A stretch of DNA of 45,155 nt. It comes from Planctomycetota bacterium. GTDB lineage: Bacteria; Planctomycetota; Planctomycetia; Gemmatales; Gemmataceae. The notes under the pieces are model-generated. The model was given only the letters and a program-made list of their open reading frames with translations. It did no database searches and was not told the origin of the DNA. Shown piece by piece: positions 1-45,155 of this stretch (positions are counted from its first letter, which is position 1; the number at the start of each line of letters is the position of its first letter). The stretch spans positions 1-45,155 of the forward strand of contig VGZJ01000012.1 of assembly GCA_016872595.1 (NCBI GenBank). The letters run 5' to 3'. Both the position numbers and the translations under genes were made by a program.

Positions 1-25
1 CCTTCCAGTCGTAGAATGTGGTCGT

Positions 26-96
26 GTGGGGCACGGCTGTGGTCCCGAACCGTTGGAGGTAAGAGACCGATAGTTTAGGCCCAGCCGTGCTTCACA
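26..96. repeat. Imperfect inverted repeat upstream of the first small ORF
   Basis: Positions 26-40 and 82-96 are complementary at 13 of about 15 bases, around the perfect core GCACGGCTG / CAGCCGTGC, with a loop of about 41 nt. It lies in the 142-base leader before the first ORF. It could be the terminator of an upstream gene outside the window or a leader structure. No U-tract follows, so its function is unknown. Nothing else is recognisable in 1-142. Confidence 0.4.
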
Positions 97-142
97 CACT
101 ACACGCCCGTTAACCTCCACCCGCAAGCAACGGAGGTGGGAC

Positions 143-400
143 ATGCGCACGACGATTCTGGCCTGTGCGGTGCTCACAATCGGCGCGGCCCCGGTGCCGC
201 AGCGGTTGCCGCTCGCGCTGCCCCCGCGCGCCGCCGACCCCGATGCGTCGCCCATACTCATCGGGTACGGCCACGAGGAGCCGGGCCGCACTTCAACGAT
301 GACGGTGCTGCGGATCGGCGTGCGCAACGGCAAGGTCCGGCCCGACGAGTGGACCGGCCTCAAGTTCTGGCCGAACGCGCTCATCGGATGGCACAAGTAG
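143..400 (+). CDS. Small putative secreted protein, unknown
   Basis: This is an 85-residue ORF. The start ATG follows a strong ribosome site (GGAGGTGGGAC, about 6 nt spacing), which is the main reason to believe it. The N-terminus is signal-peptide-like: MRTT, then a short hydrophobic stretch ending near AAPVPQ. The middle carries a GYGHEEPGRTSTMTVLRIGV segment and the end is rich in Trp (WTGLKFWPNALIGWHK). I recognise no family. It could be the surviving N-terminal part of a longer secreted protein, because the remaining residues look like the middle of a domain, but no continuation in another frame was evident. It stands alone, about 120 bases before the Asp-box protein. Confidence 0.5.
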   Translation: MRTTILACAVLTIGAAPVPQRLPLALPPRAADPDASPILIGYGHEEPGRTSTMTVLRIGVRNGKVRPDEWTGLKFWPNALIGWHK

Positions 401-520
401 CGGTTGTGCCGGTCATAGCGGTTCGCTGTTCCCTACCTCTTCCAGGTTAGCGGTTGGAATCGCTCGTTCGCGGTTTAAGATGGGCAATCTGAGCCGTTTT
501 CACCGCCACGAGTCGCACCC

Positions 521-3500
521 ATGAGCCGCGTTTGCCTCGCGCTGGTCGTTGCCTGCGCGTTCACGTCGTTCGCACGCGCCGACGAGCCGAAGGAGTTCGC
601 GGCGGCGAAGTATCGGTTGGTCGGGCCGTTCGCCGGCGGGCGCGTCGCTCGCGCGTGCGGCGTGCCCGGCGATCCACTCACCTACTACGCGGCCACCGCC
701 AGCGGCGGCGTGTGGAAGAGTTCCGACGGCGGGCTGACGTGGAAGCCCGTCTTCGACGATCAACCCACCAGCAGCATCGGCAGCATCGCGGTCGCGCCGA
801 GTGACCCGAACGTCGTGTACGTCGGCACCGGCGAGGCGAACATTCGCGGCAACGTGTCGCCGGGCGCGGGCCTCTTCAAAAGCACCGACGCGGGCAAGAC
901 GTGGAAGCACGTCTGGAAGCAAGTCGGGCAGATCGGCACCGTCGCGGTTCACCCCAAGAACCCGGACGTCTGCTTCGCGGCGGTGTTGGGTCACGCGTTC
1001 GGGCCGAACAGCGAGCGCGGGGTCTACCGCACGAAGGACGGCGGCAAGACGTGGGATCGCGTGTGCTTCAAGAACGACGAGACCGGCGCGAGCGACGTCG
1101 TGATCGATCCGACGAACCCGCGCGTCGTGTTCGCCGGGTTCTGGCAGACGCGCCGTCGCCCGTGGGAGCTGACCAGCGGCGGCCCCGGTTCCGACCTGTT
1201 CGTCTCGCGCGACGGCGGCGACACGTGGGAATCCTTCAAAGCGCCGAAGGGCAAAGAGAAGAACGGCCTGCCCGAAGGTATCTGGGGCCGCGTCGGGTTG
1301 GCGGTCGCGCCGTCGAACGGGCAGCGCGTGTACGCACTCATCGAAGCGGAGAAGGGCGGTCTGTTCCGCTCCGACGACGGCGGCGAGAACTGGAACCTCG
1401 TGAACGACACGCGCCCGCTGCGCCAGCGCGCGTGGTACTTCAGCACGCTGACCGTTCACCCGACGAACGCCGACACCGTGTTCGCCCCGCAGGTTCCGCT
1501 GCTCAAGAGCACGGACGGCGGCAAGAGCTTCGGCCAGATCGCGAAGGAACTGCACAGCGACCACCACGATATCTGGATCGACCCCAAGAACCCGAACCGG
1601 ATGATCGACGCCCACGACGCCGGCGTCGCCATCACCACCGACGGCGGGAAGACGTGGGCCACGCCCGCGCTGCCGATCTCGCAGTGCTACCACGTCAGCG
1701 CGGACACGCGCACGCCGTACCGCGTCATGGCGTGCATGCAAGACCTCGGCAGCGCGAGCGGGCCGAGCCGGTCGCTTAAGACCGGCGGCATCGGTCTCGG
1801 CGACTGGCACAACGTCGGGGGCGGCGAAGCGGGCTACGCCTTCGCCGATCCGACTGACCCGGACATCGTGTACGCCGGCGAGTACGGCGGCATCATGACG
1901 CGCTACGACCACAAGACCGGGCAGGCGCGGAACATCACCGTCAACCAGATCAACCCCAGCGGCATCGACCCAGCGAAGATGAAGTACCGGTTCCAGTGGA
2001 CCGCGCCGATCCTCATCTCGAAGCACGACCCGAAGACCGTGTACCACGCGGCCAACGTGCTGTTCCGCACCCGCGACGGCGGCCAGAAGTGGGAACAGGT
2101 GACGGGCGACCTGACCCGCAACGACAAGCAGAAGCAGCAGTGGAGCGGCGGGCCGATCACCGGCGACAACACCGGGGCCGAAATCTACTGCACCATCTTC
2201 GCGCTCGCCGAGTCGCCGCTGCAAAAGGGACTGCTGTGGGCGGGAACGGACGACGGCCTCGTTCACGTCTCGCGCGACGAGGGCAAGACGTGGACCAACG
2301 TGACCGCGAACGTGCCCGACCTGCCGGACTGGGGCACCGTCACCTGCATCGAGGCCAGCCCGCACGCGGCCGGCACCGCGTTCCTTGTCGTGGACAACCA
2401 CCGCATGGACGATTACCGGCCGCACGTCTGGAAGACGACCGACTTCGGCAAGACGTGGGCGAAGATCACCGACGGCCTCGACGCCGGCACGCACGCGAAG
2501 GTGGTGCGCGAAGACCCGGCGGTAAAGGGCTTACTCTACCTCGGCACCGAACGCGGCGTCATGGCCTCGCGCGACGCGGGCAAGACGTGGGCGAGCCTGC
2601 AACTGAACCTGCCCACGGTCCCGGTTCACGACCTCGTCGTGAAGGGCAACGACCTGATTGTGGGCACGCACGGCCGCGCGATTTGGATCCTCGACGACCT
2701 CACGCCGGTTCGCGACACCACGCCCGCGATCACCAAGAAGCCGGCGCACCTGTTCGCGGTGAAGCCGGCGACGAAGTGGTACACGACGTGGGGCGGGCCG
2801 ACGCGCGAGTTCAGCACCGGCACCAGCAGCGACAACCCCGACGCCGGCGCGGTCGTCTGGTTCCAACTGCCCGCGGACTTCAAAGGCGAAGTGACCATCG
2901 AGGTACTCGACGCGAAGGGCAACATCATCGCGAAGGCGAAGGGCACTCTGAGCGGGGGGCGTCAGCCCCCTGTGCCCGACGAAGACGACGACAAGAACAA
3001 CGACGGCCCGCCGAAGCGCAAGCTGGAGCCGAAGCCCGGCCTGAACCGCTTCGTGTGGGACCTGACCCACGACGGCGCGACGGTCATTCCCGGCGCTCCC
3101 GCCGACATGGGCGCGCCCGGCGCGCGCGTCCCGGTCGCGCCCGGCACCTACACCGTGCGCCTCACGGTCGGGGCACAGAAGCTCACACAAACGGTCGCCG
3201 TGAGCGCCGACCCGCGCTGGATCGACCGCGCCGCGAAATCCCTCTCGCCCAACGAGCGCATCAAGATCGAGGCCGGCGGCGGCGTGCTGCCCGAAGAGGC
3301 CGCGGTCGCGGGGCTGGCTTCGCAACAAGAACTCGCGCTGAAGGTGCGCGACACCATCACAGAGCTATCGGAAGCCGTGCTGCGGATGCGCGCGATCAAG
3401 AAGCAGATCGACCTGCGCAAAGACCTTCTCAAAGACCGCGACGACGCCAAGCCGTTACTGAAGGGCACCGAGGCGCTGGCGAAGAAGCTGGACGCCATCG

Positions 3501-3814
3501 AGGAGAAACTGCACAACCCGAAGGCCAAGATCGGCTACGACATCTTCGCCGCGAAGGGCGGGGCGATGCTCTATTCGCAGTTCACATGGCTACTGGCGAA
3601 CCTGACTGACACCGACGGCAAACCGACCGCCGAACAAGAGCGCTTGACCGGCGCGCTGCGCGGCGAACTGGCCGGGTTGCTCAAACAGCTCGACGGCGCG
3701 ATCAGCGGCGACCTCGCGAAGCTCAACACCGACGCGAAGGCGCTGGGCGTACCGGAACTGTACGTGCCGCCCGTAAAGAAGCCGGAGCCGAAGAAGAAGG
3801 ACGAGAAGAAGTGA
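521..3814 (+). CDS. Secreted Asp-box / VPS10-like beta-propeller protein
   Basis: The protein has 1097 residues and a short signal peptide (residues 1-20, ending near SFARA). The first ~740 residues carry at least ten BNR/Asp-box motifs of the S/T-x-D-x-G-x-T-W type (SSDGGLTW, STDAGKTW, TKDGGKTW, SRDGGDTW, TTDGGKTW, SRDEGKTW, TTDFGKTW, SRDAGKTW and others). These are the loops of sortilin/VPS10-type or sialidase-type propellers. A C-terminal part (about 780-900) looks like a FlgD/Ig-like beta-sandwich (VTIEVLDAKGN, APGTYTVRL), then comes a helical, charged tail ending in KKPEPKKKDEKK. It is predicted to be exported. The role is unknown; such proteins are often annotated as glycosyl hydrolase or VPS10 domain protein, but no catalytic residues can be assigned. 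A dispersed GC palindrome lies inside the coding frame at 2950-2973. The gene converges on the WD40 gene, with a 16-base gap. Confidence 0.9.
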   Translation: MSRVCLALVVACAFTSFARADEPKEFAAAKYRLVGPFAGGRVARACGVPGDPLTYYAATASGGVWKSSDGGLTWKPVFDDQPTSSIGSIAVAPSDPNVVYVGTGEANIRGNVSPGAGLFKSTDAGKTWKHVWKQVGQIGTVAVHPKNPDVCFAAVLGHAFGPNSERGVYRTKDGGKTWDRVCFKNDETGASDVVIDPTNPRVVFAGFWQTRRRPWELTSGGPGSDLFVSRDGGDTWESFKAPKGKEKNGLPEGIWGRVGLAVAPSNGQRVYALIEAEKGGLFRSDDGGENWNLVNDTRPLRQRAWYFSTLTVHPTNADTVFAPQVPLLKSTDGGKSFGQIAKELHSDHHDIWIDPKNPNRMIDAHDAGVAITTDGGKTWATPALPISQCYHVSADTRTPYRVMACMQDLGSASGPSRSLKTGGIGLGDWHNVGGGEAGYAFADPTDPDIVYAGEYGGIMTRYDHKTGQARNITVNQINPSGIDPAKMKYRFQWTAPILISKHDPKTVYHAANVLFRTRDGGQKWEQVTGDLTRNDKQKQQWSGGPITGDNTGAEIYCTIFALAESPLQKGLLWAGTDDGLVHVSRDEGKTWTNVTANVPDLPDWGTVTCIEASPHAAGTAFLVVDNHRMDDYRPHVWKTTDFGKTWAKITDGLDAGTHAKVVREDPAVKGLLYLGTERGVMASRDAGKTWASLQLNLPTVPVHDLVVKGNDLIVGTHGRAIWILDDLTPVRDTTPAITKKPAHLFAVKPATKWYTTWGGPTREFSTGTSSDNPDAGAVVWFQLPADFKGEVTIEVLDAKGNIIAKAKGTLSGGRQPPVPDEDDDKNNDGPPKRKLEPKPGLNRFVWDLTHDGATVIPGAPADMGAPGARVPVAPGTYTVRLTVGAQKLTQTVAVSADPRWIDRAAKSLSPNERIKIEAGGGVLPEEAAVAGLASQQELALKVRDTITELSEAVLRMRAIKKQIDLRKDLLKDRDDAKPLLKGTEALAKKLDAIEEKLHNPKAKIGYDIFAAKGGAMLYSQFTWLLANLTDTDGKPTAEQERLTGALRGELAGLLKQLDGAISGDLAKLNTDAKALGVPELYVPPVKKPEPKKKDEKK
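2950..2973 (+). repeat. Dispersed GC palindrome, copy 1, inside a CDS
   Basis: The 24-base element reads GAGCGGGGGGCGTCAGCCCC followed by CCTGT. Near-identical copies occur at 24691-24715 (minus strand) and 41692-41714. Its core pairs GGGGGC with GCCCCC. Here it is translated as LSGGRQPPV (residues about 810-818 of the Asp-box protein), just before an Asp-rich linker, so it appears to have been accommodated in frame in a flexible region. Confidence 0.8.
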
Positions 3815-3830
3815 CCGCGGGCCGCGCGCG

Positions 3831-4751
3831 TTACAAATCCCAATCCCACACCGCGACCTTGCCGAGTTCGCCCATCGTCGCGGCGAGGTGCCCGTCGGGG
3901 GAAAAGGCCGCGCACCCCACCGGGCCGATCTTCCAATCGAAGGTGCGCGCCGGCTTCCACGTCGTCGTGTCCCACGCCGTCAGTTCGGGCGTGTTGTTGG
4001 CGACCAGCACCCAGCGCCCGGACGGGTGCAGGGCCACGTCGCGCACGTCCTTCTTCGAGACCGGCGTGCGGCGCGGCGGTGCGTCCGAGTCGAGCGCCCA
4101 TTCCTACACCGACCGCGCCGTGAAGCCGATCACGCGCGCGTTGTCCGGTGTGATCGCAATGTCGGTGAGGGTGCCGCGCGGCGAGTCTTTTCCGTCGACC
4201 GGGCGCTCGCCCAGCACCTCGCCGGTGTCCGCGTCGCGCTGCACGAAGAACGTGCGGTACGGGTTCGACGGGTCTTTGCGGTCGCGGCGCTGCACGAGCG
4301 TGAGGACGCGCCGGTCGTCCGCGAACGCGGCCAGCGCCTCGTAGGAGTCGCGGTTCAGCGCGCTCGCCCTCTTCACTTCGGCGGCCCAAACGGAGCGCCA
4401 CTTGCCGCGGAACCGCTTCCAGCCGGTGAGGAGGAACGGGTTGTACGCGAACATCCGGTCGCCGGCCGGGGTGAACGCGAGGCCCCGAATCCAGCGGCCG
4501 TTCGCCTCCGGCAGGGTGCGCAGGATCGCGCCGTCCGGGGCGAGGGTGTGCAGGTCGTTGTCGCGCGGGGCGTACAACTCGTCCGAGCCCGGGTGCCACT
4601 CGGCCGGCCCCAGTAAGGTCTCTTCGTCGTAAGGCTTTACGCGCGCACGATCCGCCAAGTCCCACACCTCATCCGAAACGACGAGGAACCGCCCGCCGTG
4701 CGCGAACCGCAACCGCAACTCGCCGTAATTCTGGGTGCGCAGGACGAACAC
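3831..4751 (-). pseudogene. WD40-repeat protein broken by an in-frame TAG
   Basis: Read as one frame this is about 306 residues. It has a GTG start at 4751 preceded by GGAGG at about 6 nt. The frame is interrupted by one TAG at 4104-4106, after residue 215. The same frame continues for 91 residues to TAA at 3831. Both halves read as WD40 blades: RWIRGLAFTPAGDRMFAYNP and TDIAITPDNARVIGFTARSV before the stop, then VRDVALHPSGRWVLVANN and GPVGCAAFSPDGHLAATMGE after it. The resumed frame makes a chance downstream ORF very unlikely. A CAG-to-TAG change is the simplest origin. The first 215 residues could still be made, but the propeller would be incomplete. There is no signal peptide, so it is probably cytoplasmic. 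It is the last gene of a minus-strand run. Confidence 0.8.
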
Positions 4752-4785
4752 CGTGAGGCCTCCGTGAAGAACGTTCGTCGGGCCG

Positions 4786-5553
4786 TCACTCCGGGCGCGG
4801 GCGGCGCGCGTAGGCCTGTTTGTACCGCCGGTAGAACAGGAACACCACTGCCGGCCCCAAGGCGACCAGCATCACGAGTATGCCGATACCGATACCGATG
4901 CCGGTGCCGAACCCGGCGCAGCAGTAGCCCCGCTGCCGCACCACCATGTGCATCGGAATCGCGACCAGAAGCTCCAGCGCGCTGCCGGTCAGCAGTGCCT
5001 TGGACACCCGGCCCGCGAACCGCTCCGGGCTGAGGTGTAGAGACATGACGCCGAACAGGACCGCCCACCCGACCCACACCAACGGCAGCGCGACCCAGAT
5101 CGCCGTCAGCGCGGTGTTTTCTTCCGCGCCGGCGTTCTTGCCGCCGAACGCGAACTCGTGCGCGGCGAAGCCGAACCCGAGGAACAGAAGCGCCGCGAGC
5201 GTCGCCGAAGCGAGGAGCGGGAGCCAGATGGACCGCTGGGTGTTCGGGAGGTCGCGGGCGGCGCGAACCGGGATGGCGATCAGCGACGCCCCGCACGCCG
5301 ACAGCACGGCGGCGTACAGCAGCGTCGCGCCGAACGTGCCGAGATTGCCACTGAAGAAGCCGGCCACGACCGGGCCGAACGTGAGCGCGCCAACGAGCAG
5401 CACGTACGCGCCGACGATCATGTGTACCCACACGGGCCGGCGCACCGCGGGCCGCTCGCTCCACGGGACCGGGGCGGACAGCGCTGTGCCGCATTGGGGG
5501 CACTCGACCGACTCGGCCGGAGCCTGAAACTCGCACGTCGGGCACACGGGCAT
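4786..5553 (-). CDS. Zinc-ribbon multi-pass membrane protein
   Basis: The protein has 255 residues. I chose the ATG at 5553 because it is followed at once by a typical zinc ribbon, CPTC-(11)-CPQCGTAL (residues 4-22). The longer upstream frame reads through the end of the LRR gene and lacks protein-like character. About six hydrophobic segments follow (near 40-65, 72-95, 108-125, 145-168, 190-205 and 215-240), with a Gly/Ile-rich stretch and a basic tail (FYRRYKQAYARRPRPE). The N-terminal ribbon plus membrane domain is a common planctomycete architecture of unknown function. It sits 34 bases after the LRR gene and 34 bases before the WD40 gene, so co-transcription is likely. Confidence 0.8.
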   Translation of the reverse strand: MPVCPTCEFQAPAESVECPQCGTALSAPVPWSERPAVRRPVWVHMIVGAYVLLVGALTFGPVVAGFFSGNLGTFGATLLYAAVLSACGASLIAIPVRAARDLPNTQRSIWLPLLASATLAALLFLGFGFAAHEFAFGGKNAGAEENTALTAIWVALPLVWVGWAVLFGVMSLHLSPERFAGRVSKALLTGSALELLVAIPMHMVVRQRGYCCAGFGTGIGIGIGILVMLVALGPAVVFLFYRRYKQAYARRPRPE

Positions 5554-5587
5554 CGCCAGAGACCTCTGCGGAACGGGCCGAAAAGGG

Positions 5588-6189
5588 TCACACCGCGTCG
5601 GCTTGCAGTTGGGGCAGCTTCTTGCGGAGGCGCTCGACCCCGCGCGGCGTGACGCCGGACCCGGTCCAGAACTGTTGCTTGAGGGTCGTGAGGGTTTCGA
5701 GGCTCTCAAGCCCCTCGTCGGTGACGGCGGTTTCGTGGATCGAGAGCATGTCCAGATTTGTCAGGCGCGCGACCAGCGGCATCCCGGCGTCTGTGACGCG
5801 CGTGCCGCCGATGTTCAGTTTCTGGAGGCCCGTCAGCCCCGCGAGGTGGCGCAGCCCGTCGTTGCCGATCTTCGTGTAGTCGAGGATCAGCACGCGCAGC
5901 GACGGCATGCCCGCGAGCGCCGCCATGCCGGTGGAGGTCAGTTTCGAGTTGGTCAGGTAGAGCGTGTGCAGTTGCATCCAGTTGGACAGGTACGCCAACC
6001 CCGCGCCGGTGACGAGGGTGCCGAGCAGGTCGAGCGATTGGGCGTCCGTGAGCGGCGCGAGCGCCGCCAAGTTCGCGTCCGTCATGGGCACGTTGTCGAG
6101 GTTGATCTCCCACGACAGCCCCTGGTCCCTTCGATGCGCCCGCCGAAGTTCTTCACGGCCGTGACCGCCCGCCGCGCTGTGGTTCTCAT
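5588..6189 (-). pseudogene. Leucine-rich-repeat protein with a one-base frameshift
   Basis: The start is ATG at 6189, with GGGAG about 7 nt upstream. The N-terminus reads MRTTARRAVTAVKNFGGRIEG, then the frame is lost at a G run (plus-strand CCC at 6127-6129). Adding one G gives GGRIEGDQGLSWEINLDNVP running directly into the long downstream frame (MTDANLAALAPLTDAQSL and on). That frame has about six LRR units of the T-x-V-T-D-x-G-L type (TLVTGAGLAYLSN, SKLTSTGMAALAG, TKIGNDGLRHLAG, TRVTDAGMPLVAR, TAVTDEGLESLET). The restored protein is about 200 residues. Translation could restart at the ATG at 6091 to give a 167-residue form, but no good ribosome site is visible. The cause is either a homopolymer sequencing error or a real recent frameshift. 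Confidence 0.75.
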
Positions 6190-6250
6190 GCCGCTCCCTG
6201 TTGGTGAACGCGAAACCGATTCACTTCCGCCGCGAGGTCGAACGCGCCGC

Positions 6251-6616
6251 TCAGTGCCGTGAACGGCGCTCAACGATCCGCACCAGATGCTTGCGGCCCG
6301 ATGCCAGTGCTGCCGCGAGAACGTCCTCCGGGCACTCGGGCAAGTGGACGATGTCGGCCATGATCGCCCCGCCCATACTGTCGTCCGGGTCGGCGGCTCC
6401 TAACTCGTACAGCGCCGCCGCTGTTTCTGCGGTCAGCGGTCGGTGCGCGGCTAGGAACGTACGAAACGCTCCGTATCGGTAGTGCTCCGTATTGTTGTCT
6501 TCACCCTTGTTCCACTCCGCAGTGAGTCGGTCCATCACGGAGCCATCGACCACTCCGAGCGCGAACCACGCCGGAGTGAAACCGAGCACCTGCGCCAACC
6601 CCGTCGAATCTGGCAC
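6251..6616 (-). CDS. Hypothetical protein
   Basis: The protein has 121 residues. The GTG start is preceded by an excellent ribosome site (GAGGAGGAG), which supports it as a real gene. It is acidic to neutral and mostly helical in character, with alanine-rich stretches (FLAAHRPLTAETAAALYELG, CPEDVLAAALASGRKHLVRI). It has no signal peptide or membrane segment. I recognise no family; the style resembles small cytoplasmic HEAT-like or ankyrin-like helical proteins, but that is only an impression. It starts 12 bases after the stop of the transglutaminase-esterase gene, so the two are almost certainly in one transcript. Confidence 0.65.
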   Translation of the reverse strand: MPDSTGLAQVLGFTPAWFALGVVDGSVMDRLTAEWNKGEDNNTEHYRYGAFRTFLAAHRPLTAETAAALYELGAADPDDSMGGAIMADIVHLPECPEDVLAAALASGRKHLVRIVERRSRH

Positions 6617-6628
6617 GGCTCCTCCTCC

Positions 6629-8710
6629 TCACTTCCCCTCGACCGTGACTTCGACCTCCGCGTCGAACAGCAGGCCCGGGTCGCCGCGGCCGGCGAGCGT
6701 CTTCAGCAGGGTGGCGACCGTGCGCGGGGCCGGGCCTTCGTACAGCGTCTTGCCGTTCTGCTTCACCACGACGGGTTTGTCGAGGTCGGCCGTGCGGTCG
6801 TCGAAGCGGACCAGCAGTTTCGACACCTTCTCCGCGCTCGTGACGTCCACCGTTTGTCCGCTGCGGTTCGCGATCACCAGCGCGTCGCCCTTCGCGTCCT
6901 TTGGCGGGACCGCGAGCCAGTACGAGCGGTCGTGAACGGCCCCGGTCTGCTTCCACACCACCTTGTCCGGCACCGGGTTGCGGGTGAACTTCGCCATCCA
7001 CGGCAGGGCGACCTTGTCTTCGAGGTACATCCAGTGGCCCTTGCCCTCGTGAATCTTCACGAAGTGCTCGTACCCCTTCGGGTCGCCCTTGCGGAGCGCG
7101 GTCAACTTCTCGCCGTACTCCTTGCCCACGCCGTTGCGGTTATAGTCCTTGTCGTTCGCGCCCACTTGCAGGGCGAACGGGACGTTGCGCAGCGACAGCA
7201 TGGAGACGCCGTTGGGGTGGCCGGCCATCATCGCGGCGGCGGCCCAGTGGTCGGCCATGCGCGGCCCGATCTGGTAGACGCCGTCGCCGCCGGCCGAGTA
7301 CCCGAGGACGTACACGCGGTTCGGGTTCACGCCCTCGATCACGATCAGGTCTTCGATGAGCCGCGCGAACATGCGGTCGATGTGCCCCTCGTGCCAAAGG
7401 TTCCACGTGTTGGTCGGCGCGCGCGGCGCGAGGTAGATGCCCTCGTCCACCGTGTACAGCTTCTTCTGGTTCTCCCACTGCTCGTCATTTTTGGCCTTCG
7501 TCGTGCCACCGCCGCCGTGCAGCGAGATGTATAGGCTCCACCCGTCCTTCGGCTTCTGCCCGAAGGTCTTGTATGCGAAGGGCATCTCAAGGTTGCCGTC
7601 CTTGATGAGCCGGTTCTTCACCTCGTCGGCGCGGTCCTTCTTGATGAACTCGGCGTGCGCGGTCCAGATCGCCTCGCGCGCGGCTGCTGCGTCGGCCTTC
7701 GTTAGCGGGATCTTGGCGAAGTTCTTAGTCGCGAGGTCGGCGAGCGGGGTCTTGGCGTCGAGCGCGGCTTTCAGTTCTTTGAGCGCGCCGGCGGACTTGG
7801 CCTCTTCCGCTTTCGCGTCGGGCGCGGCGGCCTTCGCGTAGCGGTCGGTGACGTTCTCGGCCGGCACGCTGGCGTTTCGCGGTGCCCACACCAGCGGGAA
7901 GTGTTGCTTGCCCTTCTTGAAGCTGGCCGCGTAGATGGCGTGTTCGGGCACGTCCTTCTTGGCCTGACTCGCCGCGCCCACGAACCACCCGCGATCGAGG
8001 CCGTTCGGGTCTGGCTCGCACGCCCCGGTGAAGTGCCAGCCCTTGTCCCACACTTCCACCCACGTGTGGTTGCCGCGCTTGTCCACCCACAGCGGCGTGC
8101 CCACCAGCCGCGCCGGGACGCCAACCGCTCGGCACGCATCGGCCAGCACGATGCTCAGGCCGGTGCAGCTCGCCTTGCCCGTCTCGATGGACTCCTTCGG
8201 GCTCTGGTTCGGGGCTTTGCGCTGCGTCGAGTAGCCCAGCTTCAGTTTCTTGAACAGCTCCTTGTTGAGCACCTGCACGGCCTCGGTCGGTGTCTTACAG
8301 CCCTTCACGAGGGGCAGGCACAGTTCGTAGAACTCTTTGCGCCACGGGTCGCGCTTCTCGTCGATGTTCGCGTACGGCAGCACGTCGTTGAGGAACAGTT
8401 CTTCGGGCACGTCTTTGCCCCACGGCAGTTCCTTGCGGGCCTTGTACGCGAGATCGACGTTGGTCAGCAGGAACTCGGCGCTGAGCGAAGTGAGGTCGCC
8501 GTCGGGCATGTTCTCGACGAGGAACGCCATGCCCTTGCGCTGATCTTTCGGCACGTCGGTGAGCGCCTTCTCGATCTCCTTGCGATTGTCCTTCGCGCGA
8601 ACGAGCGCCCGCTCCGCGTCGTCGGCCCACCACTTCTCGGCGGCGCGGGCGGGAGACGAGAACGCGACGAGTGCGATGAGAGCAACGGGAACGAAGGCGC
8701 GGCGGGGCAT
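6629..8710 (-). CDS. Exported transglutaminase-like / esterase two-domain protein
   Basis: The protein has 693 residues with a signal peptide (1-23, ending SPARA). The N-terminal half carries a transglutaminase-like fold with the triad visible: Cys182 in GKASCTGLS, His215 in GNHTWVEVW and Asp234 in GACEPD. The second half is an alpha/beta-hydrolase of the PHB-depolymerase/esterase type. It has an oxyanion loop HGGGG (398-402), nucleophile Ser472 in GYSAGGDG, a likely acid Asp520 or Asp522 in VGANDKD, and His559 in GKGHWMY. A beta-rich tail of about 100 residues follows. The substrate is unknown; the two activities could act on a cell-surface protein or ester-linked polymer. RBS: AGGA about 10 nt before the ATG. 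The gene lies 66 bases downstream of hemP on the same strand. Confidence 0.85.
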   Translation of the reverse strand: MPRRAFVPVALIALVAFSSPARAAEKWWADDAERALVRAKDNRKEIEKALTDVPKDQRKGMAFLVENMPDGDLTSLSAEFLLTNVDLAYKARKELPWGKDVPEELFLNDVLPYANIDEKRDPWRKEFYELCLPLVKGCKTPTEAVQVLNKELFKKLKLGYSTQRKAPNQSPKESIETGKASCTGLSIVLADACRAVGVPARLVGTPLWVDKRGNHTWVEVWDKGWHFTGACEPDPNGLDRGWFVGAASQAKKDVPEHAIYAASFKKGKQHFPLVWAPRNASVPAENVTDRYAKAAAPDAKAEEAKSAGALKELKAALDAKTPLADLATKNFAKIPLTKADAAAAREAIWTAHAEFIKKDRADEVKNRLIKDGNLEMPFAYKTFGQKPKDGWSLYISLHGGGGTTKAKNDEQWENQKKLYTVDEGIYLAPRAPTNTWNLWHEGHIDRMFARLIEDLIVIEGVNPNRVYVLGYSAGGDGVYQIGPRMADHWAAAAMMAGHPNGVSMLSLRNVPFALQVGANDKDYNRNGVGKEYGEKLTALRKGDPKGYEHFVKIHEGKGHWMYLEDKVALPWMAKFTRNPVPDKVVWKQTGAVHDRSYWLAVPPKDAKGDALVIANRSGQTVDVTSAEKVSKLLVRFDDRTADLDKPVVVKQNGKTLYEGPAPRTVATLLKTLAGRGDPGLLFDAEVEVTVEGK

Positions 8711-8776
8711 GGCGCAGTTCCTGCGTGGGAGAGCGGGTGCGATGAGTTTAACATAGCGGCCCGCGGCCCGCGCGCG

Positions 8777-8962
8777 CTACTTCTGCAAGATGAGCTTGCC
8801 GCGGCGGGTGATGCGCAGGCGGTAGCGCACGCCGTCGAGTTCGATCCACACCTCGCGCCGGCCGCCGAACAGCTCGTCGGCTTTCAGCACGCGCTCCGAT
8901 TCGTCCGCGGGGGCGTCGGTGCGGTCGCCCGTGTCGTCGGTGTCGGCGGCGGTGTCGCTCAT
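8777..8962 (-). CDS. hemP: Hemin uptake protein HemP
   Basis: The protein has 61 residues. The start ATG at 8962 was chosen because the longer frame upstream runs through the intergenic promoter region. The N-terminal ~25 residues are acidic and low-complexity (MSDTAADTDDTGDRTDAPAD). The C-terminal ~35 residues match the HemP family pattern: LFGGRREVWIELDGVRYRLR followed by ITRRGKLILQK. Family members are small proteins tied to heme uptake; in Burkholderia HemP acts as an activator of the heme receptor gene. The gene is divergent from the DUF1559 operon and shares with it a Fur-like palindrome at 9104-9120, in keeping with iron control. No TonB heme receptor is visible in the window. Confidence 0.85.
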   Translation of the reverse strand: MSDTAADTDDTGDRTDAPADESERVLKADELFGGRREVWIELDGVRYRLRITRRGKLILQK

Positions 8963-9063
8963 GGCGGCCTTGCGTTGAGACGCGGGTTCAGCGGTTCGGG
9001 CGTGCGCGGGGGCGAACCGCTCCGAAAGCCGCAGTCGCCCGGTGCGATTTTTCGCTTCGAGTG

Positions 9064-9091
9064 TTGACAGTATCCGAATGGCGCGTAATGT
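9064..9091 (+). promoter_or_regulatory. Sigma70-type promoter for the DUF1559 operon
   Basis: TTGACA at 9064-9069 is a perfect -35. It is followed after 16 bases by TAATGT at 9086-9091 as -10. Transcription would begin near 9098, just before the palindrome at 9104-9120, so a protein bound there would block the start. The 8963-9279 gap otherwise contains only the facing hemP promoter and the leader of the DUF1559 gene. Confidence 0.6.
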
Positions 9092-9094
9092 AAA
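9067..9094 (-). promoter_or_regulatory. Probable hemP promoter
   Basis: On the minus strand, TTTACA (9094-9089) is followed after 16 bases by TACTGT (9072-9067). It overlaps the plus-strand promoter face to face. The operator at 9104-9120 sits about 9 bases upstream of this -35. The -10 match is only moderate. Confidence 0.4.
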
Positions 9095-9103
9095 GCCATC
9101 TTT

Positions 9104-9120
9104 TTGAGATTTTGTCTCAA
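9104..9120. promoter_or_regulatory. Fur-like operator, copy 1
   Basis: TTGAGATTTTGTCTCAA is a 17-bp palindrome (TTGAGA-N5-TCTCAA) between the divergent hemP and DUF1559 genes. Read as 7-1-7 it is TGAGATT-T-TGTCTCA, close to the Fur variant TGAGAAT-N-ATTCTCA. The same 17-mer recurs on the other strand at 11372-11388 with only the central base changed. Iron control by Fur is an inference from the form and from HemP next to it. Confidence 0.65.
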
Positions 9121-9279
9121 CAATTTTCGGCCCGCGCGGGTGTGACCGTCGCACCCGCGCGGGCGAACGAGCCTGCTCCGCACCGTAACGGCACGCGACC
9201 GAACCCGGTCGCTCACCACCCGTCGCAACGCGGCTCTTCTTGCTTCCCGGTTCTCACACCCGGAGTTAGGAGGAGCGCC

Positions 9280-10164
9280 ATGCGCGCCCGTCTCAAGCGG
9301 AAGGCTTTCACGCTCATCGAACTGCTGGTCGTCATCGCCATCATTGCGGTGCTGATCGGCCTGTTGCTCCCCGCGGTACAGAAGGTGCGCGCCGCGGCGG
9401 CACGCCTGAGTTGCTCCAACAACCAGAAGCAGGTGGGCATCGCGTTCCACGCCTTCCACGACGCCAACGAGCGGTTCCCGACCGCGAACTCGCCGACCTT
9501 CGGCAGCGCGTTCACGCACATCCTGCCCTACGTCGAGCAGGACAACATCCGCCGCGTGTACGACCCGAGCGTCGCGCCCACGGCCGCGCCGAACAACACC
9601 GTCACGAACTTGCCGGTCAAGATTTACATCTGCCCGTCGATGGTCACGCCGCCGGCCCCGGCCGTCGCATACACCACGCACTACGCCAGCTACGCGGCGT
9701 GCGTCGGCAGCAACGACGCGTGGGCCGCGCCCGCCCCGGACAACGGCGTGATCATCCGCAGTAATGCCAACGGCGGCCCGGTGCTGTTCACCGGCGTGCG
9801 CGTGACCGACATCGGCGACGGCACCAGCAACACGTTCCTCGCCGGCGAGATGGGGTTCCAACTGAAGGACTACCTGTTCACCAGCGGGGCGTACGCCGGG
9901 CAGCTGCGCGGCGGCAACACCAGTTGGGCGTTCGGGTACGCCAGCTACAGCTTCGGCAGCACAAAGGTGATGCAGAATACGACTACCGCGCCCGCGACCG
10001 TGAACGACCGCCTTCAGACGTTCCGCAGCGACCACGGCGGCGGCGCGATGTTCCTGTTCGCCGACGGGAGCACCCACTACGTCCGAGATAGTATCGACTT
10101 CTTCTCGTACAAAGCGATGGGCACGCGCAACGGCGGCGAAGTGCTTTCGAGCAACGCCTACTGA
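9280..10164 (+). CDS. DUF1559 pseudopilin-like protein
   Basis: The protein has 294 residues. The start ATG at 9280 follows TAGGAGGAG at about 5 nt; the longer frame to 9112 crosses the operator and is rejected. The N-terminus is a type IV prepilin/pseudopilin cleavage signal, [20 protein letters not shown] (residues 7-26), with the hydrophobic helix continuing to LLPAVQKV. The body is a DUF1559 domain, and the C-terminal H-X9-DG motif is present ([12 protein letters not shown]) near 246-257. DUF1559 proteins are very numerous in planctomycetes and probably form surface or pseudopilus structures. This one is the first gene after the Fur-like operator and is followed at 10 bases by a lipoprotein. 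Confidence 0.92.
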
Positions 10165-10174
10165 GGTGCCGCCG

Positions 10175-10348
10175 ATGCTTCCGCGAATGCTGTTCCTGTG
10201 CGCCGCGGTGCTGCTCTCCGGGTGCGGGGGCGACGCCCCGACCACAGCCCCGCCCGCGCCCCCGAAGGGCGACAAACTGCCCCCGGAGGTCGAGTTCGAC
10301 CCCGTTACGGCGACCGATAAGTACAAAAGCAAGAAGTCCAAACCCTAA
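10175..10348 (+). CDS. Small lipoprotein
   Basis: The protein has 57 residues. I chose ATG at 10175 over GTG at 10166 because GAGGTG, overlapping the previous stop codon, makes a good ribosome site 6 bases before the ATG. The signal is a clear lipobox: MLPRMLFLCAAVLLSGCGG, with Cys17 the lipidated residue. The mature part is Pro-rich then charged (VEFDPVTATDKYKSKKSKP). Small lipoproteins just after DUF1559 genes are common in planctomycetes. The tight spacing suggests translational coupling with the DUF1559 gene and the following kelch gene. Confidence 0.8.
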   Translation: MLPRMLFLCAAVLLSGCGGDAPTTAPPAPPKGDKLPPEVEFDPVTATDKYKSKKSKP

Positions 10349-10370
10349 TCACACACGAGGAGAACCCCCG

Positions 10371-11375
10371 ATGAAAACGCGATCCCTGTTCGCGCTCGTT
10401 CCACTCGCGGCGCTGGTGCTGGCGGCGCGCGGCGCGGAACCGGCCAAGCCCGCGGCGCTGCCGGCCATGCCGAAGGCCGTGTCCAGTTTCGGCGCGATCG
10501 AGAGCGACGGCTACCTGTACATCTACGGTGGGCACGCCGGCAAGACGCACAGCTACGACATCAAGACCGTGCTGGGCACGTTCCACCGGCTCAAGCTCGA
10601 CGGCGGTACGAAGTGGGAAGCGCTGCCGGGCGGCCCGGGCGCGCAGGGGCTGAACCTCGCGGCGCACAAGGGCAAGGTGTACCGCGTCGGCGGGATGCAG
10701 CCGCGCAACGCCCCCGGCGAAGCGGCCGACAACATTTCGCTGGCCGACTGCGCCCGCTTCGACCCGAAAGTCGGCAAGTGGGAGGCGCTGCCCGCGCTGC
10801 CGGTCGCCCGCTCGTCGCACGAGCTGGTCGTCGCCGGCGACAAACTGGTCGTGGTCGGCGGGTGGCAGATGAAGGGCAAGGGCAACTCGTCCGAGTGGCC
10901 CGAGGACGCGCTGGTGATGGATCTGAGCGCGGCCAAGCTCGAATGGAACGCGGTCAAGCAGCCGTTCCAGCGCCGCGCGCTCACGGCCGCCGCCGTCGGC
11001 ACGAAGGTGTACGCCATCGGCGGGCTGGGGATCGACGGCATCGACCGGCGCGTGGACGTGTACGACACGGCCACGGGCAAGTGGAGCGAGGGGCCGAAAC
11101 TGCCGGGCGGCGAGCGCGTCGGGTTCTCGCCCGCGGCCTGCACCGTGGGCGGCCGGGTCGTGGTGAACACGTCCGAAGGCCCGGTGTACCGGCTGACCGA
11201 GAAGGGCGACGCGTGGGAAAAGGTGGGCGAGGCCAAGAAGAAGCGGCTCGTGGCCCGGCTGGTCCCGTTCGGCACCAACCGGGTGGTCCTGCTCGGCGGC
11301 GCAAGCGCCGGCGACAACGCCGATTCGCTCGAGGTGATCGTACTCGGCAAGCCGGAGCCGCTCGCCGGTCGTTGA
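10371..11375 (+). CDS. Secreted kelch-repeat beta-propeller protein
   Basis: The protein has 334 residues with a signal peptide (1-22, ending AARGAEPAK). RBS: GAGGAG about 8 nt before the ATG. About five to six kelch-type blades are visible through the YxxGG pattern: LYIYGGHAG, VYRVGGMQ, LVVVGGWQ, VYAIGGLG and VVLLGGASA, with Trp at the fourth-strand positions (GKWEALP, GKWSEGP, DAWEKVG). Kelch propellers bind partners or substrates. No galactose-oxidase copper residues could be assigned, so an enzymatic role is not supported. The gene lies inside the operon that begins at the Fur-like operator, 22 bases after the lipoprotein. Its stop codon lies within the second operator. Confidence 0.88.
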   Translation: MKTRSLFALVPLAALVLAARGAEPAKPAALPAMPKAVSSFGAIESDGYLYIYGGHAGKTHSYDIKTVLGTFHRLKLDGGTKWEALPGGPGAQGLNLAAHKGKVYRVGGMQPRNAPGEAADNISLADCARFDPKVGKWEALPALPVARSSHELVVAGDKLVVVGGWQMKGKGNSSEWPEDALVMDLSAAKLEWNAVKQPFQRRALTAAAVGTKVYAIGGLGIDGIDRRVDVYDTATGKWSEGPKLPGGERVGFSPAACTVGGRVVVNTSEGPVYRLTEKGDAWEKVGEAKKKRLVARLVPFGTNRVVLLGGASAGDNADSLEVIVLGKPEPLAGR

Positions 11376-11388
11376 GACACAATCTCAA
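11372..11388. promoter_or_regulatory. Fur-like operator, copy 2
   Basis: TTGAGACACAATCTCAA is a 17-bp palindrome. Its reverse complement differs from copy 1 (9104-9120) only at the central base. It overlaps the kelch stop codon and lies just before a promoter at 11396-11425, 228 bases upstream of the second DUF1559 gene. Confidence 0.65.
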
Positions 11389-11395
11389 AAAGAAC

Positions 11396-11425
11396 TGGAC
11401 ACCGACGGGGTGCCGGTCGTACAGT
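11396..11425 (+). promoter_or_regulatory. Possible promoter for the DUF1559-PepSY pair
   Basis: TGGACA at 11396-11401 and TACAGT at 11420-11425 are separated by 18 bases. The Fur-like operator ends 7 bases upstream. The leader to the gene is about 185 bases long, and nothing else distinctive was seen in 11426-11615. Confidence 0.4.
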
Positions 11426-11615
11426 AGTTGAACACGGGCACGCGGCGACCGCGGGCCCGAACCGCAAGGAAAACCCGCTGATCGGGGCCGCGCCACGGCG
11501 CGGCCCCACGTTCCCGACCCGGCCCCAATACCCTCAGGCTAGCTTCCGCAAGCGGGCTTCGACCCGTGTCCGTACGCGACGCCGCACCACCCTCACGCTC
11601 CTACGAGGTGCAGCG

Positions 11616-12614
11616 ATGCGTCGTTCCGCGTTTACGCTCATTGAGTTGCTCGTCGTCATCGCGATCATCGCGGTGCTCATCGGCCTGTTGCTCCCGGCCG
11701 TGCAAAAGGTGCGTGAAGCCGCGTCGCGACTGAAGTGCCAGAACAACCTGAAGCAACTCGGGGTCGCCTTGCACAACTATGAAGGGGCGAACGGGTACTT
11801 CCCGCCGTCGACGATCTCGACCGGAACGGCCGCCGCGCAACCGTGGTCCGCGCAGGCCTTTCTGCTCCCCTTCGTAGAAGGGGACAACATGTTCCGGCTC
11901 ATCAATTTCGATGTGGGCTATCACTCCGGCGTCAACCTGACCAACTACCCGGCGTACGGCGTAGCCGCGCTGAAGGTGCCGGTCCTCGTGTGCCCCAGTG
12001 ACCCGAACGACCGGCAGCGGCTCAACGCCTCGACCGGACTGCCCGAACACTACCCGACCACTTACGGCCTGAACCTCGGGCAGTACCTGATTTGGAACCC
12101 CGTGACCCGACAAGACGGCGGGGCGGCGTTCGGCCCCAACCAGCGGCTCACGCACGGGGCCTACGCGGACGGCCTGAGCAACACCGTCGCGATGGCGGAA
12201 GTGAAGGCGTTCCAGCGGCGCGTTCACGACGCCGTGATGCCGTCCGCGGCCCCCGCGACCCCGGCCGCCGTGTCGTCAAGTTTTAGCGGCGGCGCGTTCG
12301 CCGACACCGGGCACACCGAGTGGGTGTGCGGGCGGGGCGTTCACATCGGGTTCACCTCGCTGTTCCCGCCGAACACGAACGTCCCTTACACCGTGAGCGG
12401 GGCGACGTACGACTTCGACGTCTGTAGCAGCCGCGAGGGGCGCAACCAGACCGACCCGACGTACGGCGTCATCACCGCGCGTAGCTACCACACGGGCGGG
12501 GTCAACACGCTCAAGATGGACGGGTCCGTATCTTACGTGCGCAACGGCATCGCACCCGCGACGTGGCAGGCGCTCTGTACCCGCGCGGGCAACGAAGTGG
12601 TCGGCGACAACTGA
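11616..12614 (+). CDS. DUF1559 pseudopilin-like protein
   Basis: The protein has 332 residues. It starts with [20 protein letters not shown], a near-perfect class III (type IV pilin-like) signal with Glu at position +5 of the cleaved helix. The DUF1559 body follows (KCQNNLKQLGVALHNYEGAN), and the C-terminal H-X9-DG is HTGGVNTLKMDG near residue 292. RBS: GAGGTG about 6 nt before the ATG. It resembles the DUF1559 protein at 9280 in the first ~50 residues, but the bodies differ clearly, so it is not a recent duplicate. It is followed at 12 bases by the PepSY protein, and a Fur-like palindrome lies upstream. Confidence 0.92.
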   Translation: MRRSAFTLIELLVVIAIIAVLIGLLLPAVQKVREAASRLKCQNNLKQLGVALHNYEGANGYFPPSTISTGTAAAQPWSAQAFLLPFVEGDNMFRLINFDVGYHSGVNLTNYPAYGVAALKVPVLVCPSDPNDRQRLNASTGLPEHYPTTYGLNLGQYLIWNPVTRQDGGAAFGPNQRLTHGAYADGLSNTVAMAEVKAFQRRVHDAVMPSAAPATPAAVSSSFSGGAFADTGHTEWVCGRGVHIGFTSLFPPNTNVPYTVSGATYDFDVCSSREGRNQTDPTYGVITARSYHTGGVNTLKMDGSVSYVRNGIAPATWQALCTRAGNEVVGDN

Positions 12615-12626
12615 CGAGGAGTACGA

Positions 12627-13622
12627 ATGACGCCCGCGGAGTCTGAGCACCCCACCGCCCCGGCTCCGGGGCCGTACCGCCTTCCGGTCCGCAAGCGCGC
12701 GATGCACGCCGTGCGGCGCGCGCACATGTACTGCGGGCTGTTCCTGCTGCCGTGGGCGATCCTCTACGGCGTCACCGGGTTCCTGTTCAACCACCCCACC
12801 GCGTTCGCCGACGCGCCGATGAAGTCATTCGGCGCGGGCGAGTTGAACGACACGCCGTTCGCTTTGCGCCCCACGTCTGCTGGTGTCGCGGAGCAAGTGG
12901 TCGCGGCGCTGCGCGGCTACGGGGCCGACGCGCGCCCGCTCACTGTCGTCGAACCGGAGAAGGCCCGCTACACGCGCGACTTCGCCTTCGCCACCGTCCG
13001 CACCGACGATCAGGAAATCAGCGTGCTGTTCGACATGACTTCGCCGAACGGCACGATCCGCCCGAAGCCGGCCGCGCCGCGCCCCCCGAAGAAGCCCGAC
13101 GCCCCGAAGCCGTTCGCACACGGCCCGCGCCTCGACAGCACGGTCGCGCGGTTCGTGACAGAGAAGCCGCTCGACGAGCGCGTACGGGACACAGTGCCGA
13201 TGGTGCTCGACCGCGCCGGGTTCCCGAAGGGCACCGTGACCGTGACCAGCGTGCCGGACCTGACGTTCCTCGCGACCGACGGCGCGACGACGTGGCGCGT
13301 GACGTACAACGCGCTCGCGGGCACGGTCAGCGCGGCCCCGGCCGAGTCCGCGCCGCCCCCCGACGAACTGACGACGCGCCGGTTCCTCACGCGGATGCAC
13401 CTCGCCCACGGGTTCCCCGGCAGCACCAACACCAAATGGTTCTGGGCGCTTATCGTGGACGCGATGGCGCTGGTGATGGTGTTCTGGGGCGCGTCCGGGT
13501 TGTTCATGTGGTGGCAGGTGAAGGCGAGTCGCAAGCTCGGCCTCGTCGTGCTCCTGCTGAGCGCCGCCGCCGCGACTGCGCTGGGTTTGGGGATGCACGA
13601 GGTGTTGACGCCGAAATCCTAA
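12627..13622 (+). CDS. PepSY-associated transmembrane protein
   Basis: The protein has 331 residues, with RBS GAGGAG about 7 nt before the ATG. The first membrane segment (about 33-53: AHMYCGLFLLPWAILYGVTG) is preceded by RRAH. A large extracytoplasmic region of about 200 residues contains a PepSY-like part (VTVTSVPDLTFLATDGATTW) and a Pro-rich linker. Two more helices follow (near 272-295, KWFWALIVDAMALVMVFWGA, and 303-322). Membrane-flanking histidines (RAHMYCG, TRMHLAHGF) resemble those of PepSY_TM proteins, some of which (PiuB-like) are iron-regulated and linked to siderophore or heme reduction. That role here is inferred. It ends the operon; a strong hairpin follows at 13700. Confidence 0.8.
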   Translation: MTPAESEHPTAPAPGPYRLPVRKRAMHAVRRAHMYCGLFLLPWAILYGVTGFLFNHPTAFADAPMKSFGAGELNDTPFALRPTSAGVAEQVVAALRGYGADARPLTVVEPEKARYTRDFAFATVRTDDQEISVLFDMTSPNGTIRPKPAAPRPPKKPDAPKPFAHGPRLDSTVARFVTEKPLDERVRDTVPMVLDRAGFPKGTVTVTSVPDLTFLATDGATTWRVTYNALAGTVSAAPAESAPPPDELTTRRFLTRMHLAHGFPGSTNTKWFWALIVDAMALVMVFWGASGLFMWWQVKASRKLGLVVLLLSAAAATALGLGMHEVLTPKS

Positions 13623-13699
13623 CACCGGCGGGCAACCGTTCCGCGTCGCGAAGTAATCGCACACACATTATTCGCCGCGCCTTCACGCGCACCTTCCTA

Positions 13700-13738
13700 C
13701 GCTAACACCGCACGGGTTCGCCCCGTGCGGTGTTAGCG
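13700..13738 (+). terminator. Perfect 17-bp hairpin, probable terminator
   Basis: Arms 13700-13716 (CGCTAACACCGCACGGG) and 13722-13738 pair perfectly with a 5-base loop. TTTCCCC follows. It closes the operon ending with the PepSY gene. A GTG at 13730 that would extend the PhoD gene lies inside the stem, which argues against that start. Confidence 0.7.
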
Positions 13739-13762
13739 TTTCCCCTCGCAAGGGCGCTGCTC

Positions 13763-15376
13763 ATGCTGGACCTGAAGAACCTGCGGGCCGCGGTGCGGCA
13801 CCAGGGCGGCGTCAGCCGCCGGCTGTTCCTCGCCTACGGCTCCGCGCTAGCGGCCCTGCCGCTGCTCGGCACGCGTGTCGAGGGGCGCGTCAACCGGCAG
13901 CCCAAGTTCGCCGCCAACCCGTTCGCGCTGGGCGTCGCCAGCGGCGAACCGACCGACACCGGCGTCGTGCTGTGGACGCGCCTTGCGCCCGCCCCGCTAG
14001 GGGAGGGCGGCGGGATGAAGCCGGAACTGGTCGAGGTGAAGTGGGAACTGGGCGAAGACGCCGAACTGAAGACGGTCCTCAAGAGCGGCACCGCGGTCGC
14101 CACCCCGCAACTCGGCCACGCGGTCCACATCGTCGCCGATGGGCTGAAGCCGGACCGCTGGTACTTCTACCGCTTCCACTGCGGCGGCGCGACCAGCCCG
14201 GTCGGGCGCACCCGCACCGCGCCCGAGTCGACCGCGACCCCGGACAAACTCAACTTCGCGTTCGCCTCGTGCCAGCACTTCGAGCAGGGGCTGTTCACCG
14301 CGTACGAGCACATGGCGAAGGACGAACTCGACCTCGTGATTCACCTCGGCGACTACATCTACGAATACCCCGGCGCGGAGAAGCGCGTGCGCAAGCACGT
14401 CGGGCCGGCGAAGACCAAGATCAAGGCGCTGGGGGACTACCGCAACCGGCACGCCCAGTACCGCACCGACGAGCACCTGCAAAAGATGCACGCCCGGTGC
14501 CCGTGGATCGTGACGTGGGACGACCACGAGTTCGACAACAACTACGCCGACCTGATCCAAGAGGAGCAACCGAAGGGGAAGGAGAAGGCCGACCCTGCGG
14601 ACTTCCTCGAACAGCGGGCCAACGCGTACCAAGCGTACTACGAGAACATGCCGCTGCGCCCGGCGTCGCTGCCGCGCGGCGCGCACATGAGGCTGTACCG
14701 CACGACGCACTTCGGCCGGCTCGCGAGCTTCCAAGTGCTCGACACGCGCCAGTACCGCACCGACCAGCCGAACAACGACAAGGCCTCCGACCTGAACGCG
14801 GACGCGCTGAACCCGAAGAACACGCTCCTCGGCGCGGAGCAATCGAACTGGCTCAAGCACGCGCTCTTGAAGTCCACGGCGACGTGGAACGTGCTCGCGC
14901 AGCAGGTGATGATGGGCATGGTCGATCTGGCCGCGGGCGAGCCGAAGAAGTACTCGATGGACCAGTGGCCCGGGGCCGCGTTCGAACGCATGCGGTTGAT
15001 GAAGTGGATCGCGGAGCGCAAGGTGCCGAACCCGGTGGTGCTCACCGGCGACATTCACTCGAACTGGGTGAACGACCTGCGCGTGGACGACCGCAAACCG
15101 GAGGGCGCGATCGTCGCCGCCGAGTTCGTGGGCACGTCCATTTCCAGCGGCGGCAACGGCACGAAGGAGCCGAAGGGGTTGAACGACCTGCTCGCGGAGA
15201 ACCCGTTCATCAAGTACCACAACCGGCAGCGCGGGTACGTGCGGTGCGCGGTGACGCCGAAGGCGTGGCGCAGCGACTACGTGATCGTGCCCGAGGTGCT
15301 GAAGCCCGGCGGCCCGGCCGAGGTCGGCGCGGCGTTCGTGGTCGAGGCCGGTGTCGCCGGCATCAAGAAGGCGTAA
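13763..15376 (+). CDS. phoD: Alkaline phosphatase D (PhoD-like), Tat-exported
   Basis: The protein has 537 residues. ATG at 13763 was chosen because the alternative GTG at 13730 lies inside the terminator stem. Twin-arginine signal: GGVSRRLFLAYGSALAALPL (residues 16-35). An N-terminal PhoD beta domain (FALGVASGEPTDTGVVLWTR) leads into the metallophosphatase domain. Metal-site motifs are present: LGDYIYEYP, WDDHEFDNNYADL and LTGDIHSNWV. In the family the enzyme hydrolyses phosphomono- and diesters outside the cytoplasm using Fe/Ca, typically under phosphate limitation. No Pho box was noticed. It stands alone between two hairpins, so it is probably monocistronic. Confidence 0.92.
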   Translation: MLDLKNLRAAVRHQGGVSRRLFLAYGSALAALPLLGTRVEGRVNRQPKFAANPFALGVASGEPTDTGVVLWTRLAPAPLGEGGGMKPELVEVKWELGEDAELKTVLKSGTAVATPQLGHAVHIVADGLKPDRWYFYRFHCGGATSPVGRTRTAPESTATPDKLNFAFASCQHFEQGLFTAYEHMAKDELDLVIHLGDYIYEYPGAEKRVRKHVGPAKTKIKALGDYRNRHAQYRTDEHLQKMHARCPWIVTWDDHEFDNNYADLIQEEQPKGKEKADPADFLEQRANAYQAYYENMPLRPASLPRGAHMRLYRTTHFGRLASFQVLDTRQYRTDQPNNDKASDLNADALNPKNTLLGAEQSNWLKHALLKSTATWNVLAQQVMMGMVDLAAGEPKKYSMDQWPGAAFERMRLMKWIAERKVPNPVVLTGDIHSNWVNDLRVDDRKPEGAIVAAEFVGTSISSGGNGTKEPKGLNDLLAENPFIKYHNRQRGYVRCAVTPKAWRSDYVIVPEVLKPGGPAEVGAAFVVEAGVAGIKKA

Positions 15377-15398
15377 GACCGAGCGCCCGCGCCGGTAT

Positions 15399-15438
15399 CC
15401 AGAGGCGTCACCTCTTTCACATCGGGTGACGCCTCTGG
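15399..15438. terminator. Perfect 14-bp hairpin between phoD and pirin
   Basis: Arms 15399-15412 (CCAGAGGCGTCACC) and 15425-15438 pair perfectly over a 12-base loop, followed by GCTTTCC. It probably terminates phoD. It ends only 8 bases before the pirin start codon, so it may also affect access to that start; no separate ribosome site is visible there. Confidence 0.6.
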
Positions 15439-15446
15439 GCTTTCCA

Positions 15447-16139
15447 ATGCTCACCGTTCGCAAGGGCACCGACCGCGGCACCACGCGGTTCGGCGGCTGG
15501 CTCGACAGCAAGCACACGTTCAGCTTCGGCGACTACCACGACCCGAAGTTCCACAACTTCCGCGCGCTGCGGGTCATCAACGACGATCGCGTCGCGCCCG
15601 GCTGCGGGTTCCCCACGCACCCGCACCGCGACATGGAAATCTTGACCTGCGTGCTGAGCGGCCAACTGGAGCACCGCGACAGCATGGGCAACGGCGAGGT
15701 CATTCGCGCGGGCGAGTGGCAGGCCATGACCGCGGGCACCGGGATCACGCACAGTGAGTTCAACCCGTCGAAGGCGGACCCGGTTCACCTGCTGCAAATC
15801 TGGCTGTACCCGGACAAGCGCGGGCACGCGCCGGGCTACAGGCAGCGCGCGTTCACGCCCGACGAGACGCGCAACAAGTGGGCGCTGGTGGCGTCGCTGC
15901 ACGGCGAGCGCGGCGCGCTGGCGATCCACCAAGACGCGCGCGTGTACCAGACCACGCTGGCGGGTGCGGAAATGCGGCACGAACTCGCGCAAGGACGGGC
16001 CGCGTTCGTGCACGTGGCGACCGGCCGCGCGACCGTTAGCGGCGTCGCGTTCGAAGCGGGCGACGCGGTAGCGGTGGAAGACGAGCGCGAAGTGAGCGTC
16101 GGTGGCGAAGGCGAGGTGCTGCTGTTCGACTTGGGGTAA
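15447..16139 (+). CDS. Pirin family protein (YhhW-like bicupin)
   Basis: The protein has 230 residues. The start at 15447 gives the usual pirin N-terminus (MLTVRKGTDRGTTRFGGWLDSK, beginning of cupin 1). All four metal ligands of pirins are visible: His-x-His in THPHRDMEIL, and His and Glu in GITHSEFN. The length matches bacterial YhhW/YhaK-type pirins. Members of the family bind Fe or Ni, and some are quercetin dioxygenases in vitro; the natural substrate is unknown. The second cupin (about 140-230) is more diverged, as usual. The protein is cytoplasmic, with no signal peptide. It converges on the aminotransferase gene with a 20-base gap. Confidence 0.93.
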   Translation: MLTVRKGTDRGTTRFGGWLDSKHTFSFGDYHDPKFHNFRALRVINDDRVAPGCGFPTHPHRDMEILTCVLSGQLEHRDSMGNGEVIRAGEWQAMTAGTGITHSEFNPSKADPVHLLQIWLYPDKRGHAPGYRQRAFTPDETRNKWALVASLHGERGALAIHQDARVYQTTLAGAEMRHELAQGRAAFVHVATGRATVSGVAFEAGDAVAVEDEREVSVGGEGEVLLFDLG

Positions 16140-16159
16140 GTTGGCGAGGAGACCATGCG

Positions 16160-17137
16160 TCACGTGCCCCCGGTCTCGGCTTCGAGGAACTGGCGGGCGA
16201 TGTCCGTGCCGACGAGGTCGCTCCACGCGGCGAGTAGTTGGCACAGCACCGGGCCGGGCCACGCGAACGGGCGCGGCTGCTGGTACCACACCAGTTCGCG
16301 CACCCCGGCCGTGCAGAACCCGGTGCCGGCGAGCAGCAGTTCCGACGCCCGCGACACAATCACGTCTTGCTGGTGCGCGCGGTCGCGCCACGGCGACGAC
16401 AGATCGAACGCCGCCTCCGCGAACTTCACCCCGGCCGCGGCGCACAACTCGCCGATCACCTTCACGCTGATGCTGTCCTGCGTCGCATCCGCGGGCGGGC
16501 GGTACACGGTGCCGTCGGCCACCGCAAGCACGCTGCCGGTGGCGGTGTCGCCGACGCCGGCGTAGTTCAGCACGAGCGGCACCGCGCCGGGGCAGTGGAC
16601 GCCGGCAAGCGGGTCGCTGACGGCGTGCTGCGCGACATGCCACATGAGCCGGCTGCGGTGCTTGACGCGCGGCGGCAGCAGGTCTCCGGGGTGCCCGGCG
16701 CTCCACCCCGCGAACGCCAGCCGCGCCCCTTCGACGAAGAACCCGCGATAGCGCGCGAACGGCAGCGGGTACGTCACGAGGCCGAGCGCCGCGGGCCCGT
16801 TCTCCGCGCCGCCGGTGTAGAACCCCAGCGGACCGGGCGTGGCGAACGTGACGAGTTGGAGTTCGCCGCCGGGCGGGAGCAGCTTCGCGTTGTGCGCGAC
16901 CAACTCCTCCGCGACCGCCGTGAGCTGCGCGTCGGTCGCGTCGAGCGCGACGTAACACGCGGCGCAATCGCGCCGGAATCTTGCGAGGTGATCCGGCCAG
17001 CGAAAGAGCGCGTGGCGGAACGTGCGGGCGTTATCGACGACGGTGGCCCCCGACACGAACCCGGCGTCGTGCAGCGGCAGCGCCGCCCCCGCGAACGGCA
17101 CGAACCGACCGTTGAGAAACGCAAGGGGCGTGGTCAT
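16160..17137 (-). CDS. Class IV aminotransferase-like PLP protein
   Basis: The protein has 325 residues. ATG at 17137 has GAGG about 10 nt upstream. The pattern of fold type IV PLP enzymes (branched-chain aminotransferase, D-amino-acid transaminase, aminodeoxychorismate lyase) is visible: FLNGRFVPFAGAALPLHDAG at 8-27, FRWPDHLARFRRDC, the Schiff-base Lys in PRVKHRSRLMWHV, and the cofactor loop GDTATGSVLAVADGTVYRPP. The usual L-x-E-x-x-x-x-N motif is altered here (LNYAGVGDTATGS), so the exact reaction cannot be assigned. It might be a PabC-like lyase or an amino-acid aminotransferase. It is divergent from two tiny membrane ORFs, with 27 bases between starts. Confidence 0.8.
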   Translation of the reverse strand: MTTPLAFLNGRFVPFAGAALPLHDAGFVSGATVVDNARTFRHALFRWPDHLARFRRDCAACYVALDATDAQLTAVAEELVAHNAKLLPPGGELQLVTFATPGPLGFYTGGAENGPAALGLVTYPLPFARYRGFFVEGARLAFAGWSAGHPGDLLPPRVKHRSRLMWHVAQHAVSDPLAGVHCPGAVPLVLNYAGVGDTATGSVLAVADGTVYRPPADATQDSISVKVIGELCAAAGVKFAEAAFDLSSPWRDRAHQQDVIVSRASELLLAGTGFCTAGVRELVWYQQPRPFAWPGPVLCQLLAAWSDLVGTDIARQFLEAETGGT

Positions 17138-17164
17138 CCTGAAAACACCTCAGAGGGTGCGCCC

Positions 17165-17368
17165 GTGGCACGCGAACTGCAAGACCGTATCGCGCTCGCG
17201 TTCGTGGCCTACGTCTTCACGGCGCTGCTGTGGTTGTTTGGTCAGCCGCTGTGGATCGCGCTGTTGCGGGTTGTCGACCCACGGCTACTCAGAGATTCAA
17301 TCTCGGTCGAGGGCGACTCAAGGTCGTGCCGAGCGTGCCCTCGGTTTCCAAGCCGTTTCGATGACTGA
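17165..17368 (+). CDS. Tiny putative membrane protein
   Basis: The protein has 67 residues, with GTG start and GAGGG about 8 nt upstream. There is one hydrophobic helix near residues 10-35 (LAFVAYVFTALLWLFGQPLW), then a basic, Ser/Arg-rich tail. No family is recognised. Its stop overlaps the start of the next small membrane ORF. A perfect 13-bp palindrome (GAGATTCAATCTC, 17292-17304) lies within it. The lack of any known family and the weak tail make it uncertain. Confidence 0.35.
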   Translation: MARELQDRIALAFVAYVFTALLWLFGQPLWIALLRVVDPRLLRDSISVEGDSRSCRACPRFPSRFDD

Positions 17369-17579
17369 TGAGCGTGCCACCAATGCTCCCAGCTTACCCG
17401 GATTACTTCCCTGCGTAGCCTTGGTTGTCGACCCCATCGTGTTGTATCTGCTGGAGGGCCTGCTCTTCAGTCGCTCGTCCGTGCAGGCGCAGGCGTGCGG
17501 CCGCGCGACGTCACAAACGCTACTGGCCTGCTACTTGGTGGGCCTGATCGCGTTCAGCCTTCGTCACTGGTGGGACTGA
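17361..17579 (+). CDS. Small putative two-helix membrane protein
   Basis: The protein has 72 residues. ATG at 17361 overlaps the preceding stop. Two hydrophobic segments are visible: LPGLLPCVALVVDPIVLYLL (12-31) and TLLACYLVGLIAFSLRHWW (53-71), linked by RSSVQAQACGRATS. No family is recognised. The last 26 bases overlap the end of the convergent phosphatase gene. The membrane pattern and the coupling to the previous ORF support it modestly. Confidence 0.4.
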   Translation: MTDERATNAPSLPGLLPCVALVVDPIVLYLLEGLLFSRSSVQAQACGRATSQTLLACYLVGLIAFSLRHWWD

Positions 17580-18060
17580 ACGGCACGGGCACAATCAGGT
17601 TCGGGCGTGGGTGCGGGAAGAAGTTGGCGAGGCCGTGCTTCTGCGCGAGCAGGACGTGTTCGTGATCCACCATGCGGTAGTGACCGGCGACCGCATCCGG
17701 TGAGCGCGATTCGATCCACTCTTGCGCGTCTTTGGGTGACACGCCCAGCGCGATCAGGTACAGCCACAGGACGGTGGGCGAGCGCAGATGGCCCATCACG
17801 CAGTGGACGTAGACGTGAGCGTCCGGGGCGCTCGCGAAGCGGTGCAGTACGTCGAGCGCGCCGGTCGCGGTCGCGGCGGGCAGGCGGCGCGAGTCGCGCA
17901 TCGGCACATCGACCACATCAACGAACCCGTTGCCAGCCCAAACCTCGCTCCGAATGTCGGACACGTTGAGGACGTGGGTCACGCCGGCCGCGAGCAACCG
18001 CGGCGCGAGTTCGGCGCGCGCGAACGGCCCGACGGACAGGCACTCCGTGATGCGGAACAT
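17554..18060 (-). CDS. Dual-specificity-type protein phosphatase
   Basis: The protein has 168 residues. The cysteine phosphatase signature HCVMGHLRS (H-C-x5-R-S; residues about 92-100) is present, followed by the helix PTVLWLYLIALG. The upstream Asp of general acid type could be in VVDVPMRDS. The N-terminal part (ITECLSVGPFARAELAPRLL, then THVLNVSD) is the usual start of small DSP domains. It removes phosphate from Tyr or Ser/Thr residues, or from small phosphoesters, in the cytoplasm. It starts 3 bases after the stop of the PP2C gene, so the pair is co-translated and probably acts against protein kinases of the Hanks type that abound in this group. Confidence 0.85.
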   Translation of the reverse strand: MFRITECLSVGPFARAELAPRLLAAGVTHVLNVSDIRSEVWAGNGFVDVVDVPMRDSRRLPAATATGALDVLHRFASAPDAHVYVHCVMGHLRSPTVLWLYLIALGVSPKDAQEWIESRSPDAVAGHYRMVDHEHVLLAQKHGLANFFPHPRPNLIVPVPFSPTSDEG

Positions 18061-18063
18061 GCG

Positions 18064-18651
18064 TCACTCGCTTTCCAGCAACACAACCGTGAAGTCGTCC
18101 TGAAACTCGCCCGTCGTCTTGAGTCGCGCGTGCTCTTGCAGCGCGGTAAGCAACTCGTCGCCCGATAGACGGGCGGCACAGTCCCAGACGCGCTCCCAAC
18201 TCGCGAACTTCCACGCGCCGTCGCTCATTACCAGCACCTTCCACGGCGCGACGAGCTTCAAGTCGAACGGTACGAAGGTGGCGTCCCCGCTCCCGACCGG
18301 CGGGTTCTTGAACTGGCGCGACGTGAGGATGAGCGGCGCGCCGGTGCCGCAGACCGCGGCCGCGGCGCTGTCGCCGCACGACGCGCCGGTTAGGCGGTCG
18401 CCTTCGACGAACAGCGTGACCAGCGTTGTGAACCCGGCAGCGGGGTCGGCCGCGACCGCGGCATCGGCAGCTTGTGGACCGTGGCGGGCGGCCACTTCGC
18501 ACGCGAGCTGCGCGGCGCGCGCCCCGCCGGCGCGCCCGCCCTGACCGTCGGCGAGCGCGACGAATACTGCGACCGGCGATTCGCGCACAACGAAGGCGTC
18601 TTCGTTGACGACGTGGCCGCTCGCGGCGCTGGAGGAGTAGACGCGGATCAT
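18064..18651 (-). CDS. PP2C-family Ser/Thr protein phosphatase
   Basis: The protein has 195 residues, somewhat shorter than the usual 240. PPM motifs are visible: NEDAFVV (motif 1, residues 16-22), ALADGQGGRAGG (metal-binding DG), SCGDSAAAAV, KVLVMSDGAWKF and the final FQDDFTVVLLE. It is a Mn/Mg-dependent phosphatase of the cytoplasm. It lies between Kdo transferase (18-base gap) and the DSP gene (3-base gap), in one minus-strand operon. Residues between the motifs are compressed, but no catalytic position appears lost. The ribosome site is weak. Confidence 0.88.
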   Translation of the reverse strand: MIRVYSSSAASGHVVNEDAFVVRESPVAVFVALADGQGGRAGGARAAQLACEVAARHGPQAADAAVAADPAAGFTTLVTLFVEGDRLTGASCGDSAAAAVCGTGAPLILTSRQFKNPPVGSGDATFVPFDLKLVAPWKVLVMSDGAWKFASWERVWDCAARLSGDELLTALQEHARLKTTGEFQDDFTVVLLESE

Positions 18652-18669
18652 TCGGGTATATTACCTGAT

Positions 18670-19983
18670 TCACGCGGCGCGCGCGAGGGGCGCTGAGGGG
18701 ATGAGCGCGTCGAGTACCGCGAGCGTGCGGGCGGTCGCGCCTTGCTGGCGCGCCACGAGGGCGCGGGCCGCAGTGCCCATTCGGGCGCGCAGATCGGGGT
18801 CGGAGATGAGTTGCGCGAGCGCCACTTCGAGTTCGGCTTCGTCCTTCACCCGGAACGCACCGCCAACTTCCACGAGGCGCTTCGCGGCGTCCTTGAAGTT
18901 CCAGACGTGTGGGCCGAAGGTACACGGCACGCCGTACCCGGCCGGTTCGATCATGCTTTGGCCGCCGCGCTGCCCGTCGAGGCTGCCGCCGGTGAAGCCG
19001 ACGTCGGCTAAGCCCCACGCCGCGCCGAGTTCACCCACCGTATCGAGCAGCACCACCGCAGGCATTTCGGCCAACGGCGCGACGATCTGCGAGCGCCGCG
19101 CGAACGGCAGCCCGCTGGCTTCGACCAGCCGCGCGACCTCCTCGAAGCGGTCGCGGTGGCGCGGAACGAGGAGCAACCGCAGGTGCGGGAACCGGGCGCG
19201 CAGCCGCGCGAACACGCCGAGGACGATGGCCTCTTCGGGCGCGTGCGTACTGCCGGCGAGGAAGAGTAGGGGTGAGGGGGTGAGGGGGTGAAGGGGTGAA
19301 AGGCCCAGAGTCGCCGCCAGCGCGCGCACTTTGGCCTCGTTCGGTGTGGCCGCGCCGTCGTACTTGATCGAGCCGGTGACGACGAGTTTTTCCGCAGGCA
19401 CGCCGAGGTGCCGCAGGCGCTCCGCGTACTCGTGTTCCTGAATCGCGAAGCGCGTGACGTGCCGGAACAGCAGCCGGCGCGCGACTCCGGCGACCTTCGC
19501 CAACCGCCGCGCGCTCCGCGGGCTGAGGCGCGCGTTCACCACGACCACGGGGACGTTGCGCGCGCGCGCCGCGGCGAGGAAGTTCGGCCACAGCTCGCTT
19601 TCGGTCAGCACCACGAGCGCCGGGTTCACCGCGCGAAGCGCCGCGGCCACGGCCCACGAGAAGTCGAGCGGCCACGCGATCACGTCGAGGTCGGGGAACT
19701 TGCGCCGGGCCTCGTCGAGCCCGGTGTCGGTGGTGGACGAAACGACGACGTGCCAATCCGGGTGCCGCGTGCGGAACGCCGGGACGAGCGTGCCGAGCAG
19801 GTTCACTTCGCCAACACTGACCGCGTGGAACCACGCCACCGGGCGCGGCTGCTTGCGCACGGCAACGCGGCCGAGGAACTTCGCGCCGAGGTCGCGCCGG
19901 TAGCGACCCGTGCGCGCGGCGCGCCACAGCAGCCACGGCGACAGCAGTGCGAGCGCCAGCAGGTAGAAGAGGTTCAGGAACAT
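18670..19983 (-). CDS. waaA: 3-deoxy-D-manno-octulosonic acid transferase
   Basis: The protein has 437 residues, the expected length for KdtA/WaaA. It transfers Kdo from CMP-Kdo to the lipid A precursor at the inner membrane, an early step of LPS core assembly. Evidence: an N-terminal membrane anchor (MFLNLFYLLALALLSPWLLW), WFHAVSVGEVNLLGTLVPAF with the catalytic Glu, TESELWPNFLAAAR, VVTGSIKYD, and the C-terminal GGSLDGQRGGQSMIEPAGYG binding the CMP sugar. A tract of 8-bp repeats lies in the domain linker (19268-19299). The start at 19983 excludes a long spurious upstream extension. It is co-directional with the two phosphatase genes downstream. It supports an LPS-type outer membrane in this organism. 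Confidence 0.93.
   Translation of the reverse strand: MFLNLFYLLALALLSPWLLWRAARTGRYRRDLGAKFLGRVAVRKQPRPVAWFHAVSVGEVNLLGTLVPAFRTRHPDWHVVVSSTTDTGLDEARRKFPDLDVIAWPLDFSWAVAAALRAVNPALVVLTESELWPNFLAAARARNVPVVVVNARLSPRSARRLAKVAGVARRLLFRHVTRFAIQEHEYAERLRHLGVPAEKLVVTGSIKYDGAATPNEAKVRALAATLGLSPLHPLTPSPLLFLAGSTHAPEEAIVLGVFARLRARFPHLRLLLVPRHRDRFEEVARLVEASGLPFARRSQIVAPLAEMPAVVLLDTVGELGAAWGLADVGFTGGSLDGQRGGQSMIEPAGYGVPCTFGPHVWNFKDAAKRLVEVGGAFRVKDEAELEVALAQLISDPDLRARMGTAARALVARQQGATARTLAVLDALIPSAPLARAA
19268..19299 (-). repeat. 8-bp tandem repeat inside waaA
   Basis: Four units of TCACCCCY are read on the minus strand and translated as SPLHPLTPSPLL at about residues 229-240, in the linker between the two Rossmann domains. 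Copy number is not a multiple of three bases per unit, so each gain or loss would shift the frame. Confidence 0.7.
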
Positions 19984-20057
19984 CGGGTTCCGTCCCGGTC
20001 GCGCGAAGGGCGACAGTGTACCGCGGGCGCGCGATTGGCCGCAACGCCGCTTTCGCG

Positions 20058-21485
20058 CTACTTCTTCGTGTCGCGGTAGTCGAGCGGCGGGGGCTGGTCT
20101 TTTTCCAGCATCGCGGTGTACTTGCGGCCGGCGAGCCGTTTCGTGTGTTCGGCCTTCGCGTCGTTCCGCAGGTCGGCGTCGGTGAACAGGTCGTGGGCGG
20201 TCGCGGCCAGCGTGCGCGCGGCGAGGTTCATGCCCTTCTTGGCGATGGTCGTTCCGCCGCACGCGACCGCCTGCCACGAGTGCCCCGGCGTGCCCGGAAC
20301 CCAGCACGCGACGCGCACGCCCACCGTCGGCACGATCCACGACACGTCGCCCACGTCCGTACTGCCGCCGCTCGACTGCCCGGACACGTCGAACACGCGG
20401 CCGATCTGCTCCAGCGGCGGGGCCTTGTCGGGGAACGTCTCGCGCAGCCGCACCGCGAACTTCGTTTCCTCCGCGTCGTACTTCAGGTCGTTGAGCGCGG
20501 TCAGGTTCTTCTTCGCGATCTCCGAGAGCGCGTCGTTGGGCAGAATCTCCATCGTGCCGCCGAGGTACTGCACTTCGAGGCGCGTTTCGGTGGCGAGCGC
20601 GCCGGCCTGCGCGCACTTGAGCACGCGCGGGTAGAGTTTCTGCACCACATCGGCCTTCGGGTGCCGCACATAGAAGAACCCCTCCGCGAACTCCGGCACG
20701 ACGTTGGCCGCGCCGCCGCCGCTCGTTACGGTGTGGTGCAGGCGCGTGCCGTCCGGGGTGTGCTCGCGCAGCAGTTCGACCGCGTGCATCGTCAGCACCA
20801 GCGCGTCGAGGGCGCTGCGGCCCTTTTCGGGCGACGCGGCGGCGTGGGCCGCGGTGCCGTGGAACCGGAACTTGACCGCGACCCGCGCGAGACAACTCGC
20901 GTCGCCCGCGGCGTTGTTCGCGCCGGGGTGCCAGTGCAGGGCGGCGTCGCAATCGTCGAACAGCCCGGCGCGGGCCATGAACACCTTCGCCGCGCCGCCC
21001 TCTTCGGCCGGGCACATGTAGAACCGCACCGTGCCCTTGAGCTTTCCGGCCTTGATCTGCTCGGCGATGGCGATGGTTGCGGAGAGCGACGCGGTGCCGA
21101 ACAGGTGGTGCCCGCAGGCGTGACCGTAGCCGTTGCCGCCCTTCTTCGGCTGGCGGAACGGCACCGCGTCCTGCGCAAGTTCGGGCAGCGCGTCGAACTC
21201 GCCCATGATGCCGATGACCGGCTTGCCGGTGCCGAACTCCGCGGTGAACGCCGTGGGAATCTTCGCCACCCCGCGCGTTACCTTCAATCCGGCTTTCTCC
21301 GCGATGTCCGCGAGCGCGTCCGCGGACTTCTTCTCCTGATAGCCCGGCTCGGCCCAGTCCCAAATCTTCAGAGCGGTGGGCCAGTTCGCATCAGCGTGCG
21401 CCCCGGCGGATTTAATCGCGGCCTCCTTCTGTGCGACCGCGAGCGCGGGAGAAACGACAAGCGCGACGAGGGAAAGCAATCGCAT
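20058..21485 (-). CDS. Exported M20-family amidohydrolase (AbgB-like)
   Basis: The protein has 475 residues. The start at 21485 gives a signal peptide (MRLLSLVALVVSPALAVAQ). Upstream codons run into the palindromic repeat and are rejected. M20 metal-site motifs are visible: GIMGEFDALPELAQ, GYGHACGHHLFGT, CPAEEGGAAKVF and DAALHWHPG. The dimerisation/lid domain follows (KFRFHGTAAHAAASPEKGRS). The length and the GNGYGHACGHHL region resemble p-aminobenzoyl-glutamate hydrolase subunit B. It is a probable aminoacylase or amidohydrolase outside the cytoplasm; the substrate is unknown. It is divergent from the DUF2721 gene, with a perfect 31-bp palindrome between. Confidence 0.88.
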   Translation of the reverse strand: MRLLSLVALVVSPALAVAQKEAAIKSAGAHADANWPTALKIWDWAEPGYQEKKSADALADIAEKAGLKVTRGVAKIPTAFTAEFGTGKPVIGIMGEFDALPELAQDAVPFRQPKKGGNGYGHACGHHLFGTASLSATIAIAEQIKAGKLKGTVRFYMCPAEEGGAAKVFMARAGLFDDCDAALHWHPGANNAAGDASCLARVAVKFRFHGTAAHAAASPEKGRSALDALVLTMHAVELLREHTPDGTRLHHTVTSGGGAANVVPEFAEGFFYVRHPKADVVQKLYPRVLKCAQAGALATETRLEVQYLGGTMEILPNDALSEIAKKNLTALNDLKYDAEETKFAVRLRETFPDKAPPLEQIGRVFDVSGQSSGGSTDVGDVSWIVPTVGVRVACWVPGTPGHSWQAVACGGTTIAKKGMNLAARTLAATAHDLFTDADLRNDAKAEHTKRLAGRKYTAMLEKDQPPPLDYRDTKK

Positions 21486-21498
21486 GGTGCGTCTCGTG

Positions 21499-21575
21499 AA
21501 AGTAGTAGGCACACGCCGAGTGCCGTCGCATTCCACCGAGTCTAGCGACGGCACTCGGCGTGTGCCTACTACTTT
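21499..21575. repeat. Perfect 31-bp palindrome (GTAGGCAC family), copy 1
   Basis: Arms 21499-21529 and 21545-21575 are perfectly complementary with a 15-base loop. It fills the divergent gap between the amidohydrolase and DUF2721 genes, starting 13 bases before one ATG and ending 20 bases before the other. The right arm matches 27 of 31 bases of the right arm of copy 2 (23070-23100). It looks like a mobile REP/MITE-type element. Confidence 0.85.
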
Positions 21576-21595
21576 ACCTCTGAAGGGGACCGCAC

Positions 21596-22138
21596 ATGAC
21601 CGCAATCGACTTTCTCGGCGCGGGCGAGATTCTGGGCGCGATGATTACGCCGGCGCTGCTCATCAGCGCGTCGGGTACACTGGCCCTTTCGACCGCGAAC
21701 CGGCTGGGGCGCGTCGTGGACCGCATTCGCGCGCTGAACGACATGGCCGAGGGACTGCCGGACGGCGTCGTGACCGACGAGGTCGTCGACAAGCGGGCGC
21801 TCATCGCCGATCAGATCGGCTGGCACACCCTGCGGCTCCGCCTGCTTCAGCGCACCATCGTCACTCTGTACGTCGCCATCGGGTTGCTGGTCGGGGCGAG
21901 CCTGACGGTCGGCCTGTCCGCTTCGACCAAGTGGGCGCTCGGGTGGGTGCCGGTGCTCTTCGGCCTGAGCGGGGCGTTCGCGCTCCTGTTCGCCGCCGGC
22001 ATGTTGATCCGCGAGTCGCGGTTCGCCGTGCGCGGGGCCGAAGTGGAGATCGAGTACGTGCGGAAGGTGGTCGCGCGGAAAACGACCGTGCCGCTGGTGC
22101 GGCACGAGAAGCCGGAAGGCGGGCTGGGCGAGGGGTGA
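21596..22138 (+). CDS. DUF2721 family membrane protein
   Basis: The protein has 180 residues. RBS: GAAGGGG about 9 nt before the ATG. The family N-terminus is clear: GAMITPALLISASGTLALST then ANRLGRVVDRIRALNDM. Three membrane helices are visible, near 14-34, 92-112 (TIVTLYVAIGLLVGASLTVG) and 118-142. A charged, soluble C-terminus ends RHEKPEGGLGEG. The family function is unknown. It is convergent with thioredoxin, with a 22-base palindrome between. Confidence 0.88.
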   Translation: MTAIDFLGAGEILGAMITPALLISASGTLALSTANRLGRVVDRIRALNDMAEGLPDGVVTDEVVDKRALIADQIGWHTLRLRLLQRTIVTLYVAIGLLVGASLTVGLSASTKWALGWVPVLFGLSGAFALLFAAGMLIRESRFAVRGAEVEIEYVRKVVARKTTVPLVRHEKPEGGLGEG

Positions 22139-22160
22139 GCGCCGGGCGCGCGCCCGGCGC
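22139..22160. terminator. 22-bp perfect GC palindrome between convergent genes
   Basis: GCGCCGGGCGC is followed at once by its complement (22150-22160). It begins directly after the DUF2721 stop and 11 bases before the end of the thioredoxin gene. No U-tract is present, so it may act with Rho or only as a structural barrier for both transcripts. Confidence 0.45.
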
Positions 22161-22171
22161 GCGGCGCGCCG

Positions 22172-22501
22172 TTAGGCGTACTGGTTGATGAGGCGCGCCA
22201 GTTCTTCGAGCGAGAGGACGCCGCTCTCGGTGTGAACCGGGGTGTCGCTCCCCTTGAAGAACAGGATGCGCGGGATCGTCATTACGTCGTACTTCACGGC
22301 CAGCGACGGGTTCTCGTCCACGTTCAGTTTGCCCACCTTCACCTTGCCGGCGAACTGGTCGGCGGCGGCGTCGATGGTCGCGGACAGGCGTCGGCACGGC
22401 CCGCACCATGGGGCCCAGAAGTCGGCCACCACGAGGGTGCCGCTGGTGACGTGCTCGTTCCAGTTGGCTTCGGTCAGTTCGACGACGTTCGGGCTGGCCA
22501 T
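22172..22501 (-). CDS. trxA: Thioredoxin
   Basis: The protein has 109 residues, typical of TrxA. The active site is WCGPC (residues 33-37) in VVADFWAPWCGPCRRL. The cis-Pro loop is TIPRILFFKG, and the C-terminal helix is SLEELARLINQYA. It is a cytoplasmic disulfide reductase that works with thioredoxin reductase. RBS: GAGG about 8 nt before the ATG. The gene is divergent from rpmA. Confidence 0.95.
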   Translation of the reverse strand: MASPNVVELTEANWNEHVTSGTLVVADFWAPWCGPCRRLSATIDAAADQFAGKVKVGKLNVDENPSLAVKYDVMTIPRILFFKGSDTPVHTESGVLSLEELARLINQYA

Positions 22502-22623
22502 CGCGAGTACCTCGTTACGAGATGAGCGCCCGGGCCGCGGGCGATTGGTGCCTTATTCTACGCGAAAGGGTGTACCGCACCAACGGCGCGCCCTTTCGCG
22601 CGCCGGTTCCGGGCCGCGCCCCC

Positions 22624-22653
22624 TGTCCACCGTGGGCCGCGCGCCCCTACAAT
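22624..22653 (+). promoter_or_regulatory. Possible rpmA promoter
   Basis: TGTCCA (22624-22629) and TACAAT (22648-22653) are separated by 18 bases. They lie 45 bases upstream of the L27 start. The -10 matches well; the -35 is weak. Confidence 0.4.
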
Positions 22654-22697
22654 ACTGATTCTTTCGCGCGTACCGTGCGCTCAACGAGGGCCATGTC

Positions 22698-22967
22698 ATG
22701 GCACACAAGAAGGGTCAAGGGTCGGTCAAGAACGGGCGCGACTCGCTCCCGAAGCGCCGCGGGCTAAAGGCCTACGGCGGGCAGGCGGTCACGGTCGGCA
22801 GCATCATCGTGACGCAGTGCGGCACGCGGTACTCGCCCGGCCGGTTCGTCCGGCTCGCGAAGGACAGCAGCATCTTCGCGCTGGTCGACGGCACCGTGTA
22901 CTTCGACCAGAGCGGCAAGCGGGTCAACGTGCAGCCCGCCGACGCGACCGCCACGAAGGTGTTCTGA
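22698..22967 (+). CDS. rpmA: 50S ribosomal protein L27
   Basis: The protein has 89 residues. It begins [16 protein letters not shown], the L27 hallmark, with no cleavable N-terminal extension. [20 protein letters not shown] and [15 protein letters not shown] follow in the usual order. RBS: GAGG about 8 nt before the ATG. L27 lies near the peptidyl-transferase centre and its N-terminus contacts tRNA. In most bacteria rplU (L21) is directly upstream; here the upstream neighbour is thioredoxin on the opposite strand, so the pair is split. The tail ([14 protein letters not shown]) is a little longer than usual. Confidence 0.95.
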
Positions 22968-23000
22968 GCCGGGCGCGCCGCCCAAGGCGCGAGGTAATGC

Positions 23001-23100
23001 AGTGGGCACGCCCCGCGTGCCGTCGCCGCGGCCCAGTTGAGCACCCGCGAAGGTGCTCACACCGCATTCGCGACGGCACGCGGCGCGTGCCTGCCACTTT
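23001..23100. repeat. GTAGGCAC-family palindrome, copy 2, with nested hairpin
   Basis: Outer arms 23001-23026 and 23070-23096 are nearly complementary. An inner perfect hairpin GAGCACC-N6-GGTGCTC (23039-23058) sits in the loop, so a branched structure is possible. It lies between convergent rpmA and proS. The right arm matches copy 1 at 27 of 31 bases. Confidence 0.75.
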
Positions 23101-23119
23101 TTCAATCACGTCAAACTTC

Positions 23120-24655
23120 TCAATACGCCCGCGCGAAGATCACGCGGCGCGCGCTCGGCTTGCCGGTAAAGACGCACGCGCCCGGCTCCTGCGGTCCGTC
23201 GAACGGCAGGCACCGGATCGTCGCCTTGTACTCGGCCTGAACCCGGTCCTCGGTCTCGCGCGTGCCGTCCCAGTGGGCGTACACGAACTTCAGGCCGCTC
23301 TCACCCGCGCCCTCCTTCTCGGCCGGGAACAGCGCCTTGAACTCGTCCAGCGTGTTCGCGGTCGTGATGCGCGAATCGCGGAACGCCTTCGCCCGGTCGA
23401 ACAGCGCCTTCTGGATGTCGCGCAGCAACTTACTGATGTGGTCCGCGGCCGAAGCGAGCGGCACGCCGAACTGCTTCCCCTCCTTGCCGGGCACGTCGCG
23501 CCGGGCCACCGCGCACGCGCTCTTCTCGATGTCCTTCGGCCCGATCTCGACGCGCACCGGCACCCCGCGCACCTCGTGCTCGGCGTACCGGAACCCCGGC
23601 TGCTTGTCGAACATCGTGTCGATCTTCACGCTAATGGGTTCGTAGCCGAAGAAGTCGTCGCGCGGCAGGGCGCGCAACTCGGCCGCGAGCTTCTCCGCGG
23701 CGGCGATGCTCGGCCCGCGCTCCGCGTCGTTCTTCCCGAGCGGCACGATGACGACGTGCGTGGGTGCGAGCCGCGGCGGGACGACCAGCCCGTTATCGTC
23801 CGAGTGCGTCATGATGAGGCCACCGATGAGCCGCGTGCTCACGCCCCAGCTCGTCGCCCACGCGAACTCTTCCTTGTTGTTCTGGTCCTTGAAGGTCACG
23901 TCGAAGGCTTTCGCGAAGTTCTGGCCTAGGAAGTGCGACGTGCCGGCTTGGAGCGCCTTGCCGTCCTGCATCATGGCCTCGATACAGAGCGTGTACACCG
24001 CGCCGGGGAACTTCTGGCCGTCGGTCTTCGGCCCGACCATCACCGGCATCGCCATCCACTCTTCCGCGAACTTCTGGTACACGCGCACCATCTGGAGCGT
24101 CTCCGCTTCGGCTTCGGCGGCGGTGGCGTGCGCGGTGTGGCCCTCTTGCCACAGGAACTCCGCGGTGCGCAGGAACAGGCGCGTGCGCATCTCCCAGCGC
24201 ACCACGTTGCACCACTGGTTGATGAGCAGCGGCAGGTCGCGGTAGCTCTGCACCCACTTCTTGTAGGTGTTCCAGATGATCGTCTCGCTCGTCGGGCGGA
24301 TGATGAGCGGCTCTTCCAGTTCCGCGGACGGGTCCACGTGAAGGGGCTTACCGGCTTCTGCCTTCAGCCGGTAGTGCGTGACGACGGCGCACTCTTTGGC
24401 GAACCCCTCGGCCATTTGCTCCTCTTTGGCGAGGTAGCTCATGGGGATGAAGAGGGGGAAGTAGGCGTTGACGTGGTCGGTGTCCTTGAAGAGTTTGTCG
24501 AGGCCGCGCTGCATCTTCTCCCAGAGGGCGTACCCGGTGGGCTTGATGACCATGCACCCGCGCACGTCGCTGTTGTCGGCGAGCCCTGCCTCTTTCACGA
24601 CATCGAGATACCACTGGGCGTAATTGGCGGCGCGCTTGGTAATGACATCAGCCAT
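23120..24655 (-). CDS. proS: Prolyl-tRNA synthetase, archaeal/Thermus type
   Basis: The protein has 511 residues. Class II motifs are seen: [18 protein letters not shown], motif 2 [20 protein letters not shown] (about 158-177), and motif 3 in [18 protein letters not shown]. The anticodon-binding domain begins at [12 protein letters not shown] (about 310). The C-terminal extension ends [10 protein letters not shown] with a terminal Tyr, as in the Thermus/archaeal ProRS. The long bacterial editing insertion is absent between motifs 2 and 3. It charges tRNA-Pro in the cytoplasm. A copy of the GC palindrome lies in its upstream region (24691-24715). Confidence 0.95.
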
Positions 24656-24690
24656 GAGTGAACTCCGTTACAGGCGAGCGAAGACGAACG

Positions 24691-24715
24691 AACAGGGGGC
24701 TAACGCCCCCCGCTC
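24691..24715 (-). repeat. Dispersed GC palindrome, copy 2
   Basis: Read on the minus strand this is GAGCGGGGGGCGTTAGCCCC followed by CCTGTT. It is identical to copy 1 (2950-2973) except one base in the loop. It is 36 bases upstream of the proS start, so it would lie in the proS leader. Confidence 0.8.
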
Positions 24716-24781
24716 GCCACGAGAGATATGGTAGTGACAGCGCCGCGGCCGAAAGGTGATCGGGGGCCGCGGCGCGCCGGG

Positions 24782-25501
24782 TCAGTAGACCGCAGAGGTC
24801 GCGCGGGCGGGGTATTCGCCGTTGTTGTCTTCGAGGTACACGAACACATACGTTTCGTAGTCGACCTGCACGGCCACGTCCCAGTTGTTCGGCCCGACCA
24901 AGTTACCGAGCGCGTACCGAACGTACGCCCCCGGGAACGTACGCACGTGCCGGTGCGTGCCGCTGCCGGGGAGCTGGGTGACTTGTGAGACCCGGCCGAT
25001 GCGTTGGACTACGGCGATGATTCCCGCCGGGGCCGGGTGGTTGTGGGTGCCGGCGAGATTGACGATGGCGCTCGCGCCGAAGCCCAAACTGGCGGGCGCG
25101 AGCGCGGCGGCGAGCGCGCCGCCACCGGGGGGCGGCTGCCCCACGGCGCAGCAAACCACGGGGAGGATCACCACCGCGTTCGCCAGTACGTCGACCGTTT
25201 CTACCGCGTGTGAGGCCTGGTCCACCCCGTCGGAGATCGTGGCCGTGAGAACGTAGTCGGTCAGCGCTCCGACGTTGTTGAAGTTCGCGTGCCACTTCTG
25301 CGGCCCGCACACGATCCCCGCCACGGTCGCGAGCACGACCCCGTTGCGCGCGAGCGTGACCGTGATCGTCGTCCCGACGATCGCGTTCCGATCGGGCGGG
25401 TCCCGGGTGATCTCGGTGTTGGAGTACTTTCCACACACCTCGAACGTCATCGGGAGTTGGGCCCCCGGGGTGGGGGTGATGATTTCGATCGAAAGAGCCA
25501 T
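24782..25501 (-). CDS. Hypothetical protein with Ig-like N-terminal half
   Basis: The protein has 239 residues. The N-terminal ~120 residues look like a bacterial Ig-type beta-sandwich (SIEIITPTPGAQLPMTFEVC, TITVTLARNGVVLATVAG, YVLTATISDGVDQASHAV). Then comes a Gly/Pro/Ala linker with GQPPPGGGALAAALAPA. A second beta-rich part ends DYETYVFVYLEDNNGEYPAR. There is no signal peptide at this start. I do not recognise the second half. It starts 10 bases after the true end of the kinase gene, so the two are likely co-transcribed. Confidence 0.7.
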   Translation of the reverse strand: MALSIEIITPTPGAQLPMTFEVCGKYSNTEITRDPPDRNAIVGTTITVTLARNGVVLATVAGIVCGPQKWHANFNNVGALTDYVLTATISDGVDQASHAVETVDVLANAVVILPVVCCAVGQPPPGGGALAAALAPASLGFGASAIVNLAGTHNHPAPAGIIAVVQRIGRVSQVTQLPGSGTHRHVRTFPGAYVRYALGNLVGPNNWDVAVQVDYETYVFVYLEDNNGEYPARATSAVY

Positions 25502-25510
25502 ACGAACCTT

Positions 25511-27501
25511 TCACGGGTGGGGGGTGATGCGGACGTTCTTGAACGCGACCGCGGAGGACAACGAGCACAGACCGAGGGACAAGCGCGGGCCCCACCCGGG
25601 GGCACGTCGCGGGTCGAGGCCGGGCGGTTCGGCTGCGCGGTGTGCGGTAACAAGAACTTCCCGGATTCGGTGCGCACCAGCGCGGCCAGTGGCTCTTCGG
25701 GGCCGTTCGGGTCGGGCTTCCAACCGAACCGGAGCGCCTCCGGCGACACGTCCACGATGAGCGTGCGCCACGGCGGGACGCGCTCCGGGCACGGGGTCAG
25801 TTCGCGGGTGAAGAACTCGCGCACCTGCGGTACCGGGACCGAGTTCGGCTGTCGGGTCCAGGTCACGTCGATCAGCTTCAACCGGGCCTCATTCGGCGGG
25901 GTCTCGGTCCGCGCACTGACCTCGCGCAGCACGATCCCGTAGTGCCGCGCGACCGCCGCGCCGCCCGGTTCGGTCAGCCCCACGTACACCCCGGCTCACC
26001 CGCTGCTCGCGGGCCGCGAGCCGAGGTACCGCACGTCGAACAGGAGCCGGTAGCGGTCGGTCCCGGGGTCGTCGATGAACTCGAGGAGCGCGACCCCGGC
26101 GGCGTCGAAATACACGCTCTCGTCCCCCTTGACCGGCGACGGGCCGAGGGCCGCGGTTCCGAGCCGCCACTTGTGGGCCCGCGGGTACCCGCGCGCGTCG
26201 AGCAGCTGCGCGGGGCCCCCGCCGACCAACTCGCGTCGGGCCTCGTCCCACGGGTCCACGGGATCGACGGGCGCGGGCGTCGGGTCCGCGGGCCCGGGGG
26301 CGCGCCAGTACGCCGCACCCAGAACGAACGCTCCGCCGACCAGCAGCGCCACGCACGCGGCCACTGCCAGCGCCCCGCGGTGCGCCCCAGCCCACAGCCG
26401 CGCGCGGCGGGCGCGCGTCAGCTCCGGGGCGTCGGGCTTCTGCCCGGCCTCGTACCGGTCCAGGTCGGCCACGAACTCCGCGATCGACTGGTACCGGTTA
26501 TCCGGCTTCTTCTCCAAACAGCGCAACACGACGGCTTCGAGCGCGGCGGGCACGGCGGGGTTCGCCGCGCGGGGCCGGGTCGGGGCCTCGGTCCGCACCT
26601 TCTGGATGATCTCCTCACGCGTGTCGCCCTCGAACGGGGCGCGCCCGGTGAGCAGGTGGTACAGCGTCGCTCCCAACCCGTATACGTCGGACCGCGGGCC
26701 CGTTTCGCCCAACTTTCGGGAAATCTGTTCGGGCGGCATGTAACTCGGCGTGCCCAGGGCCTCACTGGCGCGCGTCACCGGGTCGAGTTCGTCGAGCTGT
26801 TTCGCCAGTCCGAAGTCGGCCACCTTCGGCGTACCGTCCGCCGCCAGCAGGATGTTGCTCGGCTTCAGGTCGCGGTGGATCACCTTCTCGGCGTGGGCCG
26901 CGGCGACCGCGCCCGCGACCGTGCGGATCAGGCGCACCGCGTCGGCCACGGGCATCGGGCCGTCGAGCACGCGCGACAGTGGGCCGCCCGTCACGTGCTC
27001 CATCGTGAAGTACGGGTCGGCGCGCAGGAAGTCGTGCGCGAGGACGCGCACGATGTTCGGGTGGTCGAGCTTCGCGAGCACGCGCAGCTCGGTCACGAAG
27101 CGGTCGAACGCGCCTTGGTCGCCGGGGAACCGCAGATACTTCATCGCCACGTGGCGCTCGGACGCCTGTTCGCGCGCGAGGTACACCACGCCCATGCCGC
27201 CGCCGCCCAGCCGCCGCAGCAGGTCGTAGCCGGGCGGCGCGGCCGGGAGCAGTTCGCCAGCGCCGGCCGCGGGTCCGGTGGCCGTGGGGCCGTCCGGCAT
27301 TTGAGTGATGGTGGGCAGGGCCGACGAGCCGGGGCCGAACGTGCCGGTGGGCGCGCCCGACGGCGACGCGGGCGGCAGGAACGGGCTGGTCGCGGGGGTG
27401 GCGGGCGTCTCGGAGGTCGACGCGCAGGTCAAGCAGAGACCGTCCGGCGTCAGGAGCGCCGCGGGGAGCGAACATTTTGGACAGGTGCCGGGCGACGACA
27501 C
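25511..27501 (-). pseudogene. Ser/Thr protein kinase broken by a stop and a frameshift
   Basis: The first 501 residues are intact: zinc ribbon CPKC-(12)-CLTC (7-26), a Pro-rich linker, then a Hanks kinase domain with GGGGMGVVYLAR (99-110), Lys121, HRDLKPSN (209-216), DFGLAK (229-234) and GTPSYMPPEQ. One membrane helix follows (about 377-398), then an extracytoplasmic domain. TGA at 25996-25998 interrupts that domain (VRYLGSRPASSG, stop, AGVYVGLTEPGG), and the same frame continues for over 100 residues. A second lesion, a frameshift near 25600-25640, is needed to join the natural C-terminus FKNVRITPHP ending at 25511. The kinase domain itself could still be made and be active; the sensor domain would be truncated. 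CGA to TGA is the simplest stop origin. Confidence 0.75.
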
Positions 27502-27609
27502 GGGGCGGCCTTCAGGAAGGGAGCGCGTCGATAGCTTGCGCTCACACTATCCCCGCGCGCGCCGGGCTGCAAGCACGATCCGCGATTTTCTTCACCCCGG
27601 CGCGCGGCG

Positions 27610-28122
27610 CTACTTCTTCCCCTGCTCGCGCTTGCGGCGGAAGAAGTCGGTCAGCGCTGTGGCGCAGCGGTCGGCCAGCACCCCGCCCACGACCGCGGCC
27701 CGGTGGTTTAGGCGCTCGTCGCTGGCGATCTGGTACAGCGTGTGGCACGCCCCGGCCTTGGGGTCCGTGCAACCGTACACGACCATCGGGAGTCGCGCTT
27801 GCACGATCCCGCCGGCACACATCGGGCACGGCTCCAGCGTCACGTACAGGATGCACTTCTCCAGACGCCACGACTTGAGCGCGCTCGCGGCCTGCGTCAT
27901 CGCGATCATCTCGGCGTGCGCGGTCGGGTCGTTCAGTTGTTCGCGCATGTTGTGCGCGCACCCGATCACGCCCTGTTCGGGGTGAACGACCACCGCGCCA
28001 ACGGGCACCTCGTCTTCCTCTGCCGCGCGCGCGGCCTCGTCGAGGGCCCGCTCCATGTGGTGCAAGTGAAACGGGTGCGCCGGATCAGCGAACGCCAGAT
28101 CGAACAGGCCGAGTGGGTCCAT
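27610..28122 (-). CDS. tadA: tRNA-specific adenosine deaminase
   Basis: The protein has 170 residues. The zinc site is complete: HAE (69-71) in [11 protein letters not shown] and PCPMC (98-102) in [20 protein letters not shown] precedes. It converts the wobble adenosine of tRNA-Arg(ACG) to inosine, an essential step. The start at 28122 gives an N-terminal extension of about 22 residues before the usual [13 protein letters not shown] at 28056 is a possible alternative. TATACT ends 6 bases before the ATG at 28122 on the minus strand, with no ribosome site, so the message may be leaderless. It is divergent from the next gene. Confidence 0.92.
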
Positions 28123-28213
28123 CTGCGCAGTATAGCAGCGTTCCGTAAAATGCGCCCACGTGCGCGGCGAATCGCTATTCGGGGCGCACGTCACATCTCT
28201 CACGGAGTTCGCG

Positions 28214-28966
28214 ATGTTACGGTTCAGTAGCGCGGCACTGGCGGTCGGGTTCCTCGTCGCGGCGGGTCCGGCGCGGGCCGACGACGCGGCCGAGGCCAAG
28301 AAGCTCATCGAGAAGGCGGTCAAGGCTCACGGCGGGCAAGAGGCGCTGGACAGGTTCACCGGCGGCGCGGTGACGTTTAAGGGCACGTTCCACGGCATGG
28401 GCGAGGGCGTCCCGGTCAGCGGCACGGTCACGACCGGTGGTGCGGACAAGCAGCGCGTCGAACTGGAGATCGAAGCCGGCGGGCAGAAGGTATCCGTGGT
28501 GGTCGTCCTCGCAGGCACGAAGGGCTGGTCCAAGATCATCAAGGACGTTACCGAGATGACCAAGGATCAGCTCGCGGAGGCGCGCGAACAGGCCTACGCC
28601 GGCTGGGTGACGACACTGGCCCCGCTGAAGAGCAAGCAGTTCACCTTCGCCACCACCGGCGAGATCAAGGTCGATGGCAAGGTCGCGCTCGGCGTGAAGG
28701 TGAGCAGCAAGGGGCACCGCGACATTGACCTGTACTTTGACAAGGTGAGCGGTCTGCTGGTGAAGTCCGAGACGCGCGTGAAGGACGATACCAGCGGGCA
28801 AGAAGTGAACGAGGAAGGGTTCCCGGGCGACTACAAGGACGTACAGGGCACGAAGCAGCCGAACCAGTTTACCGTTAAGCGCGACGGCAAGTTGTTTATC
28901 GAGGGCGTGGCGAGCAAGGTGGAACTGTTCGAGAAGGTGGACGACAGCACCTTCGCGAAGCCCTAA
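28214..28966 (+). CDS. LolA-like exported protein
   Basis: The protein has 250 residues. ATG at 28214 has GGAG about 8 nt upstream and gives a signal peptide ([20 protein letters not shown], then [10 protein letters not shown]). The mature part begins with the helix [20 protein letters not shown], common in secreted planctomycete proteins. Beta strands of the LolA/LolB-like barrel follow ([60 protein letters not shown]). It may bind a lipid or other hydrophobic ligand, but the function is not known. A strong hairpin follows the stop. Confidence 0.75.
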
Positions 28967-28995
28967 CCCCACGAGCGAGTGGCGCGGTGCCAGCG

Positions 28996-29053
28996 CGCCG
29001 GTGCGAGACCCACTCAAGTACGCACGACGAACTGAGTGGGTCTCGCACCGGCG
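28996..29053. repeat. Perfect 21-bp hairpin between two plus-strand genes
   Basis: Arms 28996-29016 and 29033-29053 (core GGTGCGAGACCCACTCA) are perfectly complementary with a 16-base loop. It follows the LolA-like gene by 29 bases. No U-tract follows. It may terminate transcription, or be one copy of a mobile palindrome family with no second copy in this window. Confidence 0.65.
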
Positions 29054-29099
29054 GGCTCACGCCGCGCCGCTCGCTTGAGAACCGTGTGGAGCCTCTCTC

Positions 29100-31400
29100 G
29101 TGCCTCTCCCCTCGCGCCGCGAGTTCGTCGCCACTAGCGCCGCGATCACTGTCGCTTCGCCAACGACGAGTGCCGCGGCCGACGGCGCGAAGCCCGACAT
29201 TTGGGGGCGCGCGATCCTGCCGCAGCCGTTCGAGAAGGGGCCGTTCCGCGAGGTGAAGGTGCCCGCGTGGGTACACGACACCACCGGGGCCGGGTACACG
29301 CTCTCCGTGATGAGCGCCGCGCAGCGGAAAGACGCCGCCGAAGCCGGCGTCACGCTCTCCGAGGTCGGGTTCGTCGATCCCTTCTACGCCTACTACGACA
29401 GCAAGCTCCTCAAGCGCCGCAGCCCGCACGTTCCGCTCGACCGCGTGAAGAACGACATTGCGGAGTATCAGAAACTCGGCGTCCGCGTGCTCGGTGTGTA
29501 CCCGCCCACGCTGCAAGCGGAGGTGTGGGAACTGCACCCCGACTGGCGGCGCGTCGCCACCGACACGAACGAGGTGCCGGAAGTCGACCTGAAGAAGTAC
29601 CCGCACGGCGGGATGCTGTGCCCGCTCGGTCCCTACGGCGACTTCTTCATTGATGTGCTCGCGGAGATCGTCACGCGGTTCCCGCAGGTAAGCGCGTTCA
29701 GCTTCGACGGCCTGCACCACGGCGGCGGGTGCTACTGCAAGCACTGCCGCGCGAACTACAAGGCCGACACCGGCGGCGCGATCCCCAAGCGCGACATGCA
29801 GAGCGCCGACTACCGCACGTATTCCCACTGGGCCGACCGCAAGCTCGAATCGCTCCTGCAGCGGACGCAGGCGCGGTTGAAGGCGATCAACCCCGACATC
29901 GCGCTCGTGACGTGGACGACGAACGCCGGGCGGTTCGGCCACTTCCTCGACATCCCACGGAACATGTCCGCGCGCATGAACCTGCTGTTCGACGCGCCCG
30001 ATCAAGAGTTCTGGATGGACGAGACCAACCGCGGCGCGAGCGTCGTGCCGGCGTTCGGCGCGGCCTACGTGTGGGCGGTCAGCAACCACCGCGTCGCGTT
30101 CGCCGAGCCGTACTTGATGAGCCGCGGCAACCCGTACGGCAAGGACAGCTTCCCGGCGCACGAGGTCGAGCGGCGGATGATGCTCGCGCTCGCGCACGGC
30201 GCGGGGCCGAGCATCGCGGCCCTTCAGCCCGATCACCTGAAAGCCGGCACCGCGCGCGCGATGGCCGAGGTCAAGAAGCGCAAGCCGTGGCTAACCCACA
30301 AAGAGCCGGAGCCGTGGGCCGCGGTCCTGATGAGCGACAACACCCGCGCGTTCTACGGCCGCTCCGCGGGTCAGGTCGAAGACCGCTACCTCGCCAACGT
30401 GTTCGGGTTCTTCCGCGCCGCGCTCGAAGAACACCTGCCGTTCACGCTCATCAACGATTGGAACCTGACCGACGCCGACCTCGCGAAGTTCAAGGTGCTG
30501 GTGCTGCCGAACGCCGCGTGCCTCGACGACGCGCAGTGCGCCGCGGTCGCGACGTTCGTGAAGAACGGCGGCGGGTTGGTCGCGTCGCTCGATACCGGCC
30601 TGTGCGACGAGTTCGGCACGCCGCGCGACACGCCGGCGCTGGCGGACGTGCTGGGCGTGACACACAAGGGCGTCGCGGTCGCGGGCAAGATCGACAACAA
30701 GATCGACGAGAACTTCGCCCGCACGCTGCCGCCGGAATACTGGCAGAAGCGGAAGGGCGTGTGGGACTTCAAGCGCACCGGCGGGGCGAAATCGTTCCTC
30801 GCGGCCGACGCGCTCGCCGCGCTGCTGGGTAAAGGTTTGGTCACGTTCAAGGGGCCGGTCGCGCGCGTCGTACCGGCGCGACTCAGCGGCACCGATGCGA
30901 CCGTGCGCACGAAGGACAGCGCGAAGGCCGAGGAACTGCCCGCGGTCGTGTCGAGCACGTTCGGCACGGGGAAGGTGGTGTACCTCGCGGCCGGCATCGA
31001 CGCGGCGCACTACCTGCTGTCGTACCCGTATCACCGCGTCGTCCTCGCGAGCGCGATTCGGCACGTCGCGCCGGCCGCGCCGCCGGTCGAGGTGCGCGCG
31101 CCGATGTGCGTTCACGCGGTCGTGGTGCGGCAGAAGAAGGCCGGCGAGCGCCTCATCATCCACCTTTACAACGACCTGAACACGACCGCGGGCCACGGCC
31201 ACCCGGCCGAAGAGGTGCCGCTGCGCGAAGAGGTGATCCCGATTCACGACATCGGCATCACGCTCCGCGGCTACAAGGTGAAGGGCGCGCGCCAAGAGCC
31301 GGACGGCGCGGCGCTCGAAACCAATACCGCGGGCGACGTGACGACGTTCACCGTGCCGAAGCTCACCGTCCACACGATGGCCGTTGTGGAGTTGGGGTAG
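29100..31400 (+). CDS. Tat-exported glycosidase-like protein with glutamine-amidotransferase-like domain
   Basis: The protein has 766 residues, with GTG start and GGAG about 10 nt upstream. The N-terminus has a Tat-like motif (SRREFVATSAAITVASP). The first ~400 residues look like a TIM barrel of the beta-galactosidase/alpha-fucosidase type: EYQKLGVRVLGVYPPTLQAE, GPYGDFFIDVLAEIVTRFPQ, SAFSFDGLHHGGGCYCKHCR. Next comes a Rossmann-like domain as in GH42 trimerisation domains (FTLINDWNLTDADLAKFKVL, VLPNAACLDDAQCAAVATFV, KNGGGLVASLDTG). A beta-sandwich tail follows. A Cys/His pattern (HHGGGCYCKHC) near residues 203-213 is conspicuous and could bind metal. The substrate is unknown. It converges on the oxidoreductase gene with a 5-base gap. 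Confidence 0.75.
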   Translation: MPLPSRREFVATSAAITVASPTTSAAADGAKPDIWGRAILPQPFEKGPFREVKVPAWVHDTTGAGYTLSVMSAAQRKDAAEAGVTLSEVGFVDPFYAYYDSKLLKRRSPHVPLDRVKNDIAEYQKLGVRVLGVYPPTLQAEVWELHPDWRRVATDTNEVPEVDLKKYPHGGMLCPLGPYGDFFIDVLAEIVTRFPQVSAFSFDGLHHGGGCYCKHCRANYKADTGGAIPKRDMQSADYRTYSHWADRKLESLLQRTQARLKAINPDIALVTWTTNAGRFGHFLDIPRNMSARMNLLFDAPDQEFWMDETNRGASVVPAFGAAYVWAVSNHRVAFAEPYLMSRGNPYGKDSFPAHEVERRMMLALAHGAGPSIAALQPDHLKAGTARAMAEVKKRKPWLTHKEPEPWAAVLMSDNTRAFYGRSAGQVEDRYLANVFGFFRAALEEHLPFTLINDWNLTDADLAKFKVLVLPNAACLDDAQCAAVATFVKNGGGLVASLDTGLCDEFGTPRDTPALADVLGVTHKGVAVAGKIDNKIDENFARTLPPEYWQKRKGVWDFKRTGGAKSFLAADALAALLGKGLVTFKGPVARVVPARLSGTDATVRTKDSAKAEELPAVVSSTFGTGKVVYLAAGIDAAHYLLSYPYHRVVLASAIRHVAPAAPPVEVRAPMCVHAVVVRQKKAGERLIIHLYNDLNTTAGHGHPAEEVPLREEVIPIHDIGITLRGYKVKGARQEPDGAALETNTAGDVTTFTVPKLTVHTMAVVELG

Positions 31401-31405
31401 CCGCG

Positions 31406-32536
31406 CTAGCCCCGCAGTTCCTTCATCGTGACGGGCTTCTTCTGGTACACGGCCTCGCGCACCAGCAGGCACGCCAGCACCGCGTCGCGGCCGTGTTCGA
31501 CCGTCGCCACCGGCGGCTTGCGGTCGCGCACGCTCGCCGCGAACGCTTCGAGGCCGAGCTTCGTGTTGTTGATCGCGCCCTTCGCGCTGTGCGCAACCTT
31601 GTCTGGCACGTTCAGTTCCTTGCGGTACGCGATCACCCCGCTGTTGAAGTCGATGCCGGCCTTCACCCCGTTGAGCCGCGTGTACTCGTCGTTGAACTCC
31701 TTAGTGAACTTGCCGTTCTGCCCGGACGCCACCCACGAGTGCAGGATGTTGACGAGGCAGCCGTTTTCGTACTCGACCACGGCCGAGTAGTAATCGGTCA
31801 CGTCGCGGTCCGGCTGGTAGGTCTTGAACAGCCCGGCGCGGCCCATGCCCATCGCCCGCACCGGCAGCCCCTTGCACGCCCAGTTGATCACGTCCCAGTT
31901 GTGGCAGGCCTGTTCCACCATCCAGTCGCCGCTCTGCGCCTTCTTGCCGAACCAGTCGCCGTACGGCCCCCACGAGTTCGACCACAGGATGCGGCCCTCG
32001 ATCAGCTCGCCCAGTTCGCCCTTGTGGATCAGTTGCATAGGTTCGATGAACCGCGGGTCGGCCCGGCGCTGGAACCCGATCTGCACGATCTGCTTGCTGG
32101 CGTTCGCGGCCTTCACGACCTTCTCGCAGTCGGCCGGCGTGAGGCACATGGGCTTCTCGCCGTACAGGTCTTTGCCCGCGGCGATCACGTCGAGGTAGCA
32201 CGCGGCGTGCAGGTCGCACGGCAGCGCGCTCACCACGGCCTGTACGCCCTTGTCTTCGAGCAGCTTCTTCCAATCCGCGTGGTGCGCCGGCTCCTTCTGC
32301 CCGGTGCCGGTGATGAGCGTCGCGGCCCGCTTGCGGTGGTCCTCCTTGATGTCGCACACCGCGACCACGTCGCCGAGTTTGGCATCGAGGAAGTTGCGGA
32401 GGAGCGCGGTGCCGCGGTTCCCGACCCCGATGAACCCGACGCGCAGCCGGTCGCCGTCGGCGGCCGAGAGGCGCGACGCGGCGGCCGTGGCGACCGCGGC
32501 GGAAGCGAGGAACGCGCGACGATTGACGTTCGACAT
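31406..32536 (-). CDS. Gfo/Idh/MocA family oxidoreductase, Tat-exported
   Basis: The protein has 376 residues. The start at 32536 gives a twin-arginine signal, NRRAFLASAAVATAAASRLS. The NAD(P)-binding Rossmann fold follows (RVGFIGVGNRGTALLRNFLD, VVAVCDIKEDHRKRA). GEKPMCLTPADCEKV has the EKP motif of the family with the catalytic-type Lys. The second domain contains WGPYGDWFGKKAQSGDWMVE and QACHNWDVINWACKG. It probably oxidises or reduces a sugar or inositol in the periplasm with a tightly bound nucleotide. A long nested palindrome separates it from the divergent DUF1080 gene. The pair fits sugar-ring oxidation, as DUF1080 enzymes cleave 3-keto-disaccharides. Confidence 0.92.
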   Translation of the reverse strand: MSNVNRRAFLASAAVATAAASRLSAADGDRLRVGFIGVGNRGTALLRNFLDAKLGDVVAVCDIKEDHRKRAATLITGTGQKEPAHHADWKKLLEDKGVQAVVSALPCDLHAACYLDVIAAGKDLYGEKPMCLTPADCEKVVKAANASKQIVQIGFQRRADPRFIEPMQLIHKGELGELIEGRILWSNSWGPYGDWFGKKAQSGDWMVEQACHNWDVINWACKGLPVRAMGMGRAGLFKTYQPDRDVTDYYSAVVEYENGCLVNILHSWVASGQNGKFTKEFNDEYTRLNGVKAGIDFNSGVIAYRKELNVPDKVAHSAKGAINNTKLGLEAFAASVRDRKPPVATVEHGRDAVLACLLVREAVYQKKPVTMKELRG

Positions 32537-32587
32537 GGGTGATACCTGTGGAAGAGGAACGAGACGCGCACCACAATACCAGAGCGG

Positions 32588-32708
32588 AACCCACCCCCCA
32601 ACCCCCTCCCTGAAGGGAGGGGGAGTAAGGCAACCTAACCCCCCGGCCCCCTTCCCTTCAGGGAAGGGGGCCGGGGGGTTAGGTTCTGCCGGGGCCGGGG
32701 GGTGGGTT
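32588..32708. repeat. Nested C/G-rich palindromes, MITE-like
   Basis: A perfect 26-bp stem (32632-32657 with 32660-32685) has a loop of only two bases. A second hairpin (CCCCCTCCCT / AGGGAGGGGG, about 32603-32624) lies beside it. Outer near-complementary arms AACCCACCCCCCAACCCC and GGGGCCGGGGGGTGGGTT enclose both. It fills most of the 197-base divergent gap between the oxidoreductase and DUF1080 genes. Confidence 0.85.
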
Positions 32709-32733
32709 GCCTTTCCCCCACAAGGAACCAGCA

Positions 32734-33498
32734 ATGACCAAGTCTCGCACGCTCCTCCTCGCCGCGCTGGGCGCGGTCGCCGTGTTCGGCGCGATGACCG
32801 CGTTCGCACAGAAGGAATACAAGAGCGGGATCGTGTTCCCGGAACCGGCGGTCGTGACGCCCGGCAAGAGCGACCACGAACCGCCGTCGGACGCGGTCGT
32901 CCTCTTCGACGGCAAAGACCTGTCGAAGTGGAAGGGCGGCGAGAAGTGGGAAATCAAGGACGGGTACGCGGTCGTGAAGGGCGGCGACATCACCACGAAG
33001 GACTCGTTCGGCGACTACCAACTGCACGTCGAGTTCGCCACGCCGGAAGTGGTGAAGGGCAGCGGGCAGGGCCGCGGTAACAGCGGCGTGTTCCTCGCCA
33101 ACCGTTACGAGGTGCAGGTGCTCGACTCGTTCAACAACAAGACGTACTTCGACGGCCAGTGCGCGAGCCTGTACAAGCAGACGCCGCCGATGGTGAACGC
33201 CTGCCGCAAGCCGGGCGAGTGGCAGAGCTACGACATCATCTTCACCGCGCCGCGGTTCGATGAGCAATCCAAGGAACCGAAGGTTCTCAAGCCCGGCTAC
33301 GTCACGGTGATCCACAACGGCGTGTGCGTGCAGAACCACTTCGAGCTTCTTGGCAACACGAGCTACGACAAGCCGCCGGCGTACGAGAAGCACCCGCTGA
33401 AGCAACCGATTCGGTTGCAGAACCACGGCGACCTCGTGAAGTACCGCAACATCTGGCTCCGCGAGATCAAGCCGCTCGAAGGGAAGAAGCCGCAATGA
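32734..33498 (+). CDS. 3-keto-disaccharide hydrolase (DUF1080) family protein
   Basis: The protein has 254 residues. ATG at 32734 has AAGGAA about 7 nt upstream. Signal peptide: [20 protein letters not shown], then MTAFAQ. The jelly-roll DUF1080 domain shows the usual motifs: [65 protein letters not shown], and the Glu-rich substrate face. Family members hydrolyse 3-ketotrehalose and similar sugars. It is next to, and divergent from, an exported sugar oxidoreductase, a pairing that makes metabolic sense. The next gene overlaps its stop by ATGA. Confidence 0.92.
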
Positions 33499-34241
33499 GT
33501 ACGCCCGCTTCGCGGAGCCGGTTCGTCGTGCCCGTGCTGTGCGCGGGCGCGCTCGTCGCCGTTGTGGTGGCCGCCGTGTGGCAGTCCAACCGCAAGGACG
33601 CGCCGCCGCCGGCCGCGGTCGAAGCGCCGCCGCCGGTGGGCCGCGACGCGCTCGCGCGCGAGACGAAGGCGAGAATCGACGAACTGAACGCAATCGAGCC
33701 GGGCGATTGGGCCGGCTTCGACCGCACCGCACCGGGCCGCAAGGTACTCGCGAGCGGCGACACCGCGAGCCGCGACGCGCTCGTTGCGGCCGAGGAGAAA
33801 TGGGTGGACGATAGAGCCGTGTCGCTGCGGGGTATGCAGGCTCAGCTTCAGACCCTGATCGGTCTACAGTCTCTCCCGCGAGAATCGCCCGCGCGCGTGA
33901 ATTGGTACGCGGAGGTGCAAAGCGTGATGGCGCTTCAGTCGCTCGACCGAACCGACGGTCGCTTCAAGTTCGCGCGCGCGACGCTGTTCGCCGGCGCGCA
34001 AGCCGCAGTCGAAAGTGAGGTCGCGGCTTACCACGCGACCAAGCACTTCCACCGCGCGCACGGGATCGCGCGGAAGCACGCGGTCGATTGGAACGCCACC
34101 GCGACGCTGCTCGGACCGAACGAGGTGGCGAAGCTCGACGCGCTGCGCAAGACGTGCGCCGCGCTCGCAAACCCAGATGTGCCCGACCCGGACCCAGACG
34201 GCGACCCCGACATCGCCCCGCCCCCGCGCCCGAAGCAGTAA
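33495..34241 (+). CDS. Membrane-anchored protein of unknown function
   Basis: The protein has 248 residues. Its ATG overlaps the stop of the DUF1080 gene (ATGA at 33495), so translation is coupled. One N-terminal anchor ([20 protein letters not shown], about 10-29) is followed by a Pro-rich stretch ([14 protein letters not shown]), a helical charged region, and a very acidic Asp/Pro tail ([20 protein letters not shown]). No domain is recognised. The acidic DPDPDGDPD tail could bind cations. Confidence 0.75.
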
Positions 34242-34243
34242 CG

Positions 34244-35551
34244 CTATTTCGCGTCGCGCGGGCGCTCGTGCGTGATCAGCCGCGCGGTGCGGTTGCGCGT
34301 CAAGTAATTCCAGAACCACTGGAACAGCACCAGCACGCGGTTCTCGAAGCGGGCCACGTACAGGATGTGGATGAACAGCCACGCGAACCATGCGAGGTGC
34401 CCGCTGAACCGGATGCCGAAGCTCTCGCCCACCGCCTTCGCCCGGCCGATGGTCGCCATGTTCCCCTTGTCCAGATAGCGGAACGGGCCTTTCGGCGTCT
34501 CGCCCTTGATGCGCCGCACAATCGCCGCGGCGACGTACTGCCCCTGCTGCATCGCGACCGGCGCGAGGCCCGGCAGCGGCTTGCCGGCGGCGTCCGGGCA
34601 ACTCGCCATGTCGCCGATCACGAACACGTCCGCGCGCGTGCCCACCGTGAGGTCGGGGTTCACGGGGACGTGGCCGCCGCGGCCCACCTGAACGCCGACC
34701 GCGTCGGCCAGAATCTTCCCCAGCGGCGAGGCCTTCACGCCGGCCGCCCACACCACAGTTTCGGTGCTGATGCGCTCCGGCTCGGCCTTCCCGCCGTCCG
34801 GCTTCACCAGAACGTGATCGGCCTCGATTGCGGTGACGTGGCAATCGAGCCGGATCTCGACGCCCATGTCTTCGAGCGCGGTCTTGGCCTTCGCGCTCAG
34901 CTTTTCGTGGAACGCGGCCAGCACGCGCGTTTGCCCTTCGACCAAGATGACGCGCGCGGTCGCGGGGTTGAAGGTGCGGAAGTCGGCGCGCATGGTGTGC
35001 CGCGCGAGTTCGCTGATCGCCCCGGCCATCTCCACACCGGTCGGCCCGCCACCGACCACGACGAACGTGAGCAGTCGGTCTTTGATCTTTGGGTCGGTCT
35101 CGCGCTCGGCGCGCTCGAACGCGAGCAGCACGCGCCGGCGGATCTCGGTCGCGTCCTCGACGGTCTTCAGGCCCGGCGCGCGGTCGGCCCATTCGTCGTG
35201 GCCGAAGTAGTGGTGCGTGGCCCCGGTCGCCACGACGAGCGAGTCGAACGGCACCCGCGTGCCGTCGCGCAGCAGCACCTCTTTCGCGGCCATGTCGAAC
35301 CCGGTCACGTCGCCCATCATCACGTGGGTGTTCTTCTGTTTTTTCAAGATGGAGCGCAGTGGGGCGGCGATGTTGGCGGGCGAGAGCGCGCCGGTCGCGA
35401 CCTGATACAGCAGCGGTTGGAACAGGTGGAAATTGCGGCGGTCGATCATCGTGACGTGCGTGGGCGTCTTGTGGAGCGACTGCGCGGTGAGCAGCCCGCC
35501 GAACCCGCCCCCGATGATAACCACGCGATGCGCCGTCGTGCCGTCCGCCAT
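34244..35551 (-). CDS. ndh: Type II NADH dehydrogenase (FAD)
   Basis: The protein has 435 residues, the family norm. The FAD-binding GGGFGG is at VVIIGGGFGGLLTAQSL (residues 10-26). The NAD-binding GGGPTG lies in LTFVVVGGGPTGVEMAGAIS. The quinone-side motif VYVIGD-like segment is ADVFVIGDMASCPDAAG, and the LAPVAMQQGQYVA motif follows. The C-terminus has an amphipathic or membrane-associated helix (HLAWFAWLFIHILYVARFEN) that anchors it to the membrane. It passes electrons from NADH to quinone without pumping protons. It converges on the previous gene with a 2-base gap. Confidence 0.94.
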   Translation of the reverse strand: MADGTTAHRVVIIGGGFGGLLTAQSLHKTPTHVTMIDRRNFHLFQPLLYQVATGALSPANIAAPLRSILKKQKNTHVMMGDVTGFDMAAKEVLLRDGTRVPFDSLVVATGATHHYFGHDEWADRAPGLKTVEDATEIRRRVLLAFERAERETDPKIKDRLLTFVVVGGGPTGVEMAGAISELARHTMRADFRTFNPATARVILVEGQTRVLAAFHEKLSAKAKTALEDMGVEIRLDCHVTAIEADHVLVKPDGGKAEPERISTETVVWAAGVKASPLGKILADAVGVQVGRGGHVPVNPDLTVGTRADVFVIGDMASCPDAAGKPLPGLAPVAMQQGQYVAAAIVRRIKGETPKGPFRYLDKGNMATIGRAKAVGESFGIRFSGHLAWFAWLFIHILYVARFENRVLVLFQWFWNYLTRNRTARLITHERPRDAK

Positions 35552-35619
35552 GAGCGATGCCCCCTGATGTGGGAATGAGGAGGCATTCTACGAACGCGGT
35601 CCGCGTGAAGTCCGAAAGG

Positions 35620-35704
35620 CAGTTTCGACAGGACGAACAGAGATGAGATGAACTGATTTCACCTCTTCATCCTGCCTTTCATCCTGTTCATCCTGTCGAA
35701 ACTG
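35620..35704. repeat. Inverted repeat that supplies a stop codon
   Basis: Arms 35620-35640 and 35684-35704 (CAGTTTCGACAGGATGAACAG type) are complementary at 20 of 21 bases. Three TTCATCCTG units lie between and in the right arm. The right arm contains the last codons and the TGA of the GT87-like gene at 35688 (TVSTG then stop). Confidence 0.8.
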
Positions 35705-36839
35705 TCGTTCTGCCTCTATGCCCCTTTGTGAAAAGGCACGGCGCGAGCGCGAGCGGGGCGACCCACCAGTAGTCGTGGAGCGCGCCGGCAAGAACGAACG
35801 ACGCGGCCGTGAGTGCGGCTTGTGTGGCGATGAGCAGCACGAGCGCGCGCGGCGCTAGCTGCGCCGCGGCACAAATGACAGGCACCAGCAATACCGGCAG
35901 GTCGAAAACCCAGCCGCCATAAGGGGTGGCGAGTACGGAGACGGCGACCGCCAGCGGCAAGGCGCGGGGCCATTCCCACTGATGCGCGCGGGCGCGCCAC
36001 ACGAGCGCCGCGGCGCACGCGAGCGCGCACGGCACGAACTGGATCCAGAACTGATCGGCCGCGACCCACTTGCGGAGCCAGAACGCCGGCACCGGGAGCC
36101 ACCAGTCGGACAGCGCCCTCGCGCCGGGCGCAGGATTGTGAGCGGCTTCGAGGAACTGCGCGACGACCTGTGGGTTGGCGACCAGCGCCGTCACCAGCGC
36201 GAGCGCGATCACCGCGACGCCGGCCGCGAGCGCCTTCGCACCGCGCTTGGTGACGGCGTCCGCGACCAGCAGCACGCCGAACACCGCGAGCAGGTGCGGC
36301 TTCAGAGCGGTCAGCGCCGCGAACGCGCCCGCGGTGTACGGCTTGTCCTTCTGGCGGAAGTGCAGGAACCCCGCGAGGCCCAGCAGCAGGAACCCGGTGT
36401 TCTGCCCGTAGGCGACCAGCCACCACGTTCCCGCGAACGAGATCGCCACGACCGCCGCGAGCCAGCGCGCGCGGTTGCAGTACGTTCGCCACAGCAGATC
36501 ACAGGCGACGAACACCGACGCGAGTTGCAGCCCGACCCAGAGGAGCGCGGCCCAACGCGGCGGCAGCGCGCCGAGCGGCACGTACACCGCGAGCGCCGGC
36601 GGCGGGTTCCACATCATCACCGCTTCGGTGCGCTCCGGCTCCGCTCGCTGCTGTTCCGCGAGCAACTCGCGCGGGTCGTAGGGGTTGCCGCCGTGCAACT
36701 GCACGCGCCCCGCGGCCCAGTATTCGAGGAAGTCGCGCGGGACGAGGAACCCCGGCGTGCGCACGACGATATCCGCGACGAAGGCGAGCGCCGCCCCGCC
36801 GACGAGAAGCACCAGCACAGAGCGAACGCGCGGAGACAT
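35688..36839 (-). CDS. GT87-like membrane glycosyltransferase (DUF2029)
   Basis: The protein has 383 residues and about nine to ten membrane helices. The GT-C features of the GT87/PimE-like family are seen: a first loop with RDFLEYWAAGRVQLHGGNPY (about 35-54) holding the Asp/Glu near the active site, then YDPRELL, VMMWNPPPALAVYVPLGALP, FLLLGLAGFLHFRQKDKP, AALTALKPHLLAVFGVLLVA, and ATPYGGWVFDLPVLLVPVIC. Such enzymes use polyprenyl-phosphate sugars on the outer face of the inner membrane. It is last of a three-gene operon, beginning 4 bases after the PMT-like gene. The C-terminal codons lie in a dispersed repeat. Confidence 0.85.
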   Translation of the reverse strand: MSPRVRSVLVLLVGGAALAFVADIVVRTPGFLVPRDFLEYWAAGRVQLHGGNPYDPRELLAEQQRAEPERTEAVMMWNPPPALAVYVPLGALPPRWAALLWVGLQLASVFVACDLLWRTYCNRARWLAAVVAISFAGTWWLVAYGQNTGFLLLGLAGFLHFRQKDKPYTAGAFAALTALKPHLLAVFGVLLVADAVTKRGAKALAAGVAVIALALVTALVANPQVVAQFLEAAHNPAPGARALSDWWLPVPAFWLRKWVAADQFWIQFVPCALACAAALVWRARAHQWEWPRALPLAVAVSVLATPYGGWVFDLPVLLVPVICAAAQLAPRALVLLIATQAALTAASFVLAGALHDYWWVAPLALAPCLFTKGHRGRTTVSTG

Positions 36840-36843
36840 GGGG

Positions 36844-38484
36844 TTAGTACGGGGGAAGGGCGCGGACGCGGCGGAGCGCGTCGGGGTCGTCGGTCACGTC
36901 GTACACGTACAGGCACCCGGCGAGGAGCGCGGTCGGTTCGCGCGCGCGCAAGAACGCGAACGTGTCCGGGTCGTTCAGGTAGATGCCCAGCAGGTTGTTC
37001 GCGCTGACCACCACGACGTGCCGCCGCGCGCGCGGCGGAACCAGTTCGTCGGCGGTCGGCCCGACGCGCCCGTAAGTGGGCAGCAGTTGGTAGCGGATGC
37101 CATAGGCTTCGGGCCGGTCGGTGCCGAAGTACGACAGGTACACCGGGCCGAGGTCGTTCGCGCGCACGTACCCCGCGAGCGCCGGTAGCCCTTGCCCCCA
37201 ATCGAGGTTCGAGTCCGCAACGACGCGGAGCGCGGCGCGCGGCCCGCCGGCCAACTCGTTGAAGTACGCGATGGGGTGCGGGTCGCTTCGCGCCGCGGAG
37301 ACGCCGGCCCACGCGACGCACAGCGCCATGAGCGCGCGCCCCGCGAGCCGGCAGCACGTTCCGCACGCCAGCTCCGCCGCGACCACGTACACGAACGGCA
37401 GCACCGGCAGCACCACGCGCGCCCCGAGGTTCACGCACGACTGCGCCGCCAGCGCGAAGAACACCAGCGGCGGCACGATCAAGAACGCTGCGCGGGGTAC
37501 ACGCCGCAGTGCTGGAAGCGCGAGCAGCGCCGCGGCCATCAGGCCGAGCGGCAGCTTCAGCGGCAGCAGCACGAGGAAGTAGTGGTACCAGCCGGTGCGC
37601 GACAGCTCGCCGTTCAGGTACATCACGCCGTCGCCGTGTTCGGCCCGCGTCAGTTGGAACTTCAGCCCGCGGCCCCACTGGTCGAAGTAGACGAAGCCGT
37701 ACGTCGCGGCCAGCGCGACGAGCGCGATCAGGCCGAGGCGAAAGGCGAACTCAGCCGCCTTGCGCCAGCGCGAGGTCTCTTCCTTCGCTCCGGGCAGCGC
37801 CAGTGTGCCCCCGCGCGCGATGAACACAACGCCGGCCGCGCCGAGGCCCACCACGAGCGCGAGCGCGGAGAACTTCGCGCCGAGGGTGAGGCCGAGCGCG
37901 ACGCCGGTTGCCACCAGCAGCCCGCGCGACGGGTTCGCCGCGTATTCCCATAGCAGGTAGCACGACAGCAGTCCGAACAGCGTCAGGCCGACGTCGGTGG
38001 TCAGCACGCACGAGAGCGCGAGCAGGTTGGGGTCGCACATGGCGAAGGCGACCGCGCAGACGCCCGCGAGCGGCGCGCGCCACAAGCGGTACGCCCACCA
38101 GCCCGCGAGCAGCGCCACGGCGCACCCGAGCGCGAGGTTCACGCGCCGCGCCGGGTCGAGCAGTTCGCGCGGCGCGCGCCCGGAGCGGTAGAGGAAGGCG
38201 TCGCCGACGTGCCAGTGATCGGCGTTCGTCGCGCGGGCCACGTCGTGCGGGTACAGCGTGCGGTCGCGCAGCACGAGCGGCGCGGACCACAGCAGTTTCA
38301 GTAGCGGCGGGTGCTCGGCGTTGGCGGCGAAGTTGCCCGTCGTCCAGTAGCCGTAGCCGGCGGCGAGGTGGGCGGGTTCGTCGAAGGTGGGTCCGTTGTG
38401 GTTGAGAAACCGTTCGCCGCGCGCCCAGAACCACGCGACCAGCGCGAGCGCGGCGAACAGGGCCAAGACGGTGCGCGCGCTCAT
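36844..38484 (-). CDS. PMT/ArnT-like GT-C glycosyltransferase
   Basis: The protein has 546 residues. ATG at 38484 overlaps the stop of the gene upstream (ATGA). There are about nine membrane helices. The first extracytoplasmic loop carries the GT-C aspartate pair FDEPAHLAAGYGYWTTGNF (about residues 34-52) and NAEHPPLLKLLW, as in protein O-mannosyltransferases and related enzymes. A C-terminal soluble part of about 150 residues includes DPHPIAYFNELAGG, VADSNLDWGQGLPALAGYVR and YGIRYQLLPTYGRVGPTADE. It probably adds a sugar from a polyprenyl carrier to protein or glycan. It lies between two GT87-like genes in one transcript. Confidence 0.85.
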   Translation of the reverse strand: MSARTVLALFAALALVAWFWARGERFLNHNGPTFDEPAHLAAGYGYWTTGNFAANAEHPPLLKLLWSAPLVLRDRTLYPHDVARATNADHWHVGDAFLYRSGRAPRELLDPARRVNLALGCAVALLAGWWAYRLWRAPLAGVCAVAFAMCDPNLLALSCVLTTDVGLTLFGLLSCYLLWEYAANPSRGLLVATGVALGLTLGAKFSALALVVGLGAAGVVFIARGGTLALPGAKEETSRWRKAAEFAFRLGLIALVALAATYGFVYFDQWGRGLKFQLTRAEHGDGVMYLNGELSRTGWYHYFLVLLPLKLPLGLMAAALLALPALRRVPRAAFLIVPPLVFFALAAQSCVNLGARVVLPVLPFVYVVAAELACGTCCRLAGRALMALCVAWAGVSAARSDPHPIAYFNELAGGPRAALRVVADSNLDWGQGLPALAGYVRANDLGPVYLSYFGTDRPEAYGIRYQLLPTYGRVGPTADELVPPRARRHVVVVSANNLLGIYLNDPDTFAFLRAREPTALLAGCLYVYDVTDDPDALRRVRALPPY

Positions 38485-39719
38485 CGCGCGGCCCCGGCGC
38501 GCGCGCGCGCCGCGTGCGCCGTCAGCAGGCACACGCACAGCACCGGCGCGACCCAGACGTACGAGCGCAGGGCCACTTGGCCCACGGTCGAAAGGAGCAC
38601 GGCGAGATTGGCCGCGGCGAACAGCAGGAGCGCGCCGCGCGGCGGCAACTCGCCGGGCGCGTACCGCACGGCCAGCGCGACCAGCGGCACGAGGAACATC
38701 ACGAGGTCCGACGGCCAGCTCCCGTAAGGCGCGACGAGCAGGCCCGCGGGTAGTACCCACGGCAGCGCCGCGGGCCAGTGGTCGGGGCCGCCGCGCCGCC
38801 ACCAGTACACCGCGAACGCTGGCACCGCGAGCCCGACCGGCACGAACTGCACCCAGAACGGTTGGCCGGGGAGCGCGTGCCGCACCCACGCCTGCACGGT
38901 CGGGCTGAACCAGTCGCGCAAGCCGGGGTAGAACTCGGAGCGCGCGCCGGTCGCGGCGGCGGCGTACTGGCCCCACACGTCGGGGTTCGCCAGTGTGCTG
39001 ACGAGCGCCGCCGCGCCGAGCGCGAGCGCGCCGCCCAGCACCACGCGCCGCCCCACCGGGGAGCGCACCGCGTCGATCATCAGGCCGACCGCGAACAGCG
39101 AGAACAGGTGCGGCTTCAGCGCGGTGAGCGCGACGAGCGCGCCCGCGAGGACCGGCCGGTTCGCGCGCCGTGCCGCGAGATAGCCCACCACGCCGGCGAA
39201 CATCACCCCGGCGTACTGCCCGCCCACGGTCTGCCACCACACCGGGCCGGAGCACAGCACCAGCGCCGCCGCGACCCAGCGCCGGTCGCGCGCGCCGCCG
39301 TACACCCGCCACAGAACGAGCGTCGCCGAGAAGATCAGCGCCAACTGCCCATACACCCACACGGCCTGCGCCAGATCAATGGGCAGCGCGCCGATGGACA
39401 TGGAAACGACGAGTCCCCACGGCGGAACCCACATCATCGAGGCGTAGCCGTTGGGCCACTCGGCGGAGCGCGAGTCGGGCATGCGGTTCGCGGCCTGTAG
39501 CTCGTACATCCGCGCGCCGTCGTAGGGGTTGCCGCCGTCGAGGTGCAACCGCCCGGCGGACCAGACTTGGAGGAAGTCGTGCGGGCGCGCGATGCCGGGC
39601 GCGCTCACGTACCCGTGCGCGAGGTACGCGCCGGCCGCGAGCAGCAGACCGAGCAGCACGAAGGAGACGGCCGCGCGTGCCGGGCCGGGGGGCGCGTGGT
39701 CGAGGGCCGGTGACGACAT
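38481..39719 (-). CDS. GT87-like membrane glycosyltransferase (DUF2029)
   Basis: The protein has 412 residues, with about ten membrane helices. The same pattern as the gene at 35688 is visible: RPHDFLQVWSAGRLHLDGGN then PYDGARMYELQAANRM, YASMMWVPPWGLVVSMSIGA, AALVALTALKPHLFSLFAVG, and APYGSWPSDLVMFLVPLVAL. The two are clearly paralogues sharing the A/L-T-A-L-K-P-H-L motif. It is first of the three-gene operon, with a 4-base overlap to the PMT-like gene. No ribosome site of note is visible; the region before it contains GC-rich sequence only. Confidence 0.85.
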   Translation of the reverse strand: MSSPALDHAPPGPARAAVSFVLLGLLLAAGAYLAHGYVSAPGIARPHDFLQVWSAGRLHLDGGNPYDGARMYELQAANRMPDSRSAEWPNGYASMMWVPPWGLVVSMSIGALPIDLAQAVWVYGQLALIFSATLVLWRVYGGARDRRWVAAALVLCSGPVWWQTVGGQYAGVMFAGVVGYLAARRANRPVLAGALVALTALKPHLFSLFAVGLMIDAVRSPVGRRVVLGGALALGAAALVSTLANPDVWGQYAAAATGARSEFYPGLRDWFSPTVQAWVRHALPGQPFWVQFVPVGLAVPAFAVYWWRRGGPDHWPAALPWVLPAGLLVAPYGSWPSDLVMFLVPLVALAVRYAPGELPPRGALLLFAAANLAVLLSTVGQVALRSYVWVAPVLCVCLLTAHAARARAGAAR

Positions 39720-39798
39720 GACGCCTTTCGCCGGGGGGTGAGCGGTTCTGACCGGAGTATAGAACGCGCCCGCCGCCGCGGTCGGGCCGGGCGCGCGA

Positions 39799-41007
39799 TT
39801 AGAACGCGGCCCGGTAGATGTCGAGAATTTCGTCCGCGCTCTGCGGCATCCGCGGGTTCACACGCATCAGCCGTTTGATGGCGAACGCCTTCTCCGCGAA
39901 CCCCGGCAGCATCTCCTCTTTCACGCCGATGTCGCGCAGCCGAAGGGGAATGCCGATGTCGGCGCGAAGTTGCTCGATCTCGCGGATCGCTGCGTTTGCG
40001 AGACCGGCAATCGAACTCTCTGTCGTGTTGCGTTTCAGAACTTGGCCCAAATGGGCAGTTTCGTTCACGCGCGATGGTAAGTTGTATTTCATCACGAACG
40101 GCAGCAGCAGGCCGTTGCCCGCGCCGTGCGAGACGTGAACCGCGCCGCCGACGGGGTACTCCATCGCGTGTACCAGTGCGACGCCAGCGTTGGAGAACGC
40201 GAGGCCGCCGAGGGTCGCGCCGAGGGCCATGCCGTCGCGCGCTTCGAGATCGTTGCCGTCCTTGACTGCGCGCCGCAGAAACTTCCCGATGAGATGAATG
40301 GCTTCCAGCGCCATCAGGTTCGCCATCGGGTTACTGCCCTGATACACGGTCTTCTCGCCGCTGGGCAGCGGGAAGTCGTCGTTGTTCACCGCACAGAAGC
40401 CCTCAATGGCGTGCGTGAGCGCGTCGATGCCGGAGTCGGCCGTGACCTTCGGCGGGCAACTGACCGTGAACAGCGGGTCGACGATGGCGAACGCCGGGCG
40501 TAGGAACGGGCTGAGGCACGACACCTTGATGTGGTTCGCGGTGTCGGTGAACACGGCCGCGGCCGACACTTCCGAGCCGGTGCCGGCGGTGGTGGGGACG
40601 CAGATGAGCGGCTTCACCGGCCCCGGCACGAGACAATCGCCCTTGAAGTCGAGCGGGTCGCCGCCGTGCGCGAGGATCATGGACACAAGCTTCGCCGTGT
40701 CCATGTTGCTACCGCCGCCCAAGCCGATCACCACGTCCGGGTTGCAGGCCCGCGCCGCCGCGATGCACTCGCGCACCAACTCGACGCCCGGCTCCGGCGT
40801 CACCTTGTCGTAGCAGCCGAAGCTGACGCCGAGCGCCGCCAGCGGGTCGGTCGTCTGCGCGAGCAGCCCGGCCTTCACCAGAATCGAATCGGTGACGACG
40901 AACGCGCGCTTCGCGCCGAGCCGCTCGCAGGCGTCGCGCAGGTGAACGCGCACCGCGTTCCGGCCGAAGAAGAGCGCTCCCGCGGAGGAGAAGGACCAAG
41001 TACGCAT
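39799..41007 (-). CDS. Iron-containing alcohol dehydrogenase
   Basis: The protein has 402 residues. The Fe-ADH (group III) NAD-binding motif is GLGGGSNMDTAKLVS (about 94-108). The substrate loop is PTTAGTGSEVSAAAVF. The metal ligands are seen in DSGIDALTHAIEGFC (Asp and His), FSNAGVALVHAMEYPVGG and HVSHGAGNGLLLPFV (His). It oxidises or reduces short alcohols, aldehydes or lactaldehyde with NAD in the cytoplasm. The start at 41007 excludes a long spurious upstream frame. A repeat-rich divergent gap lies upstream (41008-41163). Confidence 0.93.
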   Translation of the reverse strand: MRTWSFSSAGALFFGRNAVRVHLRDACERLGAKRAFVVTDSILVKAGLLAQTTDPLAALGVSFGCYDKVTPEPGVELVRECIAAARACNPDVVIGLGGGSNMDTAKLVSMILAHGGDPLDFKGDCLVPGPVKPLICVPTTAGTGSEVSAAAVFTDTANHIKVSCLSPFLRPAFAIVDPLFTVSCPPKVTADSGIDALTHAIEGFCAVNNDDFPLPSGEKTVYQGSNPMANLMALEAIHLIGKFLRRAVKDGNDLEARDGMALGATLGGLAFSNAGVALVHAMEYPVGGAVHVSHGAGNGLLLPFVMKYNLPSRVNETAHLGQVLKRNTTESSIAGLANAAIREIEQLRADIGIPLRLRDIGVKEEMLPGFAEKAFAIKRLMRVNPRMPQSADEILDIYRAAF

Positions 41008-41024
41008 GGGGATTGTCGATTTTC

Positions 41025-41153
41025 GATTGAAGATTGAAGATTGAAGATTGCGGAATCCGGCCCGCGCTGGTCCCGCGTTGCGGGGTAGTATAAGCTGTGA
41101 GGTCGGCGCGGGGCGAGTTTCGCCTCGCAATCCGCAATCAAAAATCTGCAATC
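41025..41153. repeat. GATTGAA tandem repeat with facing inverted copies
   Basis: The left part (41025-41050) is three and a half units of GATTGAA followed by GCGGA. The right part (41127-41153) has GCAATCCGCAATC and ATCTGCAATC. GATTGCGGA (41046-41054) and TCCGCAATC (41131-41139) are exact complements. It fills the divergent gap between the Fe-ADH and MogA/MoaB genes and is AT-rich against the local background. Confidence 0.75.
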
Positions 41154-41163
41154 GTAATTCCCT

Positions 41164-41685
41164 ATGCGAATCGGCATCCTCACCATCTCCGACCGCGCGA
41201 GCCGCGGCGTGTACGAGGACAAGAGCGGGCCGGCGATCCGCGACTGCCTCACCGAGTTCCTGTCGTGCCCGTGGGAGGCCCGCGCGCTGGTCATTCCCGA
41301 CGAGCAGGACCAGATCGAATCGACGCTGAAGGCGCTGTGCGACGACGAGGGCTGTTGTCTCGTTGTCACGACCGGCGGCACCGGCCCCGCGAAGCGCGAC
41401 GTGACGCCCGAGGCGACCGAGGCCGTGTGCGAGAAGTTGCTGCCCGGCTTCGGTGAACTGATGCGCGCGGTGTCGCTGCGGAGCGTGCCGACCGCGATCC
41501 TGTCGCGCCAGACCGCGGGCGTTCGCGGTAAGAGCCTGATCGTGAACCTGCCCGGCAAGCCGCCCGCGATCCGCGAGTGCCTGCTCGCGGTCATGCCCGC
41601 GATCCCGTACTGCATCGACCTCATCGGCGGGCCGAGCCTGACCACCAACGAAGCCGTGGTGAAAGCGTTTCGCCCCAAGACATGA
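41164..41685 (+). CDS. mog: Molybdopterin adenylyltransferase (MogA/MoaB type)
   Basis: The protein has 173 residues. The family start is MRIGILTISDRASRGVYEDK. The MPT-binding motif TTGGTGPAKRDVTPEAT is at about 69-85. RSVPTAILSRQTAGVRGKSL and VNLPGKPPAIRECL follow. It adenylates molybdopterin before molybdenum insertion. No other cofactor gene is nearby, so it stands alone. A dispersed GC palindrome begins 6 bases after the stop. MogA and MoaB cannot be told apart with certainty from sequence alone. Confidence 0.92.
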   Translation: MRIGILTISDRASRGVYEDKSGPAIRDCLTEFLSCPWEARALVIPDEQDQIESTLKALCDDEGCCLVVTTGGTGPAKRDVTPEATEAVCEKLLPGFGELMRAVSLRSVPTAILSRQTAGVRGKSLIVNLPGKPPAIRECLLAVMPAIPYCIDLIGGPSLTTNEAVVKAFRPKT

Positions 41686-41691
41686 TTGGGC

Positions 41692-41714
41692 GAGCGGGGC
41701 GTAAGCCCCCTGTT
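41692..41714 (+). repeat. Dispersed GC palindrome, copy 3
   Basis: GAGCGGGGCGTAAGCCCCCT then GTT is the third copy of the family seen at 2950 and 24691, shorter by two G in the left arm. It lies between the MogA/MoaB gene and the next gene and may serve as the mog terminator. Confidence 0.75.
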
Positions 41715-41738
41715 CGTACCACATATCGGAGCATCTTC

Positions 41739-42677
41739 ATGCGCCTTGCAGTTGTGTTGCTTCTGGTGTGCCCCTCGCTCGCCTCTGCTCAGTCCGAGGA
41801 GACGATTCAGGAGATCGAACGCAAGATCGCCAACCTCAAGGCGGCGAAGTGGGTGCTGCAACAGGAGGCCGCGGACGGCGGGTTCTACCACGCGCCGCAA
41901 GACCCGAACATCGACGCGAAGCCGATCCCGAGCCTGCGGGCCACCAACGGCGCGGTGCGCGCGCTCAAGTATCTGGGGTTCCCGATGCTCAAGGGCGAGC
42001 GGGCGAAACACGGCGCGTTCGTGCTGAAGTGCTACGACCCCAAGGCCGGCGGGTTCGCCGAGATGGGCGGCAAGCCGGACGTGACCATCACCGCCATCGG
42101 GGTGATGGCCGCGATGGAACTGGAGGTGCCGAAGGAGAAGTTCGCGAAGGCGATGGACTACCTGAAGGAGAACGCCAAGACCTTCGAGGATGTGCGCATC
42201 GGGGCCGCCGCGGTCGAGGCGTGGGGCGTGAAGGACTGCCCGTTCAAACTAGACGAGTGGCTCGACATCGCGGCGAAGGAGCGGAAGTCGTGGGCGCTGC
42301 CGGACCAGCCGACGAAGCCCGGCGGCCACTCGCGCTTGCTCGGATCGTATCACGCCTTCCGCCTGCGCCTCGGCCAACGGTTGGACCTCGACGCGCAAAA
42401 GGAACCGTGGCTCGGCGATACGCAGTGGGTAGACGGCGCGTGGGGCAAGACTGGCGAGAAGGCGTCGGACATCGAGACGACGTACCGCGTCATGCGCGCC
42501 CTGATGCTGCTCAAGGAGAAGCCAAAAGACACGAAGAAGCTGCGCACGTTCGTCGAGGCGCACCGCACCGACGACCACGGGTTCGCGATCAAGCCCGGCG
42601 CGAAGGCCAGCATGAGCGGCGCGTACTACTGCGTGATCGTGTCGAAGTGGCTCGACGAGATGGACGCGAAGAAGTGA
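41739..42677 (+). CDS. Exported prenyltransferase/squalene-cyclase-repeat protein
   Basis: The protein has 312 residues. ATG at 41739 has GGAG about 8 nt upstream and gives a signal peptide (MRLAVVLLLVCPSLASAQ). Alpha-alpha barrel repeats of the prenyltransferase beta-subunit/squalene-oxidase type are visible: AKWVLQQEAADGGFYHAPQD, SLRATNGAVRALKYLGFP, VLKCYDPKAGGFAEMGGKPD, ITAIGVMAAMELEVP, DIETTYRVMRALMLL and AHRTDDHGFAIKPG. Secreted members are common in planctomycetes and probably have no prenyltransferase activity; the function is unknown. It converges on the GH32 gene with a 9-base gap. Confidence 0.82.
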   Translation: MRLAVVLLLVCPSLASAQSEETIQEIERKIANLKAAKWVLQQEAADGGFYHAPQDPNIDAKPIPSLRATNGAVRALKYLGFPMLKGERAKHGAFVLKCYDPKAGGFAEMGGKPDVTITAIGVMAAMELEVPKEKFAKAMDYLKENAKTFEDVRIGAAAVEAWGVKDCPFKLDEWLDIAAKERKSWALPDQPTKPGGHSRLLGSYHAFRLRLGQRLDLDAQKEPWLGDTQWVDGAWGKTGEKASDIETTYRVMRALMLLKEKPKDTKKLRTFVEAHRTDDHGFAIKPGAKASMSGAYYCVIVSKWLDEMDAKK

Positions 42678-42686
42678 GCGCGGCCC

Positions 42687-44864
42687 TCACTTCTCCCACG
42701 CCGATTTCAGGCGCGACACGATCGCGTAGCGCAGCAGCGCGCGGCCGGTCGCGCTGATTTCCACCTTGTCGTTCTTCACGTCGGGGAGCGCCGCCACCGA
42801 CAGCGCGGCGTGGCCGTTCTCCGCGAACACCTCCACCGAGCCGCGGTCCACGAAGATTTGTAGCTCAATCTGCTTGCGCGCGTCGTATAGCTTCGGGACC
42901 GGCATCGTCACGCCCTTGCAGGTCAGCGTGCGCTTCGCCCCGTCGTACACCAGCTTCGTGCCGCGCAGGTCCACGGTGAAGCCCTTGTCCTTCTCCGGTT
43001 CGATCACGAGGAACAACTCGAAGGCGTCGAGCTTGTCGGCCAGCACTTCGGGCTTCGTCACGACGCGCGTCGTCGAGTCGCGCACGGCCAGCGCCGGCGG
43101 GTTCACGCGCAGCGTGTTGATTTCGACCACGGGCTTCGCGGTCAGCACCGGCTTGCCGCGGGCCTGCGTCGGGTCTTCCCACGACAGCGTCAGTTCCACC
43201 GGCAGCGCCATCTGCTGGTTGAACGGCGTGCCGGGGAACGTGACGCCCCGCGCCCAACCGATCTGCACGCGCCGCTGCGCGCCGGCCGCGCCGCGCGCGG
43301 GCGCGTTGTCGAAGCTCTGCGCCGCGTAGAAGTTCCCGTACCAAAGTTGCTGCTTCTCCTTGAAGTCGGGCTTGAACTCCTTGCCGTCGAAGGTGCCCAC
43401 CATGTACTTCGCGTCGGCCGCGTACAGCACCCACTTAGTCGCGGGGATGTTGGGCGCGCGGAGCGGGTTCGCCAGCGGAATCTCGAACAGGTCCGGGCAC
43501 TCGTAGAAGCCCTCGATGCGGCTCGCGAACGCCCACGCCTTCAGGTCCGGCGAGGTGTAGAACGCGATCCACTGCTTCTTGTCGGCTTCGGTGTAAACGG
43601 CCATCACCCAGCGCTTGGTCGGCTCGTGCCAGATCAGCTTCGGGTCGCGGCCGGTGTGTTTAACCACGGGGTTCTTGTCGTACTCCTTCCACGTGCGGCC
43701 GTCGTCGGTGCTGTACGCGACGCACTCGCCGCGCCCGGTGCTGGTGTACGCCAGCACGAGCGGCGGCTTCTCCTTCGTGCCCCACCCGCTGGTGTTGTCC
43801 TTGTCCAGCACCGCGCTGCCGGAGAAGGCCCAGTCGCCGTATTTCTGCGGGTACAGCGCGACCGGCTGTTCCTTCCAGCGGAACAGGTCTTTGCTGACCG
43901 CGTGGCCCCAGTGCATGTTGCCCCACTCGCGCCCGAACGGGTTGTGCTGGTAGTACAGGTGCCACTCGCCGTTGGCGTACACGAGGCCGTTGGGGTCGTT
44001 CAGCCACCCGGTACGGCTGGTGAAGTGGAACAGCGGCCGGTGCTTCTCGGCGTACAACGCGTCGGCGTCGGCCCACTTCGCCGCCGGTACCACGAGCGTT
44101 CCGAGCTTCGTATCGAGCGGCACAACGGCTTCGATGGTGAGCTGCTTCCCTTTGAACGCGGACACGTCGGCCGTGGCCCAGAAGTCGGGCTTGCCCTCGA
44201 TTGCCAATTCGATGTCGAACTCGCGCACGGTCTGCTGATCGACGATGAACCGCGTGCGGCGCTTCGGCGCGCCGGTCTTCACCGCGAGGTGCAGGTACGG
44301 CTCCGTGATCGGGTAATCGGTCACGACGCGGTCGGGCGTGAACTTCTTGTCGCTCTGCATGATGTGGTCGATGTTGATGTGGCCCCACCCGCCCTTCTCG
44401 TCGTCCACGATCTCGAGGCGCGCCTCCTTGCCCGCGAAGTCGGTCACGTCCCACGCGGACCAGTCGAGGTGCTCGCTACCGCCGGGCGCGTCGTTCGGCC
44501 CGGTCGCCGTGCGCACCACCTTGTCGCCGATGACGAGGTTGATGCACGTCTTCGCGTGCTTGCCGCCGCCGATCAGGAAGTTCAGGTACTTGCGGTCGAT
44601 CTTGAACGCCGGCGAGATGAGCGTGCCGGTCGCGCCGTCCCCGCCGAGATAGCTGTTCACCAGTCCCTTGCCGCGATAGCCGGTCACGGCCATCTGGTTC
44701 GGCAGCGTCCCCTTCGCCGGCCCCTTGCCGAACGCGGTGCCGGTGGCGGTCCACCCGTCGCCGTAGGTCTCCCCCTCGAAGTCCGCGACGAGGATATCGG
44801 CGCGGTCCGCGCCGCGCGCCGGAGCGAGCGCGAAGAGGAGCAGGGTGCAGGAGAGGGTGCGCAT
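42687..44864 (-). CDS. Glycoside hydrolase family 32 (levanase/fructanase)
   Basis: The protein has 725 residues with a signal peptide (MRTLSCTLLLFALAPARGA). All three GH32 catalytic motifs are seen: WLNDPNG with nucleophile Asp290, GRDPKLIW with RDP 406-408, and YECPDLFEIP with acid/base Glu455. FSGSAVLDKDN is the usual FSGS motif. The C-terminal beta-sandwich ends with IELQIFVDRGSVEVFAENG, a GH32C signature. The first ~250 residues form an additional N-terminal beta-rich module (DFEGETYGDGWTATGTAFGK), possibly carbohydrate-binding, plus a linker. It hydrolyses fructans or sucrose outside the cytoplasm. Confidence 0.95.
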   Translation of the reverse strand: MRTLSCTLLLFALAPARGADRADILVADFEGETYGDGWTATGTAFGKGPAKGTLPNQMAVTGYRGKGLVNSYLGGDGATGTLISPAFKIDRKYLNFLIGGGKHAKTCINLVIGDKVVRTATGPNDAPGGSEHLDWSAWDVTDFAGKEARLEIVDDEKGGWGHINIDHIMQSDKKFTPDRVVTDYPITEPYLHLAVKTGAPKRRTRFIVDQQTVREFDIELAIEGKPDFWATADVSAFKGKQLTIEAVVPLDTKLGTLVVPAAKWADADALYAEKHRPLFHFTSRTGWLNDPNGLVYANGEWHLYYQHNPFGREWGNMHWGHAVSKDLFRWKEQPVALYPQKYGDWAFSGSAVLDKDNTSGWGTKEKPPLVLAYTSTGRGECVAYSTDDGRTWKEYDKNPVVKHTGRDPKLIWHEPTKRWVMAVYTEADKKQWIAFYTSPDLKAWAFASRIEGFYECPDLFEIPLANPLRAPNIPATKWVLYAADAKYMVGTFDGKEFKPDFKEKQQLWYGNFYAAQSFDNAPARGAAGAQRRVQIGWARGVTFPGTPFNQQMALPVELTLSWEDPTQARGKPVLTAKPVVEINTLRVNPPALAVRDSTTRVVTKPEVLADKLDAFELFLVIEPEKDKGFTVDLRGTKLVYDGAKRTLTCKGVTMPVPKLYDARKQIELQIFVDRGSVEVFAENGHAALSVAALPDVKNDKVEISATGRALLRYAIVSRLKSAWEK

Positions 44865-44898
44865 GGGGTTGGAAGGGTAGAGGGAGATATGTGTAGGC

Positions 44899-45021
44899 CG
44901 CTTGGGGTGGCGCTCGCAAAGCCTCGCGCGAGCGGTCACGGTTGCGGAAACGGTTGCGCGCGATTGGGGATACGTGGAGCGCGCTTGGGGTGGCGCTCGC
45001 AGAACCTCGCAAACCCCAAGC
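44899..45021. repeat. 29-bp direct repeat next to the IS end
   Basis: CGCTTGGGGTGGCGCTCGC plus ten bases occurs at 44899-44927 and 44982-45010 with 27 of 29 matches. The second copy also pairs with ACCCCAAGC at 45013-45021 (GCTTGGGGT at 44983-44991). It lies between the GH32 start and the transposase. Nothing else is seen in 44865-45072 apart from the presumed IS end. Confidence 0.7.
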
Positions 45022-45155
45022 TATTGAATAGACTCGTTGCGCAATAGCGATCGATGGCCTATTCATAGGGTTATGACGAATTACGAGAAATTGCGTCGGA
45101 AGCCGTTGTTGTTCCGCATGTTCACGGGGCTCTCGGCCGACGAGTTCGACAAGGT
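45022..45155 (+). mobile_element. Left end of an IS5-like insertion sequence (cut by the window)
   Basis: A transposase reading frame begins at 45073. The 50 bases before it are AT-richer than the surroundings, and GACTCGTTGCGCAATAG (45031-45047) is a plausible terminal inverted repeat. The right end is outside the window, so neither the terminal repeat nor a target duplication can be confirmed. Confidence 0.6.
45073..45155 (+). CDS. IS5-family transposase, N-terminal fragment
   Basis: Only the first 27 codons are present, and the window ends in frame. They read MTNYEKLRRKPLLFRMFTGL followed by SADEFDK. This matches the N-terminal helix-turn-helix pattern of IS5-group DDE transposases (K-x-x-L-F-R-x-F-T-G-L-x-x-x-E-F-D). 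The ATG is preceded by CATAGGGTT with a weak ribosome site. Whether the gene is intact cannot be judged. Confidence 0.7.
   Translation, partial: MTNYEKLRRKPLLFRMFTGLSADEFDK

Follow-up and report, generated by a model that had tools for sequence, protein, structure and literature searches.

Introduction

Fur boxes and Fur regulons have been described in E. coli, B. subtilis and Vibrio, where the operator takes the form of a 7-1-7 or a 19-bp inverted repeat. In B. subtilis, the smallest unit that Fur binds is the 7-1-7 repeat (PMC7536154). The operators analysed here have the 7-1-7 geometry and TGA..A.T-like arms in common with these boxes, and they share the gene company of the known regulons, namely hemP, feoAB, bacterioferritin/Bfd and PepSY_TM. 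In the proteobacterial hemP operons under Fur control, as reported for Stenotrophomonas hemP-hemA (PMC9241770), hemP adjoins a Fur box, as it does here, whereas here hemP diverges from a set of DUF1559, kelch and PepSY genes. The operators of DtxR and IdeR are also palindromes in front of iron genes, but their consensus fits less well here. The papers searched contained no Fur box consensus for planctomycetes and no report of Fur control of DUF1559 or kelch genes; for DUF1559 and iron together, they yielded one Rhodopirellula transcriptome paper, which mentions iron once.

The locus lies in a window of 45,155 nucleotides, which is the whole stretch of DNA analysed, from a member of the Gemmataceae; the genes present would fit a Gemmata-like planctomycete. 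Its distinctive feature is box C, a palindrome at the end of a kelch gene that is likely to be bound by dimeric Fur when iron is sufficient, and that lies upstream of a putative promoter (11396-11425) for DUF1559b and PepSY_TM.

Genes of the cluster

HemP and PepSY_TM are families linked to iron or haem, and it was because of these two families that a Fur box was considered. The genes are arranged as follows.

8777 to 8962, reverse strand: hemP (PF10636; E 3.5e-17), diverging from box B
9280 to 10164, forward strand: DUF1559a, with a prepilin-like N-terminus
10175 to 10348, forward strand: small ORF with a lipobox-like LLSGC, its start read by eye
10371 to 11375, forward strand: kelch-repeat protein, full length compared with its relatives
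11616 to 12614, forward strand: DUF1559b, with a prepilin-like N-terminus
12627 to 13622, forward strand: PepSY_TM membrane protein
13730 to 15376, forward strand: PhoD-like phosphatase, preceded by a 107-bp gap

PhoD is possibly co-transcribed with DUF1559b and PepSY_TM. No TonB receptor was recognised among the nearest genes of the cluster. A contig scan with the PepSY protein gave a sole match, a relative already known (a Planctomycetia MAG). Truncation of the kelch protein by box C was rejected, since its C-terminus ends at the same place as those of its relatives. Homologous kelch genes adjoin Fur boxes elsewhere, near bacterioferritin in L120 (791-1804) and behind a DUF1559 gene in L129 (4350-5378), which suggests that the kelch protein is a regular member of the Fur regulon. 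At the 3' end of the kelch gene in L069 (about 1045), the frame appears to continue into FCPIMV...CCGACVKKW, which is like a small metal-binding domain.

Operators and promoter-like sequences

The predicted operators of the cluster, and the promoter-like sequences that accompany them, are listed below.

11372 to 11388, no strand: predicted Fur box C, TTGAGACACAATCTCAA, overlapping the kelch stop TGA at 11373-11375; 29.2 bits
11396 to 11425, forward strand: promoter-like TGGACA-18-TACAGT, 7 bp 3' of box C
9104 to 9120, no strand: predicted Fur box B, TTGAGATTTTGTCTCAA, between hemP and DUF1559a; 33.2 bits
8975 to 8991, no strand: degenerate hemP-proximal site A, TTGAGACGCGGGTTCAG, weak at 5.5 bits
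9064 to 9091, forward strand: promoter-like TTGACA-16-TAATGT ahead of DUF1559a, conserved and followed after about 12 bp by box B
9067 to 9094, reverse strand: promoter-like TTTACA-16-TACTGT, toward hemP, its -35 preceded by box B at a distance of 9 bp

The 17-mer of box C is a perfect palindrome of the form 6-5-6, with 6-base arms, and it can also be written as the 7-1-7 inverted repeat TGAGACA-C-AATCTCA. The initial annotation had described it as a second, inverted operator copy that equals the reverse complement of the copy at 9104 except for the central base. Sequence and coordinates are correct: the reverse complement of box C, TTGAGATTGTGTCTCAA, has one mismatch to box B, at position 9 of 17. 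The copy is real, but the cluster has at least two sites besides it, box B and the weak site at 8975-8991, so it is not the second. Because the 17-mer is a palindrome and so its own inverse, "inverted" is no property of the second copy and carries little information. The match of 16 out of 17 bases can be explained without duplication, as two good sites for one dimer. The site does overlap the kelch stop codon, the TGA that ends the ORF 10371-11375; this overlap follows trivially from an in-frame TTGAGA.

The hemP gene is present in 69 of 95 family genomes, and 60 family hemP loci were fetched for comparison of their operators. In most of them, one strong palindrome lies toward DUF1559, and in many it is accompanied by a weaker one close to hemP; in most of the genus the two sites are about 122-132 bp apart. 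Box B is conserved in most relatives of the family, dozens of them, and site A, at 129 bp from box B, is in register with the second site of many relatives. A 25-column matrix was built from 73 hemP-region sites of relatives, with the window excluded. Applied to the window, it gives the scores listed above for box B (match at 9105) and box C (match at 11373), while its maximum in 0.97 Mb of block-shuffled sequence is about 19 bits.

The two conserved divergent promoter-like sequences at hemP overlap on one segment, 9064-9094. Box B sits a few bases beyond the expected start of the DUF1559a promoter, the classical position of a repressor. Immediately after box B, the forward strand has a strong hairpin (9130-9164), whose TGACCGTC-like loop is kept in L046, L049 and L056 with an altered stem.

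Control of the last genes

The 240-bp gap between kelch and DUF1559b contains both box C and its promoter-like sequence, in the order box, 7 bp, TGGACA-18-TACAGT, 190 bp and then DUF1559b. The promoter-like sequence, which had been reported just after the site, is present as described. It fits at 9 of 12 positions and is the sole sigma-70-like match in the 5.2 kb from 8700 to 13900, where 0.3 are expected from shuffles. A transcript from it is predicted to start near 11432.

When iron is sufficient, the dimeric iron-sensing repressor Fur would sit on the 7-1-7 repeat of box C. On iron starvation, Fur would leave boxes B and C, and hemP, the DUF1559a-lipoprotein-kelch genes and the DUF1559b-PepSY pair would all be turned on. 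The promoter at 11396-11425 would give a transcript of DUF1559b and PepSY_TM, perhaps with PhoD, and the pair would be transcribed also from a promoter of its own. The computations show the motif, how rare and how conserved it is, and the iron genes that accompany it; that Fur binds it, in which direction it acts and that the promoter is active are inferred. Box B lies just downstream of its -10, while box C lies upstream of its -35, which makes plain occlusion of the promoter a less obvious mechanism for C than for B.

The initial annotation held that the second copy shows a control point of its own for the last two genes. This was overstated, since sharing a site is by itself no proof of a separate promoter. 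An own control point is plausible nevertheless, and iron could act on these last genes independently: the position of the box, the promoter-like sequence and the box-to--35 spacing agree with it, but internal boxes are infrequent. Among about 12 clusters in which kelch is followed by a second DUF1559, only the window, L053 and L091 have one. The internal box of L053 (27.6 bits) is preceded by its own TTGACA-17-TATCGT, and L091 has internal boxes of 25.0 and 24.4 bits. A matrix scan found none in at least eight comparable clusters, including L047, L049, L051, L052, L054 and L081-L084. With three of about 12 clusters, internal boxes are by this comparison recurrent yet lineage-specific. Lack of conservation at orthologous loci, which had been named as counter-evidence to the original reading, therefore applies in part to box C; it does not apply to box B, whose motif is kept.

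It is rather improbable that C is a true Fur box without an independent promoter, all genes forming a single operon from 9064-9091 and Fur at C acting as a roadblock or having little effect. The genes are co-directional, the nine clusters named above have the same gene order without an internal box, and the promoter-like match at C reaches only 9/12. However, the only such match of the region stands exactly behind the box, within the 240-bp gap, and L053 also has a promoter-like sequence at its internal box.

Box C might instead be an evolutionary remnant, left when DUF1559a-lipoprotein-kelch was inserted or the operator was duplicated, in which case no function would be required of it. We consider this unlikely. 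In the nearest relative (genome G014, locus L046), there is no kelch gene and DUF1559b-PepSY stands directly behind the hemP box, with a PepSY protein 76% identical to that of the window; moreover, B (reversed) and C are identical at 22 of 23 bases (9121-9099 against 11371-11393), including the unusual flank AAAAAGA. On the other hand, the leaders of B and C cannot be aligned beyond those 23 bases, and C has kept the two arms of its palindrome unbroken, a sign of probable selection. Recent duplication of the entire operator region was rejected, since the alignment is limited to these 23 bp. The preferred reading is still that of a Fur-bound box C with a promoter behind it. The spacing of box B to the hemP-facing promoter resembles that of box C to its own, and box C with its promoter would correspond to the side of B that faces hemP.

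Leader RNA behind the probable Fur boxes

The DUF1559a leader contains a further conserved element.

9166 to 9239, forward strand: conserved leader RNA element between box B and DUF1559a, with the covarying stem GAGCC.GC/GCGGCTC

This element scores 57.7 bits with model R3, which was built without the window, and it is shared by the family leaders between Fur box and DUF1559 start (about 58-111 nt). Besides the window, it is seen in L041-L100, L118, L123, L125, L129, L130 and L135. The stem changes compensatorily (GAGCC/GGCTC, GAGCT/AGCTC, GAGG/CCTC). In an alignment of 54 leader sequences that was fitted to the structure, which favours a covariation result, 96.9% of cells are paired and double changes number 34, compared with 7.3 in shuffles; covariation scores 0.207, compared with 0.083, and none of 500 shuffles attained the observed score. 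A MAFFT alignment of 28 sequences (A2) gives the same covariation picture.

Leader matches in the genus were checked outside the training loci or with their flanks. Each of the eight matches of at least 37.8 bits (L183, L184, L186-L189, L196 and L197) follows closely on a site that scores 28 bits or more with the Fur matrix and precedes a prepilin motif. Among the weaker matches, the one in L185, at 30.5 bits, is accompanied by a prepilin motif and by a box of 19.6 bits; those in L190-L195, at 23.7-32.3 bits, lack both box and motif and seem to be chance matches. An Rfam search of the leaders gave no meaningful family match, and a search of 147 further genomes sampled from the phylum, under strict filters, did not find the element.

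In terms of a module of Fur box, leader RNA and DUF1559, box B has the leader and box C does not. A leader-like string at 11532-11590, behind C, was rejected: its 27.4 bits with model R2 came from a training set that contained it. Since R3 finds no match behind box C, the claim of a leader RNA there is withdrawn. It is possible, though doubtful, that in this family hemP and the DUF1559, kelch and PepSY genes form a dedicated system for iron or haem acquisition, with DUF1559 under the double control of Fur and of a leader RNA that could sense iron, haem or a related signal, and that the box C unit kept Fur and lost the RNA.

The regulator and the distribution of its motif

The motif is most likely a Fur box because of its company of hemP, feoAB, bfr-bfd and ApbE and because of the single FUR-family protein. 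It is a 7-1-7 inverted repeat (about 15-19 bp) with TGA...TCA arms, and its sites are located 5' of iron uptake and storage genes (hemP, feoAAB, Bfr, Bfd and ApbE) in this genome and its relatives. The relatives' matrix was trained without feoB sequence, yet in 18 of the 19 genus genomes it has a match of at least 25.6 bits ahead of feoB; in the remaining one the stretch is truncated. In the window's own genome, the box, in a slightly shorter form, is 24 bp before the start of feoA-feoA-feoB. Elsewhere in the genus, exact sites also occur next to Ferritin/Bfr, Fer2_BFD (Bfd-like ferredoxin), ApbE and other DUF1559 genes.

The genome encodes one FUR-family protein (gene at C221:10136; E 7.5e-25), whose best NCBIfam models are Fur, with scores under the curated cut-offs. 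A single such protein is present in 18 of the 19 genus genomes; G020, a fragmented draft of 94% completeness, has boxes and no FUR match. A matrix search for a box near the fur gene itself found none. The family consensus agrees with the Fur 7-1-7 consensus TGATAATNATTATCA at 10 of 14 positions, and since arm position 4 is G (TGAGA, not TGATA), the motif is a variant of the classical Fur box. The earlier claim that the sites at 9104 and 11372 belong to one regulon is well supported, and the regulator can be named as Fur with good confidence.

The genome also encodes a DtxR-family protein (C384:345), so the case for Fur comes from the shape of the motif and the genes around it and does not depend on a lack of rivals. 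That this protein, or another iron regulator, reads the operator is very unlikely: the DtxR consensus, TTAGGTTAGSCTAACCTWA, even in its most favourable alignment, is matched at 7 of 14 positions, and FUR occurs once in 18 of the 19 genus genomes, the search for DtxR having covered the window's own genome.

In the 6.8-Mb genome, TTGAGA-N5-TCTCAA occurs at two sites, both in this cluster, and in the 19 genus genomes at 37 places, compared with two for the reversed control pattern; a chance match was rightly judged very improbable. A profile search of the window's own genome returned box B, box C and the feoAAB site, three places in all, and nothing else. Four other matches to TGAGANNNNNTCTCA in the genome (L005, L006, L008 and L009) were rejected as boxes, being absent from these results. 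Three of them are one repeated string, TGAGAGCGGTTCTCA (L006 1501-1515, L008 1501-1515 and L009 473-487), with similar GC-rich flanks in L006 and L008; it is probably a dispersed palindromic element with no relation to the Fur box. That box C is a chance palindrome on a stop codon is hardly credible, for although the TGA gives part of the TTGAGA arm for free, both such sites of the genome are in this cluster and box C scores some 10 bits above the shuffled maximum.

Comparison with known systems

As a probable Fur box, box C is of a common type, but no prior description was found for its lineage or for the gene families next to it, and its sister site, box B, has an unexpected RNA companion. 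A planctomycete Fur box consensus would make iron regulons readable from many uncultured genomes, and it would connect iron with the kelch protein and with DUF1559, a large family of unknown function. As a candidate new regulatory element, the leader RNA found with these boxes is open to testing. Compared with the classical TGATAAT, the consensus here, TTGAGACTNAGTCTCAA, has G at arm position 4 and C at position 6. The regulon differs from those described in that its predicted targets include planctomycete DUF1559 pseudopilin-like genes and kelch genes.

Follow-up and report, generated by a model that had tools for sequence, protein, structure and literature searches.

What kind of sequence fills the space between two divergent start codons in a planctomycete of the Gemmataceae, and what became of the promoters of the two genes? 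The question is raised by a palindrome in a stretch of 45,155 nts (contig VGZJ01000012.1), hereafter the window, which belongs to the source genome G000 (6.81 Mb, 590 contigs); other G numbers denote the relatives with which it was compared. An earlier description of the window from its letters (the sequence-only reading) had reported a perfect 31-bp palindrome between divergent starts, which is confirmed, as the arms are complementary at 31 of 31 positions (Table 1) and the element takes up 77 bp of the 110-bp gap, with 13 and 20 bp of host DNA on its sides. Folding of the element strand yields -49 kcal/mol as DNA and -76.2 kcal/mol as RNA, and neither value was reached by any of 200 dinucleotide-preserving shuffles. 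The element is very probably a REPIN that was copied by a RAYT and that, at this locus, replaced older intergenic DNA of the divergent gap.

Table 1. Coordinates of the palindrome, its neighbours and the second element in the window.
Feature	Position	Strand	Remarks
M20 peptidase gene, left divergent neighbour	20058-21485	-	Pfam PF01546 and PF07687; ATG at 21485
Left REP arm	21499-21529	+	GTAG tag at 21502-21505
Left-arm hairpin GGCACAC-GCC-GAGTGCC	21508-21524		A9/A15 mismatch inside
Loop between arms	21530-21544		15 nts
Right REP arm	21545-21575	-	Exact reverse complement of left arm; outer end CCTACTACTTT
TACTAC, proposed -10 box	21567-21572	+	Right edge of element, 23 nts before DUF2721 start
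DUF2721 gene, right divergent neighbour	21596-22138	+	Pfam PF11026; ATG at 21596
Second element	22996-23100		Arms 22996-23026 and 23070-23100, separated by a 43-nt loop that includes a hairpin

A family of paired REPs

In G000, 80 arms were counted with a 25-nt pattern at up to 3 mismatches, and a 22-nt pattern allowing 1 mismatch gave 96; the reversed pattern and the control, respectively, had no match, which excludes a family limited to the two copies seen in the window. Inspection of the 52 places defined by the 80 arms, window included, yielded 48 inverted pairs, of which 28 are short and 20 long; GTAG is on the outside in every one. At least three more arm-bearing contigs (C1, C49 and C319) lie outside this set, and the genome holds about 50 copies of the element; some arms lack a partner even at 6 mismatches. 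Among the 44 pairs with at most 4 changes per arm, the loop measures exactly 15 nts in 19 and exactly 52 nts in 15. The loop sequences are highly variable, with few positions kept, and host DNA as their origin was dropped after inspection of the loci.

The arm consensus TTCAAAGTAGTAGGCACACTCCGTGTGCCGTCGC consists of a GTAG tag and the hairpin GGCACAC-TCC-GTGTGCC. Positions 1-4 of the REP consensus AAAGTAGTAGGCACACTCCGTGTGCC and the hairpin, except loop position 11, are conserved in more than 90% of 88 arms. The window element carries a private change, T15A, in both of its arms, by which each small hairpin loses one pair and the long hairpin is preserved. Across the family, changes common to both arms number 5 in the core without positions 11 and 23, compared with a mean of 0.5 after shuffling (none of 2000 shuffles came up to 5), and 46 changes in the core without its two most variable positions are confined to one arm. 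That the palindrome owes its perfection chiefly to arm-to-arm correction is thus only partly borne out. Since it is an inverted pair of GTAG-tagged hairpin REPs present in many copies, the element is identified as a REPIN, i.e., a head-to-head REP dimer.

The sequence-only reading had noticed a second arm at 23070. It does match at 27 of 31 positions (4 differ), but its partner at 22996-23026 had been overlooked; as the two arms form a pair, the window contains two whole elements. The second one sits between the 3′ ends of the genes for L27 and proline--tRNA ligase.

Target sites were analyzed with genes called by a simple codon-usage script. The 48 elements lie between tandem genes in 36 cases, convergent genes in 6 and divergent genes in 5, with 1 at an edge; the element-free gaps of at least 20 nts in the same stretches comprise 76 tandem, 11 convergent and 20 divergent ones. 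Copies occupy gaps or the final codons of genes, with a median of 32 nts of host DNA beside them. Where the 3′ end of a gene points towards an element, it is within 12 nts of the element's tail in 42 of 48 cases, and at 19 of the 48 the stop codon is inside the tail (TAGTAG); starts facing away are equally near in 20 of 47 cases. The family thus favours gene 3′ ends, which makes a divergent gap an unusual site (5 of 47). The window copy, which has no neighbouring 3′ end and the least host DNA among the five divergent copies, is an outlier of its family, and the second copy, flanked by a 3′ end on either side, fits the usual pattern.

Distribution and mobility

Arms at up to 1 mismatch occur in 7 of the 61 genomes sampled from the family Gemmataceae (G000 included), and arms at up to 2 mismatches in 10 of 15 further genomes of the same genus. 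At the latter threshold the counts are high in G071 (139), G064 (82), G070 (71), G073 (65) and G068 (55) and lower in G066 (21), G069 (12), G065 (6), G074 (2) and G072 (1). With 22 loci as probes, orthologues were found in G065, G068 and G043. The nearest relative of G000 as judged by DUF2721 is G065 (94%), and it lacks the element at all seven comparable loci other than that of the window, where G000 is longer by 69, 67, 67, 46, 42, 27 and 21 nts. In the clearest of these comparisons (L023), where the stop codon lies in the element tail, the element is placed within GAG|TGA, at the stop codon. Two loci (L025 and L036) are empty in G068 as well as in G065, which most likely dates these insertions after the separation of G000 and G065. 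The proposal that the palindrome belongs to a mobile family is therefore upheld by the 48 inverted pairs and the empty sites in the nearest relative, the location varying between species.

At a further locus (L015), G000 and G068 carry the element and G065 carries, at L158, a different repeat, which resembles a repeat beside the Y1 gene of contig C241 in G000. REP families seem to take turns at this one gap.

Over 20 comparisons the net change in length ranged from +106 to -71 nts, which rules out insertion as pure addition at every site. Four comparisons with G068 or G043 were net negative (-37, -69, -71 and -33 nts). As the net change is not always a gain, length alone is a poor witness of either insertion or replacement.

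RAYT genes as candidate movers

A REPIN would be non-autonomous and copied by a RAYT, an enzyme of the HUH/Y1 type that would work on single-stranded DNA. In G030 and G038, a gene of approximately 215 codons is bracketed on both sides by REPs of the window type (L092 and L093), and the two encoded proteins share 58% identity. When aligned with five relatives (alignment A1, 7 sequences), they show invariant HUH histidines H134 and H136 and an invariant tyrosine Y194, all of which align with E. coli TnpA-REP (PDB 4ER8). The latter was the sole PDB match of A1 at E 0.1 (E 0.0073), a weak similarity, and the RAYTs of the relatives have a much longer N-terminal part. In 4ER8 the aligned tyrosine is Y115, the catalytic one. 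The NCBIfam model NF047646 (REP-associated tyrosine transposase) was matched at 3.4e-18, under its cut-off (65.9 and 61.2 versus 80 bits).

A scan of named genomes used the best 80 of 199 RAYT relatives, from records titled Planctomycetes, Verrucomicrobia, Poribacteria and others, and a repeated tagged hairpin adjoins 46 of these 80 loci. REPs of the class G[TC]AGGCA-TCC/GCC-TGCC adjoin the loci most similar to the query: at an identity of 55% or more, 17 of 22 loci have one no farther than 600 bp away (on both sides in 15, missing at 5), compared with none of the 58 loci under 55%. This limit was chosen post hoc, after the tagged-hairpin results had been seen. Within the RAYT superclade (L187-L266), GTAG, GTCG or GTGG tags precede hairpins whose loop is mostly TCC; these tags and hairpins amount to a RAYT-to-REP code that would lend itself to systematic reading.

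The sequence-only reading had proposed to search for a RAYT-like transposase that moves the element. The REP-bracketed genes of relatives speak for such a mover, but neither G000 nor five genomes of the same genus with 55-139 arms (G064, G068, G070, G071 and G073) yielded a RAYT bracketed by an arm of this family, a result that rests on six fragmented assemblies (250-1430 contigs). In these six genomes the matches of the A1 profile have no arm nearby, nor do the 26 Y1_Tnp matches of the five relatives. The five Y1_Tnp loci of G000 were rejected as movers, since no family arm occurs there even when 6 of 25 positions may differ; other inverted-repeat families are near three of these loci (L064, L065 and L066). 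Likewise rejected were the RAYT-clade genes of G064, G068, G074 and G075, along with a further such gene of G038 (L097), all of which are accompanied by other REPs. G026 possesses 48 arms, yet none at its seven RAYT-like loci, and the sole Y1 gene of G055 (24 arms) has an arm pair about 0.9 kb off, on one side only. We infer that the RAYT was lost from G000 or is missing in its assembly.

The REPIN reading combines direct observations, i.e., the architecture, the copy number, the pairing of REPs with a RAYT clade in relatives and the occupied and empty sites, with catalysis by a RAYT on the window element, which is presumed.

The divergent gap and its promoters

DUF2721 orthologues are present in 16 of 19 same-genus genomes (G000 included), and 13 of the 16 retain the M20 neighbour. 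The gap measures 110 bp in G000, 117 in G065 (counted from the start that agrees with the remaining orthologues), 118 in G043 and G068, 111 in G066, 109 in G061, 108 in G062, 114 in G063, 143 in G069, 180 in G067, 184 in G075, 346 in G072 and 41 in G071. The net change at the window locus is accordingly -7 nts relative to G065 and -8 nts relative to G043. The gap of G068 holds an element of the family with a different loop, and G061-G063 have a single REP half next to DUF2721, with the left part of the gap retained.

On the M20 side, GA[CG]AAT lies 29-37 nts upstream of the gene in 9 of 11 orthologues besides G000 and G068, the exceptions being G067 (CACAAT) and G071 (none), and this box was not found before the M20 gene in G000 or G068. 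On the other side, TACACT lies 21-24 nts upstream of DUF2721 in G065, G043, G075 and G072; the other element-free gaps have TAAACT (G069), TACATT (G067), TACAGT at a different distance (G071) or none (G066). TACTAC occurs 22-24 nts upstream of DUF2721 in G000, G068, G061 and G062, and TACTAT at 23 nts in G063. These hexamers are putative promoter elements, as suggested by their conservation.

The sequence-only reading had left two outcomes side by side, namely that the element replaced the old promoters or that it brought its own. The first is supported by comparison only: the gap length is unchanged and the -10-like boxes of most element-free relatives are gone, hence the old promoter region was probably lost or replaced at the window locus. 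The element would then stand for about 80 bp of older intergenic DNA rather than being an addition, and with the -10-like boxes gone and the element in their place, both genes would need sequence at its edges or across it.

The only hint of the second outcome is TACTAC at the -10 position. Added to the REPIN reading, it would mean that the element ends form a symmetric divergent promoter, with TACTAC at each edge as -10 box and the arm as upstream part, so that one promoter pair was swapped for another. This is a possibility that we regard as doubtful. It agrees with TACTAC or TACTAT standing 22-24 nts before DUF2721 where four relatives have TACACT at 21-24 nts, and a transcript begun beyond the element would have a 31-bp hairpin immediately upstream of the start codon. 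However, a scan of 21400-21700 for the sigma-70 consensus returned 0 sites, and the register on the M20 side differs, with 16 nts in G000 versus 29-37 nts for GA[CG]AAT in relatives. Elsewhere the distance from TACTAC to a start downstream is scattered, being 20-25 nts in 4 of 47 cases with the window copy included, and upstream of 109 genes TACTAC was seen 9 times near versus 4 far, few cases that are partly the element itself. Less probable still is the bolder proposal that the REPIN is now the working divergent promoter after overwriting the old pair (TACTAC as -10 box at each end), the REPINs of the genus having moved after speciation with no cognate RAYT remaining.

Two explanations that dispense with a REPIN are both very unlikely. 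A classical MITE, with terminal inverted repeats of a DDE transposon and a target-site duplication, would also be short, non-coding and numerous with inverted ends, and GAG flanks the L023 copy on both sides (one copy examined); against this, every single arm makes up a tagged hairpin, and in relatives the pair is associated with a clade of Y1/HUH genes. An operator or RNA element that regulates the M20 and DUF2721 genes locally would suit the strong fold and the elements found at the locus in G068 and, as a half, in G061-G063, but copies lie next to many unrelated genes, the locus is without an element in the nearest relative G065, and neither an Rfam match at gathering score nor a terminator-like site was obtained.

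Other repeats in the window

Positions 28974-29075 form an inverted repeat with 43-nt arms (88% complementary) that looks like repeats next to the Y1 gene of contig C241 (L065); judged by this likeness, it is another REPIN family of G000. A perfect 26-nt inverted repeat (AACCTAACCCCCCGGCCCCCTTCCCT) at 32594-32685 is overlapped by an imperfect 30-nt one, and a repeat of G075 (CCCCTCCCTTCAGGGAGGGG, in L123) is similar to it. An inverted 24-nt pair (GAGCGGGGGGCGTCAGCCCCCTGT, 96%) at 2950-2973 and 24692-24715, with 21.7 kb between, is likely another REP family; the M20-DUF2721 gap of G072 (L119) holds a repeat like it. The window also contains a 32-nt inverted repeat at 35609-35715 (84% complementary, arms 43 nts apart) and, at the contig end, a direct 45-nt repeat (44883-44927 and 44966-45010, 84% identity). 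A search of a plasmid collection with the family gave 0 matches at E 0.01.

Relation to known systems and significance

As far as the consulted part of the original description goes (Bertels and Rainey 2011, PMC3116915), REPINs likewise consist of two inverted REPs that form a hairpin in single-stranded DNA, with a variable spacer, numerous extragenic copies and a RAYT as proposed mover. The window family differs from them in its sequence, its phylum, a copy in a divergent gap and the cognate RAYT not found in G000 itself. The portion seen of the work on the GTAG REP super-family (Di Nocera and others 2013, PMC3733652) describes the same GTAG on the outside, a stem with a short loop, head-to-head dimers and spacers that may differ in sequence yet keep their length, and already reports the super-family from the PVC superphylum. 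The likeness to its 24 families is at the level of the super-family, not family by family. The word "Gemmata" has 0 occurrences in the text of PMC3733652, and "repetitive extragenic palindromic" together with "Gemmata" was not found in the literature searched, a body that most subscription journals fall outside.

In the consulted part of PMC8049555, REPIN spacers are described as very diverse, REPINs are counted in E. coli genomes that lack the RAYT, and the guess of a promoter role for REPINs recurs; a cognate RAYT in the same genome is accordingly not a strictly defining feature. With these precedents, so far as the parts seen of PMC3733652 and PMC8049555 go, neither variable loops nor genomes lacking a RAYT represent a new kind of finding. 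Short inverted-repeat elements, the Correia repeat enclosed elements of Neisseria, are said in the available part of PMC2649163 to create promoters at one end or at both; the likeness concerns a possible effect only.

In kind the element is nothing unusual, belonging to a REPIN family that goes with its RAYT clade, and it links one such family to a single RAYT clade among planctomycetes. Only one feature stands out, namely that the same promoter region is available as a series, with a whole element in G000 and G068, a half in G061-G063 and none in G065 and G043, which provides a direct test ground for the guess, as worded in the part seen of PMC8049555, that REPINs may act as promoters.
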